From positions 62,001 through 126,000 of the forward strand of contig JAEULK010000092.1 in NCBI GenBank assembly GCA_016793775.1: DNA of 64,000 bases, written 5' to 3'. Each line of letters begins with the position of its first letter. Position 1 is the stretch's first letter. Of the stretch, positions 1 to 64,000 are shown piece after piece. The notes beneath the pieces were generated by a model, which saw only the letters and a program-made list of their open reading frames with translations, searched no databases and had not been told where the DNA came from. This DNA is from Sphingopyxis sp. Lineage in GTDB: Bacteria > Pseudomonadota > Alphaproteobacteria > Sphingomonadales > Sphingomonadaceae. A program made the position numbers and the translations under genes.

Positions 1-507
1 GAGATGGGCGAGGGCGTGTTGGCCGAAGGCGACGGCGAACGCGCGGCCAGCATTTTCGGCCAGATCCTCGACATCGCGCCCGACAACGCCGCCGCGAACG
101 GCGGGCTGATCCGCGCTCTGGTGCTCGCCGGCGACCTCGATAGCGCACGGGGGCTGATCGACATGATCCCCGCCGAGATCGCCGACGACCCGGCGATCGC
201 ACAGGCGAAGAGCGCCTTCGCCCTCGCCGCCGATGCGCCCGATGCCGGCGAACTGGCGGCGCTGGAGGCGGCGGTGGCGGCGAACCCCGCCGACCATCAG
301 GCACGTTTCGACCTTGCGAGCGCCGAGATCGGCGCGGGCAAGCGCGATGCCGCTGCCGACAATCTGCTCCATATCGTCGCCGCCGACCGCGGCTGGCAGG
401 AGGATGCCGCGCGCGCGAAGCTGCTGGCGCTGTTCGAGGCGGTCGGGCTGGAAGATCCCTGGGTCGCGGCGCAGCGCCGGAAGCTTTCGCTGATCCTGTT
501 CGGCTGA
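1..507 (+). CDS. CnoX/YbbN-like thioredoxin-fold co-chaperone, C-terminal TPR part (5' truncated)
   Basis: The reading frame is open from the first base, so the start lies upstream of the window. The visible 168 residues are an alanine-rich helical repeat: phrases such as GERAASIFGQILDIAPDNAAA and PADHQARFDLASAEIGAGKR are TPR-like, and the tail DPWVAAQRRKLSLILFG matches the usual end of the YbbN/CnoX family (thioredoxin fold followed by TPRs). In that family the protein binds unfolded clients and hands them to chaperonin. The thioredoxin half is not visible, so identity rests on the C-terminus and on the downstream LON-domain gene, a common partner in sphingomonads. The stop overlaps the next start (TGATG), implying translational coupling. 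Confidence 0.7.
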   Translation, partial: EMGEGVLAEGDGERAASIFGQILDIAPDNAAANGGLIRALVLAGDLDSARGLIDMIPAEIADDPAIAQAKSAFALAADAPDAGELAALEAAVAANPADHQARFDLASAEIGAGKRDAAADNLLHIVAADRGWQEDAARAKLLALFEAVGLEDPWVAAQRRKLSLILFG

Positions 508-1157
508 TGCCCCAGGCCGCGCCTTTGACCATCCAGCGGATTGCGATTTTTCCGCTGCCCGGTGCGGTGCTGTTTCCCGGGCTGCACCTGCCGCTGCACA
601 TCTTCGAGCCGCGCTATCGGGCCATGGTGCAGGAGGTGCTGGTGCGCGACCGGCGGATCGGAATGATCCAGCCGCGCGTGCTGCCGGGCGAGGAGGACCG
701 CGAACCGCCCGCGCTCTACGACGTCGGCTGCGTCGGCAAGATCGTCGATGTCGAGGCGCTCGACGACGGGCGCTTCAACCTGGTGCTCGAAGGCGTCGCG
801 CGCTTCCGCGTCCGCCGCGAACTCGATGTGACCACCCCGTTCCGCCAGGTCGAGGCCGCGATCGAAAGCGAGGCCGAGGAGGGCGCGGTGCTCGCGAGCA
901 TCGAGCGCGCGAGCCTGGAGCGCGAGGCGAAGCGCTTTGCCGAACGCCAGGGCTATGTCGTCGACTGGAACGCGGTCGGCCAGCTCGACGATGCGACGCT
1001 CGTCAACGGCATCGCGCAGGTCGCGCCCTTCGACGCCGCGGCAAAGCAGGCGCTGCTCGAGACGACGTCGATCGACCAGCGCGCCGAACTGGTGGTGCAG
1101 TTGATGCAATTCTTTGGGCGCTTCGACGGCGAAGACGGGCGATCGACGCTGCAATAA
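507..1157 (+). CDS. LON peptidase substrate-binding domain protein
   Basis: A 216-aa protein consisting essentially of one LON N-terminal (substrate-binding) domain. The N-terminal stretch IAIFPLPGAVLFPGLHLPL followed by HIFEPRYRAMV is the family hallmark (residues about 10-45). No AAA+ or Ser-Lys protease domain follows, so this is a stand-alone LON-domain protein, not Lon protease. Members are thought to recognise proteins, but the precise role is unknown. Its ATG overlaps the stop of the preceding co-chaperone gene by one base, and both probably sit in one proteostasis-related operon that ends at the inverted repeat around 1174-1233. Confidence 0.85.
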   Translation: MPQAAPLTIQRIAIFPLPGAVLFPGLHLPLHIFEPRYRAMVQEVLVRDRRIGMIQPRVLPGEEDREPPALYDVGCVGKIVDVEALDDGRFNLVLEGVARFRVRRELDVTTPFRQVEAAIESEAEEGAVLASIERASLEREAKRFAERQGYVVDWNAVGQLDDATLVNGIAQVAPFDAAAKQALLETTSIDQRAELVVQLMQFFGRFDGEDGRSTLQ

Positions 1158-1173
1158 TCCACGTCCGCTCGCA

Positions 1174-1233
1174 TCGAGCGAAGTCGAGATGCCTTGGGGA
1201 CGCGTACGCCAGACGTGTCTCGACTTCGCTCGA
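1174..1233. repeat. 16-bp perfect inverted repeat between convergent genes
   Basis: TCGAGCGAAGTCGAGA at 1174-1189 is perfectly repeated in inverted orientation at 1218-1233 with a 28-bp spacer. It lies between the convergent LON-domain gene and ubiH-like gene, so it may act as a two-way transcription terminator or be a REP-like dispersed palindrome. No T-tract follows either arm. Confidence 0.7.
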
Positions 1234-1257
1234 CACAAACGGTTTTGGAGCGCGACG

Positions 1258-2502
1258 TTAGACCTCGGCTCCCGCCAGCAAGCGCGGCAGGTCGCCCGCC
1301 TCGCCCCGCGCCTCGTCCATGAAGAAGCGTTTGAGCATCGGCAGGCGCTGGACCGCGCCCAGTCCCGCGCGGCGGACCGCCGAGGCGGTGCGGCCGGGGA
1401 TGCCGAAGAGGCGGGTGAGGCCATCGGTCGCGAGGCTGACCATCAGGCTGTCGAGCCCGCGCCAGCGCTGGTAGCGCGCGAGCAGCGCCGCGTCGCCAAG
1501 GTCGAGACCGACGCGGGCGCCCTCGACCAGCACTTCGGTGAGCGCCGCGACGTCGCGCAGGCCGAGATTGAGTCCCTGCCCGGCGATCGGATGGATGCCA
1601 TGCGCGGCGTCGCCGACGAGCACGATGCGGTCGGCGACGATCGAGGCGCTGTGGTGGAAGCCGAGCGGATAGGTCATCCGCGGCGCGACCAGTTCCATCG
1701 TGCCGAGCAGGCCGCCGGCGCGCTTTTCGAGTTCGGCGATGAAGCCACGCTCGCCCAATTTGGCGAAGCCGGGGCCGTCCTTTTCCGACACGGTCCACAC
1801 GAAGGCCGAGCGATGGCGGCCCTCGGCATCGTCGACCAGCGGCAGCAGCGCGAACGGCCCCGAGGGGAAGAAGATTTCATGCGCGACGCGGTCGTGCGGC
1901 TTGCTGTGCGCGACCGCGCCGATCATCGCATGATGATGGTAGGACCAGTTGGCGATGCCGAACCCTGCGGCGTCGCGCGTCGGCGAGCGGCGGCCCTCGG
2001 CGACGATCAGCAGCGGCGCGGCGAGCTGGGTGCCATCGGCGAGGGTTAGGGTAACGCCGTGCGGGCCGATGTCGCGATCGACCACCTGCGCGGGCATGAT
2101 CCGCCTCGCGAGCGGCGCCGCGGCGAGCGCGTCGCGGAGCGCGAGGCGGAGCTGGCGGTTCTCGACCATCGTGCCGAGCGCGGGGTCACCCGCGCTCGTC
2201 TCGAAATCGAGCTCGCCCGAGCGTCTATTATCCTTTGGCACCCCATCACTGACCTTGATCGCGCGGATCGGGCAGCCATGGCCCGCGAGGCGGTCGGCGA
2301 GGCCGAGCACCTCGAACATCTGCCAGGTCGCGCTGGCGATCGCCGAGGCGCGGCCGTCGAAGCCGGGGGCGATCGTCGCCAGCGGATCGGCGGGATCGAC
2401 GATGGTGCTCGACAGGCCGTGGTGCGCGAGCGCCAGCGCCAGCGCCTGCCCGACGAGGCCGCCGCCCGAGATGATCACGTCGCTGCGCAGAGGTTCGGTC
2501 AT
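1258..2502 (-). CDS. UbiH/UbiF/Coq6-family FAD-dependent monooxygenase
   Basis: A 414-aa flavoprotein hydroxylase of the ubiquinone biosynthesis family. The N-terminal Rossmann motif SGGGLVGQALALALAHHG (residues about 10-28) binds the FAD adenylate. A C-terminal GDAAHGIHPIAGQGLNLGLRD motif is the family's second FAD/ribityl signature with the Q-G-x-N-x-G-x-x-D pattern. Expected role: ring hydroxylation of a ubiquinone precursor at the inner membrane. The chosen start (MTEPLRSDVII) places the GxGxxG at the usual distance from the N-terminus; the frame stays open further upstream but that extension is low-complexity and overlaps ftsK. The paralog (UbiH, UbiF or Ubi-I) cannot be told from sequence reading alone. 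Confidence 0.88.
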   Translation of the reverse strand: MTEPLRSDVIISGGGLVGQALALALAHHGLSSTIVDPADPLATIAPGFDGRASAIASATWQMFEVLGLADRLAGHGCPIRAIKVSDGVPKDNRRSGELDFETSAGDPALGTMVENRQLRLALRDALAAAPLARRIMPAQVVDRDIGPHGVTLTLADGTQLAAPLLIVAEGRRSPTRDAAGFGIANWSYHHHAMIGAVAHSKPHDRVAHEIFFPSGPFALLPLVDDAEGRHRSAFVWTVSEKDGPGFAKLGERGFIAELEKRAGGLLGTMELVAPRMTYPLGFHHSASIVADRIVLVGDAAHGIHPIAGQGLNLGLRDVAALTEVLVEGARVGLDLGDAALLARYQRWRGLDSLMVSLATDGLTRLFGIPGRTASAVRRAGLGAVQRLPMLKRFFMDEARGEAGDLPRLLAGAEV

Positions 2503-2641
2503 GGCACTATGCCCTAGCCGCGCACGCGGCGCTTGCAAAGCGGCCAACTGCCCTGTGGGCAAGCGCGCCGCCCGCGCTTGACGGCGAGTCCGGCGCATGT
2601 GCATATCGCCGTGGTACATTCCAGTGGGGACCGAATTCAGC

Positions 2642-4954
2642 ATGGCCAGCCGCAAGCCCGTCGCCGCAAAGGCCGATTGGCGTACCGTTTTCCGGGCAAG
2701 CATCGCGCGATCTTTGGTGATCGGTGCGGCGGTGGCGCTCGGCGCCTTCACGCTGTTCCTGACCCTCGCGCTGATCACCCATGACGGCACCGACGCGGCG
2801 ATCCATACCGCGGCGGGGGGCAGTCCATCGAACTGGATGGGCGGTGCGGGGGCATGGTTCGCCGATTTGCTGCTGTTCGTCGGCGGGGTCGCGATCACGC
2901 TGCTGCTGCCGCTGCTGGGGGTGATCGCCTGGCGGCTGTGGATGGGCGAGGCGCAGCCCTATTGGAAGCGCCAGCTCGCCTTCGTCTTCATCGCCGTCCT
3001 GCTCGTCGGCCTTGGCGCGCAACTATGGTCGCCTGACAGCAATGCCCCGCTGCCCGCCGGCTGGGGCGGGATCATCGCCTTGGTCGTCGGCGGCGCGATC
3101 GACCCCTGGTTCGACCGCATCGGCGAGCCCGGCGCGGCGCTCGCGCGTTTCGCGGCGATCCTGCTGTTGATCGGGCTCGGCCTGTGGCTCGCGTGGCGCG
3201 CGCTGCGACTCGAACCCGGCTGGTGGTCGCGCTTCAGCCTGCCCGCCGCCGAGCGTGGGCGCGTCGTCGCCCCGGCACCCGCCGCCGCAGCCGCCGCCAA
3301 GGGCCCGAATCTGATGGAGCGGGTGATCCGTCCGCGCGCCCGCGCCGAGCCGAGCGACCGCGCCCCGCCCGAGATTGCCGATCCCGCGACGCGCGCCGCG
3401 CCGTCGAAGCCCAAGCCCAAGCCGCAGACCGACCTGTTCACGACCTACAAGATGCCGTCGGTCGACCTGCTCGCCCCCGCGCCGCCCGCACCGACCGGCC
3501 AGATCGACAAGGCGGGACTGGAGCGCAACGCGCGGCTGCTCGAATCGGTGCTCGAGGATTTCCAGGTCAAGGGCGTGATCACCGCAGTGCGCCCCGGCCC
3601 CGTCGTCACCATGTACGAACTCGAGCCCGCGCCGGGTACCAAGGCCAGCCGCGTCTCGAACCTCGCCGACGATATCGCGCGCAATATGTCCGCGCTGTCG
3701 GCGCGCATCGCGCCGATCCCGGGGCGCACGGTGATCGGCATCGAACTGCCCAACGCGCATCGCGAGGCGGTGGTGCTGCACGAAATGATCGGCAGCGCCT
3801 TGTTTCAGGAACAGACGGGCGCGCTGCCGATCATCCTCGGCAAGAACATCAGCGGCGATCCGGTCATCGCCGACTTGGCGCCGATGCCGCATCTGCTGAT
3901 CGCGGGTACCACCGGGTCGGGCAAGTCGGTCGGTTTGAACGCGATGATATTGTCACTGCTCTACCGGCTCGGCCCCGATCAGGTGAAGCTGATCATGATC
4001 GACCCCAAGATGCTCGAGCTCAGCGTCTATGACGGCATCCCACATCTGCTCGCCCCGGTGGTGACCGAGCCGAAGAAGGCGATCCGCGCGCTCAAATGGG
4101 CGGTCGAGCAGATGGAGGACCGCTACCGCATGATGTCGTCGCTGTCGGTGCGCAACCTGGCGAGCTACAATGACAAGGTCCGCACCGCGCTGTCGAAGGG
4201 CAAGTCGCTCGGGCGCCGCGTGCAGGTCGGCTACGATCCCGAAACCGGCCAGCCGCTCTATGAGGAAGAGACGCTCGACTATGCGCCGCTGCCGCAGATC
4301 GTGGTGGTGGTCGACGAGCTCGCCGACCTGATGATGACCGCGGGCAAGGAGGTCGAGTTCCTGATCCAGCGGCTCGCGCAAAAGGCGCGCGCGGCGGGCA
4401 TCCACCTGATCCTCGCGACGCAGCGCCCCTCGGTCGACGTCATCACCGGCGTCATCAAGGCCAATCTGCCGACGCGCATCAGCTTCAACGTCACGTCGAA
4501 GATTGACAGCCGCACCATCCTGGGCGAAGCGGGCGCCGAGCAATTGCTGGGCAAGGGCGACATGCTGTACGTGCCCGGCGGCAAGCAGATCACGCGTATC
4601 CACGGCCCCTTCGTGTCCGACGACGAGGTGCGCGCGGTCGCCGACCATTGGCGCGGCCAGGGCCAGCCCGACTATGTCGAGAGCGTCACAGAGGACCCCG
4701 AGGACGGCGGCTTCGCGATGGAAGGCGCGCCTGCGGGCGGCGACAGCGCCGAGGACCGCATGTATGCCAAGGCCTGCCAGATCGTCGTCGAAAGCCAGAA
4801 GGCGTCGACCAGCTGGCTCCAGCGGCAGCTCCGCATCGGCTATAACAGCGCCGCGCGGCTGATCGAACGGATGGAGGAGGAGGGTCTCGTCAGCCCCCCT
4901 AATCATGTCGGTCGGCGCGATGTGCTGACCGACCAATATGGGCAGCAGCGGTAA
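2642..4954 (+). CDS. ftsK: DNA translocase FtsK
   Basis: A 770-aa FtsK/SpoIIIE-type DNA pump that clears chromosome termini from the closing septum. The N-terminal 190 residues carry about four hydrophobic membrane segments, then an Ala/Pro/Lys-rich linker (about 200-270), the alpha/beta motor with Walker A GTTGSGKS at residues 422-429, a Walker B-like stretch IVVVVDELADLMM, and a C-terminal winged-helix gamma domain (DRMYAKACQIVVESQ onward) that reads KOPS sequences. The linker is short compared with E. coli FtsK. The ATG at 2642 (MASRKPV) is preferred to an upstream in-frame ATG at 2597 because it gives the normal short cytoplasmic N-terminus. Divergent from ubiH; lolA follows on the same strand. 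Confidence 0.95.
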   Translation: MASRKPVAAKADWRTVFRASIARSLVIGAAVALGAFTLFLTLALITHDGTDAAIHTAAGGSPSNWMGGAGAWFADLLLFVGGVAITLLLPLLGVIAWRLWMGEAQPYWKRQLAFVFIAVLLVGLGAQLWSPDSNAPLPAGWGGIIALVVGGAIDPWFDRIGEPGAALARFAAILLLIGLGLWLAWRALRLEPGWWSRFSLPAAERGRVVAPAPAAAAAAKGPNLMERVIRPRARAEPSDRAPPEIADPATRAAPSKPKPKPQTDLFTTYKMPSVDLLAPAPPAPTGQIDKAGLERNARLLESVLEDFQVKGVITAVRPGPVVTMYELEPAPGTKASRVSNLADDIARNMSALSARIAPIPGRTVIGIELPNAHREAVVLHEMIGSALFQEQTGALPIILGKNISGDPVIADLAPMPHLLIAGTTGSGKSVGLNAMILSLLYRLGPDQVKLIMIDPKMLELSVYDGIPHLLAPVVTEPKKAIRALKWAVEQMEDRYRMMSSLSVRNLASYNDKVRTALSKGKSLGRRVQVGYDPETGQPLYEEETLDYAPLPQIVVVVDELADLMMTAGKEVEFLIQRLAQKARAAGIHLILATQRPSVDVITGVIKANLPTRISFNVTSKIDSRTILGEAGAEQLLGKGDMLYVPGGKQITRIHGPFVSDDEVRAVADHWRGQGQPDYVESVTEDPEDGGFAMEGAPAGGDSAEDRMYAKACQIVVESQKASTSWLQRQLRIGYNSAARLIERMEEEGLVSPPNHVGRRDVLTDQYGQQR

Positions 4955-5073
4955 GGCAGCGGCGGAACCAAAGCCGGGGTTCGCGACTTGAACAGCATCC
5001 AAATACCGGGTTCACAGCGCGTTCAACGCGACATGGGCAGAAGCCGGCCATCCTTTGACGGAATGAGAGCATC

Positions 5074-5736
5074 ATGAAACTGACCTTCCCCCGCCTGACC
5101 CTGACGCGCGCCGCCGCGCTGGCGCTCGTACCGGCCGCCGCCGCCGCGCTGACCTTCGGCGCGCCGGCGATCGCGCAGTCGGCGTCGACCACGCTGTCGT
5201 CGGTGCAGTCGCATCTGCGCGCGACGAGCTCGATGACCGCCGATTTCACCCAGACCGACCGCAACGGCCAGCGGCTGACCGGCCAGCTGACCCTGAAGCG
5301 CCCCGGCAAAGTCCGCTTCCAATATCAGAAGGGCGTGCCGCTGCTGATCGTCGGCGACGGCAGTTCGCTGACGATGATCGATTATGAGGTGAAGCAGGTG
5401 CAGCGCTGGCCGGTGAAGAATTCGCCGCTCGGCGCGCTGCTCGACCCCGACCGCGACCTCAGCAAATATGCCAAGGTCATGCCGACGACGAGCGACGATG
5501 TGGTGAGCGTCGAGGTCAAGGACCCCAAGCGCCCCGAATATGGCACGATCACGATGGTGTTCGTCCGCGACGGCGGCGCCCCCGCCGGGCTGCGCCTGCG
5601 CGGCTGGGTCGCGCTCGATTCGCAGAACAACCGCACGCGCATCGACCTCAGCAACCAGAAATTCAACGTCGCGGTCGCCGATTCGGCGTTCAAATGGACC
5701 GATCCGCGTCCGCGCTCGCGGGGGCGTGGAAGCTAA
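5074..5736 (+). CDS. lolA: LolA-family outer-membrane lipoprotein carrier protein
   Basis: A 220-aa exported protein. Residues 1-35 form a Sec signal peptide ending near the AIAQS sequence. The rest matches the LolA/LolB half-barrel: VQSHLRATSSMTADFTQTD followed by GQLTLKRPGKVRFQY and later PLLIVGDGSSLTMID. LolA shuttles lipoproteins across the periplasm from LolCDE to the outer membrane, which matters here because two lipoproteins with clear lipoboxes are encoded further on (GlcG-like protein and SodC). It follows ftsK by about 120 bp, a gene order common in alphaproteobacteria, and is closed by a strong terminator. Confidence 0.9.
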   Translation: MKLTFPRLTLTRAAALALVPAAAAALTFGAPAIAQSASTTLSSVQSHLRATSSMTADFTQTDRNGQRLTGQLTLKRPGKVRFQYQKGVPLLIVGDGSSLTMIDYEVKQVQRWPVKNSPLGALLDPDRDLSKYAKVMPTTSDDVVSVEVKDPKRPEYGTITMVFVRDGGAPAGLRLRGWVALDSQNNRTRIDLSNQKFNVAVADSAFKWTDPRPRSRGRGS

Positions 5737-5762
5737 TCCAGATTTATCCACAGCCGAAACTG

Positions 5763-5805
5763 AACGGCGCCGAATCCCATGACGCGGATTCGGCGCCGTT
5801 TTTCG
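5763..5805 (+). terminator. Rho-independent terminator after lolA
   Basis: A perfect 15-bp stem (AACGGCGCCGAATCC at 5763-5777 with its complement at 5786-5800, 8-nt loop) runs directly into a T-tract (5799-5803) on the plus strand, 26 bp after the lolA stop. Confidence 0.88.
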
Positions 5806-5834
5806 GACCAACCGCCGCTTGGTATCGACGAACT

Positions 5835-6043
5835 GCAAAAACCCCCGTTATGCGGCAATTTTCGTTCAGCTTGGCGACAGGGAAGCGGGGCTATTTCAAC
5901 TCTCGAAGGCGCCAACACGGCTCCCGGTTCTGGGTTTCCCCCTGTTGCCCCAACCGGATCGCCAGGCACCTTCATTCAAGAGCGTGACGAACGCTGACCT
6001 TGAACCCCCGTTCCACCGCCCCTGGAACGGGGGTTTAGTTTTT
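5835..6043 (+). ncRNA. Candidate structured non-coding RNA (6S-like shape, unassigned)
   Basis: A gene-free stretch bounded by the lolA terminator on the left and ending in its own strong plus-strand terminator. No convincing ORF is present. Visible pairings: CTTGGCGA (5870-5877) with TCGCCAGG (5959-5966), GGGGC (5887-5891) with GCCCC (5947-5951), and CGTTC (5863-5867) with GAACG (5989-5993), making a long interrupted rod. The 10-mer AACCCCCGTT at 5840-5849 repeats the left arm of the terminator (6003-6012), so the 5' end could pair with 6026-6035 and close the rod. End-paired rods are typical of 6S RNA, but I see no certain family signature, and no clear promoter. The 5' end is approximate. 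Confidence 0.4.
6003..6043 (+). terminator. Rho-independent terminator of the candidate ncRNA
   Basis: A perfect 13-bp stem (AACCCCCGTTCCA at 6003-6015, complement at 6023-6035, 7-nt loop) is followed by TTAGTTTTT. The T-rich side is on the plus strand. Confidence 0.85.
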
Positions 6044-6056
6044 GCGGCGTTGTTTT

Positions 6057-6156
6057 CTGCGCCTGGCGGCGCAGGCGGCACCGGCCCGCTCCCCCACCCG
6101 GCCTCCCCGACGATAGTAGCCTGTGGGCGGCCGGGTGGGGGAGCGGGCCGGTGCCG
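6057..6156. repeat. Dispersed palindromic element, copy 1 of 2
   Basis: Consists of a small hairpin (CTGCGCC 6057-6063, loop TGGC, GGCGCAG 6068-6074) followed by a perfect 28-bp inverted repeat (6076-6103 with 6129-6156) around a 25-bp centre. A second copy lies at 46019-46117 with the same order of parts. It sits between the ncRNA terminator and xth, without disrupting a gene. Confidence 0.85.
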
Positions 6157-6198
6157 CAACGCATTGCGCGCAGCGCACCGCGCCGATAGAGCCACGCC

Positions 6199-6987
6199 AT
6201 GACAACCAGCATCGCTTCGTGGAACATCAACAGCGTCCGCGCCCGCATCGGCATCGTCGAGAAGTTCCTGCGCGAAGAAGCGCCCGACATTTTGTGCCTG
6301 CAGGAGACCAAGGTCGAATGCGTATCCTTTCCGCCCGACATGTTCCGGTCGCTTGGCTACACCCATATCGTCACCCACGGCCAGCGCATGCATCATGGCG
6401 TCGCGATCGTCAGCAAGGTGCCGCTGACCGACGTACGCAAATATGACTGGCAGGCGAATGGCGAGGCGCGCCATGTCGGCGTCACGCTGCCGTCGGGCGT
6501 GCGGCTCGACAATGTCTATATCCCGGCGGGCGGCGACATCGCCGACCGCGAGATCAACCCCAAATTCGGGCAGAAGCTCGATTTCTATGCGCGGATGACC
6601 TTATGGTCGGGCGCGCTCGACCAGCCGACCGTGCTGACCGGCGACTTCAACGTCGCGCCGCTCGAAAGCGACGTGTGGAACCATAAGGCGCTGCTCGACG
6701 TGGTCAGCCACACCCCGATCGAGGTCGAGACGCTGGCGAAATTGCAAGCCGCGTCGCAGTGGGTCGATCTCGGCCGCCATTTCATCGCCGCCCCGGCCCC
6801 GCTCTTCACCTGGTGGAGCTATCGCGCCAAGGATTGGGAGCTGTCGAACCGCGGACGGCGGCTCGACCATATGTGGGTGACCCCCGATCTGCTGACGAAG
6901 GCGGTGGCGCACCGCATCGTCCAGCCCGCGCGCAGTTGGGACCGGCCGTCGGACCATATCCCGCTGATCACCGAGTTCGATTTTTGA
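6199..6987 (+). CDS. xth: Exodeoxyribonuclease III (XthA-type)
   Basis: A 262-aa Mg-dependent nuclease of the EEP fold used in base-excision repair (AP endonuclease and 3'-5' exonuclease). Family motifs are all present: SWNINSVRARI at the N-terminus (Asn metal ligand), LCLQETKVE (catalytic Glu), LTGDFNVAPLESDVW (Asp/Asn pair), the GRRLDHMWVTPDL segment and the final PSDHIPLITEF with the catalytic Asp-His. The stop codon overlaps the TTG start of ribA by four bases (TTGA), so the two are probably co-transcribed. Confidence 0.95.
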   Translation: MTTSIASWNINSVRARIGIVEKFLREEAPDILCLQETKVECVSFPPDMFRSLGYTHIVTHGQRMHHGVAIVSKVPLTDVRKYDWQANGEARHVGVTLPSGVRLDNVYIPAGGDIADREINPKFGQKLDFYARMTLWSGALDQPTVLTGDFNVAPLESDVWNHKALLDVVSHTPIEVETLAKLQAASQWVDLGRHFIAAPAPLFTWWSYRAKDWELSNRGRRLDHMWVTPDLLTKAVAHRIVQPARSWDRPSDHIPLITEFDF

Positions 6988-8039
6988 GCCACGTAGGCGC
7001 CAGGCGCGCGGCGCGCGCGATCGACGCGCTGCGGCGCGGCTGGCCGGTGCGCGTGACCGGCAGCGACGGCGCGCTCGACCTGCTCGCGATCGAGAGCGCC
7101 AGCGATGCCGCGCTGGCCGATTTTGCGTCGGCGGACGTGTTGTTGTCGGGCGAACGGGCGGTAACATTGAAGCTCACCAACCAGCGCGCCGCCGCCGCGC
7201 CCGGCCCGGTTCGGCTGGCGGGTGCGGCGACGGGCGTTGCGGCGGGGCTGATGATCGCCGACCCCGCGCTCGATCTCGCCCATCCGTGGAAAGGCCCATT
7301 CCGCACCGTGGCAACGGGCGGCGAAGCGGCGGCGGGCGCCGCGATGCTGATGGCGCGCCACGCCGGATTGCTCCCCGCCTTTTTCGTGCGCGAAGCGGCG
7401 GGCGATGCCGAAACCCCGTGCGATGCGAGCGAAGTCGATGCGCTGCTCGACCCGGCGCGGCTGCATATCGCGGCGCGCGCGCGGCTGCCCGTCGAGGCTA
7501 GCGAGAGCGCCGAGATCGTCGCCTTCCGCACCCCCGAGGAAGCGTCGGACCATGTCGCTTTGGTGATCGGCAAGCGCGACGGCAATCCGCCCGTCGTGCG
7601 GCTGCACAGCGAATGCCTGACCGGCGACGTGCTCGGCAGCCTGAAATGCGATTGCGGGCCGCAGCTCCACGCCGCGCTGCACGCGATGGCCGATGCGCCC
7701 TGGGGGGTGCTGCTGTACCTCAGGCAGGAGGGGCGCGGGATCGGACTGGTCAACAAACTGCGCGCCTATGCGCTGCAGGACCAGGGCTATGACACGGTCG
7801 ATGCCAATCTGCGGCTGGGTTTCCCGGTCGAGGCGCGCGATTTCGCGATTGCCGGGCGGATGCTCGAACTGCTCAACATCCCCCGCATCCGGCTGATGAC
7901 GAACAATCCCGAGAAGGTGGCGCGGTTGGAGCGCGAGGGGATCGAAGTGGTCGAGCGCCTGCCGCTCGCGCTGCCGACCAACAAATATAATGAGCAATAT
8001 CTCGCGACGAAGCGCGATAGGACCGGGCACCAGCTTTAA
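6984..8039 (+). CDS. ribA: GTP cyclohydrolase II with degenerate N-terminal domain
   Basis: A 351-aa protein catalysing the first committed step of riboflavin synthesis (GTP to the diaminopyrimidine). The C-terminal half is a complete RibA: zinc ligands in SECLTGDVLGSLKCDCG, then LRQEGRGIGLVNKLRAYALQ and the RLMTNNPEKV motif. The first 155 residues are additional relative to a 200-aa RibA; they resemble a RibB (DHBP synthase) fold remnant in layout, but the acidic catalytic signature is not seen. I chose TTG at 6984, which overlaps the xth stop by four bases and reads SHVGARRAARAIDALRRGW. Convergent with the LytTR regulator across a double hairpin. Confidence 0.88.
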   Translation: MSHVGARRAARAIDALRRGWPVRVTGSDGALDLLAIESASDAALADFASADVLLSGERAVTLKLTNQRAAAAPGPVRLAGAATGVAAGLMIADPALDLAHPWKGPFRTVATGGEAAAGAAMLMARHAGLLPAFFVREAAGDAETPCDASEVDALLDPARLHIAARARLPVEASESAEIVAFRTPEEASDHVALVIGKRDGNPPVVRLHSECLTGDVLGSLKCDCGPQLHAALHAMADAPWGVLLYLRQEGRGIGLVNKLRAYALQDQGYDTVDANLRLGFPVEARDFAIAGRMLELLNIPRIRLMTNNPEKVARLEREGIEVVERLPLALPTNKYNEQYLATKRDRTGHQL

Positions 8040-8048
8040 TCGGACGGC

Positions 8049-8118
8049 GCCCCCGCGCAGGCGGGGGCCGCAAGCAGGCTGGCGCTAAGCCGATAGCGGC
8101 CCCCGCCTTCGCGGGGGC
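8049..8118. repeat. Tandem tetraloop hairpins between convergent genes
   Basis: Two near-identical hairpins, GCCCCCGC-GCAG-GCGGGGGC (8049-8068) and GCCCCCGC-CTTC-GCGGGGGC (8099-8118), lie 30 bp apart between ribA (plus) and the LytTR gene (minus). The arms can also pair across units. They probably serve as a two-way terminator or are a REP-like element. No long T-tract is present. Confidence 0.6.
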
Positions 8119-8128
8119 GGCGATAAAA

Positions 8129-8935
8129 TCAGTGCACGAACCGCGCCACCACATCGCGGTAGCTGCGGCTGACCTTCACCTGCGCGCCGGAGCCGAGGAC
8201 GAGGAAACATTCGCCGTTGGTGTGAGGCTTGACCTGCTTGACCTGGCTCAGATTGACGATCGTCGAGCGATGCACGCGCTGGAAATTGCGCGGGTCGAGG
8301 CGTTTTTCCAGATCCTTCATCGTCTCGCGCAGGATCAGCGAATTGTCGGCGGTATAGATGCACATATAGTCGCCCGCGGCGTCGATGCGTTCGATGCTGT
8401 CGACATCGACGCGGAAGATCTGGCCGCGATCCTTAATGTTGATCATCTTTTCATAACGATCGGCGGCGTGCGTATCGGGGGCGATTTCGGCGCCGTAATC
8501 CTCGACCGCGTCGGGCGCGACCTCGGCCAGCACCGTCTTCAGCCGTTCGACCTCGGCGGCGCCGCGCTTTTCGGTCAGCCGCTGGCGGACGCGGTCGAGC
8601 GCGTCGGCGAGGCGTTCGGGTTCGACCGGCTTGACCAGATAATCGACCGCCTGCGCCTCGAAGGCGCGGATCGCATGGTCCGAATAGGCGGTGACGAAGA
8701 CGACGAGCGGCGGTTCGACCTCCATCAGCCCCTGGATGACCGAGAAGCCGTCGAAACCGGGCATCTGGATGTCGAGGAACACGAGGTCGGGTTTGTGCGT
8801 CTTGATCTTGCGGATCGCCTCGCGGCCATTTTGCGCGGTGTCGACGATTTCGACATCGCTATGCGCTTCGAGCCGCAATTGCAGGCCCTGGGTCGCCAAT
8901 TTTTCGTCATCCACCAGGATGGTTCTGATCGTCAT
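8129..8935 (-). CDS. LytTR-family response regulator
   Basis: A 268-aa response regulator. Residues 4-115 form a receiver with the acidic pair D9-D10, phospho-acceptor D55 (in VFLDIQMPG), Thr in FVTAYSD and Lys in YLVKPVEP. A linker (about 125-160) precedes a LytTR DNA-binding domain (about 165-267: INIKDRGQIFRVDVDSIE, FQRVHRSTIVNLSQV). Its ATG overlaps the stop of the histidine-kinase gene by four bases (ATGA), so kinase and regulator form a coupled two-gene operon. Target genes are not evident from the sequence. Confidence 0.92.
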   Translation of the reverse strand: MTIRTILVDDEKLATQGLQLRLEAHSDVEIVDTAQNGREAIRKIKTHKPDLVFLDIQMPGFDGFSVIQGLMEVEPPLVVFVTAYSDHAIRAFEAQAVDYLVKPVEPERLADALDRVRQRLTEKRGAAEVERLKTVLAEVAPDAVEDYGAEIAPDTHAADRYEKMINIKDRGQIFRVDVDSIERIDAAGDYMCIYTADNSLILRETMKDLEKRLDPRNFQRVHRSTIVNLSQVKQVKPHTNGECFLVLGSGAQVKVSRSYRDVVARFVH

Positions 8936-10059
8936 GTTCGCTCGGTTCCAATCGTCATTTGCCCGTCGGGCTGAAACGGAAACTCGATCACCACCGTGAA
9001 TCCGCCGTCAGCGCCCGATTGGGCATCGAACCGGTGCTGGTCGCCGAAAGCCTGCGCCAGCCGGTCTCTGATATTGGCTAAACCCACACCGGTCGATTCC
9101 GTTGCAATGACGCCAGTGGTGGGGTCAGCGCCATCGGCTGACAATCCCGAGCCGGTGTCCGACACGGTAATCCGAACATTTTGACCGGCCAATTGAGCCG
9201 AAATCGTGATGTCGGCGCCATCTTCCTGCGGGGTGACCGCATATTTGATCGCGTTTTCGATCAGCGGCTGGAGCAGGAGCGAGGGCAGCCGCGCGCGCGC
9301 GACCGCGGGATCGATCGCGAAATGCGGCCGCAGCCTTTCCTCGAAACGCATCTTTTCGATGTCGAGATAGAGCTTCAGCGTTTCGATCTCCTGCGCCAGC
9401 GTCACCTGCGCGGTCGGCTCGTTGGCGAGCGTGTAGCGCAGGAAAGCGGAGAGGCGCGACAGCATCGCATTGGCGGGCTCGGACTGCTTGAGCAGCACGA
9501 GGGTGGAAATGCTGTTCAGCGTGTTGAACAGGAAGTGCGGGTTGAGCTGGTAGCGCAGCATCGCGAGCTGCGCCGAGGCCGCCTGCGCCTCGAGCCGCAG
9601 CATCCGGTCATTCTGCTCCTCGAGCTGGAGGAAATAGTTGATCGCGAAATAGAGCGCCGACCAGGCGCCGAGCGAGGTCGCGTCGATATAGACCGCGCCG
9701 AGCAGCAGGCTGGTGAAGCCCGCCTCGCTCGCCGGATTCTGGATCTGCGCCACCCAGGCGTCGATGAACGCCCAGAGCGCCGTCGCGATGCCGGCGAGGC
9801 CGAAGCTGACCCCCCACATCAGCAGCGGGCGGCGGTTGATCAGCGTGCGGTAACAGACCGACAGGATCAAGGAGAGCGAGAAGCCGGTGATCGCCGACAC
9901 CGTCTGCGGGATCAGGAAGGCGAGCGGCTGGCCGTTGGCGAGCCCCGACACCCCGCGCAGCCCGAGCCAGGCGAACCACCCCAATATCTGGAGATTCCAG
10001 AAGGCGCGCACCTTGTTGTCGAAAAAGGGGCCCGGCGAGGAAAGTCCGAACAAGGGCAT
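8932..10059 (-). CDS. LytS/YehU-type sensor histidine kinase
   Basis: A 375-aa membrane kinase. About four to five hydrophobic segments occupy residues 20-155 (for example AFLIPQTVSAITGFSLSLI), then a short coiled coil, the His_kinase domain with phospho-acceptor His in RYQLNPHFLFNTLNSIS, and a HATPase_c domain with N-box PLIENAIKYAV and G-box VSDTGSGLS. No recognisable extracytoplasmic sensor domain is seen, so the membrane domain itself may sense. Start MPLFGLSSPG at 10059 is chosen because the 62 residues upstream in frame are non-homologous and overlap the HxlR gene. It phosphorylates, by inference, the LytTR regulator encoded immediately downstream. Confidence 0.9.
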   Translation of the reverse strand: MPLFGLSSPGPFFDNKVRAFWNLQILGWFAWLGLRGVSGLANGQPLAFLIPQTVSAITGFSLSLILSVCYRTLINRRPLLMWGVSFGLAGIATALWAFIDAWVAQIQNPASEAGFTSLLLGAVYIDATSLGAWSALYFAINYFLQLEEQNDRMLRLEAQAASAQLAMLRYQLNPHFLFNTLNSISTLVLLKQSEPANAMLSRLSAFLRYTLANEPTAQVTLAQEIETLKLYLDIEKMRFEERLRPHFAIDPAVARARLPSLLLQPLIENAIKYAVTPQEDGADITISAQLAGQNVRITVSDTGSGLSADGADPTTGVIATESTGVGLANIRDRLAQAFGDQHRFDAQSGADGGFTVVIEFPFQPDGQMTIGTERT

Positions 10060-10129
10060 GGGGGTAGCCTGGAGCGGGCCTTGGGTCGCGGTCAGCGGCA
10101 GGCGGGGCGGCTGGACGGTGCCGCGCGCA

Positions 10130-10651
10130 TCACTCGGCGGCAACCGGCGCCATCCGTTCGTCGGTGCGCGCGCGCGCCTGGCCCAGCGGCTGCAGTTCGG
10201 AACGATGTTTCCACACCAGTTCCTTATGACCGATCGGACGGCCATCGTGCGCGGTGATCGTCACCGCGCCGATCGGCTGTTCGTCGCGGACATCGACGAG
10301 CACCGGGGTCGAGGGCACGCCGGCGCCCCATTTTTCGCCCCACTGGCGCAGCGCGATCATCGCGGGCAGCAGTTCGAGGCCCTTTTCGGTGAGTTCGTAG
10401 CGCACCTTGCGGCGATCCTCGGCCATCACCTCGCGCGCCATGATGCCATGGTCGACCAGCTTCGACAGCCGGTTCGAGAGGATGTTGCGCGCGATGCTGA
10501 GTTCCTGCTGAAACTCCTCGAAATGATGAACGCCGTTGAAGGCGGCGCGCAGGATCATGAACGACCATCGCTCGCCCATCGCCTCGAGCGCGAGCGGCAG
10601 GGCGCAATTGTCCCCGTAGAGCAGGTTCAGCGGTTCGCGTAATTTTCCCAT
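10130..10651 (-). CDS. HxlR-family winged-helix transcriptional regulator
   Basis: A 173-aa regulator. The core (about residues 15-105) is a typical HxlR winged helix: CALPLALEAMGERWSFMIL, then FEEFQQELSIARNILSNRL (recognition helix region) and the wing DRRKVRYELTEKGLELLP. The C-terminal 60 residues are an extension of unclear function. Divergent from the CC_3452-family gene at 10778; the shared upstream region carries two palindromic sites, one overlapping the proposed -35 of this gene, so autoregulation and control of the divergent gene are likely. Confidence 0.88.
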   Translation of the reverse strand: MGKLREPLNLLYGDNCALPLALEAMGERWSFMILRAAFNGVHHFEEFQQELSIARNILSNRLSKLVDHGIMAREVMAEDRRKVRYELTEKGLELLPAMIALRQWGEKWGAGVPSTPVLVDVRDEQPIGAVTITAHDGRPIGHKELVWKHRSELQPLGQARARTDERMAPVAAE

Positions 10652-10690
10652 AGGCCCAGCCCTAACGTAAAATTTGCCCCCGCACAAAAA

Positions 10691-10746
10691 AATATATGAG
10701 CTGAGTTGCATTTTGCAACCTGCATCCCCAATTGCTTTTTGCAACC
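10691..10746. promoter_or_regulatory. Divergent promoter with two candidate HxlR operators
   Basis: On the minus strand TTGCAA (10718-10713) and TATATT (10696-10691) with a 16-bp spacer form a plausible promoter for the HxlR gene. Two palindromes, GTTGCATTTTGCAAC (10705-10719) and TTGCTTTTTGCAA (10732-10744), share the direct repeat TTTTGCAACC (10711-10720 and 10737-10746) at 26-bp spacing. The first overlaps the -35. Confidence 0.55.
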
Positions 10747-10777
10747 CAAATAAGGTGCGAAAAAAGGAGACCTCCCC

Positions 10778-11107
10778 ATGCTGAAGCTTTCTTCCCCCGC
10801 GCATCTTCTGCCGCTGCTCGGCGTCGCGCTGGCCGGCGGTACGGCGCTGTTGCCCGCGGCCGCGAGCGCCGCCGGCGGCGCCTATTACCGCGCCGAACTC
10901 GCCAGCCCCGCGCCGAAGGGCAAATTCGTCGCACGCGGCGTCGTCTGGTCGTGCACCGGCACCGATTGTGTCGGCGCGCGCGGCACCAGCCGCCCGCTGA
11001 TCATGTGCGCCGGTCTCGCCCGCGAAGCAGGCCAGGTGAAGGGCTTTATCGCCGACGGCAAGGCGCTCGAAGCCGAAGATCTGGCGCGCTGCAACGGCGC
11101 CGCCTGA
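10778..11107 (+). CDS. CC_3452-family exported protein
   Basis: A 109-aa secreted protein of unknown function. Residues 1-31 form a signal peptide (LLPLLGVALAGGTALLP, cleavage after AASA). The mature part has three cysteines (VVWSCTGTDCVGARG and LIMCAGLAR) plus one near the C-terminus (LARCNGAA), matching the short CC_3452 family known from Caulobacter and sphingomonads. A good ribosome binding site (AAAGGAGACC) precedes the ATG. Its placement opposite the HxlR regulator with shared operator-like palindromes suggests it is regulated by that protein. The transcript ends at a hairpin around 11164-11213. Confidence 0.8.
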   Translation: MLKLSSPAHLLPLLGVALAGGTALLPAAASAAGGAYYRAELASPAPKGKFVARGVVWSCTGTDCVGARGTSRPLIMCAGLAREAGQVKGFIADGKALEAEDLARCNGAA

Positions 11108-11163
11108 CCGGCCGGGCGGACGGCGCTCCCCTCCCTCGCCGCAATTCGTCCAGGCCGCATAGA

Positions 11164-11213
11164 GAGCCGCCGCGACCTCCCACTCTCCCGGGGAGGCACG
11201 GCGGCTCCTTTTT
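11164..11213 (+). terminator. Rho-independent terminator after the CC_3452-family gene
   Basis: GAGCCGCCG (11164-11172) pairs with CGGCGGCTC (11199-11207), with inner CCTCCC/GGGAGG pairing, followed by CTTTTTAT on the plus strand. Confidence 0.75.
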
Positions 11214-11244
11214 ATGTCGTTGATGGGGATGCGCAGCGATAGCT

Positions 11245-11415
11245 TTAGCCGGACAGCGTGATGGACATCTCGAGCTTGGCGCCGCTGTCAACATATAGGC
11301 GGCTGCCGTCGTCGAACTCGATCATGACCTCTTGTTCGCGATGACGCGCGATCCGCTGCACGACTTTTCCCCGTAACAACGACGAGGCGCGGGCGCTTTC
11401 TTTATCCAATGTCAT
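11245..11415 (-). CDS. Small protein of 56 residues, unknown function
   Basis: An open frame reading MTLDKESARASSLLRGK at its start and ending VDSGAKLEMSITLSG. It has a basic middle (QRIARHREQE) followed by an acidic strand-rich stretch (VMIEFDDGSRLYV), so it looks like a small folded cytosolic protein rather than a random frame. Two ATGs are possible: the one at 11421 is only one base from the AGGA sequence at 11426-11423, whereas the ATG at 11415 has a 7-nt spacer, so I choose the latter. The next gene upstream on the same strand is the glycosyltransferase that starts at 12342 and ends at 11452. I do not recognise the family. Confidence 0.6.
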   Translation of the reverse strand: MTLDKESARASSLLRGKVVQRIARHREQEVMIEFDDGSRLYVDSGAKLEMSITLSG

Positions 11416-11451
11416 CGGCATTTCCTGACAGAAGCGACGCCGCTCTCGCTC

Positions 11452-12342
11452 CTAAGCCGCGAGGCGATTGCGCGCGACGGCGAGCGTCCAGCGTGCGAGC
11501 GCGGGCAGGTTGGCGGCGACATGCGCCGGGTCGGCGCGCAGCGCGCGGCGGACGAGGTCGAAGCGCCAACGCGTCCGGCTTTTGAGCGCGAGGCCGAGCA
11601 GGATTTCGCTGCGGCTGCGCGGCGCCGGCTGGTCGGGCATCGCGCGTTCGACGATCACCGCCGTCAAAGCCTGTATCTGGTCGGCGCGCTGGCTGGTCAG
11701 GCTGCCGCCATGCTTGCGATAACGGTAGAGATCCTCGTGCAGTTCGACGAAGACGAAGCGCTGCGCCGCGCGCAGCCAGAAATCATAATCCTCGACCCCG
11801 AACAGCCCGACGTCATAGCCGCCGAGCGCCTCGGTCACGGCGCGGCGATAGAGGAAGGCGGCGCCGATATTATTGCCGTGCAGCAGCCGTTCGACCGGTC
11901 CGACGCGCGAGCGACCGAGATCCCGGCCTTCATCGTCGATCAGGGAGAAATCGGCAAAAGCGACCCCCGCCTCCGGGTTGGCGTCGAGCGTGGCGACGAG
12001 CCGGTCGAGCATCTGCGGGCGGAGCAGATTGTCGTCGGAGGTCCAGCTGTGGAGCTCGCCCCGCGCCTGCGCAAACCCATGGTTGAGCGCGGCGGGGAGG
12101 CCGACATTGGTGTCGAGGCGGAAATGACGGACGCGCGGGTCGCGCGCCGCCGCCGCGGCCATGATCGCGGGGCTGTCGTCGCGCGAGGCGTCGTCGACGA
12201 GGATCAGCTCAAAATCGGCGAAACTCTGATCGAGGACCGAAGCGATGGCCTCTTCGAGCCAGCGTGCGCCATTGTGCACGGGCATCACCATCGACACGCG
12301 CGGGCGCGCCGCGCTCGAATCGAGAGCATCGGTCCCTGTCAT
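11452..12342 (-). CDS. Family 2 glycosyltransferase
   Basis: A 296-aa GT-A fold enzyme. The N-terminus shows the GT2 nucleotide-binding pattern VSMVMPVHNGARWLEEAI followed by FELILVDDASRDDS, and the acidic metal-binding motif appears as SWTSDDNLL (residues about 95-105). After about residue 200 the sequence is helical (FVELHEDLYRYRKHGGS is typical of the acceptor region). It most likely transfers a sugar from a nucleotide-sugar donor to a surface glycan. No other glycan genes are adjacent except the WcaF-like acyltransferase at 14710 and UDP-glucose dehydrogenase at 40590, so substrate cannot be assigned. Confidence 0.9.
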   Translation of the reverse strand: MTGTDALDSSAARPRVSMVMPVHNGARWLEEAIASVLDQSFADFELILVDDASRDDSPAIMAAAAARDPRVRHFRLDTNVGLPAALNHGFAQARGELHSWTSDDNLLRPQMLDRLVATLDANPEAGVAFADFSLIDDEGRDLGRSRVGPVERLLHGNNIGAAFLYRRAVTEALGGYDVGLFGVEDYDFWLRAAQRFVFVELHEDLYRYRKHGGSLTSQRADQIQALTAVIVERAMPDQPAPRSRSEILLGLALKSRTRWRFDLVRRALRADPAHVAANLPALARWTLAVARNRLAA

Positions 12343-12469
12343 TGCCCCCCGCCATAGCCCGCGCGCACGAAGCTTCCAAAGGCGTTTACCAATATTGCGG
12401 CGCCCGTCCGGCTTTGCGCAGCTAAGTTTCGCATTGCATTTGTGGGCGCATGCACGACATTGGCACAGG

Positions 12470-14563
12470 ATGCTGCGCCAATATGAACTTGTCGAGCGCG
12501 TGCGCGCTTATGATCCCGATGTCGACGAGGCGTTGCTGAACCGCGCCTATGTCTTCACCGTGCAGAAGCACGGGAGCCAGAAGCGCGCGTCGGGCGACCC
12601 CTATTTCAGCCATCCGGTCGAGGTCGCGGGCATTTTGACCGACCTGCACCTCGACAGCGAGACGATCGTCACCGCGCTGCTCCACGACACGCTCGAGGAC
12701 ACGCTGACCACGCCCGAGGAGATCGAAAGGCTGTTCGGTGCCGATGTCGGGCGGCTGGTCGACGGCGTGACCAAGCTCAGCAAGATCGAGGCGCAGACCG
12801 AGAACGAGCGCGCCGCGGAAAACCTCCGCAAATTCCTGCTCGCGATGTCCGACGATATCCGCGTGCTGCTGGTCAAGCTCGCCGACCGGCTGCACAATAT
12901 GCGCACGCTGCATTTTATCCAGAACCCCGACAAGCGCCGCCGCATCGCCAAGGAGACGATGGATATCTATGCCCCGCTCGCCGAGCGGATCGGCATGTAT
13001 GAATATATGCGCGAAATGCAGATGCTGGCGTTCCGCGAGCTGGAGCCCGAGGCCTATGCGACGATCACCGGGCGGCTCGCCAAGCTGACCGCCGGCGGCA
13101 AGGACAAGGTCGCGGCGGTCACCCGCGACTTCAAGGACTTGCTCGCGAAGAACGGCATCGAGGCCGATGTGTCGGGGCGCGAGAAGCATCCCTATTCGAT
13201 CTGGCGCAAGATGCAGGAGCGTCACGTCAGCTTCGAGCAGGTCACCGACATCATCGCCTTCCGCATCATCACGCCCACCGATGCCGACTGCTATGCCGCG
13301 CTGGGGCTGATCCACCGCAAGTGGAAAATGGTGCCGGGGCGCTTCAAGGACTATATCTCGACGCCGAAGCGCAACGGCTACAAGTCGCTGCACACGACGA
13401 TCATGCACCAGCAGAATATGCGCATCGAAATCCAGATCCGCAGCATCGGCATGCACCAGCAATCCGAATTCGGCTTTGCCGCGCATTGGGCGTACAAGCA
13501 GGGCGGCACCGTGCCCGATGGCCAGGCGGGGTGGATCCGCGACCTGCTCGAAATCCTCGAGCAGACACACGATCCCGACGAGTTCCTCGAAAATACGCGC
13601 ATCGCGATGTATCAGGACCGCATCTTCGCTTTCACCCCCAAGGGAAGCCTGCACCAGTTGCCCAAGGGCGCGACCCCGGTCGATTTCGCCTATGCGGTGC
13701 ACACCAAGCTTGGCGATCGCACCGTCGGCGCCAAGGTCAACGGCCGGCTCGTCCCGCTGCGCACCCAGCTCGCCAATGGCGACACCGTCGAGATATTGTC
13801 GTCGGACAAACAGACGCCGCAGCCCGCCTGGCTGGGTTTCGCGGTCACCGGCAAGGCGCGCGCGGCGATCCGCCGCCATGTGCGCTCGAAGGAAAAGGTC
13901 GAACTCGCCGCGCTGGGGCGCAAGATGTACGACGAGATCGTCGCGCGCGTGCCCGGCAAGGTCGGCGACAAGGCGCGCGCGACCGCGCTGACCCGGCTCA
14001 AGCTGGAGGACGATACCGCGCTGTACGTCGCGATCGGCAAGCGGCGGCTGTCGGACAATGCGGTGTTGGAGGCGCTGGTCCCCGGTATCACCGCCGAGAT
14101 GAAATCGAAGCCCGGCAAGCTGGCCCAAGGCGCGGCGGTGTCGATCGAGGGCCTGACCCCCGGCGTCGCCTATCAGCTCGCCGACTGCTGCCACCCGGTG
14201 CCCGGCGACCGCATCGTCGGGCTGGCGCGGCCGGGCGAGGGGATCGAGGTGCATGTCATCGACTGCCCCAGCCTCGCCGACGGGGTCGATGCCGACTGGA
14301 TCGACCTGCGCTGGCAGGAGGACAGCGAGGGCGGCAATGCGCGCCTCTGTATCGTCATCCTGAACGAACCCGGGACGCTCGCCGAAATGTCGGGCATCCT
14401 CGCGGTCAATTCGGCGAACATCACCAATTTGCGGCTGTCGAACCGCGAGGGCGGCTTCCACACCTATGACGTCGTCGTCGAGGTGCGCGATGTCCATCAT
14501 TTGATGCGCATATTGTCGGCGCTGCGCGCGTCCGACACGGTGGTGCAGGCCGAGCGGCTTTAG
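12470..14563 (+). CDS. rsh: Bifunctional (p)ppGpp synthetase/hydrolase
   Basis: A 697-aa RelA/SpoT homologue, the stringent-response enzyme. The hydrolase HD domain is intact (S47-H48-P49 and H72-D73 in LLHDTLEDT). The synthetase domain contains HPYSIWRKMQ and RFKD at residues 291-294, the RxKD form typical of bifunctional Rel enzymes rather than the ExDD of monofunctional RelA. A TGS domain (FAFTPKGSLHQLPKGATPVD) and a C-terminal ACT domain (CIVILNEPGTLAEMSGILA) follow. Start at 12470 (MLRQYELVERV) matches the family; an in-frame upstream extension overlaps the divergent glycosyltransferase and is unlikely. Probably the only long Rsh of this genome, as in most alphaproteobacteria. Confidence 0.95.
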   Translation: MLRQYELVERVRAYDPDVDEALLNRAYVFTVQKHGSQKRASGDPYFSHPVEVAGILTDLHLDSETIVTALLHDTLEDTLTTPEEIERLFGADVGRLVDGVTKLSKIEAQTENERAAENLRKFLLAMSDDIRVLLVKLADRLHNMRTLHFIQNPDKRRRIAKETMDIYAPLAERIGMYEYMREMQMLAFRELEPEAYATITGRLAKLTAGGKDKVAAVTRDFKDLLAKNGIEADVSGREKHPYSIWRKMQERHVSFEQVTDIIAFRIITPTDADCYAALGLIHRKWKMVPGRFKDYISTPKRNGYKSLHTTIMHQQNMRIEIQIRSIGMHQQSEFGFAAHWAYKQGGTVPDGQAGWIRDLLEILEQTHDPDEFLENTRIAMYQDRIFAFTPKGSLHQLPKGATPVDFAYAVHTKLGDRTVGAKVNGRLVPLRTQLANGDTVEILSSDKQTPQPAWLGFAVTGKARAAIRRHVRSKEKVELAALGRKMYDEIVARVPGKVGDKARATALTRLKLEDDTALYVAIGKRRLSDNAVLEALVPGITAEMKSKPGKLAQGAAVSIEGLTPGVAYQLADCCHPVPGDRIVGLARPGEGIEVHVIDCPSLADGVDADWIDLRWQEDSEGGNARLCIVILNEPGTLAEMSGILAVNSANITNLRLSNREGGFHTYDVVVEVRDVHHLMRILSALRASDTVVQAERL

Positions 14564-14572
14564 CGACAAGAT

Positions 14573-14704
14573 CCTCCCCATTGCGAAGCATTGGGGAGGG
14601 GGACCGCTCGCGGAGCGAGTGGTGGAGGGGTCGGCAACGTCGCGCCAAAACCCCTCCGTCAGCGCTTCGCGCTGCCACCTCCCCAACGCTTCGCGATGGG
14701 GAGG
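14573..14704. repeat. About 130-bp multi-hairpin dispersed repeat, copy 1 of 2
   Basis: Begins CCTCCCCA and ends TGGGGAGG. Four hairpins can be drawn, including CCTCCCC-(ATTGCGAAGCAT)-TGGGGAGG at the left and CCTCCCC-(AACGCTTCGCGA)-TGGGGAGG at the right. An inverted homologous copy occupies 49977-50102; shared blocks include GGGGAGGTGGCAGCGCG and AGCGCTGACGGAGGGG. It lies between the convergent rsh and acyltransferase genes. Confidence 0.85.
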
Positions 14705-14709
14705 AACTT

Positions 14710-15276
14710 TCAGCCCCCAGGCTTCACCGAGCCATCAGCAAAATCGGCGAGCGAGCACTCGCCCACCGGCCCCGCCGGATTGCCGACGACGATGACATTG
14801 CGCGCGACATCCTTGACCACCACCGCACGCGCCGCGGCGACGGCGCCGTCGGCCAGCGTCACGCCGGGGCCGAGGAAGGCGTCGGCGGCGACCCAGGCGT
14901 TGCGACCGATGACGATCGGCGCGGCGGTGAGCGCGAAGCCGGGGGCGTGGATGTCGTGGCTGGCGGTGCAGAGATAGGCGCGCTGGCTGACCACCGACCA
15001 GGGACCGAGCGTGACGCGCGCGACCGAATAGATTTCGCTGCGCGGGCCGAGGGTGGCGCCCTCTCCCATCGCAAAATTCCATGGCGCCCAGATGCGCGCG
15101 CTGGGATAGGGCCGCGCCGCTGTACCGATGGTGGCGCCAAACCGGCGGAGCAGGAAACGGCGCCAGCCGTGGAGTGGAATCGGGCTGGGGCGATAGAGGA
15201 TCAGCCAGACGGCGTTCCACAGCGCGCGGCGGAGTTTGTCGCCGAGGCTGGGATGGGGGGTCACGACCGGGCGCAT
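14710..15276 (-). CDS. WcaF-like left-handed beta-helix acyltransferase
   Basis: A 188-aa hexapeptide-repeat acetyltransferase. The N-terminal segment (LGDKLRRALWNAVWLILYRPSP and WRRFLLRRFGATIG) is typical of putative colanic-acid acetyltransferases of the WcaF type. The central part contains imperfect hexapeptide turns (IGTAARPYPSARIW, MGEGATLGPRSEIY, IVIGRNAWVAADAFLGPGV) and the catalytic-type His in TASHDIHAPGF. The C-terminus GNPAGPVG is the usual cap. It likely O-acetylates a sugar of a surface polysaccharide. It is 76 bp downstream of the cytochrome operon on the same strand, but functional linkage is not implied. Confidence 0.85.
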   Translation of the reverse strand: MRPVVTPHPSLGDKLRRALWNAVWLILYRPSPIPLHGWRRFLLRRFGATIGTAARPYPSARIWAPWNFAMGEGATLGPRSEIYSVARVTLGPWSVVSQRAYLCTASHDIHAPGFALTAAPIVIGRNAWVAADAFLGPGVTLADGAVAAARAVVVKDVARNVIVVGNPAGPVGECSLADFADGSVKPGG

Positions 15277-15352
15277 CGTCTATCGTCTCATGTCAAAGCC
15301 ATGGCGGGATGGTCCGCCGGTGCGACGCTGTCGCACAGGCGGGCGCGATTGG

Positions 15353-18300
15353 CTAGCCGCCGAGCCTGTCGGGGCCGCGCCACGCCGCCTTCTGATCGCG
15401 GTCCTCAGGGTCGGAATCGCGCACCTTATAGACCGTGCCGCGGCTGTTCAGAAACAGCTTCTCCATCTCGGGCCGGGTGAAGGGGCGCGAGCCGAGGCGG
15501 CCGAACACCGCCATCTGGCCGCCGGTCTCGTCGACCGCGCGGTCGCGGTCGAGGCCCTTCGACAGCGCGAGCGCCGGCGACGGGGTCCTGGCCCAGGCGA
15601 TCAGTTCGGGCGCCGGTTTGGGCGAGAAGCCGTAGAGGCCCGGATTGTCGGGGCTGGTCAACTGGATCACCTTGATGCCCGCGCGCCCGTCGGCGACATA
15701 GGCGAAGAGCGAGGCGTTGGTCGAGGCGACGATCACATCCTCGGCATCGACGAGCTTGCCGCCGAAGGTCTGGCCCGGCCAGACGAGCGGCGTCGCGGGC
15801 TTGGTGACGTCCACGATGACGAGGCCGTCGGCCTTGGCCGCGACATACATATAGGTGCGCGCGACATAGATTTTGCGGGCATTGGCGAGGCGCACGGTAC
15901 CCTCGGGCACCGGCACCGGCTGCGCCAGATTGGTGACGTCGAACAATTTGACACCCTCGGCATCGGTGACCCAGAGGTAGCGGAACTGCACCGCGCTGGC
16001 GCGCGCGTCGGTCAGCGGCAGCTGCGCCGTGACCTTGGGTTCGAGCGGATTGGTGAGGTCGAGCACCACCAGCCCCGCGTCGGTGGTGACATAGGCGATG
16101 CTGCCCGCGAGCGTGACGTGCCGCGCCCCGGCGAGGACATTGCCCTCGTTCCAGGTCAGCGCGCGGGTCAGCTTGTTGTTGCGGAATTCGCCGTCGGCCA
16201 TGGTGTCGATATCGACCAGGATCAGCCCTTCGACGCTGTCGGTGATAACCGCATAGCGATAGATGGGGTGCATCGCCTGTTCGTGATTTTCGGGGAAATC
16301 CTTGACGATATGGTCGTTGCGGCTGACGCTGATCGGCTGGGTCGTCGCGATCGCCATGCAGGTCGCATTCTTCGTTTTCACATGGGTGTCATGGCCCATG
16401 GACGAGAAGGGCGCGCGGATGATGCGTTCGGAGAAGCCCTTGTTGCCGATCGAGGCGATGTCATAGACGCGGAAGCCGCCCTTGCCTTCTGCCACGAACA
16501 TATATTCGCCGCGCTGTTGCAGGCAGTTCACCCGCCCGCTGGTATCCTGGACGATATTGGCGAATTCCTCGAGCGCATATTTCTCGCCCGACACCTTCTT
16601 GTCGAAGGCCTTGCCGCGCACCCAGTTCTTGAGCTCGCGGTCATTCTGTTCGACGTGCAGCTTCCAATAATCGGGATAGGCATATTTCTGAAGATAGCTG
16701 CCGATCACCGCCTGCGGCTCGTCCCATTCGGTGACGCGCGTCGCCTGGAACCCGCCCTCGAGCCCCGACCAGACGTTGAGGCCGACGAAATTGACGAAAT
16801 TGGTGCCGAGCAGGTTGAGCTGCGCCATGATCGCATTGTTGTCGTCATTTTCCGAGATGTGGCAGTCCGAGCATTGCTTGGTCTCGGCGCGGCGCACGGT
16901 GTGCGGGAAATGCGGCGCGAAGGCCTGGCTCGAATAGCCCGCCGACGAGATCGGCGGCTGCTGCACATAGATGCGTTCGCGGTTGATGTTGGTCGACGAC
17001 AGGACCAGCGCCGAGGTCGACCGGACCGGGGTGATGATGCCGCGGACCTCGCCGTCCGGACCGGGTTCGCCGGGCTTGGTCAGCTGGTGGCGACCGAGCT
17101 GGAACATCTCGTCGCGCGCGACCTGCGGATTGTAGGTCGCGAAGTTGCGCGTCTCCTCACCCTCGAAATGATGCATGCTGGTTTTCCAGTTCGCCTCGAT
17201 CGGCAAATGGCACCCGCCGCAGCTGGTGGTCCAGCTGAGGTGGCAGGTGAAGCAGGTCATCTTGTCTTCGCCGTGCGCGCGGTCTTGCTTCGCGATATCG
17301 GGCCCCCAGGCATAGGTGCCATCGTCGCCACCGCTGCGCGCCATCAGCTTGGCGCGCGCCGCCTTGGCGTTGAAATGCGGCCCCGGGGTCACCGCCTGCT
17401 TGACCAGGCTGACCTGCCATTCGAGCTTGGGATCGACGATCGAACGCTGGATCAGCCCGGTGACGTCGCCATTGTCGTTATACTGGAATTCAAAGCGCCG
17501 GCGCCCGTCGGGGTTGCGCAGCAGCGCCAGGTTGGTGCCCTGCGGCCGCGCCGCGACGTTCGAGGTGAGCAGATTGGGCAGCGCGTCGGCGGTGCCATGG
17601 CAATCCTTGCACCCGATCTCGACCGCGTTCGCGACTTCGCCCTGGATATAGCCATTGCCATGGCTGTCCTGCGCGAAGTGGCAGTCGGCGCATTGCATGC
17701 CCTTTTCGGCATGGATGTCCATCATATGGACCGCCTTGCCAGGGTTGAGCCCCGCCGGCACGAACTTGCCCTCGCGCCCGTCGGGGGTCGCCGTGGTCAG
17801 GCACAGTTCGCGGTCCTTGGGATCGCTATAGTCCGAACAGGATTTGCGCCAGCGATTGGCCCACAGATCGGGCTTGTCGGGCGTGATCATATGATCGGTG
17901 TCGGTGCCATAGGTCGCCATATTGCCGTCGGCGGTCAGCAGATTGCCGTTGCGATCGCGCTTGAAGATGCCGCGGAAGTTCCAGCCATGGCCGTGATAGT
18001 CGGCGAATTGGGTGTTCTGGTTGGTGTCATTGACGTCATAGACGTCGCGCAGGAATTCGACGTCGGCCCACAGCCCGCGCGTCGATGCCGCCTCGGGATT
18101 GCGTTCGAGAACCTTGTGGACCTCGGCGGCGGTCGGATAATGCTGCTGCTTATATTTCTTCTGATATTCCTCTTCGCTCATCCCTTCGGGGCGCGGCGTG
18201 GTGTTGTGCGGGCCCGGCCACATCTGCGGCGCGTCCGATTCATAATCCCACATCGTGTAGCCGAGGTAGGAGTTCAGGAAGATATTGGGCTGGTGCATGT

Positions 18301-19726
18301 GGCAGGTCATGCATTGCGAGGTCGGGATCGAGCGGGTGAAGGTGTGCTTGATCGGGTGCCCCGATTCCAGCCGCTCCTTCTGCGCGAAAACCTGCGGCCC
18401 CGCCTTGGCGTCGGCGGGATCGATCAGCCCACCATGCTTTTCCTCGTCGGGGGCGCGCTTGGCGGGGTCGCCACGCTCGCTGCTGCCACCGCCGCCCTGC
18501 CCGCCGCCATGATCGTCGCTCTCGGGCTTCCATTTGCGGTCGCGGATCGTCGGGTCGATCGTCGCGGTTTCGCCGTCGCGGCCATATTTGGAATAGGTCA
18601 GGCTGTGGCGCGGTTCGCGGTCGTTGGCATAGATGACATGGCAGCCCGAACAGCCGGAATGGCGATAATCGCCCGGCTGGTCGTTGGTGCCCATGAACCA
18701 CATCAGCGGATCGTTGAGGCGCGTCTTGTGGATGTTGAGTACGGGGATCGAGACGCGCAGGCCAGTGCCGGGGCCGCGGTTCGACTGTTTGAGATCGGGG
18801 CGGCCCGGTTCCTCGAGCCGCTGGATGCTGCCCGTCGGGTTGGGCAGACCGATTTCGGGGAATTGCGTGGCGATGTTGCGTCCGCCGCGCTCGAAGACGC
18901 GGAACACGTCGCCCGGCGGGATCACGCTCCAGCGCGGCAAAGGATACATTTTCGCGAGCGCGCCCCGCGCGCGCTCCTTGTCGGTCAATATCTTGTCGAA
19001 CGGCACCTTGGGGTCGCACGCCTTCCTATAATCGTCGGCGCTCATCGACGTGGTCGGCGACAGGATGCAGGCCGGGTCGCCCTTGCGGGTATAAGCCTCT
19101 CCGAAGACGTAATTTTTATAGGGGACGATGCCATTGTTGTAGGCGGCCCCGCCCCACAGCATCGCGCCGGTCGACATCAGGGACCGTTCGGTCGCCTCGA
19201 TCACCTCGAGGTGGCAGGCGCCGCACGCCTCGCGCGCGACGCGATAGTCGCTGGGGTTGATGAAACGGATGAATTCGGGCGATTCCTTGTTGAGCAGGGT
19301 GTAGCTGCGCTTGGGGTTCGCCGAGCTGTGCCCCCAGCTGTTGGGCAGCGTCGGCTGCGGATGCGCGACCTTCATCGCCGCGAGGTTGTACGGATTGTCG
19401 TAGCCCAGCTTGGCGTCGCCGAAGGCGGCGGGCGATTCGGCGTCGCCGCCGTGGCAGTCGACGCAGCCCAGCTGCACCGCGGGGGTCGCGTGCATCGAGG
19501 GGGCGTCGGTCTGGGTGTGGCAGCTGTAGCAGCCCTTCGACTTGGCGAGCACGGCGGCCTCGCGCTCGGCGAAGGTCGCGCCGGGCTGTTCGCGCGGCGC
19601 GGGCGGGCTGAAGCGATATTCGACCTTGACCGGCTTTTCGCCGCCGGCGGCATAGGCGATCGACACGGCAAAGCCGGCACCCATGACGAGAAAGGCCAGA
19701 AGGGCGAGGAGTTTGCGCATAGGCAT
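15353..19726 (-). CDS. Exported decaheme c-type cytochrome with C-terminal LVIVD beta-propeller
   Basis: A very large (1457-aa) exported protein. Residues 1-28 are a signal peptide (MRKLLALLAFLVMGAG). Ten CXXCH heme-attachment motifs are present with first cysteines at about residues 66, 88, 168, 359, 472, 679, 706, 825, 836 and 952. From about residue 1090 the sequence changes to LVIVD-type repeats (GFRVYDIASIG, GLILVDIDTM, GLVVLDLTNPLEPK, GVKLFDVTNLAQP, GLVIVDVTKPATP, GIKVIQLTSPDNPG), which fold as a beta-propeller. Hence a long heme wire joined to a propeller. The ATG overlaps the stop of the upstream barrel gene (TGATG), so the two are translationally coupled. By analogy to porin-cytochrome systems it may carry electrons across or outside the outer membrane; substrate and direction unknown. 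Confidence 0.88.
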   Translation of the reverse strand: MPMRKLLALLAFLVMGAGFAVSIAYAAGGEKPVKVEYRFSPPAPREQPGATFAEREAAVLAKSKGCYSCHTQTDAPSMHATPAVQLGCVDCHGGDAESPAAFGDAKLGYDNPYNLAAMKVAHPQPTLPNSWGHSSANPKRSYTLLNKESPEFIRFINPSDYRVAREACGACHLEVIEATERSLMSTGAMLWGGAAYNNGIVPYKNYVFGEAYTRKGDPACILSPTTSMSADDYRKACDPKVPFDKILTDKERARGALAKMYPLPRWSVIPPGDVFRVFERGGRNIATQFPEIGLPNPTGSIQRLEEPGRPDLKQSNRGPGTGLRVSIPVLNIHKTRLNDPLMWFMGTNDQPGDYRHSGCSGCHVIYANDREPRHSLTYSKYGRDGETATIDPTIRDRKWKPESDDHGGGQGGGGSSERGDPAKRAPDEEKHGGLIDPADAKAGPQVFAQKERLESGHPIKHTFTRSIPTSQCMTCHMHQPNIFLNSYLGYTMWDYESDAPQMWPGPHNTTPRPEGMSEEEYQKKYKQQHYPTAAEVHKVLERNPEAASTRGLWADVEFLRDVYDVNDTNQNTQFADYHGHGWNFRGIFKRDRNGNLLTADGNMATYGTDTDHMITPDKPDLWANRWRKSCSDYSDPKDRELCLTTATPDGREGKFVPAGLNPGKAVHMMDIHAEKGMQCADCHFAQDSHGNGYIQGEVANAVEIGCKDCHGTADALPNLLTSNVAARPQGTNLALLRNPDGRRRFEFQYNDNGDVTGLIQRSIVDPKLEWQVSLVKQAVTPGPHFNAKAARAKLMARSGGDDGTYAWGPDIAKQDRAHGEDKMTCFTCHLSWTTSCGGCHLPIEANWKTSMHHFEGEETRNFATYNPQVARDEMFQLGRHQLTKPGEPGPDGEVRGIITPVRSTSALVLSSTNINRERIYVQQPPISSAGYSSQAFAPHFPHTVRRAETKQCSDCHISENDDNNAIMAQLNLLGTNFVNFVGLNVWSGLEGGFQATRVTEWDEPQAVIGSYLQKYAYPDYWKLHVEQNDRELKNWVRGKAFDKKVSGEKYALEEFANIVQDTSGRVNCLQQRGEYMFVAEGKGGFRVYDIASIGNKGFSERIIRAPFSSMGHDTHVKTKNATCMAIATTQPISVSRNDHIVKDFPENHEQAMHPIYRYAVITDSVEGLILVDIDTMADGEFRNNKLTRALTWNEGNVLAGARHVTLAGSIAYVTTDAGLVVLDLTNPLEPKVTAQLPLTDARASAVQFRYLWVTDAEGVKLFDVTNLAQPVPVPEGTVRLANARKIYVARTYMYVAAKADGLVIVDVTKPATPLVWPGQTFGGKLVDAEDVIVASTNASLFAYVADGRAGIKVIQLTSPDNPGLYGFSPKPAPELIAWARTPSPALALSKGLDRDRAVDETGGQMAVFGRLGSRPFTRPEMEKLFLNSRGTVYKVRDSDPEDRDQKAAWRGPDRLGG

Positions 19727-21693
19727 CAGAAACTCAAAATCACATTGGCGAGGATCGAGACATAGATGTCGTCGCGCTGCTTGTTGTCGAACAGATCCTT
19801 GAACCCCTTGCCCGGCACCAGCACCGCGGCGCTGAGGCGGCCGACGATATTCTGCGTTGCCTTGGGCCGCCAGATGCCCGCGACCGACAGGTCCCAGCCG
19901 ATGTCCTTGGGAATCGTGCCTTCCATGCGCAGCGCCTGGAGGCTCGAGGTGTCGGCGAACCACAAATGGTTGGCGTTGACGCTGACCCGCGTCTGCGGTG
20001 AGAGGTCGAAATCGGCACCGGCACCGACAAAGAGGGTGCCGGGATTGTTGAAATTCGACTGGCCCTCTTCCTTCGACGAGCGCAGCGAATTGAGGATGCC
20101 GTTGCGGCCCGAGATCGCGATGACGCGCCCGCCGCCCGCGAAGGGGATGGTCTGACGGATCCAGTAGCTGGTGTCGGCGCCGCCGAAGATCGGATTTTCG
20201 AAGATCGCGTCGAAGCCGCCCTCGGTATTGTTGTACGGGTCGCGGTCGCCGGTGGCGTAGAGGCCCGACAGGCGGAATCGCATCCAGTCATGGTCGTAGC
20301 TGAGCTCGACCGCGCCGAAACCCGCGCGAATCTTGGCGGGCTTGCTGGTGAAGAAGCTGTTCCGATCCTCGCCGAGCGCGGCATAGAAGCTGGCGGTCAG
20401 GTTGACACGCCCGATCCGCCCGTCGGCGCTGTAGCCGAGATAAACGACGTCATATTCGCGCCCGCGCAAATCGCCGAGCAGCGCCGGGCGCACCGGGAAG
20501 CCATTATGGTCGATCTGAACGTCGTTCTTTTCGCGGTTCATATTGTAGGTGACGCTGACCTGGCTGGTCAGCCCGACGAACGGGAAATCCTGGCGATAGA
20601 GATTGCCGGTGAAGATGAAGTCGTCGCGCGGGGTCTGGGTGATGTCGTTGAGACCCGAATTGGTGTCCTTTTCGAGCCGCCAGAAGGCCGCGAGATTATA
20701 TTGGAAGCGGTTGTTGTCGCGGTTTCCGAACAGGCGGATGCCGAGCTGCGAATCCTGGAACAGGAAACCGCGGAAATCGCTCTGGAACGGCTGGATGCCG
20801 ACGCGGATCGAGTGGAAGTCGAAGCGGTCGCTGTCGTTGCCGAGATGCTTGTCGACGAACAATTCCTGCACGCCGATGAAATGATCGAAACGGTGGCTCT
20901 TTTTCGACGGGCGCACGTCGAGCACGCGCCGTTCGGGCACGTCGACATAGTTCGCCTGATAGGCCAGCGTGACGCGATATTCGATGTCGGGCGGCTTGAA
21001 CGCGGTCGAGCCCTTGATCAGCGCCGCGCCGACGATGAAGGTCTGCGCCGCGACGAAGCTGCGGTTCTTGCCGAAGACATCGAGGCTGCCGGGGCGCGAG
21101 GTCGTCTGGACGCCGACGGGGATCGGGAAGGTGCGCGGCTCGAATACCGTATCGGAGACGGCATTGACGACGAAGAACCAGTCGTCACCGGTGAGGCCGA
21201 GGAACTTCGGCGTCTTGCAGCGCACCTCGCCGGCGCGTTCGCGCAGCTCCTGTTCCTCGGCGGTCGGGATGCAGATCGGGCGGTCGCCCTTGTAGGTATT
21301 CTGGTGATAGGGGTCGAACCAGCGTTCCTTGACGACGCCAAGGCTTTCGATCAGCCGCCAGCGGTCGGGGACGGGCAGCTGGTTCTCCATGCCCGGAAAC
21401 GCCTCGGGCGGCGGCGGGCGCAGCGCACCGATATTGTCCTGCGTCAGCTGGTCGGGCAGGTCGGGGCGATAGCCGGGGCGGCGGCGGCCCTCGATGATCT
21501 GGGTGACCATATCCTCGCTCATCGTCTCCTGCCAGTTGATCGGCGGCGGCGGCGGGGTCAGATCGTCGAGCGAGGGTTCGGTCGCGGGCGCTTCCTCGCT
21601 CGCGGCGGGCGCGGGATCGGCGGCCTCGCCCGGGGCAGTCTGTGCCGCCAGGCTGGCGATGATCGGCCAAAGGCTGCTCCCCGCGAAGCTCAT
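19726..21693 (-). CDS. Outer-membrane beta-barrel protein of the cytochrome operon
   Basis: A 655-aa exported protein without a recognised family. The N-terminus is a short hydrophobic signal-like stretch (SSLWPIIASLAAQTAPG), followed by a Pro/Ala/Glu-rich segment (about 20-55) and a soluble region with two cysteines (RPICIPTAEE and EVRCKTPKF). From about residue 175 alternating hydrophobic/polar strands dominate (YRVTLAYQANYVDV, RVNLTASFYAALG, MRFRLSGLYATGD), and the last residue is Phe in SILANVILSF, the BAM insertion signal. This is what a trans-outer-membrane barrel looks like. Lying between a heme-degrading-like lipoprotein and a decaheme cytochrome, it is the best candidate for the porin sheath of an electron conduit. 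It lacks the CXXC of MtrB. Confidence 0.75.
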   Translation of the reverse strand: MSFAGSSLWPIIASLAAQTAPGEAADPAPAASEEAPATEPSLDDLTPPPPPINWQETMSEDMVTQIIEGRRRPGYRPDLPDQLTQDNIGALRPPPPEAFPGMENQLPVPDRWRLIESLGVVKERWFDPYHQNTYKGDRPICIPTAEEQELRERAGEVRCKTPKFLGLTGDDWFFVVNAVSDTVFEPRTFPIPVGVQTTSRPGSLDVFGKNRSFVAAQTFIVGAALIKGSTAFKPPDIEYRVTLAYQANYVDVPERRVLDVRPSKKSHRFDHFIGVQELFVDKHLGNDSDRFDFHSIRVGIQPFQSDFRGFLFQDSQLGIRLFGNRDNNRFQYNLAAFWRLEKDTNSGLNDITQTPRDDFIFTGNLYRQDFPFVGLTSQVSVTYNMNREKNDVQIDHNGFPVRPALLGDLRGREYDVVYLGYSADGRIGRVNLTASFYAALGEDRNSFFTSKPAKIRAGFGAVELSYDHDWMRFRLSGLYATGDRDPYNNTEGGFDAIFENPIFGGADTSYWIRQTIPFAGGGRVIAISGRNGILNSLRSSKEEGQSNFNNPGTLFVGAGADFDLSPQTRVSVNANHLWFADTSSLQALRMEGTIPKDIGWDLSVAGIWRPKATQNIVGRLSAAVLVPGKGFKDLFDNKQRDDIYVSILANVILSF

Positions 21694-21696
21694 CGT

Positions 21697-23712
21697 CTAG
21701 AGCCCGTCGCAGACATTTTGCTGCGCCGTGTCGAGGAAGGGCGCGAAGGGGCAGGAGACATAGCGCAGCCGCGCGGTCGCGCCGCCCGCCAGATCGACCA
21801 CGACGCGGTCGGCGCGGATCGCGCTCGGCGCATTGCCGATGCCGCCGACGCGCGCGCCGCCATTATGCGTGCCGAGGAAGCTGACCATATCGTCCTGGTC
21901 GATGCCGTCGCCCGACACGCCGATCGCCCCGACCAGCGTGCTGCCGCGATAGATGGGGACCGATCCCGGGAAGATCTGGATGCCGTTGGCGATGCGCTTG
22001 CGCCCGAGCGTGGTATCGGGGACCTGCGTACATTGCTGCGCGGTGTCGGGGCTGGCGCCATTGCTGGCGACGAAATTGAGATGCTGGACGATGTTGAGCG
22101 CGACGAGGTCGACCTGCAGCCCCACCGCGAAGGGGCTGAACTGCGCCGCCTGTTCGACCGAGAAGGGACCCGCCGGGCGCGCGACCTCGCCATCGGGGAA
22201 ATAAGGCCGCGCCAGATTGCCGACCGAGCGGTCGCCGAAGGCGGTGCCGCCGGTCAGCGCCGCCGGGTCATTGAGGAAGGTGCGCGTGCGCTGGACATAG
22301 GCGGGCACATTGGCGACGCCGGGCACGACCGGCGTCGCGAGCAGTTCGGGCGCGGCGCGGCTGCCCGACAGGAAGGCCACGGTCCGCGCCTTTTGCAGGC
22401 TGACGTCGGTGCCGAAGATCGGCGCGTCGGGCGAGCGGACGATGCCCAGCACCTCGCCATTGGTATCGACGAGGCTGATCGTCGCCTGCATCCGGCTGTC
22501 GAGCGGGCGGCGGATTTGCGCGCGCGCGCGGGTGAGGACGGTGAACGCCTCCTCGAGCACCGCGCGCACTTCGGCGGCAGTCAGCGGCTGCGCGACCGCG
22601 GCGCCGTCGGTGCCGGCGCGGATCGGATAACGCGGCGCGCCGCTGCCGTCGGTGAGGACAAAGGCGTCGCGGTTCGAAAATTCGCCCGCGGTGCTGGCGC
22701 GGATGCCCGACGCCTCGGTGCCATAGACGGTGCCGGCGATCAGCGTGCCGTCGGTATAGCCGGTGATCGCGATCAGCGCGCCCTGCGTGCCGTTGATCGC
22801 GCCGAAATTGGTCTGGAGCGGCGCGAGATTGGCCGGCGTCGCGTCGCTGAAGCGCAGCGAGGTCCCGTCGACGGTGATCCGTTCGGCGCGGATCGCGTCC
22901 GCGGCGGCAAAGCTTTGCGTGCCGGCGAAGGCGATCGCTTCCTCGTCGTCATTCTCGATGTCGAGGATATTCTGGTCGAAGCTGTAATCGCCGTCGCCCA
23001 TCACCCCGATGCCGCCGACGACGACGCCGTTCTTGTAGAGCGGGAAACCGCCAGCATCGGCGGCGAGGCCGAGCGGCGAGCGTTTGGGCCCGATCAGCGC
23101 GCCCGCGCCGCCGCCTGGGACGAAGCGCCGCGACAGGTCCGAGCAGGGAAGCTGGCTGAACTGCACACCGAAGAGCGGCCCGCTTTCGAGCCCGACGGTG
23201 GTCGGCGCCGGGGGGAAATGTTCCTGGACGATCTGGCTCGCGGTGCGGCTCGAAAAGGCGTTGCCACCGCTCGACAGATAGGCGCCGGTGATCGCCTTGG
23301 CGATCGCCGCGGCGGCGGCGGGGATCGTCGCGCCCTGGAGCGCGATCTGGGCGCCCGCGGGGGCCGGGCCGCCGATGCGGTTGCGGCTGACCACTGCGGT
23401 GTCGGGCGCGCCGGTCATGCGGAAGACGGCGAGCACATTGCCGACGCGGTCGGTCACCGCGATGATCGAGGGTCGCCCGCGCGCGCGCGCTTCGCCGACC
23501 GCTTGCGCGATGATCTGCTGCACGTCGGCGACGCTCAGCGATTCGGCGGCGGGCGGCGCGAACAGCCCGCCGGTGGGCGGCGGCGTGGGGGTAGGGGTCG
23601 GGGTCGGCGTGGGCGTACCGCCGCCCCCACCGCCGCCACCGCAGGAGGTGAGCAGCAGCGCGGCCATGGCGGCGAAAGCGGTCGATCGGAAGAGGCGGGT
23701 CGGCTTTGTCAT
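21697..23712 (-). CDS. Lipoprotein with two GlcG/HbpS-like (heme-binding) domains
   Basis: A 671-aa predicted lipoprotein. The signal peptide ends in a lipobox LTSC with Cys24, followed by eight glycines and a Thr-Pro repeat linker (to about residue 48). Two GlcG/HbpS (Haem_degrading, PF03928-type) domains follow: one with RPSIIAVTDRVGNVLAVFRM and GGFPLYKNGVVVGGIGVMG, the other with MQATISLVDTNGEVLGIVR and VPIYRGSTLVGAIGVSGDG. The family includes heme-binding HbpS and GlcG. Each copy carries a long insertion between its two halves. The gene is separated from the barrel gene by only 3 bp and follows the c554-like gene by 8 bp. Suggested role: heme or redox-cofactor handling at the outer membrane, inferred from context. 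Confidence 0.8.
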   Translation of the reverse strand: MTKPTRLFRSTAFAAMAALLLTSCGGGGGGGGTPTPTPTPTPTPPPTGGLFAPPAAESLSVADVQQIIAQAVGEARARGRPSIIAVTDRVGNVLAVFRMTGAPDTAVVSRNRIGGPAPAGAQIALQGATIPAAAAAIAKAITGAYLSSGGNAFSSRTASQIVQEHFPPAPTTVGLESGPLFGVQFSQLPCSDLSRRFVPGGGAGALIGPKRSPLGLAADAGGFPLYKNGVVVGGIGVMGDGDYSFDQNILDIENDDEEAIAFAGTQSFAAADAIRAERITVDGTSLRFSDATPANLAPLQTNFGAINGTQGALIAITGYTDGTLIAGTVYGTEASGIRASTAGEFSNRDAFVLTDGSGAPRYPIRAGTDGAAVAQPLTAAEVRAVLEEAFTVLTRARAQIRRPLDSRMQATISLVDTNGEVLGIVRSPDAPIFGTDVSLQKARTVAFLSGSRAAPELLATPVVPGVANVPAYVQRTRTFLNDPAALTGGTAFGDRSVGNLARPYFPDGEVARPAGPFSVEQAAQFSPFAVGLQVDLVALNIVQHLNFVASNGASPDTAQQCTQVPDTTLGRKRIANGIQIFPGSVPIYRGSTLVGAIGVSGDGIDQDDMVSFLGTHNGGARVGGIGNAPSAIRADRVVVDLAGGATARLRYVSCPFAPFLDTAQQNVCDGL

Positions 23713-23720
23713 ATTCTGTG

Positions 23721-25226
23721 TCAGCGCAGCGCCCGGATGGCGCGCACCGCGCTGCCCAGCGAGGCCTGGAAATCGGCGGGTTTATAGGCGTTGGGGTCCT
23801 TCACCGCGGCATAGGCGCGGTCGATGTCGCCGCGGATGCCGGCGGCGGCGCCGACGGTGATCCGCCCCGACGAGACCATCGAATTGAGCAGGGTATCGAC
23901 CCCCATCACCGCCTGCTGCGATCCCGAATAGTCGGTGAGGCGGTCATTGAGCGCCTTGGCCGAAATCGCATCGACGAGCGCGAAGGCGTCGGTGCCCGAG
24001 AAATTGCGCGAGGCGAAGGCGGCCTTGAGCTTGCCGACCGTCGCGCCGAGCTGGGCCGCGGCGGCTTTCGCGCTGTCGCGGTCGACGGTCATCGCGCGGT
24101 GGAAGGCGGCGGTGCGCGTCGACAATTCAGCGGCCAGATCGGCCGAGACCAGCCGCGCCGCGGCGGACAGCATGATCAGATTTTCGTCATTATAGGGGGG
24201 CATGCCTTCGGGCCAGTCGGCACCATTGCCCAGCGTGCGCCCGGGATTGTCCAGGCTGGTCTTCACCGGCTTCGCCTGGTCGAAGATGCGGCGGTGGCAG
24301 CTGTGGCAATCGAGGAAATAGAATTCGGGGAACATGCCCTCGGCCCCGCGCTTCGACTGGAAGAGCGTCAGGCTGCGTTCGAGCGCCGCCGCCTGGCCGA
24401 CCGCCCACATCTGGACATGGTCGGTCTGCGCGCCCTTGGCGCCGAACTTGCGCCAGCCATAATCCTCATCCTCCTGGTGATGCGCCTGGAGCGAGGAGAA
24501 GAGATCGAGCTCGAAGCTGATCCGCGGATGCCCCGCCGCCATGATGCGGTGGGTGACGAACTGGCCCTCGCCCGCCGAGCCGAAATGGCAATCGACGCAC
24601 ACCCCGGCGCGCACGACCGGATCCTCGAGCTTGCGGAGGCCCGCGGACAGGTTGGCGAGATGCTTTTCGCGGCTTTCGCGGTCGGGGTCGGCGTTGGTGC
24701 CGATGCCGGCATAATGGCTGGCGATCCAGCCGCCCGCGGGGCCGTGGCACGATTCGCAGCCGACTCCGTCCTCGAGCGGCACGGTGCCGCGCATCGCGCC
24801 GCCCGCCGCGTCGATCGCGCCCTTGCTGCTGTGGCAGCCGAGGCACATCGGCGCCGTCGCCGCGTCCTTGAGGCCAAGATTGCGCGCGATGAACTGGCTG
24901 CGATTGTTGCTCAGCACCGCCCAGGCCCGGCTGTGCGCGCCGCCGGGGGTCGAGGGTTCCTGCCATTTCATCAGCTCGTCCTGGCGGACGACGGTGCCGT
25001 CGCCTTCCATCCGGCCGTGACAGGTCGATCCGGCGCAGGAGGCGACACCGGTGTAGCGGCCGCCGGCCTCGCCCTGCGAGCGCGCGGGCGGGGCCGCGAG
25101 GACGGCCGCGACGGCAAGCGCCGCCAGCAACAGCACAAGGGCGGCAAATGCCGCGAGCGGACGCTGGACGGCGGCCAAGGCCGCCGAAGGCCGATCGCGG
25201 CGCTCCTTTCCAGCGTGCGTCGTCAT
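23721..25226 (-). CDS. Multiheme cytochrome of the c554-like type
   Basis: A 501-aa exported cytochrome and the promoter-proximal gene of the operon. Residues 22-50 form an uncleaved-anchor or signal segment. Heme sites: an unusual CX4CH (CAGSTCH, C64-H70), then CXXCH at C128-H132, C157-H161, C210-H214 and C307-H311. Intervening conserved stretches (VGCESCHGPAGGWIASHY, MAAGHPRISFEL) resemble cytochrome c554-family sequences. The C-terminal 180 residues lack heme motifs and are helical. It could be the periplasmic carrier that passes electrons to or from the decaheme-barrel complex encoded downstream. If the CX4CH site binds heme, it is a pentaheme protein. Confidence 0.82.
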   Translation of the reverse strand: MTTHAGKERRDRPSAALAAVQRPLAAFAALVLLLAALAVAAVLAAPPARSQGEAGGRYTGVASCAGSTCHGRMEGDGTVVRQDELMKWQEPSTPGGAHSRAWAVLSNNRSQFIARNLGLKDAATAPMCLGCHSSKGAIDAAGGAMRGTVPLEDGVGCESCHGPAGGWIASHYAGIGTNADPDRESREKHLANLSAGLRKLEDPVVRAGVCVDCHFGSAGEGQFVTHRIMAAGHPRISFELDLFSSLQAHHQEDEDYGWRKFGAKGAQTDHVQMWAVGQAAALERSLTLFQSKRGAEGMFPEFYFLDCHSCHRRIFDQAKPVKTSLDNPGRTLGNGADWPEGMPPYNDENLIMLSAAARLVSADLAAELSTRTAAFHRAMTVDRDSAKAAAAQLGATVGKLKAAFASRNFSGTDAFALVDAISAKALNDRLTDYSGSQQAVMGVDTLLNSMVSSGRITVGAAAGIRGDIDRAYAAVKDPNAYKPADFQASLGSAVRAIRALR

Positions 25227-25274
25227 CGCAGAACCCCTTTTACCGCGCCCGGCGCTTTTGCACCTCGGCCGTCC

Positions 25275-26630
25275 TTACACCACGCCGAACGCCAGCATCG
25301 CGTCGGCCACCTTCTTGAAGCCCGCGATATTGGCGCCCTTCACATAGTCGATATAGCCGCCGCCCTGGTCGCCATAGGTCAGGCAGCTCTTGTGGATGCC
25401 GTCCATGATGTCCTTGAGCATCTGCTGCAGCTCGCTTTCCTTCCAGCTGCGGCGTTCGCTGTTCTGGCTCATTTCGAGGCCCGATACCGCGACGCCGCCG
25501 GCATTCGCCGCCTTGCCGGGAGCGAACATGATCTTCGCATCCTTGAAGACATGCACGCCTTCCAGGTTGGTCGGCATGTTGGCGCCTTCGCTGACCGCGA
25601 TGCAGCCATTGGCGACCAGCGCCTTGGCATCGGCGCCGAGCAGCTCGTTCTGCGTCGCACAGGGCAAGGCGACGTCGCATTTGACGCCCCACGGGGTCTT
25701 GCCCGCGGTGAAGCTCGCGCCCTTGAACTCGTCGCAATATTCCTCGATCCGGCCGCGGCGGTGTGTCTTGTGCGCCTTCACCCAGTCGATCTTTTCCTGG
25801 GTGATGCCGTCGGGATCGTGGATGAAGCCGCCCGAATCGGACAGCGTCAGCACCTTGCCGCCGAGCTGGACGATCTTTTCCGCCGCATGCGTCGCGACAT
25901 TGCCCGAGCCCGAGATCACCGCGGTCTTGCCGACCAGGTCCATGTCTTTCGCCGCCAGCATGTTCTGGAGGAAATAGACCGCGCCATAGCCGGTCGCCTC
26001 GGTGCGGATCAGCGAGCCGCCCCATTCGAGGCCCTTGCCGGTGAGCACGCCGGTGAATTCGTTGGTGATGCGCTTATACTGGCCGAACATGAAGCCGATT
26101 TCGCGGCCGCCCACGCCGATGTCGCCCGCCGGCACGTCGATGTCGGCGCCGATGTGGCGATAGAGTTCGGTCATGAAGCTCTGGCAGAAGCGCATGATCT
26201 CACGCACGCTCTTGCCCTTGGGGTTGAAGTTCGACCCGCCCTTGCCGCCGCCCATGGGCAGGCCGGTCAGCGCGTTCTTGAACGTCTGTTCGAAGGCCAG
26301 GAATTTGAGCACCGATTCGGTGACCGAGGGGTGGAAACGGATGCCGCCCTTATACGGGCCGATCGCATTGTTGTTCTGGACGCGCCAGCCGCGCTGGACG
26401 CGGACATTGCCATTGTCATCCTCCCAGCAAACGCGGAAGGACACGACCCGGTCGGGTTCGGCGATGCGCCGCAAAATCTGCTGCGCGTGATATTCTTCCT
26501 TGTCCTTGATGAAGTCGAAGATGTCTTCGGCGACTTCCTGTACCGCCTGGACGAACTCGGGCTGCCCCGGGTTGCGCTTCGACACACCCTCCATGAACGT
26601 CTTGAAATCGACGTGATCTGAAACTGCCAT
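25275..26630 (-). CDS. gdhA: NADP-type glutamate dehydrogenase
   Basis: A 451-aa hexameric-type GDH that aminates 2-oxoglutarate to glutamate. Clear motifs: substrate-site Lys region GPYKGGIRFHPSV, PMGGGKGGSNFNPKGKS, catalytic Asp region DVPAGDIGVGGREIGFM, and Rossmann TAVISGSGNVATHAAEK. Length and segments such as CATQNELLGADAKALVANG are those of the 450-aa GdhA group, usually NADP-dependent; coenzyme preference is inferred. A strong ribosome binding site (GGGGAGGGG) precedes the ATG. It is 48 bp upstream of nothing on its strand except the cytochrome operon, whose first gene lies beyond 25226, so the two units could be read together or separately. Confidence 0.95.
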   Translation of the reverse strand: MAVSDHVDFKTFMEGVSKRNPGQPEFVQAVQEVAEDIFDFIKDKEEYHAQQILRRIAEPDRVVSFRVCWEDDNGNVRVQRGWRVQNNNAIGPYKGGIRFHPSVTESVLKFLAFEQTFKNALTGLPMGGGKGGSNFNPKGKSVREIMRFCQSFMTELYRHIGADIDVPAGDIGVGGREIGFMFGQYKRITNEFTGVLTGKGLEWGGSLIRTEATGYGAVYFLQNMLAAKDMDLVGKTAVISGSGNVATHAAEKIVQLGGKVLTLSDSGGFIHDPDGITQEKIDWVKAHKTHRRGRIEEYCDEFKGASFTAGKTPWGVKCDVALPCATQNELLGADAKALVANGCIAVSEGANMPTNLEGVHVFKDAKIMFAPGKAANAGGVAVSGLEMSQNSERRSWKESELQQMLKDIMDGIHKSCLTYGDQGGGYIDYVKGANIAGFKKVADAMLAFGVV

Positions 26631-26789
26631 GCACCCCTCCCCTGTTGGCCGGGAAAATTTCGGTGCGACCCCTTTTGCGATTTTATCGTTGACCGACCTC
26701 GCCCTTCAAAGGCTACACCATCGTCCGGCAAAGGCAAGCCGCGACGACGCACGGCGCGGATTTTTTCGCAGCCGCACAAAGGGGCAAAA

Positions 26790-27728
26790 ATGAACGAGAG
26801 CAAGAAGATGGCCGGGGGCATGACACGGACGGGGGCGGGGTTGCTGATCGCCGCCTTCCTGTTGCTGGCGGGGGCGGTCGGTTATGCGATCTGGCGCGAT
26901 TCGGGGCAGCAGGGCGCCGTTTCGGCGACCCAACCACCCCCCGCACCCGGCGACCAGCTCGCCGCGCTGGAGGCGCGGACCCGCGCCGAGCCGAACAGCG
27001 CCGACGCCTGGACCGCGCTCGGCGCGGCGCGGTTCGACCTCGAAAATTATCCCGGCGCGGTCGCGGCGTATGAAAAGGCGACCGCCCTTTCGCCCGATTC
27101 GGCGGGGTTGTGGTCGGCGCTCGGCGAGGCGCGGGTGATGGCCAGCGAGCGCGATCCGATGCCGGCGGCGGCACTCGCGGCGTTCGACAAGGCGATCGCG
27201 CTCGACGCGAAGGACCCCCGTGCGCGCTATTTCCTCGCGGTGAAAAAGGATGTCGGTGGCGACCACAAGGGCGCGATCGCCGACTGGTTCGCGCTGCTCG
27301 AGGACACGCCGCAGGGCGCGCCATGGGAAGCGGACCTGCGCCGCACGATCGAACAGGTCGGCGCGATTCACAAGATCGAGGTGGCGGGCCGGCTGGCAAG
27401 CACGCGGCCGCGCCCGCTGACCGCCGACGAGATGCCGGTCGCCGCGCGCGCGATCCCGGGGCCCACCCGCGCCGACATGGAGGCCGCGTCGCAGCTGCCC
27501 AAGGGCCAGCAGGACGTGATGATCCAGGGCATGGTCGACGGGCTGGAAACCAAGCTGAAGGCCAATCCCAAAGACGTCGACCGCTGGATCATGCTGATGC
27601 GCAGCCGCATGACGCTGGGCGAGAGTGCGAAGGCGGCGCAGGCGCTGAAGGACGGCATCGCCGCCAATCCGGGCGCGGCGGCGCGGCTGAAGGCGCAGGC
27701 GCAATTGCTGGGGGTTCCGGGGGCCTGA
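26790..27728 (+). CDS. Membrane-anchored TPR protein, CcmI/CycH-like
   Basis: A 312-aa protein with an N-terminal transmembrane helix (GLLIAAFLLLAGAVGYAIW) and a periplasmic TPR domain: WTALGAARFDLENYPGAVA, AYEKATALSPDSAGLWSALG and RDPMPAAALAAFDKAIAL form consecutive TPRs, and a further TPR-like pair lies at the C-terminus. The layout resembles the periplasmic half of CcmI (CycH), which presents apocytochrome c to the heme-ligation machinery. The gene lies within 2 kb of the multiheme cytochrome operon but no other ccm genes are adjacent, so the cytochrome-maturation role is only suggested. Divergent from gdhA. Confidence 0.7.
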   Translation: MNESKKMAGGMTRTGAGLLIAAFLLLAGAVGYAIWRDSGQQGAVSATQPPPAPGDQLAALEARTRAEPNSADAWTALGAARFDLENYPGAVAAYEKATALSPDSAGLWSALGEARVMASERDPMPAAALAAFDKAIALDAKDPRARYFLAVKKDVGGDHKGAIADWFALLEDTPQGAPWEADLRRTIEQVGAIHKIEVAGRLASTRPRPLTADEMPVAARAIPGPTRADMEAASQLPKGQQDVMIQGMVDGLETKLKANPKDVDRWIMLMRSRMTLGESAKAAQALKDGIAANPGAAARLKAQAQLLGVPGA

Positions 27729-27734
27729 TTTTTT

Positions 27735-27893
27735 GTTCACGCGGAGCCGCGGAGAATCGATATTCCCCTTCGCCCTGAGCTTGTCGAAGGGCTGTTCTTC
27801 CTTCCCACGGTGAAGAGAAGAACGGTGCTTCGACAAGCTCAGCACGAACGAGGCTGGGAGACTCTCTCCGCGCCTCCGCGTCTCCGCGTGAAC
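27735..27893. repeat. Nested long palindromic intergenic element
   Basis: Outer arms GTTCACGCGGAG (27735-27746) and CTCCGCGTGAAC (27882-27893) enclose perfect 15-bp arms CTGAGCTTGTCGAAG (27775-27789) and CTTCGACAAGCTCAG (27828-27842), with GTTCTT and AAGAAC inside. It fills the space between the convergent TPR gene and putA. It could fold into one long cruciform or RNA hairpin. Confidence 0.8.
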
Positions 27894-27896
27894 CCT

Positions 27897-30800
27897 TTAC
27901 CCCGCCATCAGCGCCGCATTGCCGCCCGCCGCAGTGATGTCGGTCGAGATCGACTTTTCCTCGGCGAAGCGGAACAGATAATGCGGGCCGCCAGCCTTGG
28001 GGCCGGTGCCCGACAGGCCGCGGCCGCCGAAGGGCTGCGAGCCGACGATCGCGCCGATCTGGTTGCGGTTCACATAGACGTTGCCGACCGCCGCGCGCGC
28101 CGCGACATGCGCCGCGACGCCGTCGATGCGCGTGTGCACGCCGAGCGTCAGGCCATAGCCCGAGGCGTTGATCGCATCGATCAGCGCATCGAGCTCGCCG
28201 CCCTTCCACGTCGCGACATGCAGCACGGGGCCGAAGATTTCGCGCTTCAGGTCGGTGACGGCGTCGAGGCGGATCAGCGCGGGGCGGACGAAATGGCCGC
28301 CGGGGGGCAGGACGCCGCCCGCCTCGGCGAGCACGCGCCCCGCAGCGCGCGCGTCCGCGACATAGGTGGCGATATTGGTCTGGGCTTCCTCGTCGATGAT
28401 CGGGCCGGTATCGGTGGCGAGCAGGGCGGGGTCGCCGACCGCGAGCTCGGCCATCGCGCCCGCGACCATCTCGATCATGCCCTCGGCGACATCCTCCTGC
28501 ACGCAGAGCAGCCGCAGCGCCGAGCAGCGCTGGCCCGCAGACTGGAAGGCCGAGGCAACGGCATCGCGCGCGACCTGTTCGGGCAGCGCGGTCGAATCGA
28601 CGATCATCGCATTGGCGCCGCCCGTTTCGGCGATCAGCGTCGCGATCGGGCCGTCGCGCATTGCAAGGCTGCGATTGATCAGCCGCGCGACCTCGGTCGA
28701 GCCGGTGAAGGCGACACCGACGACCTCGTCATGCCCCGTCACCGCCGCGCCGACGGTCTCGCCGCGGCCGGGTAGGAAATGGAGGATTTCGGCGGGAATA
28801 CCCGCCTCGTGGAGCAGTTCGACCGCGGCGTGGGCGATCAGCGGCGTCTGTTCGGCGGGCTTGGCGAGCACGGCATTGCCCGCGGCGAGCGCCGCCGACA
28901 CCTGCCCCAGGAAGATCGCGAGCGGGAAATTCCACGGGCTGATGCACGCGAAGATGCCCTTGCCCTCGAGCATCAGCTCGTTGCGCTCGCCGGTCGGGCC
29001 GGGCAGCGACAGCGGATGGGTGAAATGCGCGCGCGCGTGGCTCGCATAATAGCGCAGGAAATCGACCGCCTCGCGCACCTCGGCGACGGCATCGACGAGC
29101 GTCTTACCCGCCTCGTCGATCGCGAGGCCGAGGAAGAGCGCGTCGCGCTCCTCGAGCAGGTCGGCGGCGCGCTCGAGCCGCTCGGCGCGGAAGGCGCCGC
29201 CCGCGAGGCTCCAATGCTCCTGCACCGGCTTCGATGCGGCGACGGCGGCATCGACCGCGGCCGCATCGGCCTCGATCACCGAGCCGATAACGGCGCCGGT
29301 CGCCGGGTTATGGACGGGCACGGCGGTGCCGGTCAGCGTGCGTCCCGCGACGATCGGCGCCGCGACCGGGCCCGCGCGGCGCGCCTTGGCGATCGCCGCC
29401 ATCAATGCTTCGGGCACGCCCGGTTCGCCAAGGTCATATCCGCGCGAGTTGCGGCGCTCGGGGTCGAGCAGGGTGCGACCGGTCGCGATCGTCGAGACTT
29501 TGCTCGCGATGCTACGCGGGTCGACCGCGAGCTGCTCGGCGCTGACGTCGGGGTCCGAGAATTGGTGCACGAAGCTGGAGTTCGCGCCATTTTCGAGCAG
29601 GCGGCGGACGAGATAGGCGAGCAGGTCGCGGTGGGTGCCGACGGGGGCATAGACGCGCACCGGGCGCGGCGGCGGGAACAGCCCGACGATCGCGTCATGC
29701 GCGCCCTCGCCCATGCCGTGCAATCGCTGCAGCTCGTAATCGGCGCCCGCGAACAGCTCGGCGACGAAGGCCAATGTCATCGCATTATGGCTGGCGAAGG
29801 CGGGGAAGATCGCGTCCTGCGCCTCGCGGAGGATCTGCGCGCAATGCATATAATTGAGGTCGGTGTGATTCTTCGCGGTGAAGACCGGGAAGTCGGCGAG
29901 GCCCATGGTCTGCGCGCGCTTGATCTCGGTATCCCAGTAGGCGCCTTTCACCAGCCGCATCGACAGCTTGACCCCGCGCGCGCGGGCTTTCGCCGCGACC
30001 CAGCGGATCACTTCGGGCGCACGCTTCTGATAGGCCTGGATCACGATGCCGAGCCCGGTCCAGCCATCGGCGATGCCGGCGTCGATCAGCGCGGCATAGA
30101 CGTCCATATGCGGTTCGAGCCGGTCGCTTTCCTCGGCATCGATCATCAGCGGGATGTTCACCGCGCGCGCCGCGCGCGCGAGTTCGATCACGCGCGGGAC
30201 GAGTTCGTCGCGGACGCGCTGGCCTTGCAGATATTCGTAGCGCGGGTGGAGCGCCGACAGCTTGATCGAGATGCCATGATTGGCGTGCGGATCGCCCGTC
30301 TTCGCGTTCTTGCCGATGCGCGTGATCGCAGTCGCATAGCTGTCGTAATAGCGCTTGGCGTCTCCGGCGGTGCGCGCGGCCTCGCCGAGCATGTCGAAAC
30401 TCGCCAGCTCCGACTTCTCCTTGTCGGCGCGCTTGACCGCGGCGTCGATCGTCTCGCCCATCACGAATTGCTGGCCGAGCATCTTCATCGCCGCGAGCGA
30501 CGCCTGGCGGATCACCGGCTCGCCCGAGCGGCGGATCATCGATTTCAGGAGCGCGAGCGGGTTCGCCTTGCTGCCCATCACGCCGAGCATCAGCGTCGCC
30601 GAGCCGAGCGACAGGCCGCGCGCCGACAGCGCGACGATCAGCGGGCTGTCCTCATCCTCGCCCTCGTTCCAGCGGCGTCCGGCGATCTTGTCGCGGATCA
30701 GCGCATTGGCGGTCGCGCTGTCGGGGACGCGCAGCAGCGCCTCGGCGAGGCACATCAGCACGACGCCCTCCTCGGTCGACAGGCGATAGCGGTTCATCAG

Positions 30801-30986
30801 CTGTGCGACGAGCGTCTCGCGCTCGCCCTCGGCCTTCGCCTTGCGAATGAGGGCCAGCCCGCGCGCGGTGGTCGCCGCAACCGTGGCGGGCGAGCGGGCG
30901 AGTTCGGCGCGCAGATCGGCGACGATATCACTTTCGGGGCGGCGGGCGAGGGCGCGGAGGGCGGCGCGGTCGGTGCTTTCGGTCAT
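27897..30986 (-). CDS. putA: Bifunctional proline dehydrogenase / P5C dehydrogenase PutA
   Basis: A 1029-aa enzyme that oxidises proline to glutamate in two channelled steps. No ribbon-helix-helix DNA-binding domain precedes the helical arm, so this is the short, non-regulatory PutA type. The FAD-dependent PRODH barrel (about 130-460) shows ISIKLSALHPRYEYLQ, LMIDAEESDRLE and VRLVKGAYWDTEIKRAQ-like segments (here MRLVKGAYWDTEIKRA). The ALDH domain (about 540-1000) contains SPWNFPLAIFLGQV, VAFTGSTEVARLI, LIAETGGANAMIVD and catalytic Cys in SAGQRCSALRLL. Expressed divergently from an Lrp-type regulator, as is common for PutR-PutA pairs. Its product glutamate can feed the nearby GdhA. Confidence 0.95.
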   Translation of the reverse strand: MTESTDRAALRALARRPESDIVADLRAELARSPATVAATTARGLALIRKAKAEGERETLVAQLMNRYRLSTEEGVVLMCLAEALLRVPDSATANALIRDKIAGRRWNEGEDEDSPLIVALSARGLSLGSATLMLGVMGSKANPLALLKSMIRRSGEPVIRQASLAAMKMLGQQFVMGETIDAAVKRADKEKSELASFDMLGEAARTAGDAKRYYDSYATAITRIGKNAKTGDPHANHGISIKLSALHPRYEYLQGQRVRDELVPRVIELARAARAVNIPLMIDAEESDRLEPHMDVYAALIDAGIADGWTGLGIVIQAYQKRAPEVIRWVAAKARARGVKLSMRLVKGAYWDTEIKRAQTMGLADFPVFTAKNHTDLNYMHCAQILREAQDAIFPAFASHNAMTLAFVAELFAGADYELQRLHGMGEGAHDAIVGLFPPPRPVRVYAPVGTHRDLLAYLVRRLLENGANSSFVHQFSDPDVSAEQLAVDPRSIASKVSTIATGRTLLDPERRNSRGYDLGEPGVPEALMAAIAKARRAGPVAAPIVAGRTLTGTAVPVHNPATGAVIGSVIEADAAAVDAAVAASKPVQEHWSLAGGAFRAERLERAADLLEERDALFLGLAIDEAGKTLVDAVAEVREAVDFLRYYASHARAHFTHPLSLPGPTGERNELMLEGKGIFACISPWNFPLAIFLGQVSAALAAGNAVLAKPAEQTPLIAHAAVELLHEAGIPAEILHFLPGRGETVGAAVTGHDEVVGVAFTGSTEVARLINRSLAMRDGPIATLIAETGGANAMIVDSTALPEQVARDAVASAFQSAGQRCSALRLLCVQEDVAEGMIEMVAGAMAELAVGDPALLATDTGPIIDEEAQTNIATYVADARAAGRVLAEAGGVLPPGGHFVRPALIRLDAVTDLKREIFGPVLHVATWKGGELDALIDAINASGYGLTLGVHTRIDGVAAHVAARAAVGNVYVNRNQIGAIVGSQPFGGRGLSGTGPKAGGPHYLFRFAEEKSISTDITAAGGNAALMAG

Positions 30987-31029
30987 AGCGCCAGTCTATC
31001 GCAACGGCGCGCGGCGATCTGTCTTAATA

Positions 31030-31068
31030 TGGCCGATTGGATTTATCTTTTGACCTGATTTGGCCGAT
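31030..31068. promoter_or_regulatory. Candidate PutR/Lrp binding sites in putA-regulator intergenic region
   Basis: The direct repeat TGGCCGAT occurs at 31030-31037 and 31061-31068, exactly 31 bp apart (about three helical turns), within an A+T-rich stretch between the divergent putA and Lrp-type genes. A TTGACC -35-like element (31050-31055) faces the regulator gene. Confidence 0.45.
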
Positions 31069-31099
31069 AATTTAGTCCAGATGCGTGAACAATGAACCT

Positions 31100-31555
31100 A
31101 TGGCAGTCGATCTGGACGATTTCGACCGCAAGATCCTCGCGATTCTGCGCAAGGATGGCCGCATCACCTTCACCGAGCTGGCGCAGCAGGTCGGGCTGTC
31201 GAAGACGCCGTGCCAGCAGCGCGTCCGGCGGCTGGTCGAGCAGGGGGTGATCACCGGCTTTGCGGCGATCGTCGATCCGGCCAAGGTCGGACTCGATCAT
31301 GTCGCCTTTGCCGAGGTGCGCCTGTCGGACACGCGCGAGGCGGCCCTCAAGGAATTCAACGCCGCGGTGCGCCGGATCGCCGAGATCGAGGAATGCCATA
31401 TGATCGCGAGCAGCTTCGACTATCTGCTCAAGGTCCGCACCTCGGACATGCGCCGCTACCGCACCGTGCTCGGCGAAAAAATATCGAGCCTGCCGCATGT
31501 CGCGAGCACCTCGACCTTCGTGGTGATGGAAACGGTGCGCGAAGCCGCGCGGTGA
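31100..31555 (+). CDS. Lrp/AsnC-family transcriptional regulator (PutR-like)
   Basis: A 151-aa regulator. Residues 1-60 form the AsnC-type winged HTH (DDFDRKILAILRKDGRI, FTELAQQVGLSKTPCQQRV), and residues 65-150 the RAM ligand-binding/oligomerisation domain (FAEVRLSDTREAALKEF, YLLKVRTSDMRRYRTV). The position directly opposite putA and the TGGCCGAT repeats in the shared region argue for a proline-responsive PutR. A GTG at 31085 would add five residues; I prefer the ATG at 31100 (MAVDLDDFDRK), matching the usual start. Confidence 0.9.
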   Translation: MAVDLDDFDRKILAILRKDGRITFTELAQQVGLSKTPCQQRVRRLVEQGVITGFAAIVDPAKVGLDHVAFAEVRLSDTREAALKEFNAAVRRIAEIEECHMIASSFDYLLKVRTSDMRRYRTVLGEKISSLPHVASTSTFVVMETVREAAR

Positions 31556-31607
31556 TGAAGGTCGCTGTTGACGATCGCCGGGTCGGCGTGCCAATGGCCC
31601 GGCACAG

Positions 31608-31681
31608 GCGGGTGTAGCTCAATGGTAGAGCAGCAGCTTCCCAAGCTGAATACGGGGGTTCGATTCCCCTCACCCGCTCCA
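31608..31681 (+). tRNA. tRNA-Gly (anticodon CCC)
   Basis: Cloverleaf: acceptor GCGGGTG/CACCCGC, D-arm GCTC-AATGGTA-GAGC, anticodon loop TTCCCAA (anticodon CCC) on stem GCAGC/GCTGA (outer pair mismatched), T-arm GGGGG-TTCGATT-CCCCT, discriminator T and encoded CCA. It reads GGG glycine codons. Confidence 0.93.
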
Positions 31682-31737
31682 GACAATCGCAGCGATTTGG
31701 CCGGGCCAGATCGCGATCGGCGAAAGTCCGGCCAACC

Positions 31738-32514
31738 CTATCCCTCGCGCACCGACACCGACTGGCCGACCAGTTCGATCTCGCGATAGGCGGTGAGGAA
31801 GGCGATGTCGGCGGCGTCGCGGCCGACGCAGATGCGCGCCATCGCATCGGCCGCCGCCATGCCGGTCGCATCGACGGGATGCCAGTCGCCCGCCAGATAG
31901 ATTTCGGCGACGGCGTGGAAATCCTGCGGATCGACGCCGAGCGCATAGACGCTCGCCATGCGCGCCGGGATATGCGCGGCGCGGGCGAGCGCGATCATCA
32001 CATGCGCATAGTCGCGGCACACGCCGCGCCGTTCGACGAAGCTGTCGAGCGCCCCCGTCTCCGCATCGCTCGACCCCGCGACATAGGTGAAGCGGTCCTC
32101 GATCCAGTCGCGCATGCGCGCGATCTTGGCACCGCCCTCATGGTCGCCGAAACGGCGTTCGACGAAGGCGTGGAACTTGTTCGACGGGCAATAGCGCGAT
32201 TCGTTGAGATAGGGGACGGCTTCGGCGGGCAGGCGGTGCAGCGGAACCTCGACAAGGCTCGCGAGATCGACGGCGGGGCGGTCGATCGCAACCGTGGCGC
32301 GGTAGGCGACGCGCAAATGCCCCTCCTCGCGCAGCCAGATCGGGTCGCAAATCCCGTTCGCGGTCGGCACGCGCGAAAGGAGGTCGGGTTTGCCGAGGTC
32401 GAGCGACGCGTCGAGCACGCGCTGGCCATGGCCGTCGGCGGCCTCGATCTGCAGCATCAGGTCGACCGTTTCGGGCAGCCGGTAATTTAGGGAGGCGGAT
32501 ATTTCGAGTTTCAT
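31738..32514 (-). CDS. Transglutaminase-like cysteine peptidase-fold protein
   Basis: A 258-aa cytosolic-looking protein. An N-terminal beta-rich domain (residues 1-110, LEISASLNYRLPETVDLML) precedes a transglutaminase-like core: catalytic Cys in FVERRGVCRDYAHV, His in PQDFHAVAEIYL and Asp in WHPVDATGM. This is the arrangement of the widespread bacterial transglutaminase-N/core proteins, whose substrate is generally unknown. No circularly linked ATP-grasp/alpha-E genes are adjacent as in the usual cluster. Convergent with the tRNA-Gly gene. Confidence 0.88.
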   Translation of the reverse strand: MKLEISASLNYRLPETVDLMLQIEAADGHGQRVLDASLDLGKPDLLSRVPTANGICDPIWLREEGHLRVAYRATVAIDRPAVDLASLVEVPLHRLPAEAVPYLNESRYCPSNKFHAFVERRFGDHEGGAKIARMRDWIEDRFTYVAGSSDAETGALDSFVERRGVCRDYAHVMIALARAAHIPARMASVYALGVDPQDFHAVAEIYLAGDWHPVDATGMAAADAMARICVGRDAADIAFLTAYREIELVGQSVSVREG

Positions 32515-32610
32515 CTATCGACAACGCATGGGGGAGGGATCGGTGCCGCTAGGCGTTGCCGCACCGAAGGGCAAGCCGCGCTTTCCCCGTCGCCAGCCAT
32601 AGGATGATTT

Positions 32611-33855
32611 GTGACCGCTTCGCGTACCATCTTCTTCATCGTCGCGACCATCTTCATCGACGCGATCGGTTTCGGCATCATCATGCCGGTGCTGCCCGAC
32701 CTGGTGATGGAGATCGGCCGCACCGACCTGGCGAGCGCGATGGGCATCGCCACTGCGATCGGGCAGGTGATGGCGGTGGCGACCTTCATCGCGTCGCCCG
32801 TGCTGGGCAATCTGTCGGACCGGTTCGGGCGGCGGCGGGTGCTGCTGCTGTCGCTGGCGGGGCTGACCGCCGACTATATCCTGCTGACCGTCGTTCACAC
32901 CCTGCCCTGGCTGTTCCTCGCGCGCGCGCTGTCGGGCATTTTCGGGGGCAGCTTCGCCGCGGCGCAGGCGGCGATCGCCGACGTCACCAAGCCCGAGGAA
33001 CGCGCGCGCAATTTCGGCTTCGTCGGCGCGGCGTTCGGGGTCGGCTTCATCGCCGGGCCGGCGATCGGCGGTTTCCTGGGCGAGATCGGCCCGCGCGCGC
33101 CCTTCATGGCGGCGGCGGCGCTCGCCGCGGCGAACATGCTCTATGGCTTTTTCCTGTTTCCCGAGACGCTGGCGGCAGAGCGCCGCCGCGCCTTCGACTG
33201 GCGCCGCGCCAATCCGCTGGGCGCTTGGCAGACGATGCGCGGCCTGCCCGGCATGGGCGGGGTCGCGAGCGTGCTGGTGCTGTGGCAGATCGCCAGCCTC
33301 GTCTACCCGATGACGTGGAGCTTTTACTGCATCGCGCAGCTCGGCTGGTCGCCGAAGATGATCGGCGCCAGCCTTGCCGCGGTAGGCGTGATGATCGCGC
33401 TGGGGCAGGCCTTTGTCGTCGGTCCGATGGTGAAGCGCTTCGGCGAGCGCGACGCCGCGACGATCGGCATCGCCATCGCGGTGGCGGTCTATGTCGGCTA
33501 TGCCTTCGTCGATACGACGATCGGCGCCTTCCTGCTGCTCGTCCCCGTCGCCCTGCAGGCGCCGGTGCAGCCGTCGCTGATGGCGCTGATGTCGCGGCGG
33601 GCCACCCCCGAAACGCAGGGCGAGGTACAAGGGATTTCGGCAATGGCGATGGGGCTGGGCCAGATCGCCGCGCCGGGCCTGTTGATCGGGACCATGGCGT
33701 GGTTCACCGGCAGCGGGGCGCCGGTGCATTTCCCCGGCGCCGCCTTCCTCGTCGCCGCGATCTTCGGGCTGCTCGCGATCCTGATGCTCCGCCGCCTGCC
33801 GCGCGTCGCGCGCGGCGAAGCGAGCGATCAGATGCCGCCGTCGGTCACCGCATAG
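32611..33855 (+). CDS. TetA-like MFS efflux transporter (TCR/Tet family)
   Basis: A 414-aa twelve-helix transporter of the major facilitator superfamily. The first helix motif [16 protein letters not shown] and loop 2-3 motif [16 protein letters not shown] (motif A) are those of the TCR/Tet drug:H+ antiporter branch. Helix 5 motif [16 protein letters not shown] (motif C) marks antiporters. The substrate is not predictable, so this should not be read as tetracycline resistance. The start is GTG with AGGATG upstream. Its last 28 bp overlap the 3' end of the convergent MoCF gene. Confidence 0.88.
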
Positions 33856-34589
33856 CCCGCGGCTTCGAGGCCCGCGGCCACCTGCGCGACGCACGCCGCG
33901 ACGCTGGCCGCGTCGGTCGAGCGGATGACGAAATTGGCGCCGACCTTGCCGTCGCGAAAGAAGGGATAGCTGCCGATCGCGACGCCGAGGTGGTCTTTTT
34001 CGCCTTGGCGCAGCAGGTCCGCGACCTCGCTTTCGGGGGCCCAGGACCCGATGGTATGCGCGACGAGCGGCGCGCCGCCCTCGAGCGCGCCGGTCAGTGC
34101 GTCGAGCATGCCCGCGGTGATATGCGGCACGCCGGCCATCACGAACAGATTGCCGATGCGGATGCCGGGCGCGCCCGACATGCGGTTGGGGATCAGTTCG
34201 GCGCCGTCGGGGGTGCGCGCCATGCGCAGCCGCGCCTCGGTCAGCTCGATACCGCGCCCGGTATAATAGCGTTCGAGGATCGCGCGCGCGTCGGGATGAA
34301 TGATGACGCCGACGCCGAGCGCCTTCGCGACCGCGTCGACGGTGATGTCGTCGTGCGTCGGGCCGATGCCGCCGGTGGTGAAGACATAGTCGTAGCGGGC
34401 GCGGATCGCGTTCAGCGCAGCGACGATCTCGTCCTCGACGTCGGGGACGATGCGCACTTCGCGCAGGCGAATCCCCTGCACGTCGAGCCAGGTCGCGATT
34501 TGCGACACATTCTTGTCCTGCGTGCGGCCCGAGAGGATTTCATCGCCGATCACCAATACGGCGGCGGTCCAGATGCGTTCGTCGCTCAT
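33828..34589 (-). CDS. MoCF-domain (molybdopterin-binding, CinA-like) protein
   Basis: A 253-aa protein with the MoCF/CinA N-terminal fold: AAVLVIGDEILSGRTQDKN, then YVFTTGGIGPTHDDITVDAV, and RIGNLFVMAGVPHITAGM. These match the stand-alone competence/damage-inducible CinA N-terminal group, not MoaB or MogA, and there is no CinA C-terminal amidase domain. Members bind nucleotide-like ligands and some are ADP-ribose pyrophosphatases; activity here is unproven. The 3' end overlaps the TetA-like gene by 28 bp on the opposite strand. Confidence 0.85.
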   Translation of the reverse strand: MSDERIWTAAVLVIGDEILSGRTQDKNVSQIATWLDVQGIRLREVRIVPDVEDEIVAALNAIRARYDYVFTTGGIGPTHDDITVDAVAKALGVGVIIHPDARAILERYYTGRGIELTEARLRMARTPDGAELIPNRMSGAPGIRIGNLFVMAGVPHITAGMLDALTGALEGGAPLVAHTIGSWAPESEVADLLRQGEKDHLGVAIGSYPFFRDGKVGANFVIRSTDAASVAACVAQVAAGLEAAGYAVTDGGI

Positions 34590-34693
34590 CGCTTTGCCTT
34601 ACCCGGCTGGCATGACAAAACAAGTCCGGGTGGACCGATGGCAATGTTCCCCTTATGTTCCGACCATCGATTCGCGATCACAGGAGAGACATC

Positions 34694-35335
34694 ATGGCCG
34701 ACGAGCTGATTTTCTACACCAATCCGATGTCGCGTGGGCAGATCGTACGCTGGATGCTCGAGGAGGTCGGCGCGCCCTATGAGACGCGCATCATGGACTA
34801 TGGCACGACGATGAAGGACGACGCCTATCTGGCGATCAACCCGATGGGCAAGGTTCCGGCGGTGGTCCACGACGGCCAAGTGGTGACCGAATGCGCCGCG
34901 ATCTGCGCCTATCTGGCCGACGCCTTCCCGGCCGCAGGCCTCGCGCCCGATGCCGATGCGCGCGCCGATTATTATCGCTGGATGTTCTTTGCCGCCGGGC
35001 CAGTCGAACAGGCGATCACCGCCAAGCATTTCGGGATCGAGCCCGACGCCGACCAGCAGCGGATGGCGGGCTTCGGGTCGCTGGAGATGGCGCTCGATGC
35101 GCTTGAGACCGCCGTCGCGGGCAAAAGATTTGTCGCGGGCGACACATTCACCGCGGCCGACGTCTATGTCGGCAGCCAGATCGACTGGGGGCTGCAATTC
35201 GGGACGATCCCGAGCCGTCCGGCCTTCGAGGCCTATGCCGCGGGGCTGCGCGAGCGCGCAGGCTACAAGCGCGCAAAGGAAATCGACAATGGCCTGATCG
35301 CGGAGATGCAGGCGCCCGGGACCGCGCCCGTCTAG
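34694..35335 (+). CDS. Glutathione S-transferase family protein
   Basis: A 213-aa GST. The thioredoxin-like N-domain (residues 1-78) contains FYTNPMSRGQIVRWMLEE with Ser/Tyr-type active-site region and the cis-Pro motif NPMGKVPAVV, followed by TECAAICAYLADAFP for glutathione binding. The helical C-domain contains FVAGDTFTAADVYVGSQ (N-capping box). The ATG at 34694 follows CAGGAGAGAC. The substrate is unknown. Ends four bases into the convergent DUF2785 gene. Confidence 0.9.
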   Translation: MADELIFYTNPMSRGQIVRWMLEEVGAPYETRIMDYGTTMKDDAYLAINPMGKVPAVVHDGQVVTECAAICAYLADAFPAAGLAPDADARADYYRWMFFAAGPVEQAITAKHFGIEPDADQQRMAGFGSLEMALDALETAVAGKRFVAGDTFTAADVYVGSQIDWGLQFGTIPSRPAFEAYAAGLRERAGYKRAKEIDNGLIAEMQAPGTAPV

Positions 35336-36243
35336 GGCAAGGCCTCGATCAACCCGAGCGCGAGCGGGGCAAGGCGGCGAACCTGCGGATCCTGCGATTC
35401 GGAGGCAGCGACGTAGATCGCCTGGGCAAAGGCGGTGCTGTTGTGCGCCGCCGCCAGCTTTTCGTCGCTGCCATCGGGCGCCTGCCAGCGCAGCGCGGCG
35501 TCGGGGTGAAGCGTGCGGAACCATGCCGCCCGGGCCGCATCGTCGATGTCGGTCCGTTTGGCGAGGAAGAGGATGGGCCGCCCCAGCCGCCCGGCCTCGC
35601 CCTGGTGATAATGATGATGATCGACGGGGGCGATCTGAACGCCAAGCGCGGCGAGCATCGGATCGACGTCGGCGCGCGCGAGCCGCGGGTTGAGCGCAAG
35701 TTGCAGCATCAGGTCGGCGCCATGCGCGACCCCGTGCCGCCAGCCTTCGCCGGCAACGAAACCGCTATGATCGGCGATGCCGCGCATATAGGTCGCCGAT
35801 AGCTGCGCGAGCGCATGGCATTCGGCATCGGTCAGGAAAGCCGCGATACGATCGGCCCGTGCCACTTCGGACAGCGCGAGCGCCGCGACGGGCTTGCGGA
35901 AACCCACCGCGTCGTCGGGCGCCGCGAGCGGCGCGGACAGGCGCTGCATCGCGTGACGCATCGGTTCCGGCGACAGAAGCTTGCCCCGCAATCCTTCGGA
36001 CCAGAGCGCGAACGCGCCTTCGTCGCGACGGACGGGGTCAGGGTCGCCGAGGCAGGCGATCAGATCGTCGATCCTGGCTTCGTCCGCCTTCGAGAAGACC
36101 GCAGCGGCGAGCGCTTTCCGGCTGTCAGGATCGGCGGCGACGGCGATCTCGCAGGCACCGGCCTCCTGTGCCAGCATCGCCTGCGGTGCCGCGAGCGGCA
36201 AGGCCGCCGCCAGGAACCGCGCCTTCATCCCCGTAGCGCCCAT
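35332..36243 (-). CDS. DUF2785-domain exported protein
   Basis: A 303-aa protein with a signal peptide (MKARFLAAALPLAAPQAMLAQ when read from the second ATG). The mature part is alpha-helical and contains the DUF2785 signature GEGWRHGVAHGADLMLQLAL at about residues 165-185, and two His-rich stretches (PVDHHHYHQ). Function unknown; the histidines could bind metal, which is only a suggestion. Two starts are possible (36243 and 36228); neither has a clear ribosome binding site, and the second gives the cleaner signal peptide. The upstream hairpin belongs to the Bax-inhibitor gene. Confidence 0.72.
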   Translation of the reverse strand: MGATGMKARFLAAALPLAAPQAMLAQEAGACEIAVAADPDSRKALAAAVFSKADEARIDDLIACLGDPDPVRRDEGAFALWSEGLRGKLLSPEPMRHAMQRLSAPLAAPDDAVGFRKPVAALALSEVARADRIAAFLTDAECHALAQLSATYMRGIADHSGFVAGEGWRHGVAHGADLMLQLALNPRLARADVDPMLAALGVQIAPVDHHHYHQGEAGRLGRPILFLAKRTDIDDAARAAWFRTLHPDAALRWQAPDGSDEKLAAAHNSTAFAQAIYVAASESQDPQVRRLAPLALGLIEALP

Positions 36244-36245
36244 AG

Positions 36246-36276
36246 AAAAAGCCCGGCGAATCGCTTCGCCGGGCTT
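36246..36276 (-). terminator. Rho-independent terminator after the Bax-inhibitor gene
   Basis: A 12-bp perfect stem (36249-36260 with 36265-36276, loop TCGC) read on the minus strand as AAGCCCGGCGAA-GCGA-TTCGCCGGGCTT is followed by a T-tract (complement of A36246-A36250). It ends 3 bp before the start of the DUF2785 gene. Confidence 0.88.
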
Positions 36277-36302
36277 CCCTTATGCCTTGTTCGTCCGTCA
36301 GC

Positions 36303-37034
36303 TTATTCGCGGCTGCCCAAGAGGTTGAGCAGAAAGGTGAACATGTTGACGAAGTCGAGGTAGAGCGTCAGCGCGCCCATCACCACCGACTTGCCGACGA
36401 AATCCGTCCCACGCACATAGAAGTACATGCTCTTGATCTTCTGCGTGTCATAGGCGGTGAGGCCTGCGAAGATCAGCACGCCGATGACGCTGATCGCCAG
36501 GGTCAGCGCGCCCGACTTGAAGATGAACGCATTGAGCAACATCGCGATCAGGATGCCGACGACGCCCATGATCAGGAAGGTGCCGAAGCCCGACAGATCC
36601 TTTTTGGTCGTGTAGCCGTAGAGGCTGAGGCCGACGAAGGCCGCGGCGGTCGCAAAGAAGGTCTGCGCAATCGAAGCGTCGGTAAAGCGCAGGAAGATTG
36701 TCGACATCGACAAACCCATCACCGCAGCGAAGGTCCAGAACAGTGCCTGTGCCGCCGTCGTCGACAGCTTGTTGATGCCGAAGCTCAATACCATGATAAA
36801 CGCCAGCGGCGCCAACGCGACCACCCACATCAGCGGGCTGCCGATCAGCGACTGGGTGAAACCGCTGTTGAAGGCGAGCAGCGCGACGATGCCGGTCAGC
36901 AGCACGCCCGAGCCCATATAGTTATAAACCGACAGCATGTACGACCGCAGGCCGGCATCGACGGCCTGGTCCGTTGCAGTCGCTGCGGCGCCAAAACCGG
37001 AAGCCGCCATATTGGGGTCGTTCCAATTAGCCAT
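36303..37034 (-). CDS. Bax inhibitor-1/YccA family membrane protein
   Basis: A 243-aa inner-membrane protein with seven hydrophobic segments (GVLLTGIVALLAFNSG, WVVALAPLAFIMVLSF, AQALFWTFAAVMGLSM and others) and the family ending TLYLDFVNMFTFLLNLLG. Members such as YccA and YbhL are pH-dependent calcium leak channels or FtsH modulators. The GGAGA sequence upstream is only 1 nt from an ATG at 37040 but has a good spacing to the ATG at 37034 (MANWNDPNM), which I choose. Monocistronic with a strong terminator. Confidence 0.9.
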   Translation of the reverse strand: MANWNDPNMAASGFGAAATATDQAVDAGLRSYMLSVYNYMGSGVLLTGIVALLAFNSGFTQSLIGSPLMWVVALAPLAFIMVLSFGINKLSTTAAQALFWTFAAVMGLSMSTIFLRFTDASIAQTFFATAAAFVGLSLYGYTTKKDLSGFGTFLIMGVVGILIAMLLNAFIFKSGALTLAISVIGVLIFAGLTAYDTQKIKSMYFYVRGTDFVGKSVVMGALTLYLDFVNMFTFLLNLLGSRE

Positions 37035-37196
37035 TGTCATTCTCCATCACCGGCCAGCCCATACCGACCGTAGGTGGCAATATCGTGATTTTTCCCCTCG
37101 CTTTCAAGCGAAACCGGACAAAGCGCGCGCGGACGTCCCAAGACAGGGCAAAAGGCGGCTGGTTTCCCTGCCCCGCTCGCCTATGCTGGCGGCGTC

Positions 37197-37814
37197 ATGT
37201 CGACCCACCGCCTGTTCGTCGCGCTGCGCCCGCCGCACCCGGTTCGCGCCGCGCTGATCGCCGCGATGCACGGCATTTCGGGCGTTCGCTGGCAGGACGA
37301 CGACCAGCTGCACCTGACGCTGCGTTTCATCGGCGAGGTCGACCGGCACCGTGCCGAGGACATCGCCGCGGCGCTCGGGGCGCTGCACGCTTCGGCGGTG
37401 ACCGCGCGCATCGCAGGGGTCGACCTGTTCGAGCATCAGGAGCGCCCGCACATGATCTGGGCCGGGGTCGAACCGCACGAGCCGATCGCGGCGCTGCACC
37501 GCAAGGTCGACCAGCTGCTCGCGCGCGTCGGCATCGCGCCCGAAACGCGCGCCTTCGTCCCGCATATCACGCTGGCGCGCCTCAACCGCGGTTCGGGGCC
37601 GGTGGCGCCGTTCCTGGCGCTGCACAGCGATCTGTCGAGCCCGCCCTTCAGCTTTGGCCATGCCACCCTCTACGAAAGCGAGATGGGGCATGGCGGCTCG
37701 CGCTATCACGCCGTGGCGCGCTACCCGCTCGATCCCGCCGTTTCGGCGACCAGCGCCGCCGCGACCGCGCCGACATCGTCCCAGGTTTCGGCAAAGCCGT
37801 CGTCGGCGCCATAA
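37197..37814 (+). CDS. thpR: RNA 2',3'-cyclic phosphodiesterase (2H family)
   Basis: A 205-aa 2H phosphoesterase with the two HxTx motifs: HLTL at H39-L42 and HITL near residue 122, and the N-terminal RLFVALRPP typical of ThpR (LigT). The enzyme opens 2',3'-cyclic phosphates on RNA. The final 30 residues (SATSAAATAPTSSQVSAKP) are low-complexity and read from DNA that also encodes the end of the convergent phosphatase; the two genes overlap by 94 bp. Confidence 0.88.
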   Translation: MSTHRLFVALRPPHPVRAALIAAMHGISGVRWQDDDQLHLTLRFIGEVDRHRAEDIAAALGALHASAVTARIAGVDLFEHQERPHMIWAGVEPHEPIAALHRKVDQLLARVGIAPETRAFVPHITLARLNRGSGPVAPFLALHSDLSSPPFSFGHATLYESEMGHGGSRYHAVARYPLDPAVSATSAAATAPTSSQVSAKPSSAP

Positions 37815-38209
37815 TAGGGATCGGTGACGCCCTGCCCCGCGCGGCCGGGCACGAGGTCGAGCATCAGCTTCAGCTCCGCGGTCGCATCCGCGGGCCGCAG
37901 CGCAAGGGCATCGCGCAGATTCTGCGCGTCGGCGGCGAGGATCAGGTCGAAGTCATGGAAGTCGCTGCGGCGAAGCTGGCGCGCGCGGAGGTGCGAGATA
38001 TCGACTCCATGCCGCCGCGCCTCCGCCTGCGCGCGGCGGTCGGGCGGATGACCGGCATGCCAGTCGCCGGTGCCCGCCGAATCGAGCGTCGCGGCGATGC
38101 CCGCGTCGGCGAAGGCCGCGCGCGCGGCGGCTTCCGCGAGCGGCGAACGGCAGATGTTGCCGAGGCAAAGGAAGAGGATGGCGGGGGGATTTTGTCTATC
38201 TTCGCGCAT
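37721..38209 (-). CDS. Low-molecular-weight protein-tyrosine phosphatase
   Basis: A 162-aa LMW-PTP. The P-loop CLGNICRS places nucleophile Cys15 and Arg21 at the N-terminus, and the general-acid motif DPYYG lies in VTDPYYGADDGFAE near residue 135. Such enzymes act on arginine or tyrosine phosphates, often in capsule control. A TTG at 38224 could add five residues; the ATG at 38209 is preferred. The 3' end overlaps thpR by 94 bp antisense. Confidence 0.9.
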   Translation of the reverse strand: MREDRQNPPAILFLCLGNICRSPLAEAAARAAFADAGIAATLDSAGTGDWHAGHPPDRRAQAEARRHGVDISHLRARQLRRSDFHDFDLILAADAQNLRDALALRPADATAELKLMLDLVPGRAGQGVTDPYYGADDGFAETWDDVGAVAAALVAETAGSSG

Positions 38210-38318
38210 ATCGCCTATCTTCAAAGGGCAAAGTTGAACCGACTTTCAACTTGCGCCAATGGCCCGCTCTGCTAGCCATGACGCCAACAAGATAATGGGT
38301 CAGGGAGAGGGTTGCCAG

Positions 38319-39899
38319 ATGGCCGATACCGCAAGCGAGACGTCCGTGGCGCCCGAGCCGAAGGCGACGGGGTACAGCTGGTATGTGCTCGCGGTGCTGG
38401 TCGTCGTCTATATCCTGAACTTCATCGACCGGCAGATCCTGAGCATCCTCGCGGTCGACATCAAGGCCGACCTGGGGCTGAAGGACGGCGACATGGGCTT
38501 TCTCGGCGGCGCCGCCTTTGCTGTCTTTTACGCGCTCTTCGGTATCCCGCTCGGGCGGCTCGCCGATAATTGGAACCGGGTGAAACTGCTGTCGATCGGC
38601 CTGACCCTGTGGTCGGCGATGACCGCGGCGTCGGGCTTCGCCTATAACCAGCTCACCCTGACGCTGGCGCGGATGGGGGTGGGCGTCGGCGAAGCGACCG
38701 CGAGCCCGACCGCCTATTCGCTGATCTCCGACTATTTTCCCAAGCGGCAGAAAGCAACCGCGCTCGCCATCTATTCGTCGGGGCTGTATCTGGGCGGCGG
38801 CGTGTCGCTGTTCATCGGTGCGCTGATCGTCGAGAGCTGGACACGGGCCTATCCCGCCGGCGGACCGCTGGGGCTGGTCGGCTGGCAAGCGGCGTTTCTC
38901 GCGGTCGGGCTTCCCGGGCTGCTGCTGGCGCTGTGGGTCGCCAGCCTGCGCGAACCGGTGCGCGGCGCGATGGATGGCGCCGCCGCGACAAATGTGCCGA
39001 CGCCTTTCCGCGCGTTCGCCAGAGACCTGTCGATGATCGTCCCGCCGCTGACCTTGTGGGGCGCGTGGAAGCGCGGCCCCGCGGCGCTGGCGATCAACAT
39101 CGGTTTCGCCCTCGCCGTGAGCGCCTTTGCCTGGTCGATGATCGAGCTGACCGACAATCTGCCGCAATGGTCGGCGGTCGCGCTCGGCTATTACGCCGTC
39201 TTTTCATGGGCCTGCACGCTGCGTGCACATGATCCCGCGACCTTCCGGCTGATCTGGGGTACCCCCGCCTTCATCTGCACGACATTGGGCTATGGGCTCG
39301 TCAGCCTCGCGGCCTATGCGCTCGCCTTCTGGTCGGCGCCCTATGCCGAGCTGGTGCTGGGCATTCCCAAGCAGGAGCTGGCGTTCGTGCTGGGCGCCAA
39401 TGGCGCGGTCAGCGGCTTTTTGGGCGTCATCGCCGGCGGCCGGTTGGCCGATGCGCTGCGGGCGCGGAACCCGGCGGGGCGCATCCTGATGATCATATTT
39501 GGCGTCGTCGCGCCGGTGGTGCCGATCTGGATCGGCTATACGACCCCCGATCCGACGCTGTTCTATGTCATGAATTTCCTGGCCGGCGCGTTCGGCGCGG
39601 CGGCGCTGGGCGCCGCGGCGGCGACGACGCAGGATCTGGTGCTACCGCGGATGCGCGGCACGGCAACCGCCGCCTTCTTCCTCGGCACGACGCTCGTCGG
39701 CCTGTCGTTCGGGCCCTATATGGTCGGCCAGATTTCCGATCTGGCGGGTATGATGGTGGACGGCAAGCCGGTGGGCGATCTGCGTACCGGCATATTGTCG
39801 CTGATCGGCGTCGCGCCGGTCGCGCTCGCGCTACTGATCTACGCCTATCGCGCCGTGCCGCAGGCCGAGGCGACGATCGAGGAACGGGCGCGGATTTAG
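38319..39899 (+). CDS. Spinster-like MFS transporter
   Basis: A 526-aa twelve-helix transporter. LNFIDRQILSILAVDIKADL in helix 1 and loop 2-3 motif GIPLGRLADNWNRVKLLS identify the spinster branch of the major facilitator superfamily. A larger-than-usual central region (about 220-300) contains an extra hydrophobic stretch. Substrate unknown. The ATG at 38319 has GGGAGAGG upstream; the in-frame ATG at 38259 has none. Confidence 0.87.
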   Translation: MADTASETSVAPEPKATGYSWYVLAVLVVVYILNFIDRQILSILAVDIKADLGLKDGDMGFLGGAAFAVFYALFGIPLGRLADNWNRVKLLSIGLTLWSAMTAASGFAYNQLTLTLARMGVGVGEATASPTAYSLISDYFPKRQKATALAIYSSGLYLGGGVSLFIGALIVESWTRAYPAGGPLGLVGWQAAFLAVGLPGLLLALWVASLREPVRGAMDGAAATNVPTPFRAFARDLSMIVPPLTLWGAWKRGPAALAINIGFALAVSAFAWSMIELTDNLPQWSAVALGYYAVFSWACTLRAHDPATFRLIWGTPAFICTTLGYGLVSLAAYALAFWSAPYAELVLGIPKQELAFVLGANGAVSGFLGVIAGGRLADALRARNPAGRILMIIFGVVAPVVPIWIGYTTPDPTLFYVMNFLAGAFGAAALGAAAATTQDLVLPRMRGTATAAFFLGTTLVGLSFGPYMVGQISDLAGMMVDGKPVGDLRTGILSLIGVAPVALALLIYAYRAVPQAEATIEERARI

Positions 39900-39903
39900 G
39901 CCC

Positions 39904-39933
39904 CCAATCCTCTCCGCGAGCCGGGCGGATTGG
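39904..39933. terminator. Hairpin between convergent MFS and sodC genes
   Basis: CCAATCC (39904-39910) pairs with GGATTGG (39927-39933) around a G+C-rich centre. No T-tract on either side, so terminator function is only probable. Confidence 0.35.
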
Positions 39934-39935
39934 AA

Positions 39936-40511
39936 TCAGCCAGCCTTCGGCGCGATGACGCCGCAGACCAGGCGGTCGCCGCTGTTGCCGCTGGGGTCGG
40001 TCTTGTAATCGTCAGGCTTGGCGTGGATCACGAAGGCCGCGCCGTCGGCATCGAGCAGTCCGCCCTCACCCGACAGGCGCGTCCCGACCAGCCGCAGCGT
40101 CGCGCGGCCGATCATGTCGGGTTCGATCACCAGGTTCGGCATGTCACCATGATGCGCGCCCGTCGGATTGTCGCGGCCGTGCTGGACGTTCGTCGGGTTC
40201 CAGTGCGGGCCGGCGGTGGTATATTTGGGTCCGTCGCACTGCCCGACCGTGTGGACATGCATGCCATAGGTGCCCGCGGCGAAACCGCGCGCGACGAGTT
40301 CGAGGCGCAGGCCGTCGGTGTCGCGGTAGATGTCGAGGCGGCCGCGATCGGCGCCGCGCGCGTCGAACAGCTGGGCGCTGGCCTCTGGCACGGGCAGGTT
40401 CGACACGGGATCCTTTTTCTTGCCCAGCGTGTCGCAGCCGCCCAGCGCGAGCGCCGACAGCGCGAGAGCGCCGACAGCGAGATTATGGCCCATGGTCGAA
40501 CGCATCGTCAT
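39936..40511 (-). CDS. sodC: Lipoprotein Cu/Zn superoxide dismutase
   Basis: A 191-aa lipoprotein SOD. Lipobox LGGC with Cys26 follows a hydrophobic leader, then the beta-barrel with copper/zinc ligands visible: MHVHTVGQC (copper His pair), AGPHWNPTNVQHG and AHHGDMPNL (bridging His and zinc ligands), and FVIHAKPDDY (copper His). Cys pair for the disulfide lies in GQCDG and RLVCGV. Outer-membrane anchored via LolA, it removes periplasmic superoxide. GGGAG precedes the ATG with a 7-nt spacer. Confidence 0.93.
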   Translation of the reverse strand: MTMRSTMGHNLAVGALALSALALGGCDTLGKKKDPVSNLPVPEASAQLFDARGADRGRLDIYRDTDGLRLELVARGFAAGTYGMHVHTVGQCDGPKYTTAGPHWNPTNVQHGRDNPTGAHHGDMPNLVIEPDMIGRATLRLVGTRLSGEGGLLDADGAAFVIHAKPDDYKTDPSGNSGDRLVCGVIAPKAG

Positions 40512-40589
40512 TCATTTGCTCCCGGGAAAGATCGTCGGACTCGCAATGCAGCGGCGGCGGATTTCGTTCCATCCACCGCCAGGATGACG

Positions 40590-41900
40590 CTATTCGCCGC
40601 GCGTGCCAATGGCAATGTGGCGGAAACCGTGGCGGGCCACTTCATCGCGGCGATAGATGTTACGCAGGTCGACGAGCAATTTGTCGGTCATGCCCGCGCC
40701 GAGCCGCGCCAGGTCGAGCGCGCGGAAGGCATCCCATTCGGTGACGATCGCGACCGCGTCGGCGCCGGCGGCGGCGGCATAGGCGCTGTCCTTCATCTCG
40801 ACGTCGGGCATCAGCGGCGCCGCGATCGCCATGCCCTCGGGGTCATAGGCGGTAACGCGCGCGCCGGCGTCGATCAGCGTCTGGACGATCGCGAGGCTGG
40901 GCGAATCGCGCATGTCGTCGGTGTTCGGTTTGAAGGTCAGGCCGAGCAAAGCGACGGTCTTGCCGCGCGCATTGCCGCCGAGCGCGGTCACGATCTTGCG
41001 GCCCATCGCGCGCTTGCGCAGATCATTGGCCTGCACCGTCGCCTCGACCAACCGCAGCGGCACGTCATTGTCCTGCGCGGTCTTGAGCAGCGCGAGCGTG
41101 TCCTTGGGAAAGCAGCTGCCGCCATAGCCGGGGCCAGCGTGGAGGAATTTGGCGCCGATGCGATTGTCGAGGCCGATGCCGCGCGCGACGTCCTGCACCT
41201 CGGCCCCCACGGCTTCGCACAGGTCGGCGATTTCGTTGATGAAGGTGATCTTGGTCGCAAGAAAGGCGTTGGCGGCATATTTGATCATTTCCGCGGTGCG
41301 GCGGCGCGTGATCAGGATCGGCGCTTCGTTGAGGAACAGCGGGCGATAGACTTCGCGCAGCACCGCCTCGCCGCGGACATCCTCGGCGCCGATGACGATG
41401 CGGTCGGGGCGCTTGAAGTCGCCGATCGCCGCGCCCTCGCGCAGGAATTCGGGGTTCGATGCGACGCTGTGCGCCCGACCCGGCGCGCCTTCGCGCAGGA
41501 TGCGCTCGACCTCGTCCCCCGTGCCGACGGGCACGGTCGATTTGGTGACGATGACGCAGTCGTGAGACAGGGTGGCCGCCAGTTCCTCGGCGGCGCCGAA
41601 CACATAGGAAAGATCGGCATGGCCGTCGCCGCGGCGCGACGGGGTGCCGACCGCGATGAACACCGCATCGGCGCCGGCGACCGCCGGGGCGAGTTCAGTG
41701 GTGAAGGACAGCCGGCCGGCGGCGACATTCGCGGCGACGAGCGAGTCCAGGCCCGGTTCGTAGATCGGCATGCGCCCCGCATGGAGCGCGTCGATCTTCG
41801 ACGAATCCTTGTCGACGCACACCACGTCATGGCCGAAATCGGAAAAGCAGGCACCCGAAACCAGGCCGACATAGCCCGTTCCGATCATGGCGATTTTCAT
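40590..41900 (-). CDS. ugd: UDP-glucose 6-dehydrogenase
   Basis: A 436-aa NAD-dependent two-step oxidoreductase that converts UDP-glucose to UDP-glucuronate for surface glycans. Rossmann motif MIGTGYVGLVSG at the N-terminus, IAVGTPSRRGDGHADLSYV, STVPVGTGDEV, NPEFLREGAAIGDF and the catalytic Cys in GPGYGGSCFPKDTLAL are all intact; C-terminal NAD-domain residues LGLTFKPNTDDMRDSPS match. GDP-mannose dehydrogenases are similar, but these motif sequences fit Ugd better. No glycan genes are adjacent. Confidence 0.93.
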   Translation of the reverse strand: MKIAMIGTGYVGLVSGACFSDFGHDVVCVDKDSSKIDALHAGRMPIYEPGLDSLVAANVAAGRLSFTTELAPAVAGADAVFIAVGTPSRRGDGHADLSYVFGAAEELAATLSHDCVIVTKSTVPVGTGDEVERILREGAPGRAHSVASNPEFLREGAAIGDFKRPDRIVIGAEDVRGEAVLREVYRPLFLNEAPILITRRRTAEMIKYAANAFLATKITFINEIADLCEAVGAEVQDVARGIGLDNRIGAKFLHAGPGYGGSCFPKDTLALLKTAQDNDVPLRLVEATVQANDLRKRAMGRKIVTALGGNARGKTVALLGLTFKPNTDDMRDSPSLAIVQTLIDAGARVTAYDPEGMAIAAPLMPDVEMKDSAYAAAAGADAVAIVTEWDAFRALDLARLGAGMTDKLLVDLRNIYRRDEVARHGFRHIAIGTRGE

Positions 41901-42021
41901 GGCTCACCCTTTGTTTGTGGAGGCGGCGCGTCTTTAGGGCCAATGGCAGGAAAGGAAAAGCGGTCAATGTCGGTGATGGGTATCGATGGCTGTTTGGGAT
42001 AGAGAGCGGGCTTTCAAATCT

Positions 42022-42125
42022 CGTCGTGCTGAACTTGTTTCAGCATCCATGGTCTGCCGTTTTCTTCGGCGCGGCGTCACATTCCAGCTCGGGCCATGGA
42101 TCCTGAAACAAGTTCAGGATGACGA
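42022..42125. repeat. Long imperfect inverted repeat in gene-free interval
   Basis: Arms around CTGAACTTGTTTCAG (42029-42043) and CTGAAACAAGTTCAG (42103-42117), extended outward by CGTCGTG/CAGGATGACG-like and inward by CATCCATGG/CCATGGATC, enclose a 41-bp spacer. The 338-bp interval 41901-42238 otherwise holds only the exbD terminator. Confidence 0.75.
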
Positions 42126-42185
42126 TGGCATAGATGTGCGTTGCGCCCAATATCCGCCAGCGACCGCACCGTCGGCCAAAGGGAA

Positions 42186-42211
42186 AGGGCCGCGAATTGC
42201 TTCGCGGCCCT
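42186..42211 (-). terminator. Terminator of the tonB-exb operon
   Basis: An 11-bp stem (42186-42196 with 42201-42211, loop TTGC) follows the second exbD on the minus strand and is succeeded by a CTTTCCCTTT-like pyrimidine tract. Confidence 0.65.
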
Positions 42212-42238
42212 CACCTTTTCACCCGGTCCGATCAGCGA

Positions 42239-42664
42239 TCAGAAGACGCGCGCATATTGTTCGTTGCCGACGAAGCCGAGCTTGCCGACGCCGCTGCGCT
42301 TCACCACCGCCATCACACGGTCGACCACGATATAGCGGGCATAGGGGTCGGGCTGAACCTGAAGTTCGGGCTCGACCGGCAGCGCCTTTGTCTGGAGCAG
42401 GTAATTTTCCAGCTGCGCCAGATCGACCGCCGAACCGTTCCAGGTGATCGTTCCGTCGGGAAGGATGTTCACCTTGTTCTTTTCGGGATCGACATTGCTC
42501 TCGTTCTCGTTCGGAACCGGCAAGTCGATCTTCACCGCGTGGGTCTGGGGCGGGATGGTGATGATGAACATGATGAGGAGCACGAGCATGACGTCGATCA
42601 GCGGCGTCGTGTTCATTTCCATCATCGGTTCATTTTCGTCCCGATCTCCAACTGCCATGGACAT
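42239..42664 (-). CDS. exbD: ExbD-family biopolymer transport protein (second copy)
   Basis: A 141-aa inner-membrane protein with one N-terminal transmembrane helix containing the functional Asp (MNTTPLIDVMLVLLIMFII) and a periplasmic domain. Part of the proton-driven ExbB-ExbD-TonB motor. It differs strongly from the adjacent exbD copy in the periplasmic part (KVNILPDGTITWNG). AAGGA lies 9 nt before the ATG. Last gene of the operon. Confidence 0.92.
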   Translation of the reverse strand: MSMAVGDRDENEPMMEMNTTPLIDVMLVLLIMFIITIPPQTHAVKIDLPVPNENESNVDPEKNKVNILPDGTITWNGSAVDLAQLENYLLQTKALPVEPELQVQPDPYARYIVVDRVMAVVKRSGVGKLGFVGNEQYARVF

Positions 42665-42699
42665 GCGTTTATTCCTTCATAGCTTTGAAACGGACCGCC

Positions 42700-43218
42700 T
42701 TAGAGGCGGCTCGTCGTCCCCGAGCCGGCAGCCGGCTGGGAAATGAAGCCGATCTTCTGGAAGCCGGCATATTGCATGGTGTAGATCACCCCGCCGATGC
42801 ACTGGTACGGCGTGTTGATGTCGCCGCGGATATGCACTTCGGGGAAATTTTCCTCGGTGATATTCTCGACCCCGCCGATGTCGGCGATCAGATCTTCGAG
42901 CTTCTTCTGGCCGCGTTCGAGCAATTGCTTCGAATCGACCGGAGCCTGACCCCAATAGACTTCGCATGCCGAGCTTTCGGCATTGGGTTCGCCGTCGCCG
43001 TCGGTATCGGCCGACCGCACCGACAACAGCACGTTTTCGGGTTTGGTCGTCGTCACTTCGAACGCCACGTCGGGCAGCTTGAGATTCACCGTTTCGAGCA
43101 CCACGGGAACCGTGATGAGGAAGATGATCAGCAGCACGAGCATGATGTCCACCAGCGGCGTCGTGTTGATGTCCGACATCGGGGCTTCTTCGCCCTTTGG
43201 TCCTGCACTCATCGCCAT
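42700..43218 (-). CDS. exbD: ExbD-family biopolymer transport protein (first copy)
   Basis: A 172-aa ExbD with the conserved helix SDINTTPLVDIMLVLLIIFLI including the essential Asp. It is longer than the second copy because of an insertion in the periplasmic domain (RSADTDGDGEPNAESSACEVYW) that carries acidic residues and a Cys; another Cys lies in PYQCIGG. Such paired, unequal ExbD proteins are common in sphingomonads and could form a heteromeric motor. It follows exbB after a hairpin that may reduce downstream expression. Confidence 0.92.
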   Translation of the reverse strand: MAMSAGPKGEEAPMSDINTTPLVDIMLVLLIIFLITVPVVLETVNLKLPDVAFEVTTTKPENVLLSVRSADTDGDGEPNAESSACEVYWGQAPVDSKQLLERGQKKLEDLIADIGGVENITEENFPEVHIRGDINTPYQCIGGVIYTMQYAGFQKIGFISQPAAGSGTTSRL

Positions 43219-43257
43219 AGGATTAGCATCCTGTCACAAAATTTCTGTCATGGACCG

Positions 43258-43286
43258 GGGCGGCCGTCTTTTTCGGGCGGCCGCCC
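43258..43286 (-). other. Intercistronic hairpin between exbB and exbD
   Basis: GGGCGGCCG (43258-43266) pairs with CGGCCGCCC (43278-43286), loop 11 nt, in the 107-bp gap. There is no T-tract, so it is more likely an RNA stability or attenuation element than a full terminator. Confidence 0.45.
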
Positions 43287-43325
43287 TGTCCGCTTCGCCC
43301 CGCCCCCGAAGGGACGGGCCGAAGA

Positions 43326-44141
43326 TCAGGCCTTCTTCGGCGCGGCGGCCGGGGCAGCGGCCTTCGCCGCCGGCGCGACCGGCTTCACCTGGCCACCCGA
43401 CATGATCGAACCGAGAACGTCGTTCGAGAAGGTCGACAGACGGCGGGCGATCGCCTTGTTGCGGCTCTGCAGCCAGTTGAACGCGAGCACCGCGGGAACC
43501 GCCACGATCAGACCGATGGCGGTCATGATGAGCGCTTCACCGACCGGACCGGCGACGGTGTCGATCGACGCCTGGCCCGAGGCGCCGATCTTCACCAGCG
43601 CGCGGAGAATACCGATAACGGTACCGAACAGACCGACGAACGGTGCGGTCGAACCCACGGTCGCGAGGAAGGCGAGGCCCGAGTTGAGCTTCGAGTTGAT
43701 GTGGTTCTGCGAACGCTCGAGCGTGCCGTGCATCCAGTCATGGGCTTCGACGGGGTCGGTCAGCTTGTTATGCTCTTCGTTGGCGCGCAGGCCGTCTTCG
43801 ACGACCTGACGATAGGCGCTGTTCTTTTCGAGCTTCGTCGCGCCTTCGGCCAGCGTCGGCGCGCGCCAGAAATTGGCATCGACCGCCTTGCCCTGATTCA
43901 TCACCTTATTCTGTTCGAACAGCTTGGTGAACAGGATGTAGAGCGTGCCGACGAACATGATCAGCAGGATGAGGAAGGTCAGCTGCGAGACGACGCCGCC
44001 TTCGCACAGCGCGGGGACGAGGCCGTAGGGGCTGGTGCCCTCTTCCTTGACGCACATGGCGGCGGGCATCAGCGTCAGGCCGACGTCATGCGCCCCCTCG
44101 GGTGCGGCGGCGGCGGCGGCAGTTGCGATCAGATTAAACAT
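43326..44141 (-). CDS. exbB: ExbB/TolQ-family proton channel protein
   Basis: A 271-aa MotA/TolQ/ExbB protein. An N-terminal periplasmic segment with a Cys pair (PAAMCVKEEG, VPALCEGG) precedes helix 1 (VSQLTFLILLIMFVGTLYI), a cytosolic loop, and the two conserved helices: GLAFLATVGSTAPFVGLFGTV (with Thr lining the proton path) and GEALIMTAIGLIVAVPAVLAF. The C-terminus is an Ala/Pro/Lys-rich tail. With ExbD it harvests the proton motive force for TonB. Confidence 0.93.
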   Translation of the reverse strand: MFNLIATAAAAAAPEGAHDVGLTLMPAAMCVKEEGTSPYGLVPALCEGGVVSQLTFLILLIMFVGTLYILFTKLFEQNKVMNQGKAVDANFWRAPTLAEGATKLEKNSAYRQVVEDGLRANEEHNKLTDPVEAHDWMHGTLERSQNHINSKLNSGLAFLATVGSTAPFVGLFGTVIGILRALVKIGASGQASIDTVAGPVGEALIMTAIGLIVAVPAVLAFNWLQSRNKAIARRLSTFSNDVLGSIMSGGQVKPVAPAAKAAAPAAAPKKA

Positions 44142-44208
44142 ACTGGAAATTCCCTCTCAAAGTCGAAAATCGTAAAACTGGGTATCGATAGGGCCGATCC
44201 CGCGCCGA

Positions 44209-44865
44209 TCAGCGCGGAATCTGCCACCGGATACGATTGCTGTAACTGCCGCCCGTGGGGTTGCCCGCACGGTCCTTGCCCGGATTGAAACGACCGCGAC
44301 GCTGGATCAGCTTGCAGGTTTCGGCATCGAGGTCGGCATGACCGCTCGACGAGGTCACGTCGCACGACGTGATCCGGCCTTCGGCATTATAGCTGACGCG
44401 GAAACCGGTCGTTCCCTCGCGCTCTTCGCGCATGGCACGGGCCGGATAGTCGTCGTTGGTCGCCCAGCGCCCGGGGTTGCCGCGCGGCGTACCGGCGGCG
44501 CTCAAATCCGGAGCAGGGGGCGGGGCCGGCGGAGCGGGCGGCGTATAGACCGGCGGCGGCGGGAGACGCGGCGGCGTCGGCACCGACTGTACGGTGTTGG
44601 TGCTGACCGGCGGCGGGATCGGCGACGGCGGAGTCACGACCGGCGGCGGCGGCGGCAGGACGTTGTCCGGCGGCGGCGGCGGCGGCGGCTCCTCGGGCGG
44701 CGGCGGCTCTTCGACGTCCACCACATCCAATTTCTCGGCAAGCTTCTTGACGATGCTGATGTTCAGGCCGTTGACCAGGCCGTAGCCCAGAACAGCAGTG
44801 AACAGACCGACCAAGACGATTGCCACTACCCTGTTTTTAGGGTCGACATTATCACCATAAGCCAT
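44209..44865 (-). CDS. tonB: TonB-family energy transducer
   Basis: A 218-aa protein with an N-terminal transmembrane anchor (RVVAIVLVGLFTAVLGYGLV), a long proline-rich spacer (residues about 50-120, many PPP blocks) that spans the periplasm, and a C-terminal TonB domain (YPARAMREEREGTTGFRVSY, CDVTSSSGHADLDAETCK, RGRFNPGKDRAG). The TonB-dependent receptor in this window is BtuB. First gene of tonB-exbB-exbD-exbD. AAGGAG lies 12 nt upstream. Confidence 0.92.
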   Translation of the reverse strand: MAYGDNVDPKNRVVAIVLVGLFTAVLGYGLVNGLNISIVKKLAEKLDVVDVEEPPPPEEPPPPPPPDNVLPPPPPVVTPPSPIPPPVSTNTVQSVPTPPRLPPPPVYTPPAPPAPPPAPDLSAAGTPRGNPGRWATNDDYPARAMREEREGTTGFRVSYNAEGRITSCDVTSSSGHADLDAETCKLIQRRGRFNPGKDRAGNPTGGSYSNRIRWQIPR

Positions 44866-45129
44866 TCAGGGACGACGCTCCTTGCTAGATCATCCTGACA
44901 CCAATCCATACCGACGGGGGGAGTTGCAAATGCCCGGATACTTCCGATGCGTTCCGCAGACCCGGCGGGCGGCTTCCGGCTGTTATGTTCTATGCCGGAC
45001 GCTTCGCGCTCGTCCTATCGCGGTGGCGGCAAGTTCGCAAACCCTTTATCAGCGGTTAATGTGGGCCGCGCCATGATGGCACGCCCTCGCCGTTACCGGT
45101 GTCAAAAACAAAGAGAAAGTGGACCGACG

Positions 45130-46014
45130 ATGCGCCTTTTCCCCACCATGGCCCTCGCCGCCCTCATCGGCTTAAGCGCTGGAATCCCGGCGGTTTCCAT
45201 GAGCCAGGCCCCGGCCATCGCGGTTCCGGCCAGCCCGTACAGCTATGCCGATGTCGCCGACCTCGCGACCGCGGCGCCGATGGCGATTCATGCGCGCATC
45301 GCCTCGGCCACCGCGCTCAAACCCGATCGCGCGCCGGGCGTCGCCGCCGGTTCCAGCCGATTCTATGTCGAGGCCGACGTCGTCGGCCTGATTCGCGGCT
45401 CCGGGCCGCTCGCCGCGCGCATCGCTTATCTGGTGGACCTGCCGCTCGCCGCCAATGGCAAGCCGGTCAAGCTCAAGAAGAAACAGCCCGTCCTGCTCTT
45501 CGCGCGCCCCGTCGCCGCGGGCGCCGCGGGAACGACCAGCACCAGCAGCGTGCGGTTGGTCGCGCCCGATGCGCAGCTGCCGTGGGACCCGGCGACCGAG
45601 GCGCGGCTGCGCGCGATCCTGACCGAACTGGTCAAGCCCGGCGCGGCGCCCGCGATCACCGGTTTCGCCAATGGTTTCCACGTCCCTGGCACCCTGCCGG
45701 GTGAGGGCGAGACGCAATTATTCTTCGACACCGCGACGCGCGAGCCGATGTCGCTGACCATCCTGACCATGGCCGACGGGTCGCGGCGCTGGGCGGCGGC
45801 GTTCGGCGAGATCGTCGACGGATCGGCGGCGGTACCGGCGCGCGATACGCTGGCCTGGTACCGCCTCGCCTGCGGCCTGCCGCGCCGCCTACCCGAAGCC
45901 AGGCTGGCGGGCACCCCGCCCGAGGACCGGCGCAAGGCGGTGGCGGATTATGCGGTGGTACTTGGCGCGCTCGGCGACTGCACGCGGACGCGCAAGCCGG
46001 TGGTGGCGAGTTGA
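45130..46014 (+). CDS. Exported protein of unknown function
   Basis: A 294-aa secreted protein. Residues 1-35 form a signal peptide (MRLFPTMALAALIGLSAG, cleavage near SQAPA). The mature part begins SPYSYADVADLATAAPM, contains a basic KPVKLKKKQPVLL stretch, and ends with two cysteines (LACGLPRRLPE and LGDCTRTRKPVV). I do not recognise a family. The ATG at 45130 is chosen because it begins the signal peptide; the frame is open further upstream but without homology-like features. Followed by palindromic element copy 2. Confidence 0.7.
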   Translation: MRLFPTMALAALIGLSAGIPAVSMSQAPAIAVPASPYSYADVADLATAAPMAIHARIASATALKPDRAPGVAAGSSRFYVEADVVGLIRGSGPLAARIAYLVDLPLAANGKPVKLKKKQPVLLFARPVAAGAAGTTSTSSVRLVAPDAQLPWDPATEARLRAILTELVKPGAAPAITGFANGFHVPGTLPGEGETQLFFDTATREPMSLTILTMADGSRRWAAAFGEIVDGSAAVPARDTLAWYRLACGLPRRLPEARLAGTPPEDRRKAVADYAVVLGALGDCTRTRKPVVAS

Positions 46015-46018
46015 TTTT

Positions 46019-46117
46019 CTTCGCCTGACGGCGAAGGCGGCACCGGCCCGCGCCCCCACCCGGCCTCCCCGACGATAGGAACCTAGGGAGGCCGGGTGGG
46101 GGAGCGGGCCGGTACCG
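46019..46117. repeat. Dispersed palindromic element, copy 2 of 2
   Basis: Same layout as 6057-6156: a small hairpin (CTTCGCC 46019-46025, loop TGAC, GGCGAAG 46030-46036) then 32-bp arms (46038-46069 with 46086-46117, two mismatches). Relative to copy 1 the small hairpin shows a compensatory G-C to T-A change. A further 8-bp hairpin GTTTCCGC/GCGGAAAC follows at 46121-46139. Confidence 0.85.
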
Positions 46118-46202
46118 CGCGTTTCCGCACAGCGGAAACAGACAACTTGTATCCATCCGAAAAGCCGATAGGGGCGCTGGCACTATAGTAAGGAGTGCCC
46201 GC

Positions 46203-47522
46203 ATGTCGCCTGTCCCCGCCCCCACCGCCCCGCGTCCGCCGCTGCGCATCGCGCTCGCCGGGCTGGGCGTCGTCGGCGGCGGGGTGGTCAAGCTGCTGCA
46301 GGCGAACCGCGAGCTGATTGCAAGGCGTGCGGGCCGGCCGATCGAGATCGTCGCGCTGTCGGCGCGCGACCGGCACAAGGACCGCGGCGTCGATCTCGCC
46401 CCCTATCGCTGGGAAGACGACCTCGGCGCGCTGGTGAGCGCCGACGATGTCGATGTGGTGGTCGAAATGATCGGCGGCGCCGACGGCATGGCGCTGACGC
46501 TCGCGCGCCAGGCGCTGAGCGCGGGCAAGGCGCTGGTCACCGCGAACAAGGCCATGATCGCGCACCACGGGCTGGACCTTGCGCGGCTCGCCGAGGAACG
46601 CGACACCCCGCTGAAATATGAGGCCGCGGTCGCGGGCGGCATCCCGGTGATCAAGGCGATCCGCGAGGGGGCGTCGGCGAACGAAATCGCGCGCGTCTAT
46701 GGCATCCTCAACGGCACCTGCAATTATATCCTGACGCAGATGGAACGGAACGGCGCGAGCTTCGCCGATGCGCTGACCGCCGCGCAGGCAGAGGGTTATG
46801 CCGAGGCGGACCCGAGCTTCGACGTCGACGGAATCGACGCCGCGCATAAATTGTCGATCCTGGCGGCACTGTGCTTTGGGACGAAGCTCGATATCGACGC
46901 GGTCGCGACGAACGGCATCCGCGACCTGATCGCGGCCGACATCCGCGAGGCCGAGGCGCTGGGCCACCGCGTCCGGCTGATCGGCATGGCCGAGCGCGAC
47001 GGACAGGGCTTGTACCAGCATGTCCAGCCATGCCTCGTCCCCGCCGACCATCCGCTCGCCTATGTGCCCGGCGCCCTGAACGCCGTGGTCGCCGAGGGCA
47101 ATTTCGTCGGCCGGCTGTTTTTCGAGGGTGCCGGCGCGGGCGCCGGGCCGACGGCGTCGGCGATCGTCGCCGACATCATCGACATCGCGCGCGACGAATA
47201 TGGCCCCGCCTTCGCGATGCCCGTCGACGCGCTCGACGCGGCGCCCCCCGCCGACGCCGGTGCGCGCGTGGGCAAACATTATGTCCGGCTGGTGGTCGAG
47301 GACCGCATCGGCGTGCTCGCCGAGATCGCGACGGCGATGCGCGATGCTGGCGTGTCGATCGAAAGCTTCATCCAGCGCGGTACCGAAGATCAGGACGGCG
47401 TCGTGATCGCGATCGTTACCCACGAGGGTCCGGCCCGGTCGATCGATGTGGCGCTGGCGACGCTCGCCGCGTCGGACCATGTCGTCGGCGCGCCGATGCA
47501 AATGCCGATATTGGCGCTTTAG
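46203..47522 (+). CDS. hom: Homoserine dehydrogenase
   Basis: A 439-aa enzyme of the aspartate pathway reducing aspartate semialdehyde to homoserine for threonine and methionine. NAD(P) motif LAGLGVVGGGVVKLL, then LVTANKAMIAHHG, YEAAVAGGIPVIKAIREG (catalytic region), YGILNGTCNYILTQM and EADPSFDVDGIDAAHKL, followed by a C-terminal ACT domain (residues about 355-430: YVRLVVEDRIGVLAEIATAM) used for feedback inhibition by threonine. A strong AAGGAG lies upstream. It stands alone here, without thrC or metX. Confidence 0.94.
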   Translation: MSPVPAPTAPRPPLRIALAGLGVVGGGVVKLLQANRELIARRAGRPIEIVALSARDRHKDRGVDLAPYRWEDDLGALVSADDVDVVVEMIGGADGMALTLARQALSAGKALVTANKAMIAHHGLDLARLAEERDTPLKYEAAVAGGIPVIKAIREGASANEIARVYGILNGTCNYILTQMERNGASFADALTAAQAEGYAEADPSFDVDGIDAAHKLSILAALCFGTKLDIDAVATNGIRDLIAADIREAEALGHRVRLIGMAERDGQGLYQHVQPCLVPADHPLAYVPGALNAVVAEGNFVGRLFFEGAGAGAGPTASAIVADIIDIARDEYGPAFAMPVDALDAAPPADAGARVGKHYVRLVVEDRIGVLAEIATAMRDAGVSIESFIQRGTEDQDGVVIAIVTHEGPARSIDVALATLAASDHVVGAPMQMPILAL

Positions 47523-47593
47523 ATCCTAATCCTCCCCGCTTGAAATCGCCCGCGCCCCTGCTACCCATGCGGCGGGGATTAGGGGGCGCAATC

Positions 47594-48424
47594 ATGGACA
47601 TAGGGATCAAATACGGGCTGGCCGAGGCGCGCGCGCTGGCGGGCGAGCGGTGGCAGCCGCTGCTGCTCTATACCGCCTTGGGCGTGGTCTTGCCCTATGT
47701 GCTGCTGTCGAGCGAACCGATCTTCAGCCTGCGCAACATCCTGGCAATCCTGTCCGATCCCTGGACCAACCGCGTCGGCGGGTCGATCGCGGGGCCGCTC
47801 TATCTCCTCGCCATCGTGTCGGCGATCACGGCCGGCGCGATGCTCGCGGCATGGAACGCGATCCTCCTCGAAATGCGCGAGGGCGCGATTTCGGAGATCA
47901 TGTACGGAATGGTGGCGGGCTTCGCCTATCTCGCCGCCACCCTCTTCCTCTATCTGGTGGTCGGCGTCGTCGCCGCGCTGCCGGTCCTGCTGATCGACGG
48001 CGCCCTGCAATGGAGCGAAGGGCCCGGCGCGATCGTGCTCGAAATCTATCGCCTCCTGCTGACCCTGCTCGGCACCTGGATCGGCGCGCGCTTCTGCCTG
48101 GCGGGGGCGATCATGGGCGAGCGCGGCAAGCTCGAGCCCTTTTCGGCCTTCGCCGAATCGTGGCGGCGCACCGCGACCGCCCAGTGGCGCCTGTTCGGCT
48201 TCTACATCCTCTATGGCCTGGTCTTCGGGATGGCGCTGGGCGGGCTGATCGTCCTTCACGGCGTGATCATCATCAGCAACGAGCCCGGCGCGCTGGCCGA
48301 ATCGCTGATCGGCTTCGCGTGGATCCTGCTGCTCGGCGCCTATTTCATCTGCCAATTGCTGATTCCGGCCGGTTTCCTGCGCGCCTCGCAGCCGGGCGTC
48401 GCGGCGTCCGAAGTCTTCGCCTAG
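47594..48424 (+). CDS. Integral membrane protein of unknown function
   Basis: A 276-aa protein with about six transmembrane helices (LLLYTALGVVLPYVLLS, LYLLAIVSAITAGAMLAAW, GFAYLAATLFLYLVVGVVA, LFGFYILYGLVFGMALGG, LIGFAWILLLGAYFICQ) linked by short loops, one rich in charged residues (MGERGKLEPFSAFAESWRR). The general pattern resembles the DUF4013/YckC-like group of predicted membrane proteins, which I cannot confirm. No neighbours suggest a role. Stop overlaps the convergent gene by four bases. Confidence 0.72.
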   Translation: MDIGIKYGLAEARALAGERWQPLLLYTALGVVLPYVLLSSEPIFSLRNILAILSDPWTNRVGGSIAGPLYLLAIVSAITAGAMLAAWNAILLEMREGAISEIMYGMVAGFAYLAATLFLYLVVGVVAALPVLLIDGALQWSEGPGAIVLEIYRLLLTLLGTWIGARFCLAGAIMGERGKLEPFSAFAESWRRTATAQWRLFGFYILYGLVFGMALGGLIVLHGVIIISNEPGALAESLIGFAWILLLGAYFICQLLIPAGFLRASQPGVAASEVFA

Positions 48425-48915
48425 GGCTCTTCCCCTGCGGCCGGCGGCGGGGTGCCGGTTTCGGGATCGGTCGCGCGCTTCGCCATTTCATACAGGTGAT
48501 TATATTCGGGACCCGGCTTCGCGCGCCCGCCGATCGACACCCAATTATAGGGCAGGCGGTCGAGCGTCATCGCACTGACCGGCTGGTGCGGGATACTGTC
48601 CTTCGTCGACGTGCCGACCCCCGCGATTGCGCGCAATTCGGGCGAAAGGCGGTGGCGTTCGGTGTCGGTGCCGCAAACCTCGATCGACCCGTCCTCGGCG
48701 GGTTCGCAGCGTTTGATCGGGTCGACCATCTCCTTCGCCTTGGCGGCCGCCGCGTCGGCATCGCGCGGCGGCTTGGGCGCGGGCGGGCCATAGACTTTCG
48801 GTGGGGCGGCGGGCGTATCCTGCGCCGCCGCGGGCGTCATGGTCATGACACAGGCAGCGGCGAGAGCGGCGCCGAATCGGACGATGGTTTCTCGACAAGC
48901 GGCGTAACCGACCAT
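48421..48915 (-). CDS. Exported protein of unknown function
   Basis: A 164-aa protein beginning with a signal peptide (VRFGAALAAACVMTMTPAAAQ), then a proline-rich segment (PAAPPKVYGPPAPKPPRD), an acidic Cys pair (KRCEPAEDGSIEVCGT) and a C-terminal half with NWVSIGGRAKPGPEYN. No family recognised; the Cys pair suggests a disulfide. The frame continues far upstream antisense to glpX, but the signal peptide fixes the start at 48915. Confidence 0.68.
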   Translation of the reverse strand: MVGYAACRETIVRFGAALAAACVMTMTPAAAQDTPAAPPKVYGPPAPKPPRDADAAAAKAKEMVDPIKRCEPAEDGSIEVCGTDTERHRLSPELRAIAGVGTSTKDSIPHQPVSAMTLDRLPYNWVSIGGRAKPGPEYNHLYEMAKRATDPETGTPPPAAGEEP

Positions 48916-48969
48916 ATGGCGCCCACCATGCCGACGCGGCGGAACAAGTAAAGACGGAGAGTGGAGACC

Positions 48970-49941
48970 ATGACGAAGACCGGCAGCAACCTCGACCGGG
49001 TGCTCGTGCTCGAAATGGTGCGCGTTACCGAAGCCGCGGCGATCGCCGCCGCGAAGCTGATCGGGCGCGGCGACGAAAAGGCCGCCGATGCCGCCGCGGT
49101 CGAGGCGATGCGCGACGCGTTCAACGACCTGTATATGGATGGTACCATCGTCATCGGCGAGGGCGAGCGCGACGAGGCACCGATGCTGTTCATCGGCGAA
49201 AAGGTCGGCAATGCGCCGGGCAAGGGGCCGAAGATCGACATCGCGGTCGATCCGCTGGAAGGCACGACGATCACCGCCAAGGCCGGCCCCAATGCGCTCG
49301 CGGTGCTGGCGATCGCCGAGGAAGGCTGTCTGCTCAACGCCCCCGACGTCTATATGGACAAGCTGGCGGTCGGCCCCGGTTACTCGCCCGACATCGTCAA
49401 TTTCGGCAACAGCATCCGCGAGAATGTCGAAGCGGTGGCGCGCGAAAAGGGCTGCGGCGCCGAAGGCATCATGGTGTGCGTGCTCGACCGCCCGCGCCAC
49501 GAGGCGATGATCGCCGAACTGCGCGGCCTCGGCTGCGGCGTCGCGCTGATCCCCGACGGCGACGTCGCCGGCGTGATCGCGACGACCAACCCCGAGACCA
49601 ATATCGACATCTATATGGGCAGCGGCGGGGCGCCCGAGGGGGTGCTCGCGGCGGCGGCGCTGCGCTGCGTCGGCGGGCAATTCAAGGGCCGCCTGCTCTT
49701 CCGCAACGACGACGAGCGCAAGCGCGCCGCGAAATGGGGCGTCGAAGACCTCGACCGCGTCTATGACCTGGAAGATCTGGCCAAGGGCGATGTGATCTTT
49801 GCCGCGACGGGTGTGACCGACGGATCGCTGCTGCGCGGCGTCAAGCACCGCCGCGACGGGGTGATGACCACCGAGACGGTGGTGATGCGCGCCTCGTCGG
49901 GCACGGTGCGCTGGGTGCGCGGCGAGCATCGCGAGGGGTGA
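48970..49941 (+). CDS. glpX: Class II fructose-1,6-bisphosphatase
   Basis: A 323-aa GlpX enzyme for gluconeogenesis. Motifs: YMDGTIVIGEGERDEAPML, IAVDPLEGTTITAKA (metal-binding DPLEGT) and AALRCVGGQFKGRL; MTTETVVMRASSGTVRW near the end. A GTG at 48961 could add three residues, but the ATG at 48970 with GGAGACC upstream is preferred. Encoded head-to-head with the secreted protein gene at 48915. Confidence 0.94.
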   Translation: MTKTGSNLDRVLVLEMVRVTEAAAIAAAKLIGRGDEKAADAAAVEAMRDAFNDLYMDGTIVIGEGERDEAPMLFIGEKVGNAPGKGPKIDIAVDPLEGTTITAKAGPNALAVLAIAEEGCLLNAPDVYMDKLAVGPGYSPDIVNFGNSIRENVEAVAREKGCGAEGIMVCVLDRPRHEAMIAELRGLGCGVALIPDGDVAGVIATTNPETNIDIYMGSGGAPEGVLAAAALRCVGGQFKGRLLFRNDDERKRAAKWGVEDLDRVYDLEDLAKGDVIFAATGVTDGSLLRGVKHRRDGVMTTETVVMRASSGTVRWVRGEHREG

Positions 49942-49976
49942 GGGGCGTCCGTTTTCGGCCGCTTATTGACATGAGT

Positions 49977-50102
49977 CCTCCCCGCCCAGCGGGGAGGTGG
50001 CAGCGCGCAGCGCTGACGGAGGGGCTGACGGCCTTCGCCGTTGCTTGAGGCCGAGAGCCCCTCCACCATCTTCGATGGTCCCCCTCCCCGCCTGCGGGGA
50101 GG
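49977..50102. repeat. Multi-hairpin dispersed repeat, copy 2 of 2 (inverted relative to copy 1)
   Basis: Starts CCTCCCCGCCCAGCGGGGAGG and ends CCTCCCC-(GCCTGC)-GGGGAGG. Reading in reverse complement aligns it with 14573-14704 over its whole length, with the central part (50020-50060) least conserved. It lies between convergent glpX and the flavodoxin-like gene. Confidence 0.85.
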
Positions 50103-50112
50103 ATCGGCTCGC

Positions 50113-50586
50113 TCAGAAAATCCCGGCGGCGATCCCTTCCGCCAGCGCGGTCCCCAAGTCGCGTGCTTCGGCGAGGCGGGCTTCGGAGATTGTCTTGGGG
50201 GCCAAAATCGCCTCGGGGGTCTGCGCCGCGCTATTCACGATCATCGGATCGGCGACGCGCTTCAGGCGCCAGCCGGTGGCGATGCGGTCGAGCTGCCGCT
50301 GGGCGCCCTCGCCGTCCGACCCGGCGCAGATGATCGTGGCGTAAGGACGACCTTCCAGCTTGCCGAGGCACGGATAATAGCAGCGGTCGAACATCTCTTT
50401 CATCGCGCCCGACAGCGCGGCGAGATTTTCGGGGCCGACGAAGAGATAGCCGCCGGCCGCGATCAGATCGTCGGGGGTCACATCGTCGGCGGCGACCAGC
50501 CGACCGCCGCCCGCCGCCGCGGCTTCGGCGAGCGCGCGGCTGCCGCCGGTGCGGCTGTGCCAGATAACGAAGAGCGCGGCGTCCAT
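50113..50586 (-). CDS. Flavodoxin-fold NAD(P)H-dependent oxidoreductase
   Basis: A 157-aa protein of the WrbA/flavodoxin family by pattern: N-terminal FVIWHSRTGGSRALAEA supplies the FMN phosphate-binding loop, GYLFVGPENLAALSGAMKEM the second flavin loop (replacing the usual TPEYNGS-type motif), and IICAGSDGEGAQRQLDR the third. It probably binds FMN and acts as a quinone or small-molecule reductase. Start at 50586 (MDAALFVIW) is fixed by the loop position. No operon partners. Confidence 0.8.
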   Translation of the reverse strand: MDAALFVIWHSRTGGSRALAEAAAAGGGRLVAADDVTPDDLIAAGGYLFVGPENLAALSGAMKEMFDRCYYPCLGKLEGRPYATIICAGSDGEGAQRQLDRIATGWRLKRVADPMIVNSAAQTPEAILAPKTISEARLAEARDLGTALAEGIAAGIF

Positions 50587-50653
50587 GCGCCGATGCTTGC
50601 CAAGCCCCCGCCCCCGGCGCAAGCTGTCGGCCAAAATGGGGGGGAGATAGTTC

Positions 50654-52615
50654 ATGCGCCGATTGACCATGCTGCTGCTCGCGGCGAGCGTGCCGCTGAC
50701 CGCCGCCGCGCAGGATGAAGCGAGCGAGGCGACGCGCACGGCGCAGGCCGAGCTGGCGAAGCGCCTGCCGCTGGGCGACCCGCGCGACATGGCGAATGCG
50801 ACGCGCGGCAAGCTCGCCGAGATTCCGGGGGGGGTCATCCTGACCAAAGACGGCAAGACGGTGTGGGACCGGCGGCCCTATGACTTTCTGAATGCGGCCG
50901 AGGCGCCCGATACGGTGAACCCGTCGCTGTGGCGGCAGGCGCGGCTCGATGCCGTGCATGGGTTGTTCGAGGTGGTGCCGGGCAAGATCTGGCAGATCCG
51001 CGGTTACGATATTTCGGTGATGACGATCATCCGCGGCAAGACCGGCTGGATCGTCGTCGATCCTCTGCTGTCCGAGGAGGCGGCAGCGGCGGGGTGGAAG
51101 CTGTTCGCCGGCACGGTCGAGGCGAAATCGGGCCAGCTGCCGATCAAGGCGGTGATCTTCAGCCACAGCCATAGCGACCATTTCGGCGGCGTCGGCGGCA
51201 TCGTCACCCCCGAGCAGGTGACGAGGGCGAAAATCCGCATCATCGCCCCGCACGGTTTTTCCGAGGAAGCGACGTCGGAAAATGTCCTTGCGGGCGCGGC
51301 GATGGGGCGGCGCGCGCTCTATATGTTCGGGTCGATCCTGGCGCCCGGACCGACCGGGCAGGTCGATACCGGGCTGGGGCCGAAGCTGTCGACCGGGACG
51401 ATCGGCTATATGGAGCCGACCGAGACGGTGTCGGAGAAGGGCGGCACGCTGACCATCGACGGGCTGGCCTTCGACTTCCTCGACGCGGGCGGAACCGAGG
51501 CGCCGTCGGAGTTCGTCTTTTACATCCCCACCTATAAGGCGCTGCACACGACCGAGGTGGTGACGCACACGTTGCACAATGTGCTGACCCTGCGCGGGGC
51601 GCAGGTGCGCGACGCGCTGCGCTGGTCGAAGGTGATCGACGCCGCCTTGCAGCGCTGGGGCGGCAAGGCCGAGGTCGCGCTGGCGTCGCACCATTGGCCG
51701 ACCTGGGGCACGGGCGAGGTCAGCGCGCTGCTGACCAACCAGCGCGACGCCTATCGCTATGTCCACGACCGCACGCTCTTCCTCGCCAATCGCGGCGCGA
51801 CGCTGCACGAACTGGCGGACCAGACCGCCGAGGCGCCGGTGCAGGCGCGCGATTTTTCGACGCGCGGCTATTATGGCACGCTCAACCACGACATGAAGGC
51901 GGTCTATCAGCGCTATTTCGGTTGGTGGGACGGCAATCCCGCCAATTTCAACCCGATCCCGCCCGAGCAGTCGGCGCCCAAATATGTCGAGCTGGCGGGC
52001 GGCGCGGACAAATTGCTCGCGGCGGGCAAGAAGGCGATTGCGGCGGGCGACTATCGCTGGGCGGCCGAATTGCTGAACAGGCTGGTGTTCGCCGATTCCG
52101 CCAACAAGGACGCAAAGGCGGCGCTCGCCTCGGCCTATGACCAACTCGGATATCAGGCGGAGTCGGGCGCGTGGCGCAACTATTATCTCGCCGCCGCCGC
52201 GAGCCTTCGCGGCCATGCGGTCGAGAGCGTATCGGGCAATGGCCAGAGCCGCAGTTTCGTCAGCGCGATCCCGACCGCCGTCTTTTTCGACGCGCTCGCG
52301 ACGCGCTTCGACGCCGCGAAGGGGGTTGGGCTTTCGGGCATTTTTCAGTTCGTCCTGCCCGACAGCAAGGAGACGGTGGCGATCTCGGTCGGCGGCGGGG
52401 TCGAGTTTCCGCGCTATGGCGTCGCCGACCCCGCACCGACCGCGACGATCACCATCGACCGCAAGACACTCGACGACGTGATGCTCGGGCAGGCGCAGTT
52501 CCCGGCGCTTCTGCAATCGGGCGCGATCAGGATCGACGGCGACCGGATGGCGTTCCTGCGCTGGTTCGCGCTCCACCCGCCCGCCGACCCGCGTTTCAAT
52601 ATTGTTGTGCCGTAA
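50654..52615 (+). CDS. SdsA-like alkylsulfatase (MBL fold)
   Basis: A 653-aa exported hydrolase cleaving primary alkyl sulfates. After a signal peptide (LTMLLLAASVPLTAAAQ), the metallo-beta-lactamase domain (about 90-380) carries the zinc motif HSHSDH at residues 171-176. A helical dimerisation domain (about 395-530, NPIPPEQSAPKYVELAGGA) and a C-terminal SCP2-like substrate-binding domain (about 540-650) complete the SdsA1 layout. Length and domain order match the family (about 650 aa). No sulfur-utilisation genes are adjacent. Confidence 0.9.
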   Translation: MRRLTMLLLAASVPLTAAAQDEASEATRTAQAELAKRLPLGDPRDMANATRGKLAEIPGGVILTKDGKTVWDRRPYDFLNAAEAPDTVNPSLWRQARLDAVHGLFEVVPGKIWQIRGYDISVMTIIRGKTGWIVVDPLLSEEAAAAGWKLFAGTVEAKSGQLPIKAVIFSHSHSDHFGGVGGIVTPEQVTRAKIRIIAPHGFSEEATSENVLAGAAMGRRALYMFGSILAPGPTGQVDTGLGPKLSTGTIGYMEPTETVSEKGGTLTIDGLAFDFLDAGGTEAPSEFVFYIPTYKALHTTEVVTHTLHNVLTLRGAQVRDALRWSKVIDAALQRWGGKAEVALASHHWPTWGTGEVSALLTNQRDAYRYVHDRTLFLANRGATLHELADQTAEAPVQARDFSTRGYYGTLNHDMKAVYQRYFGWWDGNPANFNPIPPEQSAPKYVELAGGADKLLAAGKKAIAAGDYRWAAELLNRLVFADSANKDAKAALASAYDQLGYQAESGAWRNYYLAAAASLRGHAVESVSGNGQSRSFVSAIPTAVFFDALATRFDAAKGVGLSGIFQFVLPDSKETVAISVGGGVEFPRYGVADPAPTATITIDRKTLDDVMLGQAQFPALLQSGAIRIDGDRMAFLRWFALHPPADPRFNIVVP

Positions 52616-52640
52616 GGCGTTGACCGACTAACGGAGGATC

Positions 52641-53171
52641 ATGACCGACATCGACACCGTCCACCCGACCGACCCCTTCGATCCGCAGGCGATCAACACC
52701 AGCGAGGGGCTCGATCCGGTCGATCCGCGCTATACCAACGTCCTGCGCATCACCACCGCGATGAACCTGATCCCGCTGGCGATCGGCGCCAGCGTCTTCG
52801 ATGCGCTGCTGATCCGCCACCTCGAAGGGCCTTATGGGCTGATTACCGGGCTCGCCTGGCTGATCGCGATCTTCATGATTATCAGCTTCCCGGCGCGGCG
52901 GATGCAGCGCTGGGGCTACAAGATCGGCGAGGGGCAGCTGCGCGTCGCGCGCGGCTGGCTGTTCCGCACCGACACCATCGTGCCCTTTGTGCGCGTCCAG
53001 CATATCGACGTCGGGCAGGGACCGGTCGAACGCTGGTTCGGCCTGTCGCACCTGATCGTCCACACATCGGGCACGCACAACAGCACGGTCACCCTGCCCG
53101 GCCTGCCCGCCGACCTCGCCGCCGCGATGCGCGAGACGATCCGCCGCCATATCCAGACCGACTTCGCATGA
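52641..53171 (+). CDS. bPH2-domain membrane protein (YdbS-like)
   Basis: A 176-aa protein with two transmembrane helices (MNLIPLAIGASVFDALL, LITGLAWLIAIFMIISF) followed by a bacterial PH-2 domain (IGEGQLRVARGWLFRTDTI, VPFVRVQHIDVGQGPVERW, LIVHTSG). A GGAGGA ribosome binding site precedes the ATG. The stop overlaps the start of the next bPH2 gene (ATGA). Such YdbS-YdbT pairs in Gram-positive bacteria protect against certain bacteriocins; role in proteobacteria unknown. Confidence 0.88.
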   Translation: MTDIDTVHPTDPFDPQAINTSEGLDPVDPRYTNVLRITTAMNLIPLAIGASVFDALLIRHLEGPYGLITGLAWLIAIFMIISFPARRMQRWGYKIGEGQLRVARGWLFRTDTIVPFVRVQHIDVGQGPVERWFGLSHLIVHTSGTHNSTVTLPGLPADLAAAMRETIRRHIQTDFA

Positions 53172-54700
53172 GCGAAAGCCCGACCGCCGACGTCGCCGCG
53201 CCGCTGCCCGAACCCGACTGGCAGCGGCTGCACCCCGCGACGCTGGCGCTGGCGATCGTCAAGCTGGGGCCGCGCAGCCTGAACTTCCTGCCCGCGGTGG
53301 CGGCTTTGGGGTTCACCGGCAACTGGGTCTATATCGTCCCCGCCATCCTGCTCTTCATCCTCTTCTCGCTGGTCGGGGCGTGGCTGCGCTGGCTGCGTTT
53401 CCGCTTTCTGGTCGGCGCCGACGAGATCGTCATCGAAAGCGGCGTGCTGTCGCGTCAGCATCGCACCATCCCCTTCGACCGCATCCAGGACGTCGGCATC
53501 GAACAGGGCCTCGTCGCGCGCGCGCTCGGCATCGCCAAGGTCGGGTTCGAGACCGGGGCGGGCGGTGCCGGCAAGGAGAATGACGCCAATCTCGACGCCA
53601 TCGGCCTCGACGCCGCGCAGGCGCTGCGCACGACGATCCGCGCGCATCGAAGCGCGCCGGTGGCTGTCGTCCCGGTGGCGACGACCGAAGGCGAGGCCGC
53701 GCCCGTTGCCGCTGCGGACGAGGATAAATTGCTGTTCGCGATGGGGCCGCGCCAGCTGATCATCGCCGGGCTGTTCAACTTCTCGCTCGCCGCGCTCGCG
53801 GTGGTCGGCGCGGGCATGCAGTTTTTCGACAATCTTTTGCCCTTCAACATCTTCGACCCGCGCGACTGGGTCGATATCGCCGAGGATTATGGCCTCGATC
53901 AATGGGTGGTCGCGCACCGCTGGGTCGCGGGGATCGGCGGGGTGGTCTCGCTGCTGCTGATCGGTTTCGCGAGCGGCGTCGTGACGATGATCTTCGCCAA
54001 CTGGGGGTTCCGCCTGACCCGCGAGCCGCGGTCGCTGCGCCGCACGCGCGGGCTGACGACGCGCACCGACGTCGCGATCCCGGTGCGCCGGGTGCAGGCG
54101 GCAATCCTGGTCACCGGCTGGTTCCGCAAGCGCTTCGGCTGGCACGAACTCAGGCTCCAGAGCCTCGCGAGCGACGGCGAGAAGGAGAAGGACCATCAGG
54201 TCGTCCCCTTTGCGCAGCTGGCCGACATCGATCCGGTGCTCGCCGAAATCGCGATCCCGCGCGCCGCCGAGGATGCCGACTGGCAGCATAGCCATCGCAT
54301 TGTCGCGCTGGGCGGCTTCGTCGGCGCGGTCGGGGCCACCATCGGAGGGTTGACCGCCGTGTCCTTCGGACAGCCGCTCGGGTGGTTCGGCCCGCTGACC
54401 GGGGTGCTGATCGGGGCGGGGTCGCTGTTCGGTGCGCGCTTCCACCGCTGGATCGACCTTGGCGATCAGGTCGCGATCCGGCGGGGGATGTGGAAGCCCA
54501 AGACGACCCTGCTGCCGCATGCCTCGGTGCAGAGCGCCGACCTCAAGACCGACTTCATCCTGCGCCCGCTGGGCCTCGCGACGCTGGTGTTCGGGGTTCC
54601 CGGCGGCAGCGCGCTCGCCAGCCATGAGATTCCGGCGATCCCGCGTTCGGTCGCAGAGGCGTTGCGCGCACGCATCCTGACCGCCAAGGCGAGGGTATGA
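53168..54700 (+). CDS. bPH2-domain membrane protein (YdbT-like)
   Basis: A 510-aa protein with about six transmembrane segments and three bPH2 domains: WLRFRFLVGADEIVIESGVL, RTIPFDRIQDVGIEQGL; then FRLTREPRSLRRTRGL; then LGDQVAIRRGMWKPKTTL. Coupled by ATGA overlaps to both the upstream bPH2 gene and the downstream recJ, so the three genes form one operon. The functional reason for the recJ link is unknown. Confidence 0.87.
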   Translation: MSESPTADVAAPLPEPDWQRLHPATLALAIVKLGPRSLNFLPAVAALGFTGNWVYIVPAILLFILFSLVGAWLRWLRFRFLVGADEIVIESGVLSRQHRTIPFDRIQDVGIEQGLVARALGIAKVGFETGAGGAGKENDANLDAIGLDAAQALRTTIRAHRSAPVAVVPVATTEGEAAPVAAADEDKLLFAMGPRQLIIAGLFNFSLAALAVVGAGMQFFDNLLPFNIFDPRDWVDIAEDYGLDQWVVAHRWVAGIGGVVSLLLIGFASGVVTMIFANWGFRLTREPRSLRRTRGLTTRTDVAIPVRRVQAAILVTGWFRKRFGWHELRLQSLASDGEKEKDHQVVPFAQLADIDPVLAEIAIPRAAEDADWQHSHRIVALGGFVGAVGATIGGLTAVSFGQPLGWFGPLTGVLIGAGSLFGARFHRWIDLGDQVAIRRGMWKPKTTLLPHASVQSADLKTDFILRPLGLATLVFGVPGGSALASHEIPAIPRSVAEALRARILTAKARV

Positions 54701-56475
54701 CCGATACTGCAAGCGAGCTGGCGCTGGGCATCAACCATTCGATCGCCGGCCAGCCCTGGCACTGGCGCCGCGCCAGCGCCGACATGGCGAGCGAAAATCT
54801 GGCACCCGACGACCTCGTCACCCAGCTGCTGCTCGCGCGCGGGGTGCCGCGCGACGACCTCGAGCGCCAGCGCGTGCCCACGCTGCGCGGCTTCATGCCC
54901 GACCCCGCGCTGTTCAAGGGCATGGATGCCGCCGCCGAACGCCTCGCCGACGCGGTCGAGACGAAGGAGGCGATCACCATCTTCGGCGATTACGACGTCG
55001 ATGGCGCGACCTCGGCGGCGCTGCTCGTGCGACTGCTGCGCGACCTCGATGTGCCCGTCGGCGCCTATATTCCCGACCGGCTGATGGAGGGCTATGGCCC
55101 CTCGGGCGCCGCCTTGGTCAAGATCGGCGAGGCCGGGTCGAAGCTGATCGTCACCGTCGACTGCGGCGCGCAGGCGTTCGATGCCATCGCCGAGGCCAAT
55201 GCGGCGGGGGTCGAGACGATCATCGTCGACCATCATCAATGCGCGACGACGCTGCCCGCCGCCTTTGCGGTGGTGAACCCGAACCGGCTCGACGAGGCGC
55301 CCGACGCCGCGATCCACGGCAATCTGGCGGCGGTCGGGGTCGCCTTCCTGCTCGGCGCGGCGCTGCTGCGGGTGCTGCGCGGGCGCGATTTCTTCAAAGA
55401 TCGCAACGAACCCGCGCTGATCGACCTGCTCGACCTGGTCGCGCTCGGCACCGTCGCCGACGTCGCGCGGCTGACCGGGTTCAACCGCGCGCTGGTCACG
55501 CAGGGGCTGAAGATCATGGCGCGGCGCGGCAATGTCGGCCTCGCGGCGCTGATGGACGCGGCGCGGCTGACCAAGGCGCCGACCGCAACCGACATGGGTT
55601 TCGCGCTGGGGCCCCGGATCAACGCCGGCGGGCGCGTCGGCAAGTCCGACCTTGGCGTGCGCCTGCTCACCACGTCGGACCCGCAAGAGGCAGCCGATAT
55701 CTCGCAGGAACTCAACCGGCTCAACGAGGAGCGCCGCGCGATCGAGGCGGGGGTGCTCGACGAGGCGATGGCGATGAGCGAGCGCGCCGCCAATGCGCCG
55801 GTCGCGATCGTCGCGGCACCGGGCTGGCATCCCGGTGTGATCGGCATCGTCGCGGGACGGCTGAAAGAGAAGCTCCGCCGCCCGGCGATCGTCATCGCGC
55901 TCGACGAACATGGCGTCGGCAAGGGGTCGGGGCGCTCGATTTCGGGGGTCGATCTCGGCGCGGCGATCCTCGCCGCCAAGGAGAGCGGACTGCTCGTTGC
56001 GGGCGGCGGCCATGCGATGGCGGCGGGGCTGACCGTCGCGGCCGACAAGCTCGACGCGCTCGGCGCCTTTCTGAACGAAAGATTGGCCGCCGACGTCGAG
56101 CGCGCGAGCGGCGGTCGCTCGCTGCTGATCGACGCGGTGCTCGCGCCGCGCGGCATCAGTCCGCTGTGGTGCGAGGCGATCGAGAGCGCGGGTCCCTATG
56201 GCGCCGGCTGGCCCGCGCCGCGCGTCGCCACCGGGCCGGTGCGAATCGTCGAGGCGGGGATCGTCGGCACCGACCATGTCCGGCTGATCGTGTCGGGCGA
56301 CGACGGCGCGCGCTTCAAGGCGATCGCCTTTCGCAGCGCCGAAACCGAACTCGGCCAGACGCTGCTCCATGCGCGCGGGCGTAAATTATGGCTCGCCGGG
56401 CGCGCAAAACGCGACGATTGGGGCAGCCGCCCCGCCGCCGAACTCCATCTCGAAGACGCCGCCTGGGCCGACTAA
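54697..56475 (+). CDS. recJ: Single-stranded-DNA-specific exonuclease RecJ
   Basis: A 592-aa 5'-3' ssDNA exonuclease of recombination and mismatch repair. DHH family motifs are present: FGDYDVDGATSAALL (D98, D100, D102), VDCGAQAFDAI, DHH at D178-H180 in IIVDHHQC, and VALGTVADVARL. The DHHA1 part (GWHPGVIGIVAGRLKEKL, GHAMAAGLTV) and the OB-like C-terminus follow. Start overlaps the upstream gene (ATGA). Confidence 0.95.
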   Translation: MTDTASELALGINHSIAGQPWHWRRASADMASENLAPDDLVTQLLLARGVPRDDLERQRVPTLRGFMPDPALFKGMDAAAERLADAVETKEAITIFGDYDVDGATSAALLVRLLRDLDVPVGAYIPDRLMEGYGPSGAALVKIGEAGSKLIVTVDCGAQAFDAIAEANAAGVETIIVDHHQCATTLPAAFAVVNPNRLDEAPDAAIHGNLAAVGVAFLLGAALLRVLRGRDFFKDRNEPALIDLLDLVALGTVADVARLTGFNRALVTQGLKIMARRGNVGLAALMDAARLTKAPTATDMGFALGPRINAGGRVGKSDLGVRLLTTSDPQEAADISQELNRLNEERRAIEAGVLDEAMAMSERAANAPVAIVAAPGWHPGVIGIVAGRLKEKLRRPAIVIALDEHGVGKGSGRSISGVDLGAAILAAKESGLLVAGGGHAMAAGLTVAADKLDALGAFLNERLAADVERASGGRSLLIDAVLAPRGISPLWCEAIESAGPYGAGWPAPRVATGPVRIVEAGIVGTDHVRLIVSGDDGARFKAIAFRSAETELGQTLLHARGRKLWLAGRAKRDDWGSRPAAELHLEDAAWAD

Positions 56476-56554
56476 GTTCGTTTGAAGCGTGCGGTGCAGC
56501 GAAACCCTTGACCGCACCGGAACGCCAGTCTAAGGCGCCGCTTCACCGAACGAC

Positions 56555-56629
56555 GGCCCCTTCGTCTAGCGGTTAGGACGCGGCCCTTTCACGGCTGAAA
56601 CACGGGTTCGATTCCCGTAGGGGTCACCA
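56555..56629 (+). tRNA. tRNA-Glu (anticodon UUC)
   Basis: Cloverleaf: acceptor GGCCCCT/AGGGGTC, anticodon loop CTTTCAC (anticodon TTC) on CGGCC/GGCTG, T-arm CGGGTTCGATTCCCG, encoded CCA at 56627-56629. Confidence 0.95.
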
Positions 56630-56659
56630 TCGGCGGTGTCATGCCGAACCGGTATTTGC

Positions 56660-56734
56660 GGCCCCTTCGTCTAGCGGTCAGGACGCGGCCCTCTCACGGC
56701 TGAAACACGGGTTCGATTCCCGTAGGGGTCACCA
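56660..56734 (+). tRNA. tRNA-Glu (anticodon CUC)
   Basis: Same structure as the upstream copy but with anticodon loop CTCTCAC (anticodon CTC) and a T to C change in the D-loop (GGTCAG). Encoded CCA at 56732-56734. Tandem duplication with anticodon divergence. Confidence 0.95.
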
Positions 56735-56836
56735 ACCTCCCGCATCACCCCACCTCCCCCGCGCAAGAAGCCGATTGCCAAAACCGGCGCGCGCGCTATG
56801 GGCGGCGGCGCAAGGCCAAAATCTTGCATGATCGCG

Positions 56837-57036
56837 CCGGTGCCCGAGAGGGCTTAATATGGGAACGCGGTGAGCCGATCTCCACAGGATCGACGAAGCC
56901 GAGGCTGTCCCTGCAACTGTAAGCGGTGAGCGCGATGCACCGGTCCGGACATTCGTTCGGGCCAGCCACTGGGGCGACCTGGGAAGGCGTGCATCAAGCT
57001 GTGACCCGCGAGCCAGGAGACCTGCCGGCGCACCGG
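56837..57036 (+). promoter_or_regulatory. Cobalamin (AdoCbl) riboswitch
   Basis: Conserved aptamer parts in order: P1 arm CCGGTGC (56837-56843) pairing with GCACCGG at about 57030-57036, GGGAACGCGGTGAG, the CCCTGCAACTGTAAGCGG core, CCACTGG and TGGGAAGGC, and the B12 box AGCCAGGAGACCTGCC at 57011-57026. It precedes btuB. It fills most of the gap 56735-57219, which has no gene. Confidence 0.95.
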
Positions 57037-57180
57037 TCGCTCTTGCCTTGGTCCAGGGGATGGTCATGGCACGGTAATCCTCCGTCTGAGCGACGACCTG
57101 TGCGGCTGGGGCCGCATCGGTGCGTGGTGATGGAGCGTCTTGTGCCCGCCCGCCGCTCGCACCGACCGGTTCGCCGGCAC

Positions 57181-57213
57181 GCCCCCGCCAATTCGCTCTG
57201 GCGCAAAGGGGGC
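57181..57213 (+). promoter_or_regulatory. btuB ribosome-binding-site sequestering hairpin
   Basis: GCCCC and GCCA in 57181-57190 pair with TGGC (57199-57202) and GGGGC at the end of 57208-57213, leaving a GCAAA bulge. The 3' arm contains the AAGGGGG Shine-Dalgarno of btuB, so folding would block translation: a likely expression platform for the riboswitch. Confidence 0.6.
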
Positions 57214-57219
57214 TTTCCC

Positions 57220-59124
57220 ATGTTGAAGACCGGTTTCATTTCCCTCATCGCGCTGACGGCGGCGACGCCCGCCCTCGCGCAGTCCAATCCCGACGAAACA
57301 TCGACCGACGCGAACGGCGAGATCATTGTCGTCACCGCCAGCGGCGTCGAACAGAGCCGCACCGAAACGGGCCACACCATTTCCGTTATCACGCGCGACG
57401 ATCTGGAAACATCGCAAGTGACGTCGATCAGCGACGCCTTGAACCTCGTGCCAGGCGTAGCTGTCGCACAAAGCGGACCCGTCGGATCGCAAACCAGCGT
57501 ATTTATCCGCGGTGCGGAAAGCAGCCAGACACTGGTGCTGATTGATGGCGTGCGGATCAATGACCCTTCGACGCCCAATGGTGCTTTCGATTTCGGTGCC
57601 TTGCTGACGGGCAATATCGACCGGGTCGAAGTGTTGCGCGGGGCCAATTCGGTGATCTGGGGCAGCCAGGCGATCGGCGGCGTCGTCAGCGTGCAAACCG
57701 TCGCACCCTCCGATATGCTGTCAGCCAATGCTTTCGCCGAATATGGCAGCCATGACACCGCCAAAGTCTTTGGCAATGTGTCGGGCAAGAGCGGGATCAT
57801 CTCCGGCAGCGTCGGCGCCGGCTATTATCGCACCGACGGTATTTCGTCGCTGATCGGCGGCACCGAACGCGATGGGTACAGGAACTTCTCCGCCAACGGA
57901 AAGTTGCTCGTCGAATTCTCGCCCGCCCTCGCGCTCGATCTGCGCGGTTATTACAACAAGGGCCGGATTGAATATGACGACGCCTTTGCCTTTCCGGGCA
58001 ACCCGGCAAATTCGATTCCCGAATCCGATAACGAACAGTTCGTTGGCTATGTCGGATTGAACCATGACCTGCTCGACGGCAAGTGGAAGGGACGCCTGTC
58101 GTACAGCCGTACCGACCTGACCCGCCAAGGCAGCGAGGATGGCGCCACCGGTCCGTTCAACTACAATGTTTTCACCGCGCGCGGCAAAGTCGATCGCTTT
58201 GCCTATGACGGCAATATCGACTTCGACATCGCATCGCTGGTTTTCGGCGGCGCCTATGAAGAGACGTTCGCCAGTACTTTCTACCCCTTGGGCGGTGACA
58301 CCACACCCACCAGGTTCAAAAGCGACTATAGCAGCTTTTACGGACAGATTGGCGTACACCCGTTCGACGGTCTGACGGTCAACGGCGGCGTGCGATATGA
58401 AGATCATTCGCAATATGGCGACCAAACAAGCTTTGGTGCCGACACGGCCTATACGCCCAATGATGGCAAGACCATATTCCGCGCGAGCTATGCCGAAGGT
58501 TTTCGTGCGCCGACGTTGAGCGAGGCATTGCCGCCATTCGGCAATATCAATCTGAAACCGGAAACCTCAAAGGGCTTTGACGCCGGAATCGAGCACAGCT
58601 TTATCGATCGCAAAGTCACGGCCACCGCGACCTATTTCCATCGCAAAAGCGATGATCTCATCGCTTATAACCCCGCGACATTTCAATCGGAGAACATCGG
58701 GCGGGCGAAGTCGGAGGGGGTCGAGCTTGGACTTATCCTCCGGCCCAGCGACAGTTTAGACGTGCGGGTGAATTACGCACTGGTCGATGCCACCACCCGC
58801 TCGCCGGGTGCCAATTTTGGCAACCAGCTTGCCCGCCGTCCAAAGGACAAAGCGAGTTTCGTCGCCGACTGGAAATCGCCTTGGGGCCTGAAACTGGGTG
58901 CAACGATCGCCCTGACCGGCGACAGTTTCGACAATATCAACAACAGCTTTGCCAATCGGCTCGACGGATATTGGCTGACCGCTGTGCGTGCGGCTTTCCC
59001 GATTACCGACCAGCTCGAAGTCTATGGCCGGATCGAAAATCTGTTCGATGAGGATTATGTGGTTGTCAAAGGCTACAACACTTATGGCCGCACCGCCGCC
59101 ATTGGTATACGCGTAAAAATCTGA
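57220..59124 (+). CDS. btuB: TonB-dependent vitamin B12 receptor BtuB
   Basis: A 634-aa outer-membrane receptor. Signal peptide (1-20, ALTAATPALA), TonB box EIIVVTAS (34-41), plug domain with ITRDDLETSQVTSISDAL, LVLIDGVRINDPS and VEVLRGANSVIWGSQAIGG, then a 22-strand barrel (KIFRASYAEGFRAPTLSEA near residue 430; LPPFGNINLKPETSKGFDAG). The last strand ends IGIRVKI without the usual terminal Phe. Control by the upstream riboswitch and the following btuF-C-D genes make the B12 substrate assignment firm. Powered by TonB-ExbBD. Confidence 0.95.
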   Translation: MLKTGFISLIALTAATPALAQSNPDETSTDANGEIIVVTASGVEQSRTETGHTISVITRDDLETSQVTSISDALNLVPGVAVAQSGPVGSQTSVFIRGAESSQTLVLIDGVRINDPSTPNGAFDFGALLTGNIDRVEVLRGANSVIWGSQAIGGVVSVQTVAPSDMLSANAFAEYGSHDTAKVFGNVSGKSGIISGSVGAGYYRTDGISSLIGGTERDGYRNFSANGKLLVEFSPALALDLRGYYNKGRIEYDDAFAFPGNPANSIPESDNEQFVGYVGLNHDLLDGKWKGRLSYSRTDLTRQGSEDGATGPFNYNVFTARGKVDRFAYDGNIDFDIASLVFGGAYEETFASTFYPLGGDTTPTRFKSDYSSFYGQIGVHPFDGLTVNGGVRYEDHSQYGDQTSFGADTAYTPNDGKTIFRASYAEGFRAPTLSEALPPFGNINLKPETSKGFDAGIEHSFIDRKVTATATYFHRKSDDLIAYNPATFQSENIGRAKSEGVELGLILRPSDSLDVRVNYALVDATTRSPGANFGNQLARRPKDKASFVADWKSPWGLKLGATIALTGDSFDNINNSFANRLDGYWLTAVRAAFPITDQLEVYGRIENLFDEDYVVVKGYNTYGRTAAIGIRVKI

Positions 59125-60047
59125 TGCGGAGAGTCGGCCTGGCGCTCGGGCTCGCCGCCGCCGCGCTGCTGGTTTCGACCGGCAGCGCGGGGGTGGCCCC
59201 GCCTGAGTCCGGGCCGCCGCCTGCCAAACCGCTGCCTTCGGCGCCGCTGCGCGTCATGTCGACGAACCAGTGCACCGACCAGCTCGTCCTGGCGCTGCTG
59301 CCCCCTGAACGGATCGCGTCGGTGACCTGGCTGTCGCGCGACCCATCGGGGTCGCTGATGGCTGATGCGGCGGCAAAGGTCGGGGTCAACCACGGCCTCG
59401 CCGAAGAGGTGGTGCGACAGCAACCCGACCTGATCGTCACCGACCGTTTTTCCAAACCGGCGACGCGCGCGATGTTGAAGCGGCTCGGTTACCCAATGGT
59501 CGAGGTCGACGATGCGACCAGCTTCGATATGATCCGTGCCAATGTCCGCCAGGTCGCGCTTGCCGTCGGCGAAGTCGCGCGCGGCGAGGCGATGATCGCC
59601 GCGATGGACCGCGACCTCGCCGACCTCGCGCGCGATCCCGGCCCGCCGCTGCGCGTCGTCGCCTGGGACGGCGGCGGCTTCAGCGCTGGCGAAGGCTCGC
59701 TCTACAATGAAGTGCTGAAGGCCACGGGCGCGGTGAATATCGCCAACGCGTCGCCGGTGTCGCGCTACAATCGCCCCGATACCGAAGTGCTGCTCGTCGC
59801 CGCGCCGACGCTGCTGGTGAAAGGCGCCGGGGTGCGCCCCGAATATGGGATGCGCGAGAATATCGAGCGACACCCGCTCGTCCGCCGCTATTGGGACGGT
59901 CCGCGGACGGTGGCGATTTCGCCGGCCTATTATACATGCGGGACCCCGGCGATCAGCAAGGCCGCGATCCGGCTTCGCGCCGAACTGCGCGGCGCGGCGC
60001 AGGAGGTGCGTTCGCCTTTGCCCTTTGCCGCGAGCCAATCGCTGTGA
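59124..60047 (+). CDS. btuF: Cobalamin ABC transporter periplasmic binding protein
   Basis: A 307-aa class III substrate-binding protein (BtuF/FhuD fold). N-terminal signal peptide (GLALGLAAAALLVSTGSAG), then SAPLRVMSTNQCTDQLVLAL and LAEEVVRQQPDLIVTD (lobe 1), the long helix region, and VNIANASPVSRYNRPDTEV (lobe 2). The start overlaps the btuB stop (TGATG). Captures B12 after BtuB translocation and delivers it to BtuCD. Confidence 0.92.
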   Translation: MRRVGLALGLAAAALLVSTGSAGVAPPESGPPPAKPLPSAPLRVMSTNQCTDQLVLALLPPERIASVTWLSRDPSGSLMADAAAKVGVNHGLAEEVVRQQPDLIVTDRFSKPATRAMLKRLGYPMVEVDDATSFDMIRANVRQVALAVGEVARGEAMIAAMDRDLADLARDPGPPLRVVAWDGGGFSAGEGSLYNEVLKATGAVNIANASPVSRYNRPDTEVLLVAAPTLLVKGAGVRPEYGMRENIERHPLVRRYWDGPRTVAISPAYYTCGTPAISKAAIRLRAELRGAAQEVRSPLPFAASQSL

Positions 60048-61030
60048 CGCGCTGGCTCGTCCCCTTGCTCATCGTCCTGCTGCTGCTCGCGGGTTTCGCC
60101 TCGCTGCTCGCCGGCACGGTCTGGCTGACCCCCGGACAGGCGCTCGGCGGCCTCTTCGCGGGCCGCACCGACCTGGCCGGTCTGATCCTTACCGAGATCC
60201 GCCTGCCGCGGCTGGTCCTCGGCCTGCTTGTCGGGGCGATATTGGGATTGTCGGGCGCGGTGCTGCAGGGGCTGCTGCGCAATCCGCTCGCCGAGCCGGG
60301 GCTGCTCGGCGTGTCGGCGGGGGCATCGCTCGGCGCGGTGATCGCGATCTATTTCGGCTTCGCCGCGAGCTTCGCGATGGCGCCGCCGCTGTTCGGCCTT
60401 GTCGGGGGCTTCGTCACCGCGGGCACCGCGCTCGCACTGTCGCGGCGCGGCGGCACCTTGTCGCTGATCCTCGCCGGCGCGGCGGTCAGCAGCATCGCCG
60501 CCGCCGGGGTCAGCGTCGCACTCAACATCGCGCCGAACCCCTATGCCGCCTATGAGATCATGGTGTGGCTGATGGGTTCGCTCGTCGATCGCAGCTGGGA
60601 CCATGTCTGGCTCGCGGCACCTTTCATCCTGATCGGCGGGCTGCTCCTGCTGCTCACCGGCCGCGCGCTCGACGCGCTGGCACTGGGCGAGGCGCAGGCG
60701 GAAAGCCTGGGCATCGACGTCGCGCGCACCCGCCTGCTCGCTTTGCTCGGCACCGCGATGGGGGTGGGCGCGGCAACGTCGGTGGCGGGAGCGATCAGCT
60801 TCGTCGGGCTGATCGGACCGCATATCGTCCGCCCGCTCGTCGGGCACCGGCCGGGCAAGACCTTGCTTCCCGCCGCGCTCGTCAGCGCGCTGCTCGTGAC
60901 ACTCGCCGATATCGGCACAAGGCTGCTCGTCGTCGACGGCAAGATCCTCGCGCTCGGGGTGTTCATCAGCCTGTTCGGCGCACCCTTCTTCCTGTGGCTC
61001 GTCCTCCATGTGCAAAGGCGCACCGCATGA
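60044..61030 (+). CDS. btuC: Cobalamin ABC transporter permease
   Basis: A 328-aa FecCD-type permease with ten transmembrane helices. Family motifs: LTEIRLPRLVLGLLVGAIL, LSGAVLQGLLRNPLAEPGL, GVSAGASLGAVIA, AISFVGLIGPHIVRPLVG (coupling loop to the ATPase). GTG start at 60044 overlaps the btuF stop by four bases. Functions as a dimer with BtuD. Confidence 0.94.
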   Translation: MTRWLVPLLIVLLLLAGFASLLAGTVWLTPGQALGGLFAGRTDLAGLILTEIRLPRLVLGLLVGAILGLSGAVLQGLLRNPLAEPGLLGVSAGASLGAVIAIYFGFAASFAMAPPLFGLVGGFVTAGTALALSRRGGTLSLILAGAAVSSIAAAGVSVALNIAPNPYAAYEIMVWLMGSLVDRSWDHVWLAAPFILIGGLLLLLTGRALDALALGEAQAESLGIDVARTRLLALLGTAMGVGAATSVAGAISFVGLIGPHIVRPLVGHRPGKTLLPAALVSALLVTLADIGTRLLVVDGKILALGVFISLFGAPFFLWLVLHVQRRTA

Positions 61031-61794
61031 GCGCGCTGCGTTTCACCGGCGTCACCGTGAAGCGCGATCAGCGCGTCGTGCTGCGCGATATCGATACCGT
61101 CTTCGCGCCGTGCCGGCTGACCGCGGTAATCGGTCCCAATGGCGCGGGCAAGAGTACGCTCCTCGAAGTCGCGGCGGGCCTGCGCGCACCCGATGCGGGC
61201 CGGGTCGAGCTTGGCGGGGAATCGCTTCGCGTTATCGGCCCGAGGATGCTCGCGCGGCGCCGCGCCTATCTGCCGCAGCGCGCCGAGGTCGAATGGCCGA
61301 TCAGCGTCGAGCGCGTCGTCGCGCTCGGGCTGACCCCGGTGCTGCCGAGCTTCGGCGATCTGCCCGCGACGATGCTGCCCGCCATCGACGAGGCGCTCGC
61401 CGCCTGCGACCTCCTCGACCTGCGCGACCGGCCCGCAACCAGCCTGTCGGGCGGCGAGCTGGCGCGCGCGATGCTGGCGCGCGCGATCGTCGGCGACCCC
61501 GAGCTGCTGATCGTCGACGAGCCGACTGCGGGGCTCGATCCGCGCCATGCGATCGACGCCGCGCACCGTCTGCGCGCGCGCGCCGACGCCGGACGCACCG
61601 TGATCATGGCGATCCACGACCTCGACCTCGCAATGCGCCACGCCGACGCGATCGTCGCGATCAAGGACGGCGCGCTGCTCGCCGCGGGCGCGGTCGAGGC
61701 GGTGATGACCGAAGAATTGCTCGGCGCACTCTACGACGTGCGCGTGCGCATCACCCGCGACGCCGACGGCATGGGCGTCCGCTTCCGCGCCTGA
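61027..61794 (+). CDS. btuD: Cobalamin ABC transporter ATP-binding protein
   Basis: A 255-aa ABC ATPase. Walker A GPNGAGKST, Q-loop YLPQRAEVEW, signature LSGGELARAMLAR, Walker B LLIVDEPTAGLD and the switch His in MAIHDLDLAMRHAD are intact. ATGA overlap with btuC. Heme- and siderophore ATPases are similar, but operon context indicates B12. Confidence 0.94.
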   Translation: MSALRFTGVTVKRDQRVVLRDIDTVFAPCRLTAVIGPNGAGKSTLLEVAAGLRAPDAGRVELGGESLRVIGPRMLARRRAYLPQRAEVEWPISVERVVALGLTPVLPSFGDLPATMLPAIDEALAACDLLDLRDRPATSLSGGELARAMLARAIVGDPELLIVDEPTAGLDPRHAIDAAHRLRARADAGRTVIMAIHDLDLAMRHADAIVAIKDGALLAAGAVEAVMTEELLGALYDVRVRITRDADGMGVRFRA

Positions 61795-61865
61795 TCGCTT
61801 CGCTTTGGCGCCAAAGCCGAAGGACTTGGGCTGGGCTTGGCGATGCCGCGCCGCCAGATGGTGCC

Positions 61866-62504
61866 ATGAGCGACAGCGGGGGCGAAATCCATCTTGTGCT
61901 GCCCGACCCGATCGAGCGGGCGGCCTGTTTCCGGATGCTCGCGGCGGGCGCGGCGCGGGTGGTGCGCGGCTTTGCCAGCGCCGACGATTATCTCGATGCC
62001 GAAGCCGACCGCGCGGGCGGATTGCTGCTGTTCCACTGGCACCAGCCGGGCGCGACGAGCGGCGCGGCGCTGCTGAGCCATGTGGCGGCGCGGCCCGAGA
62101 TTGCCGCCTTCGTCGCCGCCGAGCGGCTGAGCCTGGCCGATACGCGCCTGATCCTGCGCGGCGGTGCTGCCGATGTGCTGCCGGCGCCGCTCGACCCGCA
62201 GATGGTGCGGCGCACGCTCGATCGCGCGTTCGGCGACTGGCAGCAGCAGCAGGCCGAGCGCGCCGGGCGCCGCGCCGCCGAGGCGCGGCTGGCGGCGCTG
62301 ACCCCGCGCGAGCGCGACATATTGGCGGCGATCGCGGCGGGGCTGGGCAATAAGGCGATCGCACGCCAGCTCGACCTCAGTCCGCGCACGGTCGAGGTGC
62401 ACCGCGCCAACATCATGCGCCGCGCCGAGGCGGGCAGCGTCGCCGAACTGCTGCGCCTGCGCTTCATGGCCGAAGGCGTGAATTCCCTCCGTTTCGGAGC
62501 ATGA
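61866..62504 (+). CDS. LuxR-family regulator with degenerate receiver domain
   Basis: A 212-aa FixJ-like protein. The C-terminal LuxR HTH (about 138-200: LTPRERDILAAIAAGLGNKA, ARQLDLSPRTVEVHRANIM) is intact. The N-terminal receiver-like domain (about 5-115) has lost the phospho-acceptor: LLLFHWHQPGATSG replaces the usual LDVRMPG-type strand, the acidic pair is reduced (LPDPIE), and the conserved Lys is missing (LPAPLDP). It lies 71 bp after btuD on the same strand and may be part of the B12 transcription unit, but its ligand or partner is unknown. Confidence 0.85.
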   Translation: MSDSGGEIHLVLPDPIERAACFRMLAAGAARVVRGFASADDYLDAEADRAGGLLLFHWHQPGATSGAALLSHVAARPEIAAFVAAERLSLADTRLILRGGAADVLPAPLDPQMVRRTLDRAFGDWQQQQAERAGRRAAEARLAALTPRERDILAAIAAGLGNKAIARQLDLSPRTVEVHRANIMRRAEAGSVAELLRLRFMAEGVNSLRFGA

Positions 62505-62637
62505 TGGCGCCATCGGCCATCAATTTTTGGCCGGCGCGGCCGTAACAGATTTCGAACGGCGCGACGCCCTCTCGTTGGTCCCTGGGGACGGCGCCTTTCG
62601 ATCCGCGCGGCTATCCCACCTGGCCGCTTCCATAGTC

Positions 62638-62686
62638 GGGCCGGCCGGGCGACCCCCTGGCCGGCCCCAACCGGTTTTCCGGTTTT
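62638..62686 (+). terminator. Double hairpin terminator at the end of the btu-luxR unit
   Basis: GGGCCGGCC (62638-62646) with GGCCGGCCC (62659-62667), then AACCGG-TTTT-CCGGTT (62669-62684) leading into TTTT (62683-62686). It lies 3 bp before the stop of the convergent acyltransferase gene. Confidence 0.6.
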
Positions 62687-62688
62687 CC

Positions 62689-63735
62689 CTAGCCCGTGAC
62701 GAGCGCGCGCTGTTCGCCGCGGCCCATCGAGAGCAGGATCGGGTCCGCCGCCTGGCGCGCCATGAAATCGGCCTTGCCCGTTATCCCCTGCCATTCGATC
62801 CCGATCAGCGCCTGCGCGATCGCGCCGCCGAGCGTGTCGCCGGGGCCGGGCAGGATGATGACGTCGGGGGCGAATTCCTTGACCGCGACCTGCACCGACA
62901 GCGAAAAATCATAGGGCGCGAGGATCTGGTGGCCGAAGGTGTAGTCCCAGACCTGCATGGGGTCGCTGGAAAAGCGCCGCCAGATATGGCCGCGGCCGTC
63001 GACCATCGGGATCGCGGGGCCACCGAAGAGCGACGCGGGCAATTCGGCCTTCGCCTTGTCCGAGCTGCCGAACATCAGCGGGGTGTGGAAGGGGCCATGC
63101 CCCGCGAGGCGCAGCGGGTCGCGGCCGGGAGTCGGCGGGGCTTCGGCGAGCAGCGCGGCGAGGCCCGGCTCGTCGCCCGCGATCACCAGCATGCCGGCAA
63201 GGTCGATCGACAGCGCGAGCGCGTGGCCGGGACGGTCGCCGATACCGGCGACAAGGTCGAGCAGGTGGTCGCGAAGGCCGGGCACGGGGCGCCAGTCCTC
63301 GTCGACGACCTGCAGCAATATCTGCCCGCCGGGGCCGTGGGTCTGGCTGTTGAGCCCCATCGCGTTCGAGATGCGGAAACCGTCCTCGATCGACACCGCG
63401 CCCCCGAGCGCGAGCGCGCTGTACCAGCCCATCGAATTGCCCGCGACCGCGACCACGTCGAATTTCTCGCGGTCGATGCTCAGATAATCGAGCGCGGTCG
63501 CGGTGTAGATCAACGGCGCCGCGACATCGCCGCGCATATGCGTCGCGACGCTGAAACGCTCGGCGCCATCGAGTTCGGTCACCGTCGGCTGGCCGCGCTC
63601 GGCGCGTAGCGCGTCAAGATTTGCGATCATTTCGGCGAAGCGGGCGCCGTGGAGGCGCGCGATGCTGCCGAGCTCGCCCTTGCCATAGGTGCCGCGACCG
63701 GGGGCGACGACGAGTGCGGTCCGCCGCGCGCTCAT
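62689..63735 (-). CDS. FabD-like acyltransferase-domain protein
   Basis: A 348-aa protein with the acyltransferase (malonyl-CoA:ACP transacylase) fold. The active-site Ser lies in VVAVAGNSMGWYSALAL (GxSxG) and the catalytic His probably in GHGPFHTPLMFGS. The N-terminal part (TALVVAPGRGTYGKGELG) is the oxyanion-loop region in altered form. Length is like FabD, but gaps and the replaced motifs indicate a distinct branch. The ATG overlaps the stop of the E1-beta gene by four bases, so a functional link with the 2-oxoacid dehydrogenase is probable. Start chosen for this overlap. Confidence 0.72.
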   Translation of the reverse strand: MSARRTALVVAPGRGTYGKGELGSIARLHGARFAEMIANLDALRAERGQPTVTELDGAERFSVATHMRGDVAAPLIYTATALDYLSIDREKFDVVAVAGNSMGWYSALALGGAVSIEDGFRISNAMGLNSQTHGPGGQILLQVVDEDWRPVPGLRDHLLDLVAGIGDRPGHALALSIDLAGMLVIAGDEPGLAALLAEAPPTPGRDPLRLAGHGPFHTPLMFGSSDKAKAELPASLFGGPAIPMVDGRGHIWRRFSSDPMQVWDYTFGHQILAPYDFSLSVQVAVKEFAPDVIILPGPGDTLGGAIAQALIGIEWQGITGKADFMARQAADPILLSMGRGEQRALVTG

Positions 63736-64000
63736 GCCAGCAACGCCTTCGCGGCGGCGTAGATGCTGTCGCGGCTCGGCAGGGTCAGTGTCGCGGCCCT
63801 TCCGAGCGGGATGAAGCTGTCGTCGGCGGCAATCCGCTTCAGCTTCTTCTCGGGCACGCGCTCCACGAAACTCGCCATCAGCGCCTCGCTCTGCGAGCCG
63901 GTGATGCGACATTCGTCGACGATCAGGATGCGTTTCGCGTCGCCGACCGCCGCGACAAGCTTGTCCTCGTCGACCGGGCCGAGCCAGCGCAGGTCGATCA
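63732..64000 (-). CDS. 2-oxoacid dehydrogenase E1 beta-subunit-like protein (5' truncated by window end)
   Basis: The visible 88 residues end a transketolase C-terminal domain: IDLRWLGPVDEDKLVAAV, RILIVDECRITGSQSEALM and IAADDSFIPLGRAATLTLPS. This is the pattern of pyruvate/2-oxoacid dehydrogenase E1-beta subunits (the usual end KKTHRLIVVDEGW is replaced by KRILIVDECR). The main part, including the TPP-pyrimidine domain, lies beyond the window. Coupled by ATGA to the acyltransferase-like gene. Confidence 0.75.
   Translation of the reverse strand, partial: IDLRWLGPVDEDKLVAAVGDAKRILIVDECRITGSQSEALMASFVERVPEKKLKRIAADDSFIPLGRAATLTLPSRDSIYAAAKALLA

Follow-up and report, generated by a model that had tools for sequence, protein, structure and literature searches.

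A proposed outer-envelope gene cluster

Four genes lie in close succession within the window, the whole stretch of 64,000 nucleotides that was analysed. Their coordinates, strands and lengths were exact on rechecking.

15353..19726, minus strand, decaheme c-type cytochrome with an LVIVD propeller, 1457 aa
19726..21693, minus strand, predicted outer-membrane barrel, 655 aa
21697..23712, minus strand, HbpS/GlcG lipoprotein, read as two-domain, 671 aa
23721..25226, minus strand, pentaheme c-type cytochrome, 501 aa

From the pentaheme gene onward, the genes are separated by 8 bp and 3 bp and then overlap by 1 bp, in agreement with the original prediction of four packed minus-strand genes, and the products that it assigned are supported by the motifs and Pfam matches. 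The pentaheme cytochrome contains four CXXCH motifs and one CX4CH motif (C64AGSTCH), matches Cytochrome_C554 in Pfam (2.3e-11) and carries a hydrophobic N-terminal segment (residues 24-42). Among its homologues (here and for the decaheme protein and the barrel, complete and distinct sequences from named loci), the four CXXCH are kept in 68 of 69 and exactly one CX4CH in 67 of 69, supporting the pentaheme-like character proposed for it. The lipoprotein matches the HbpS-like family (2e-23) and shows by eye a lipobox-like LLLTSC, as expected for the GlcG/HbpS type; its reading as two domains follows the Pfam stretches and the length. It has no CXXCH and is not a c-type cytochrome. The decaheme protein has 10 CXXCH, kept in 70 of 71 homologues, together with cytochrome c3-type Pfam matches and a C-terminal LVIVD propeller (4.4e-12), in line with the propeller noticed originally. 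Its N-terminus reads as Sec-type, and no lipobox is present. The AlphaFold model of residues 28-1085 reached only pLDDT 41.5. A PDB profile search with this protein gave no match up to E 1, and a single-sequence search gave marginal matches only, from E 0.22, mostly to heme stretches of nitrite reductases. Assignment to ExtM (NCBIfam NF040943, a cytochrome of selenite/tellurite operons) was rejected, the score being 67.7 bits against a curated cut-off of 800.

The complete four-gene set was found in 70 of the 80 named loci, and in the other 10 the absent gene or genes would fall past the contig end. In all 80, one or both of the cytochrome genes adjoin the barrel gene. The neighbourhood survey that had been suggested as a check thus found all four genes co-conserved wherever the contig was long enough.

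A predicted AlgE-like barrel

The barrel model predicts 18 strands within residues 172-654, preceded by a Pro-rich segment that is conserved, and has moderate confidence (pLDDT 64; below 50 for residues 1-137 and 511-546). The fold match is AlgE-like (AlgE/OprD type), from which the barrel differs in its low identity (14%), in the absence of a Pfam hit and in its gene context of cytochromes. The terminal Phe noted earlier has its counterpart in all 75 barrels of named loci, which end in F or Y. No Pfam family was matched up to E 1, and no NCBIfam model. The single PDB match with the sequence alone, flightin (E 0.13), fell in the Pro-rich N-terminus, and a PDB profile search returned two N-acetyltransferases (E 2.4 and 2.6), none of these being credible. 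A profile search of 200 genomes of the phylum for an intermediate barrel family gave four positives, all members already known. No similarity to MtrB or PioB emerged from the Pfam, NCBIfam and PDB sequence and profile searches, in keeping with the lack of obvious similarity remarked on originally; MtrB was also absent among the 50 fold matches listed, an absence which excludes nothing. All 13 plasmid records found that carry the barrel gene annotate it as 'hypothetical protein'.

MtrB forms a wide sheath around a decaheme cytochrome, with 26 strands in the solved structure; 28 transmembrane regions are given for it in the available passages of PMC5566968. Since our barrel is predicted to be 18-stranded and AlgE-like, a heme wire within it is doubtful. 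The structure prediction thus supported the barrel itself and left its suitability as a sheath in doubt. Of the analogous porin-multiheme conduit proposed in the original prediction, the co-conserved association of barrel and cytochromes stands, while the wire through the pore is questionable. Conservation in the loops predicted to be extracellular matches that in the strands (0.85 vs 0.82), and one loop of 72 residues (481-552) reaches 0.91, the loop sides being assigned by strand counting in the moderate-confidence model and the figures standing without a control outer-membrane protein. This pattern suggests a site where a conserved partner docks, not the variable mouth of a pore.

An inner-membrane module on another contig

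Outside the window, contig C102 of the same genome (G000) carries a three-gene inner-membrane module and, beside it, a fourth gene.

Contig C102, flavoprotein with Pyr_redox, two cyclic-nucleotide-binding (cNMP) domains and predicted sites for four [4Fe-4S] clusters
Contig C102, predicted diheme b-type membrane protein (IMP) with WX3HX13H and SGXXG motifs
Contig C102, FHA-transmembrane-decaheme protein with an FHA domain and 10 CXXCH
Contig C102, cAMP-phosphodiesterase-like gene beside the three-gene module

In the flavoprotein, 16 Cys are invariant across 33 distinct homologues; the protein matches Fer4_11 (PF13247, E 3.9e-10), and its gene lies directly upstream of the IMP gene. Two WX3HX13H motifs were found in 55 of 57 distinct IMP sequences and SGXXG in 49 of 57, the IMP of this genome having SGXXG and both WX3HX13H. 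The FHA-decaheme protein keeps 10 CXXCH in 48 of 49 distinct sequences. The phosphodiesterase-like gene scores under the NCBIfam cut-offs and was not found in three of the loci surveyed (L122, L123 and L125); a class III cyclase gene lies near the inner module in some relatives.

Regulation of the window genes by CRP was rejected as a candidate, CRP-like sites being fewer in the window (4) than in shuffled sequence (mean 9.0). In the C102 stretch, 6 CRP-like sites were counted (shuffle mean 2.5), one of them an exact palindrome that falls within the end of the FHA-decaheme gene, 118 bp ahead of the open frame of the phosphodiesterase-like gene.

Co-occurrence of the two modules

In a sample of 199 genomes of the family, the barrel was detected in 72, the FHA-decaheme protein in 71 and both in 71; that is, the FHA-decaheme protein is present in 71/72 barrel-positive and 0/127 barrel-negative genomes, counts taken over phylogenetically non-independent genomes with statistics that ignore kinship. 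The sole exception (G022) is a genome that is 67% complete. Of the 71 pairs, 32 lie within 20 kb, 17 lie farther apart on one contig and 22 are on different contigs, some of which may be neighbours separated by draft assembly. In a sample of 398 genomes of the phylum, the flavoprotein was found in all 12 barrel genomes, and 3 of the 15 flavoprotein genomes are without the barrel, so the inner module occurs without the outer one too. Both genomes outside the class that have the barrel keep the two modules adjacent. In L123, a genome of another class, all seven genes form one run on one strand, the open frames of FHA-decaheme and HbpS overlapping by 11 bp. At least five genera (g1, g15, g29, g78 and g79) mix members having both modules with members having neither. 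As a contrast, the gene for the photosynthetic reaction centre scored over the cut-off in 33 of the 199 family genomes and accompanied the barrel in 17 of these, an association that is weak at most (Fisher p 0.05, uncorrected); phototrophy was rejected as an explanation of the barrel distribution.

Two further genes of the window may belong with the system.

25275..26630, minus strand, gdhA, glutamate dehydrogenase, 48 bp upstream of the four-gene set and on the same strand
26790..27728, plus strand, TPR protein of the CcmH/CycH type (cytochrome c biogenesis)

The gdhA gene is a recurrent neighbour in other arrangements and may be a member of the system. A homologue of the TPR protein adjoins the flavoprotein gene in other genomes, and the protein could link the outer and inner modules.

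Comparison with known conduits

The nearest published relatives, as set by the descriptions available, appear to be the putative PCC3 and PCC4 conduits, with which the inner-membrane motif is common while the heme inventory is different. According to the available passages on PCC4 (He et al. 2017, PMC5566968), it consists of a porin, three multiheme cytochromes and an IMP with SGXXG and two WX3HX13H, and in its subgroup II the IMP gene is preceded by a PF13247 Fe-S gene. All these features recur here, the porins being comparable by description only. In contrast, the PCC4 cytochromes have 4, 5 and 10 hemes against 5, 10 and 10 here, and these passages name no HbpS lipoprotein, propeller, FHA or cyclic-nucleotide domain, all of which are present in our system. 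PCC3, described from Erythrobacter sp. among others, likewise comprises a porin, multiheme cytochromes and a five-helix IMP with equal motifs, but according to the available passages its extracellular cytochromes have a median of 34 heme sites and its periplasmic ones 21 (here 10 and 5), the sequences are repeat-rich, and its porins mostly have many predicted strands, up to 42 (PMC5566968, PMC10734462).

In the Geobacter ExtABCD conduit, as the passages of PMC6148476 describe it, a barrel with 18 predicted transmembrane segments is accompanied by a pentaheme cytochrome and by multiheme cytochromes of larger size, resembling by description the arrangement found here; its surface components are lipoprotein cytochromes, unlike ours, and neither an HbpS protein nor a partner module linked to NAD(P)H is named there. 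In that study, every conduit cluster proved necessary in one or more conditions. The components by which the same passages define a porin-cytochrome conduit are a multiheme periplasmic c-type cytochrome, a barrel and an outer-membrane lipoprotein with a redox cofactor. Here the pentaheme and decaheme cytochromes have hydrophobic N-termini and a predicted location, the barrel is the 18-strand model of pLDDT 64, the lipoprotein is HbpS-like without CXXCH and the decaheme protein is without a lipobox. MtrCAB, PioAB and MtoAB share with our system the concept of a barrel with multiheme cytochromes, but no sequence similarity to our barrel was found. The same gene set was not recognised in the literature searched, which included few subscription journals and no preprints, so this carries little weight.

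Proposed electron path and alternatives

From gene content and motifs, together with the conservation and co-occurrence of the genes, we consider it fairly probable that the window genes represent the outer half, and the C102 module the inner half, of a trans-envelope chain from NAD(P)H to the outside. NAD(P)H would reduce the cytoplasmic FAD protein, and its four [4Fe-4S] clusters would hand electrons to the diheme b-type membrane protein. The FHA-decaheme cytochrome, anchored in the inner membrane, would move them into the periplasm, and the pentaheme cytochrome would relay them to an assembly of barrel, HbpS lipoprotein and decaheme-propeller protein, which would reduce an extracellular or surface acceptor, perhaps Fe(III), Mn(IV), chalcogen oxyanions or humics. 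Gating by a cyclic nucleotide is likely because of the two cyclic-nucleotide-binding domains, the phosphodiesterase-like gene and the class III cyclase in some relatives, and cAMP probably gates the electron flow. A more specific version has, in our view, somewhat less than even odds: a second-messenger-gated, quinone-independent exporter, in which cyclic-nucleotide binding at two domains of the NAD(P)H-FAD-4[4Fe-4S] protein would open a direct wire through diheme b, FHA-controlled decaheme and pentaheme to the AlgE-like barrel and an extracellular decaheme-propeller.

The barrel could instead be a substrate channel, with the decaheme-propeller protein acting as a periplasmic or surface enzyme that receives electrons from the inner module and reduces an oxyanion or an organic compound serving as oxidant. 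The AlgE/OprD-like fold, a substrate-channel class, and the sub-threshold ExtM match favour such an arrangement, but the conserved extracellular loops of the model hint at partner docking, and we regard it as unlikely. Somewhat less likely still is the same chain in reverse, a direction proposed for MtoAB, PCC3 and PCC4, with electrons taken up from Fe(II), Mn(II) or some other donor outside the cell. The IMP motif is common to PCC3 and PCC4, which came from searches of Fe(II) oxidiser genomes, and an FHA protein cluster with 10 heme motifs, similar by description, is given for 27 of 87 Gallionellaceae iron oxidisers in the passages of PMC10734462. The inner end here, however, is an NAD(P)H-type flavoprotein with four predicted [4Fe-4S] clusters, not a bare quinone-linked protein, and on general thermodynamic grounds NAD(P)+ could be reduced by Fe(II) or Mn(II) only with an energy input, which none of the parts identified provides. 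That two unrelated modules were merely co-inherited seems very improbable. Both are concentrated in one family within the samples and the statistics ignore kinship, but the mixed genera, the adjacency of the modules outside the class and the likewise sporadic reaction-centre gene, which shows no such co-occurrence, argue against shared ancestry alone.

Implications

Should the NAD(P)H-to-outside chain operate as proposed, about one-third of the sampled family genomes (72/199) would hold a surface electron outlet unnamed by standard annotation. Electron flow would be directly coupled with cyclic-nucleotide and possibly phosphopeptide (FHA) signalling, and an NAD(P)H-linked partner would be at hand for the putative inner-membrane protein of the PCC3/PCC4 type. 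Organisms of this family are usually regarded as aerobic heterotrophs. Such aerobic alphaproteobacteria could then discharge NAD(P)H electrons outside the cell, which might matter for the redox balance of their biofilms, for the reduction of metals and chalcogens, and for the pollutants that they degrade.

Organization and conservation of the outer module

The gene reading of the window agreed exactly with the originally predicted layout of four minus-strand genes (15353-25226). The first gene encodes a c554-like cytochrome with four CXXCH motifs and a fifth motif of the form CX4CH. Of 69 complete homologues, 67 have this fifth motif once, and it also occurs in a distant genome from another class. 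The second gene encodes a lipoprotein carrying HbpS domains (Pfam), and the third the barrel, for which no family match was detected in Pfam or NCBIfam. The genome around the window is Sphingopyxis-like: among the best 80 of 535 relatives of the barrel, the closest named ones, at 91-92% identity, belong to strains of Sphingopyxis and to an unclassified Sphingomonadaceae bacterium. The product of the fourth gene, which contains an LVIVD propeller (Pfam), carries ten CXXCH motifs (retained in 70 of 71 homologues) and 20 additional histidines, each conserved in more than 90% of the sequences; these would be enough for bis-His ligation of the decaheme hemes.

The neighbourhood survey showed the four genes to be co-conserved. 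A total of 80 named loci were taken with the barrel alignment, representing the best 80 of 535 relatives; the complete set was present in 70, in the order pentaheme-HbpS-barrel-decaheme, and in the remaining 10 the contig ends before the missing gene. In a locus from another class (L123), the pentaheme gene is placed after the decaheme gene, still within the cluster. Of 199 genomes sampled from the window's family, 72 carry the barrel. Across 398 genomes of the phylum there were 12, among them representatives of two further families of the class and two genomes from outside it. No intermediate barrel family emerged when 200 phylum genomes were searched with a profile; the four members detected were all already known. 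The outer cluster is real, widespread within its family and strongly conserved.

In Tsuneonella rigui, an extra opposite-strand gene with a DUF4331 hit (L094:8428-9165) lies between the HbpS and barrel genes, and an insertion of similar size was observed in another locus (L111).

Components of the proposed inner module

A trio of genes recurs in the flanks of homologous outer-module loci. The flavoprotein (about 800 aa) combines FAD/NAD(P) domains resembling those of YpdA/thioredoxin reductase with two cyclic-nucleotide-binding domains and with a ferredoxin-type region, in which 16 cysteines are invariant among 33 distinct homologues, the number expected for four putative [4Fe-4S] clusters. 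The predicted diheme b-type membrane protein (IMP, about 300 aa) has both of its WX3HX13H motifs in 55, and an SGXXG motif in 49, of 57 distinct sequences; a simple hydropathy scan of four sequences gave three to five hydrophobic segments. The third member has an FHA-like domain at its N-terminus and ten CXXCH motifs (48 of 49 distinct sequences). The Pfam FHA model scores above its cut-off for the L123 protein; the protein of the window's own genome matches just the related Yop-YscD_cpl model, below cut-off. Of four FHA proteins put through the hydropathy scan, three have one predicted transmembrane segment and the fourth, that of L145, has none.

At two loci (L147:8849-12205 and L148:3052-6423) the flavoprotein exceeds 1100 aa, perhaps through fusion to the b-type membrane protein, and lies near an FHA-type protein with nine CXXCH motifs, without the outer barrel module. 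Two flavoprotein copies (L145 and L146) come from one source genome, again with no barrel.

Association of the two modules

Among the named loci (best 80 of 535 relatives), 66 extend at least 3.5 kb past the decaheme gene, and the trio was found in 42; of the 24 without it, 19 are Sphingopyxis. In the window's own genome the trio is located on a separate contig, C102. Within the same 199 family genomes, the barrel was present in 72, the FHA-decaheme protein in 71 and both in 71, the sole exception being an assembly 67% complete (G022). As a sporadic contrast gene, the photosynthetic reaction centre exceeded the cut-off in 33 of 199 genomes, 17 shared with the barrel, giving a Jaccard index of 0.19 against 0.99 for the FHA-decaheme protein; these counts are per genome, without correction for phylogeny. 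At least five genera include members with both modules and others with neither (G181, G028, G103, G079 and G078). In the phylum sample, the flavoprotein was present in all 12 barrel genomes and in three further genomes without the barrel.

The 71 pairs of barrel and FHA-decaheme genes lie within 20 kb (32 pairs), farther apart on the same contig (17) or on different contigs (22), and some of these last pairs may be neighbours that a draft assembly has separated. In L123, all seven genes form a single run on one strand, with an 11-bp overlap between the FHA-decaheme and HbpS open frames; in another genome outside the class (G348), the trio, HbpS and barrel genes adjoin on one strand, followed by the contig end. 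In Sphingopyxis a CcmH/CycH-type TPR gene (26790-27728 in the window) adjoins the outer module; in Sphingobium and a number of other genomes it adjoins the flavoprotein gene, as would be expected of a bridge between the modules.

The barrel gene is located on large plasmids of Sphingopyxis indica and in 12 Sphingobium records (NZ_CP076395.1 and NZ_CP020539.1 among them). The 12 Sphingobium plasmids also carry the FHA-decaheme gene; that of Sphingopyxis indica does not. Since two of these 13 plasmids were typed as conjugative, the cluster may move between strains.

Neighbouring genes and cyclic nucleotides

Between the decaheme gene and the trio lies a metallophosphoesterase gene, for which the best NCBIfam matches are the cyclic-nucleotide phosphodiesterases SpdA (138 of 400 bits) and CpdA (75.5 of 225), both under their cut-offs. 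Of 88 loci examined, 46 have a homologue, including 42 of 43 named loci with any trio part; L122, L123 and L125 gave none. Of 68 named loci with sufficient flanking DNA, 22 have a CHASE2-cyclase match upstream of the pentaheme gene (identity 50-57% in 17, 32-37% in five), and none was detected in the window or the C102 stretch examined. The five proteins checked with Pfam (four of the 22 and that of L155, on Sphingobium herbicidovorans plasmid pMSHV) all have a class III cyclase domain, and four of the five have CHASE2. These phosphodiesterase-like and cyclase neighbours, together with the two cyclic-nucleotide-binding domains of the flavoprotein, suggest putative local cyclic-nucleotide control of the system, with cAMP as the likelier nucleotide.

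An exact CRP-type palindrome (L134:10888-10903, on C102) lies within the FHA-decaheme gene, at its 3' end, and precedes the phosphodiesterase-like open frame by 118 bp.

The gdhA gene (glutamate dehydrogenase) lies on the same strand, 48 bp upstream of the outer module in the window; it recurs in several arrangements in 32 of 88 loci examined, at least 19 of them Sphingopyxis, and inside the cluster in L125. A link to the system through NADPH supply is possible. A RelA/SpoT-type (p)ppGpp synthetase gene lies near the cluster (window 12245-14563) and adjoins it in Sphingopyxis indica too. On pMSHV, a ShlB/FhaC-type two-partner secretion gene and a gene for a 2092-aa protein (L155:2347-10500) immediately precede the pentaheme gene; a portion of this protein has matches in 15 further loci.

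Relation to known systems and proposed electron path

In the available text of He et al. (2017, PMC5566968), the proposed clusters PCC3 and PCC4 share the IMP motifs seen here, and PCC4 subgroup II likewise has a PF13247 Fe-S gene upstream of IMP. In contrast, the heme numbers of PCC4 are 4, 5 and 10 against 5, 10 and 10 here, and an FHA, cNMP, HbpS or propeller part is not named in that text. In the available part of a study of Gallionellaceae (PMC10734462), a 'forkhead-associated protein' with 10 motifs is recorded in 27 of 87 iron oxidisers under the class 'Other'. The barrel is annotated as hypothetical in two annotated plasmid records. The Sphingobium herbicidovorans labels for the other genes are cytochrome c family, heme-binding, multiheme c-type cytochrome, cytochrome c3 family, hypothetical (IMP) and cyclic nucleotide-binding domain-containing protein. 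Searches of an open-access library found no paper uniting these parts.

Outward electron flow is favoured. Electrons would pass from NAD(P)H to the FAD of the flavoprotein, through its four predicted [4Fe-4S] clusters to the two b hemes of IMP, then to the FHA-anchored decaheme protein, the pentaheme cytochrome and the outer assembly. The inner half of this putative path is supported by motifs; we infer the order of the carriers and the outer-membrane step. The propeller-bearing decaheme protein could be located outside as a surface relay or in the periplasm as a reductase. The system is larger than the four-gene cluster originally found, and its inner half is unusual.
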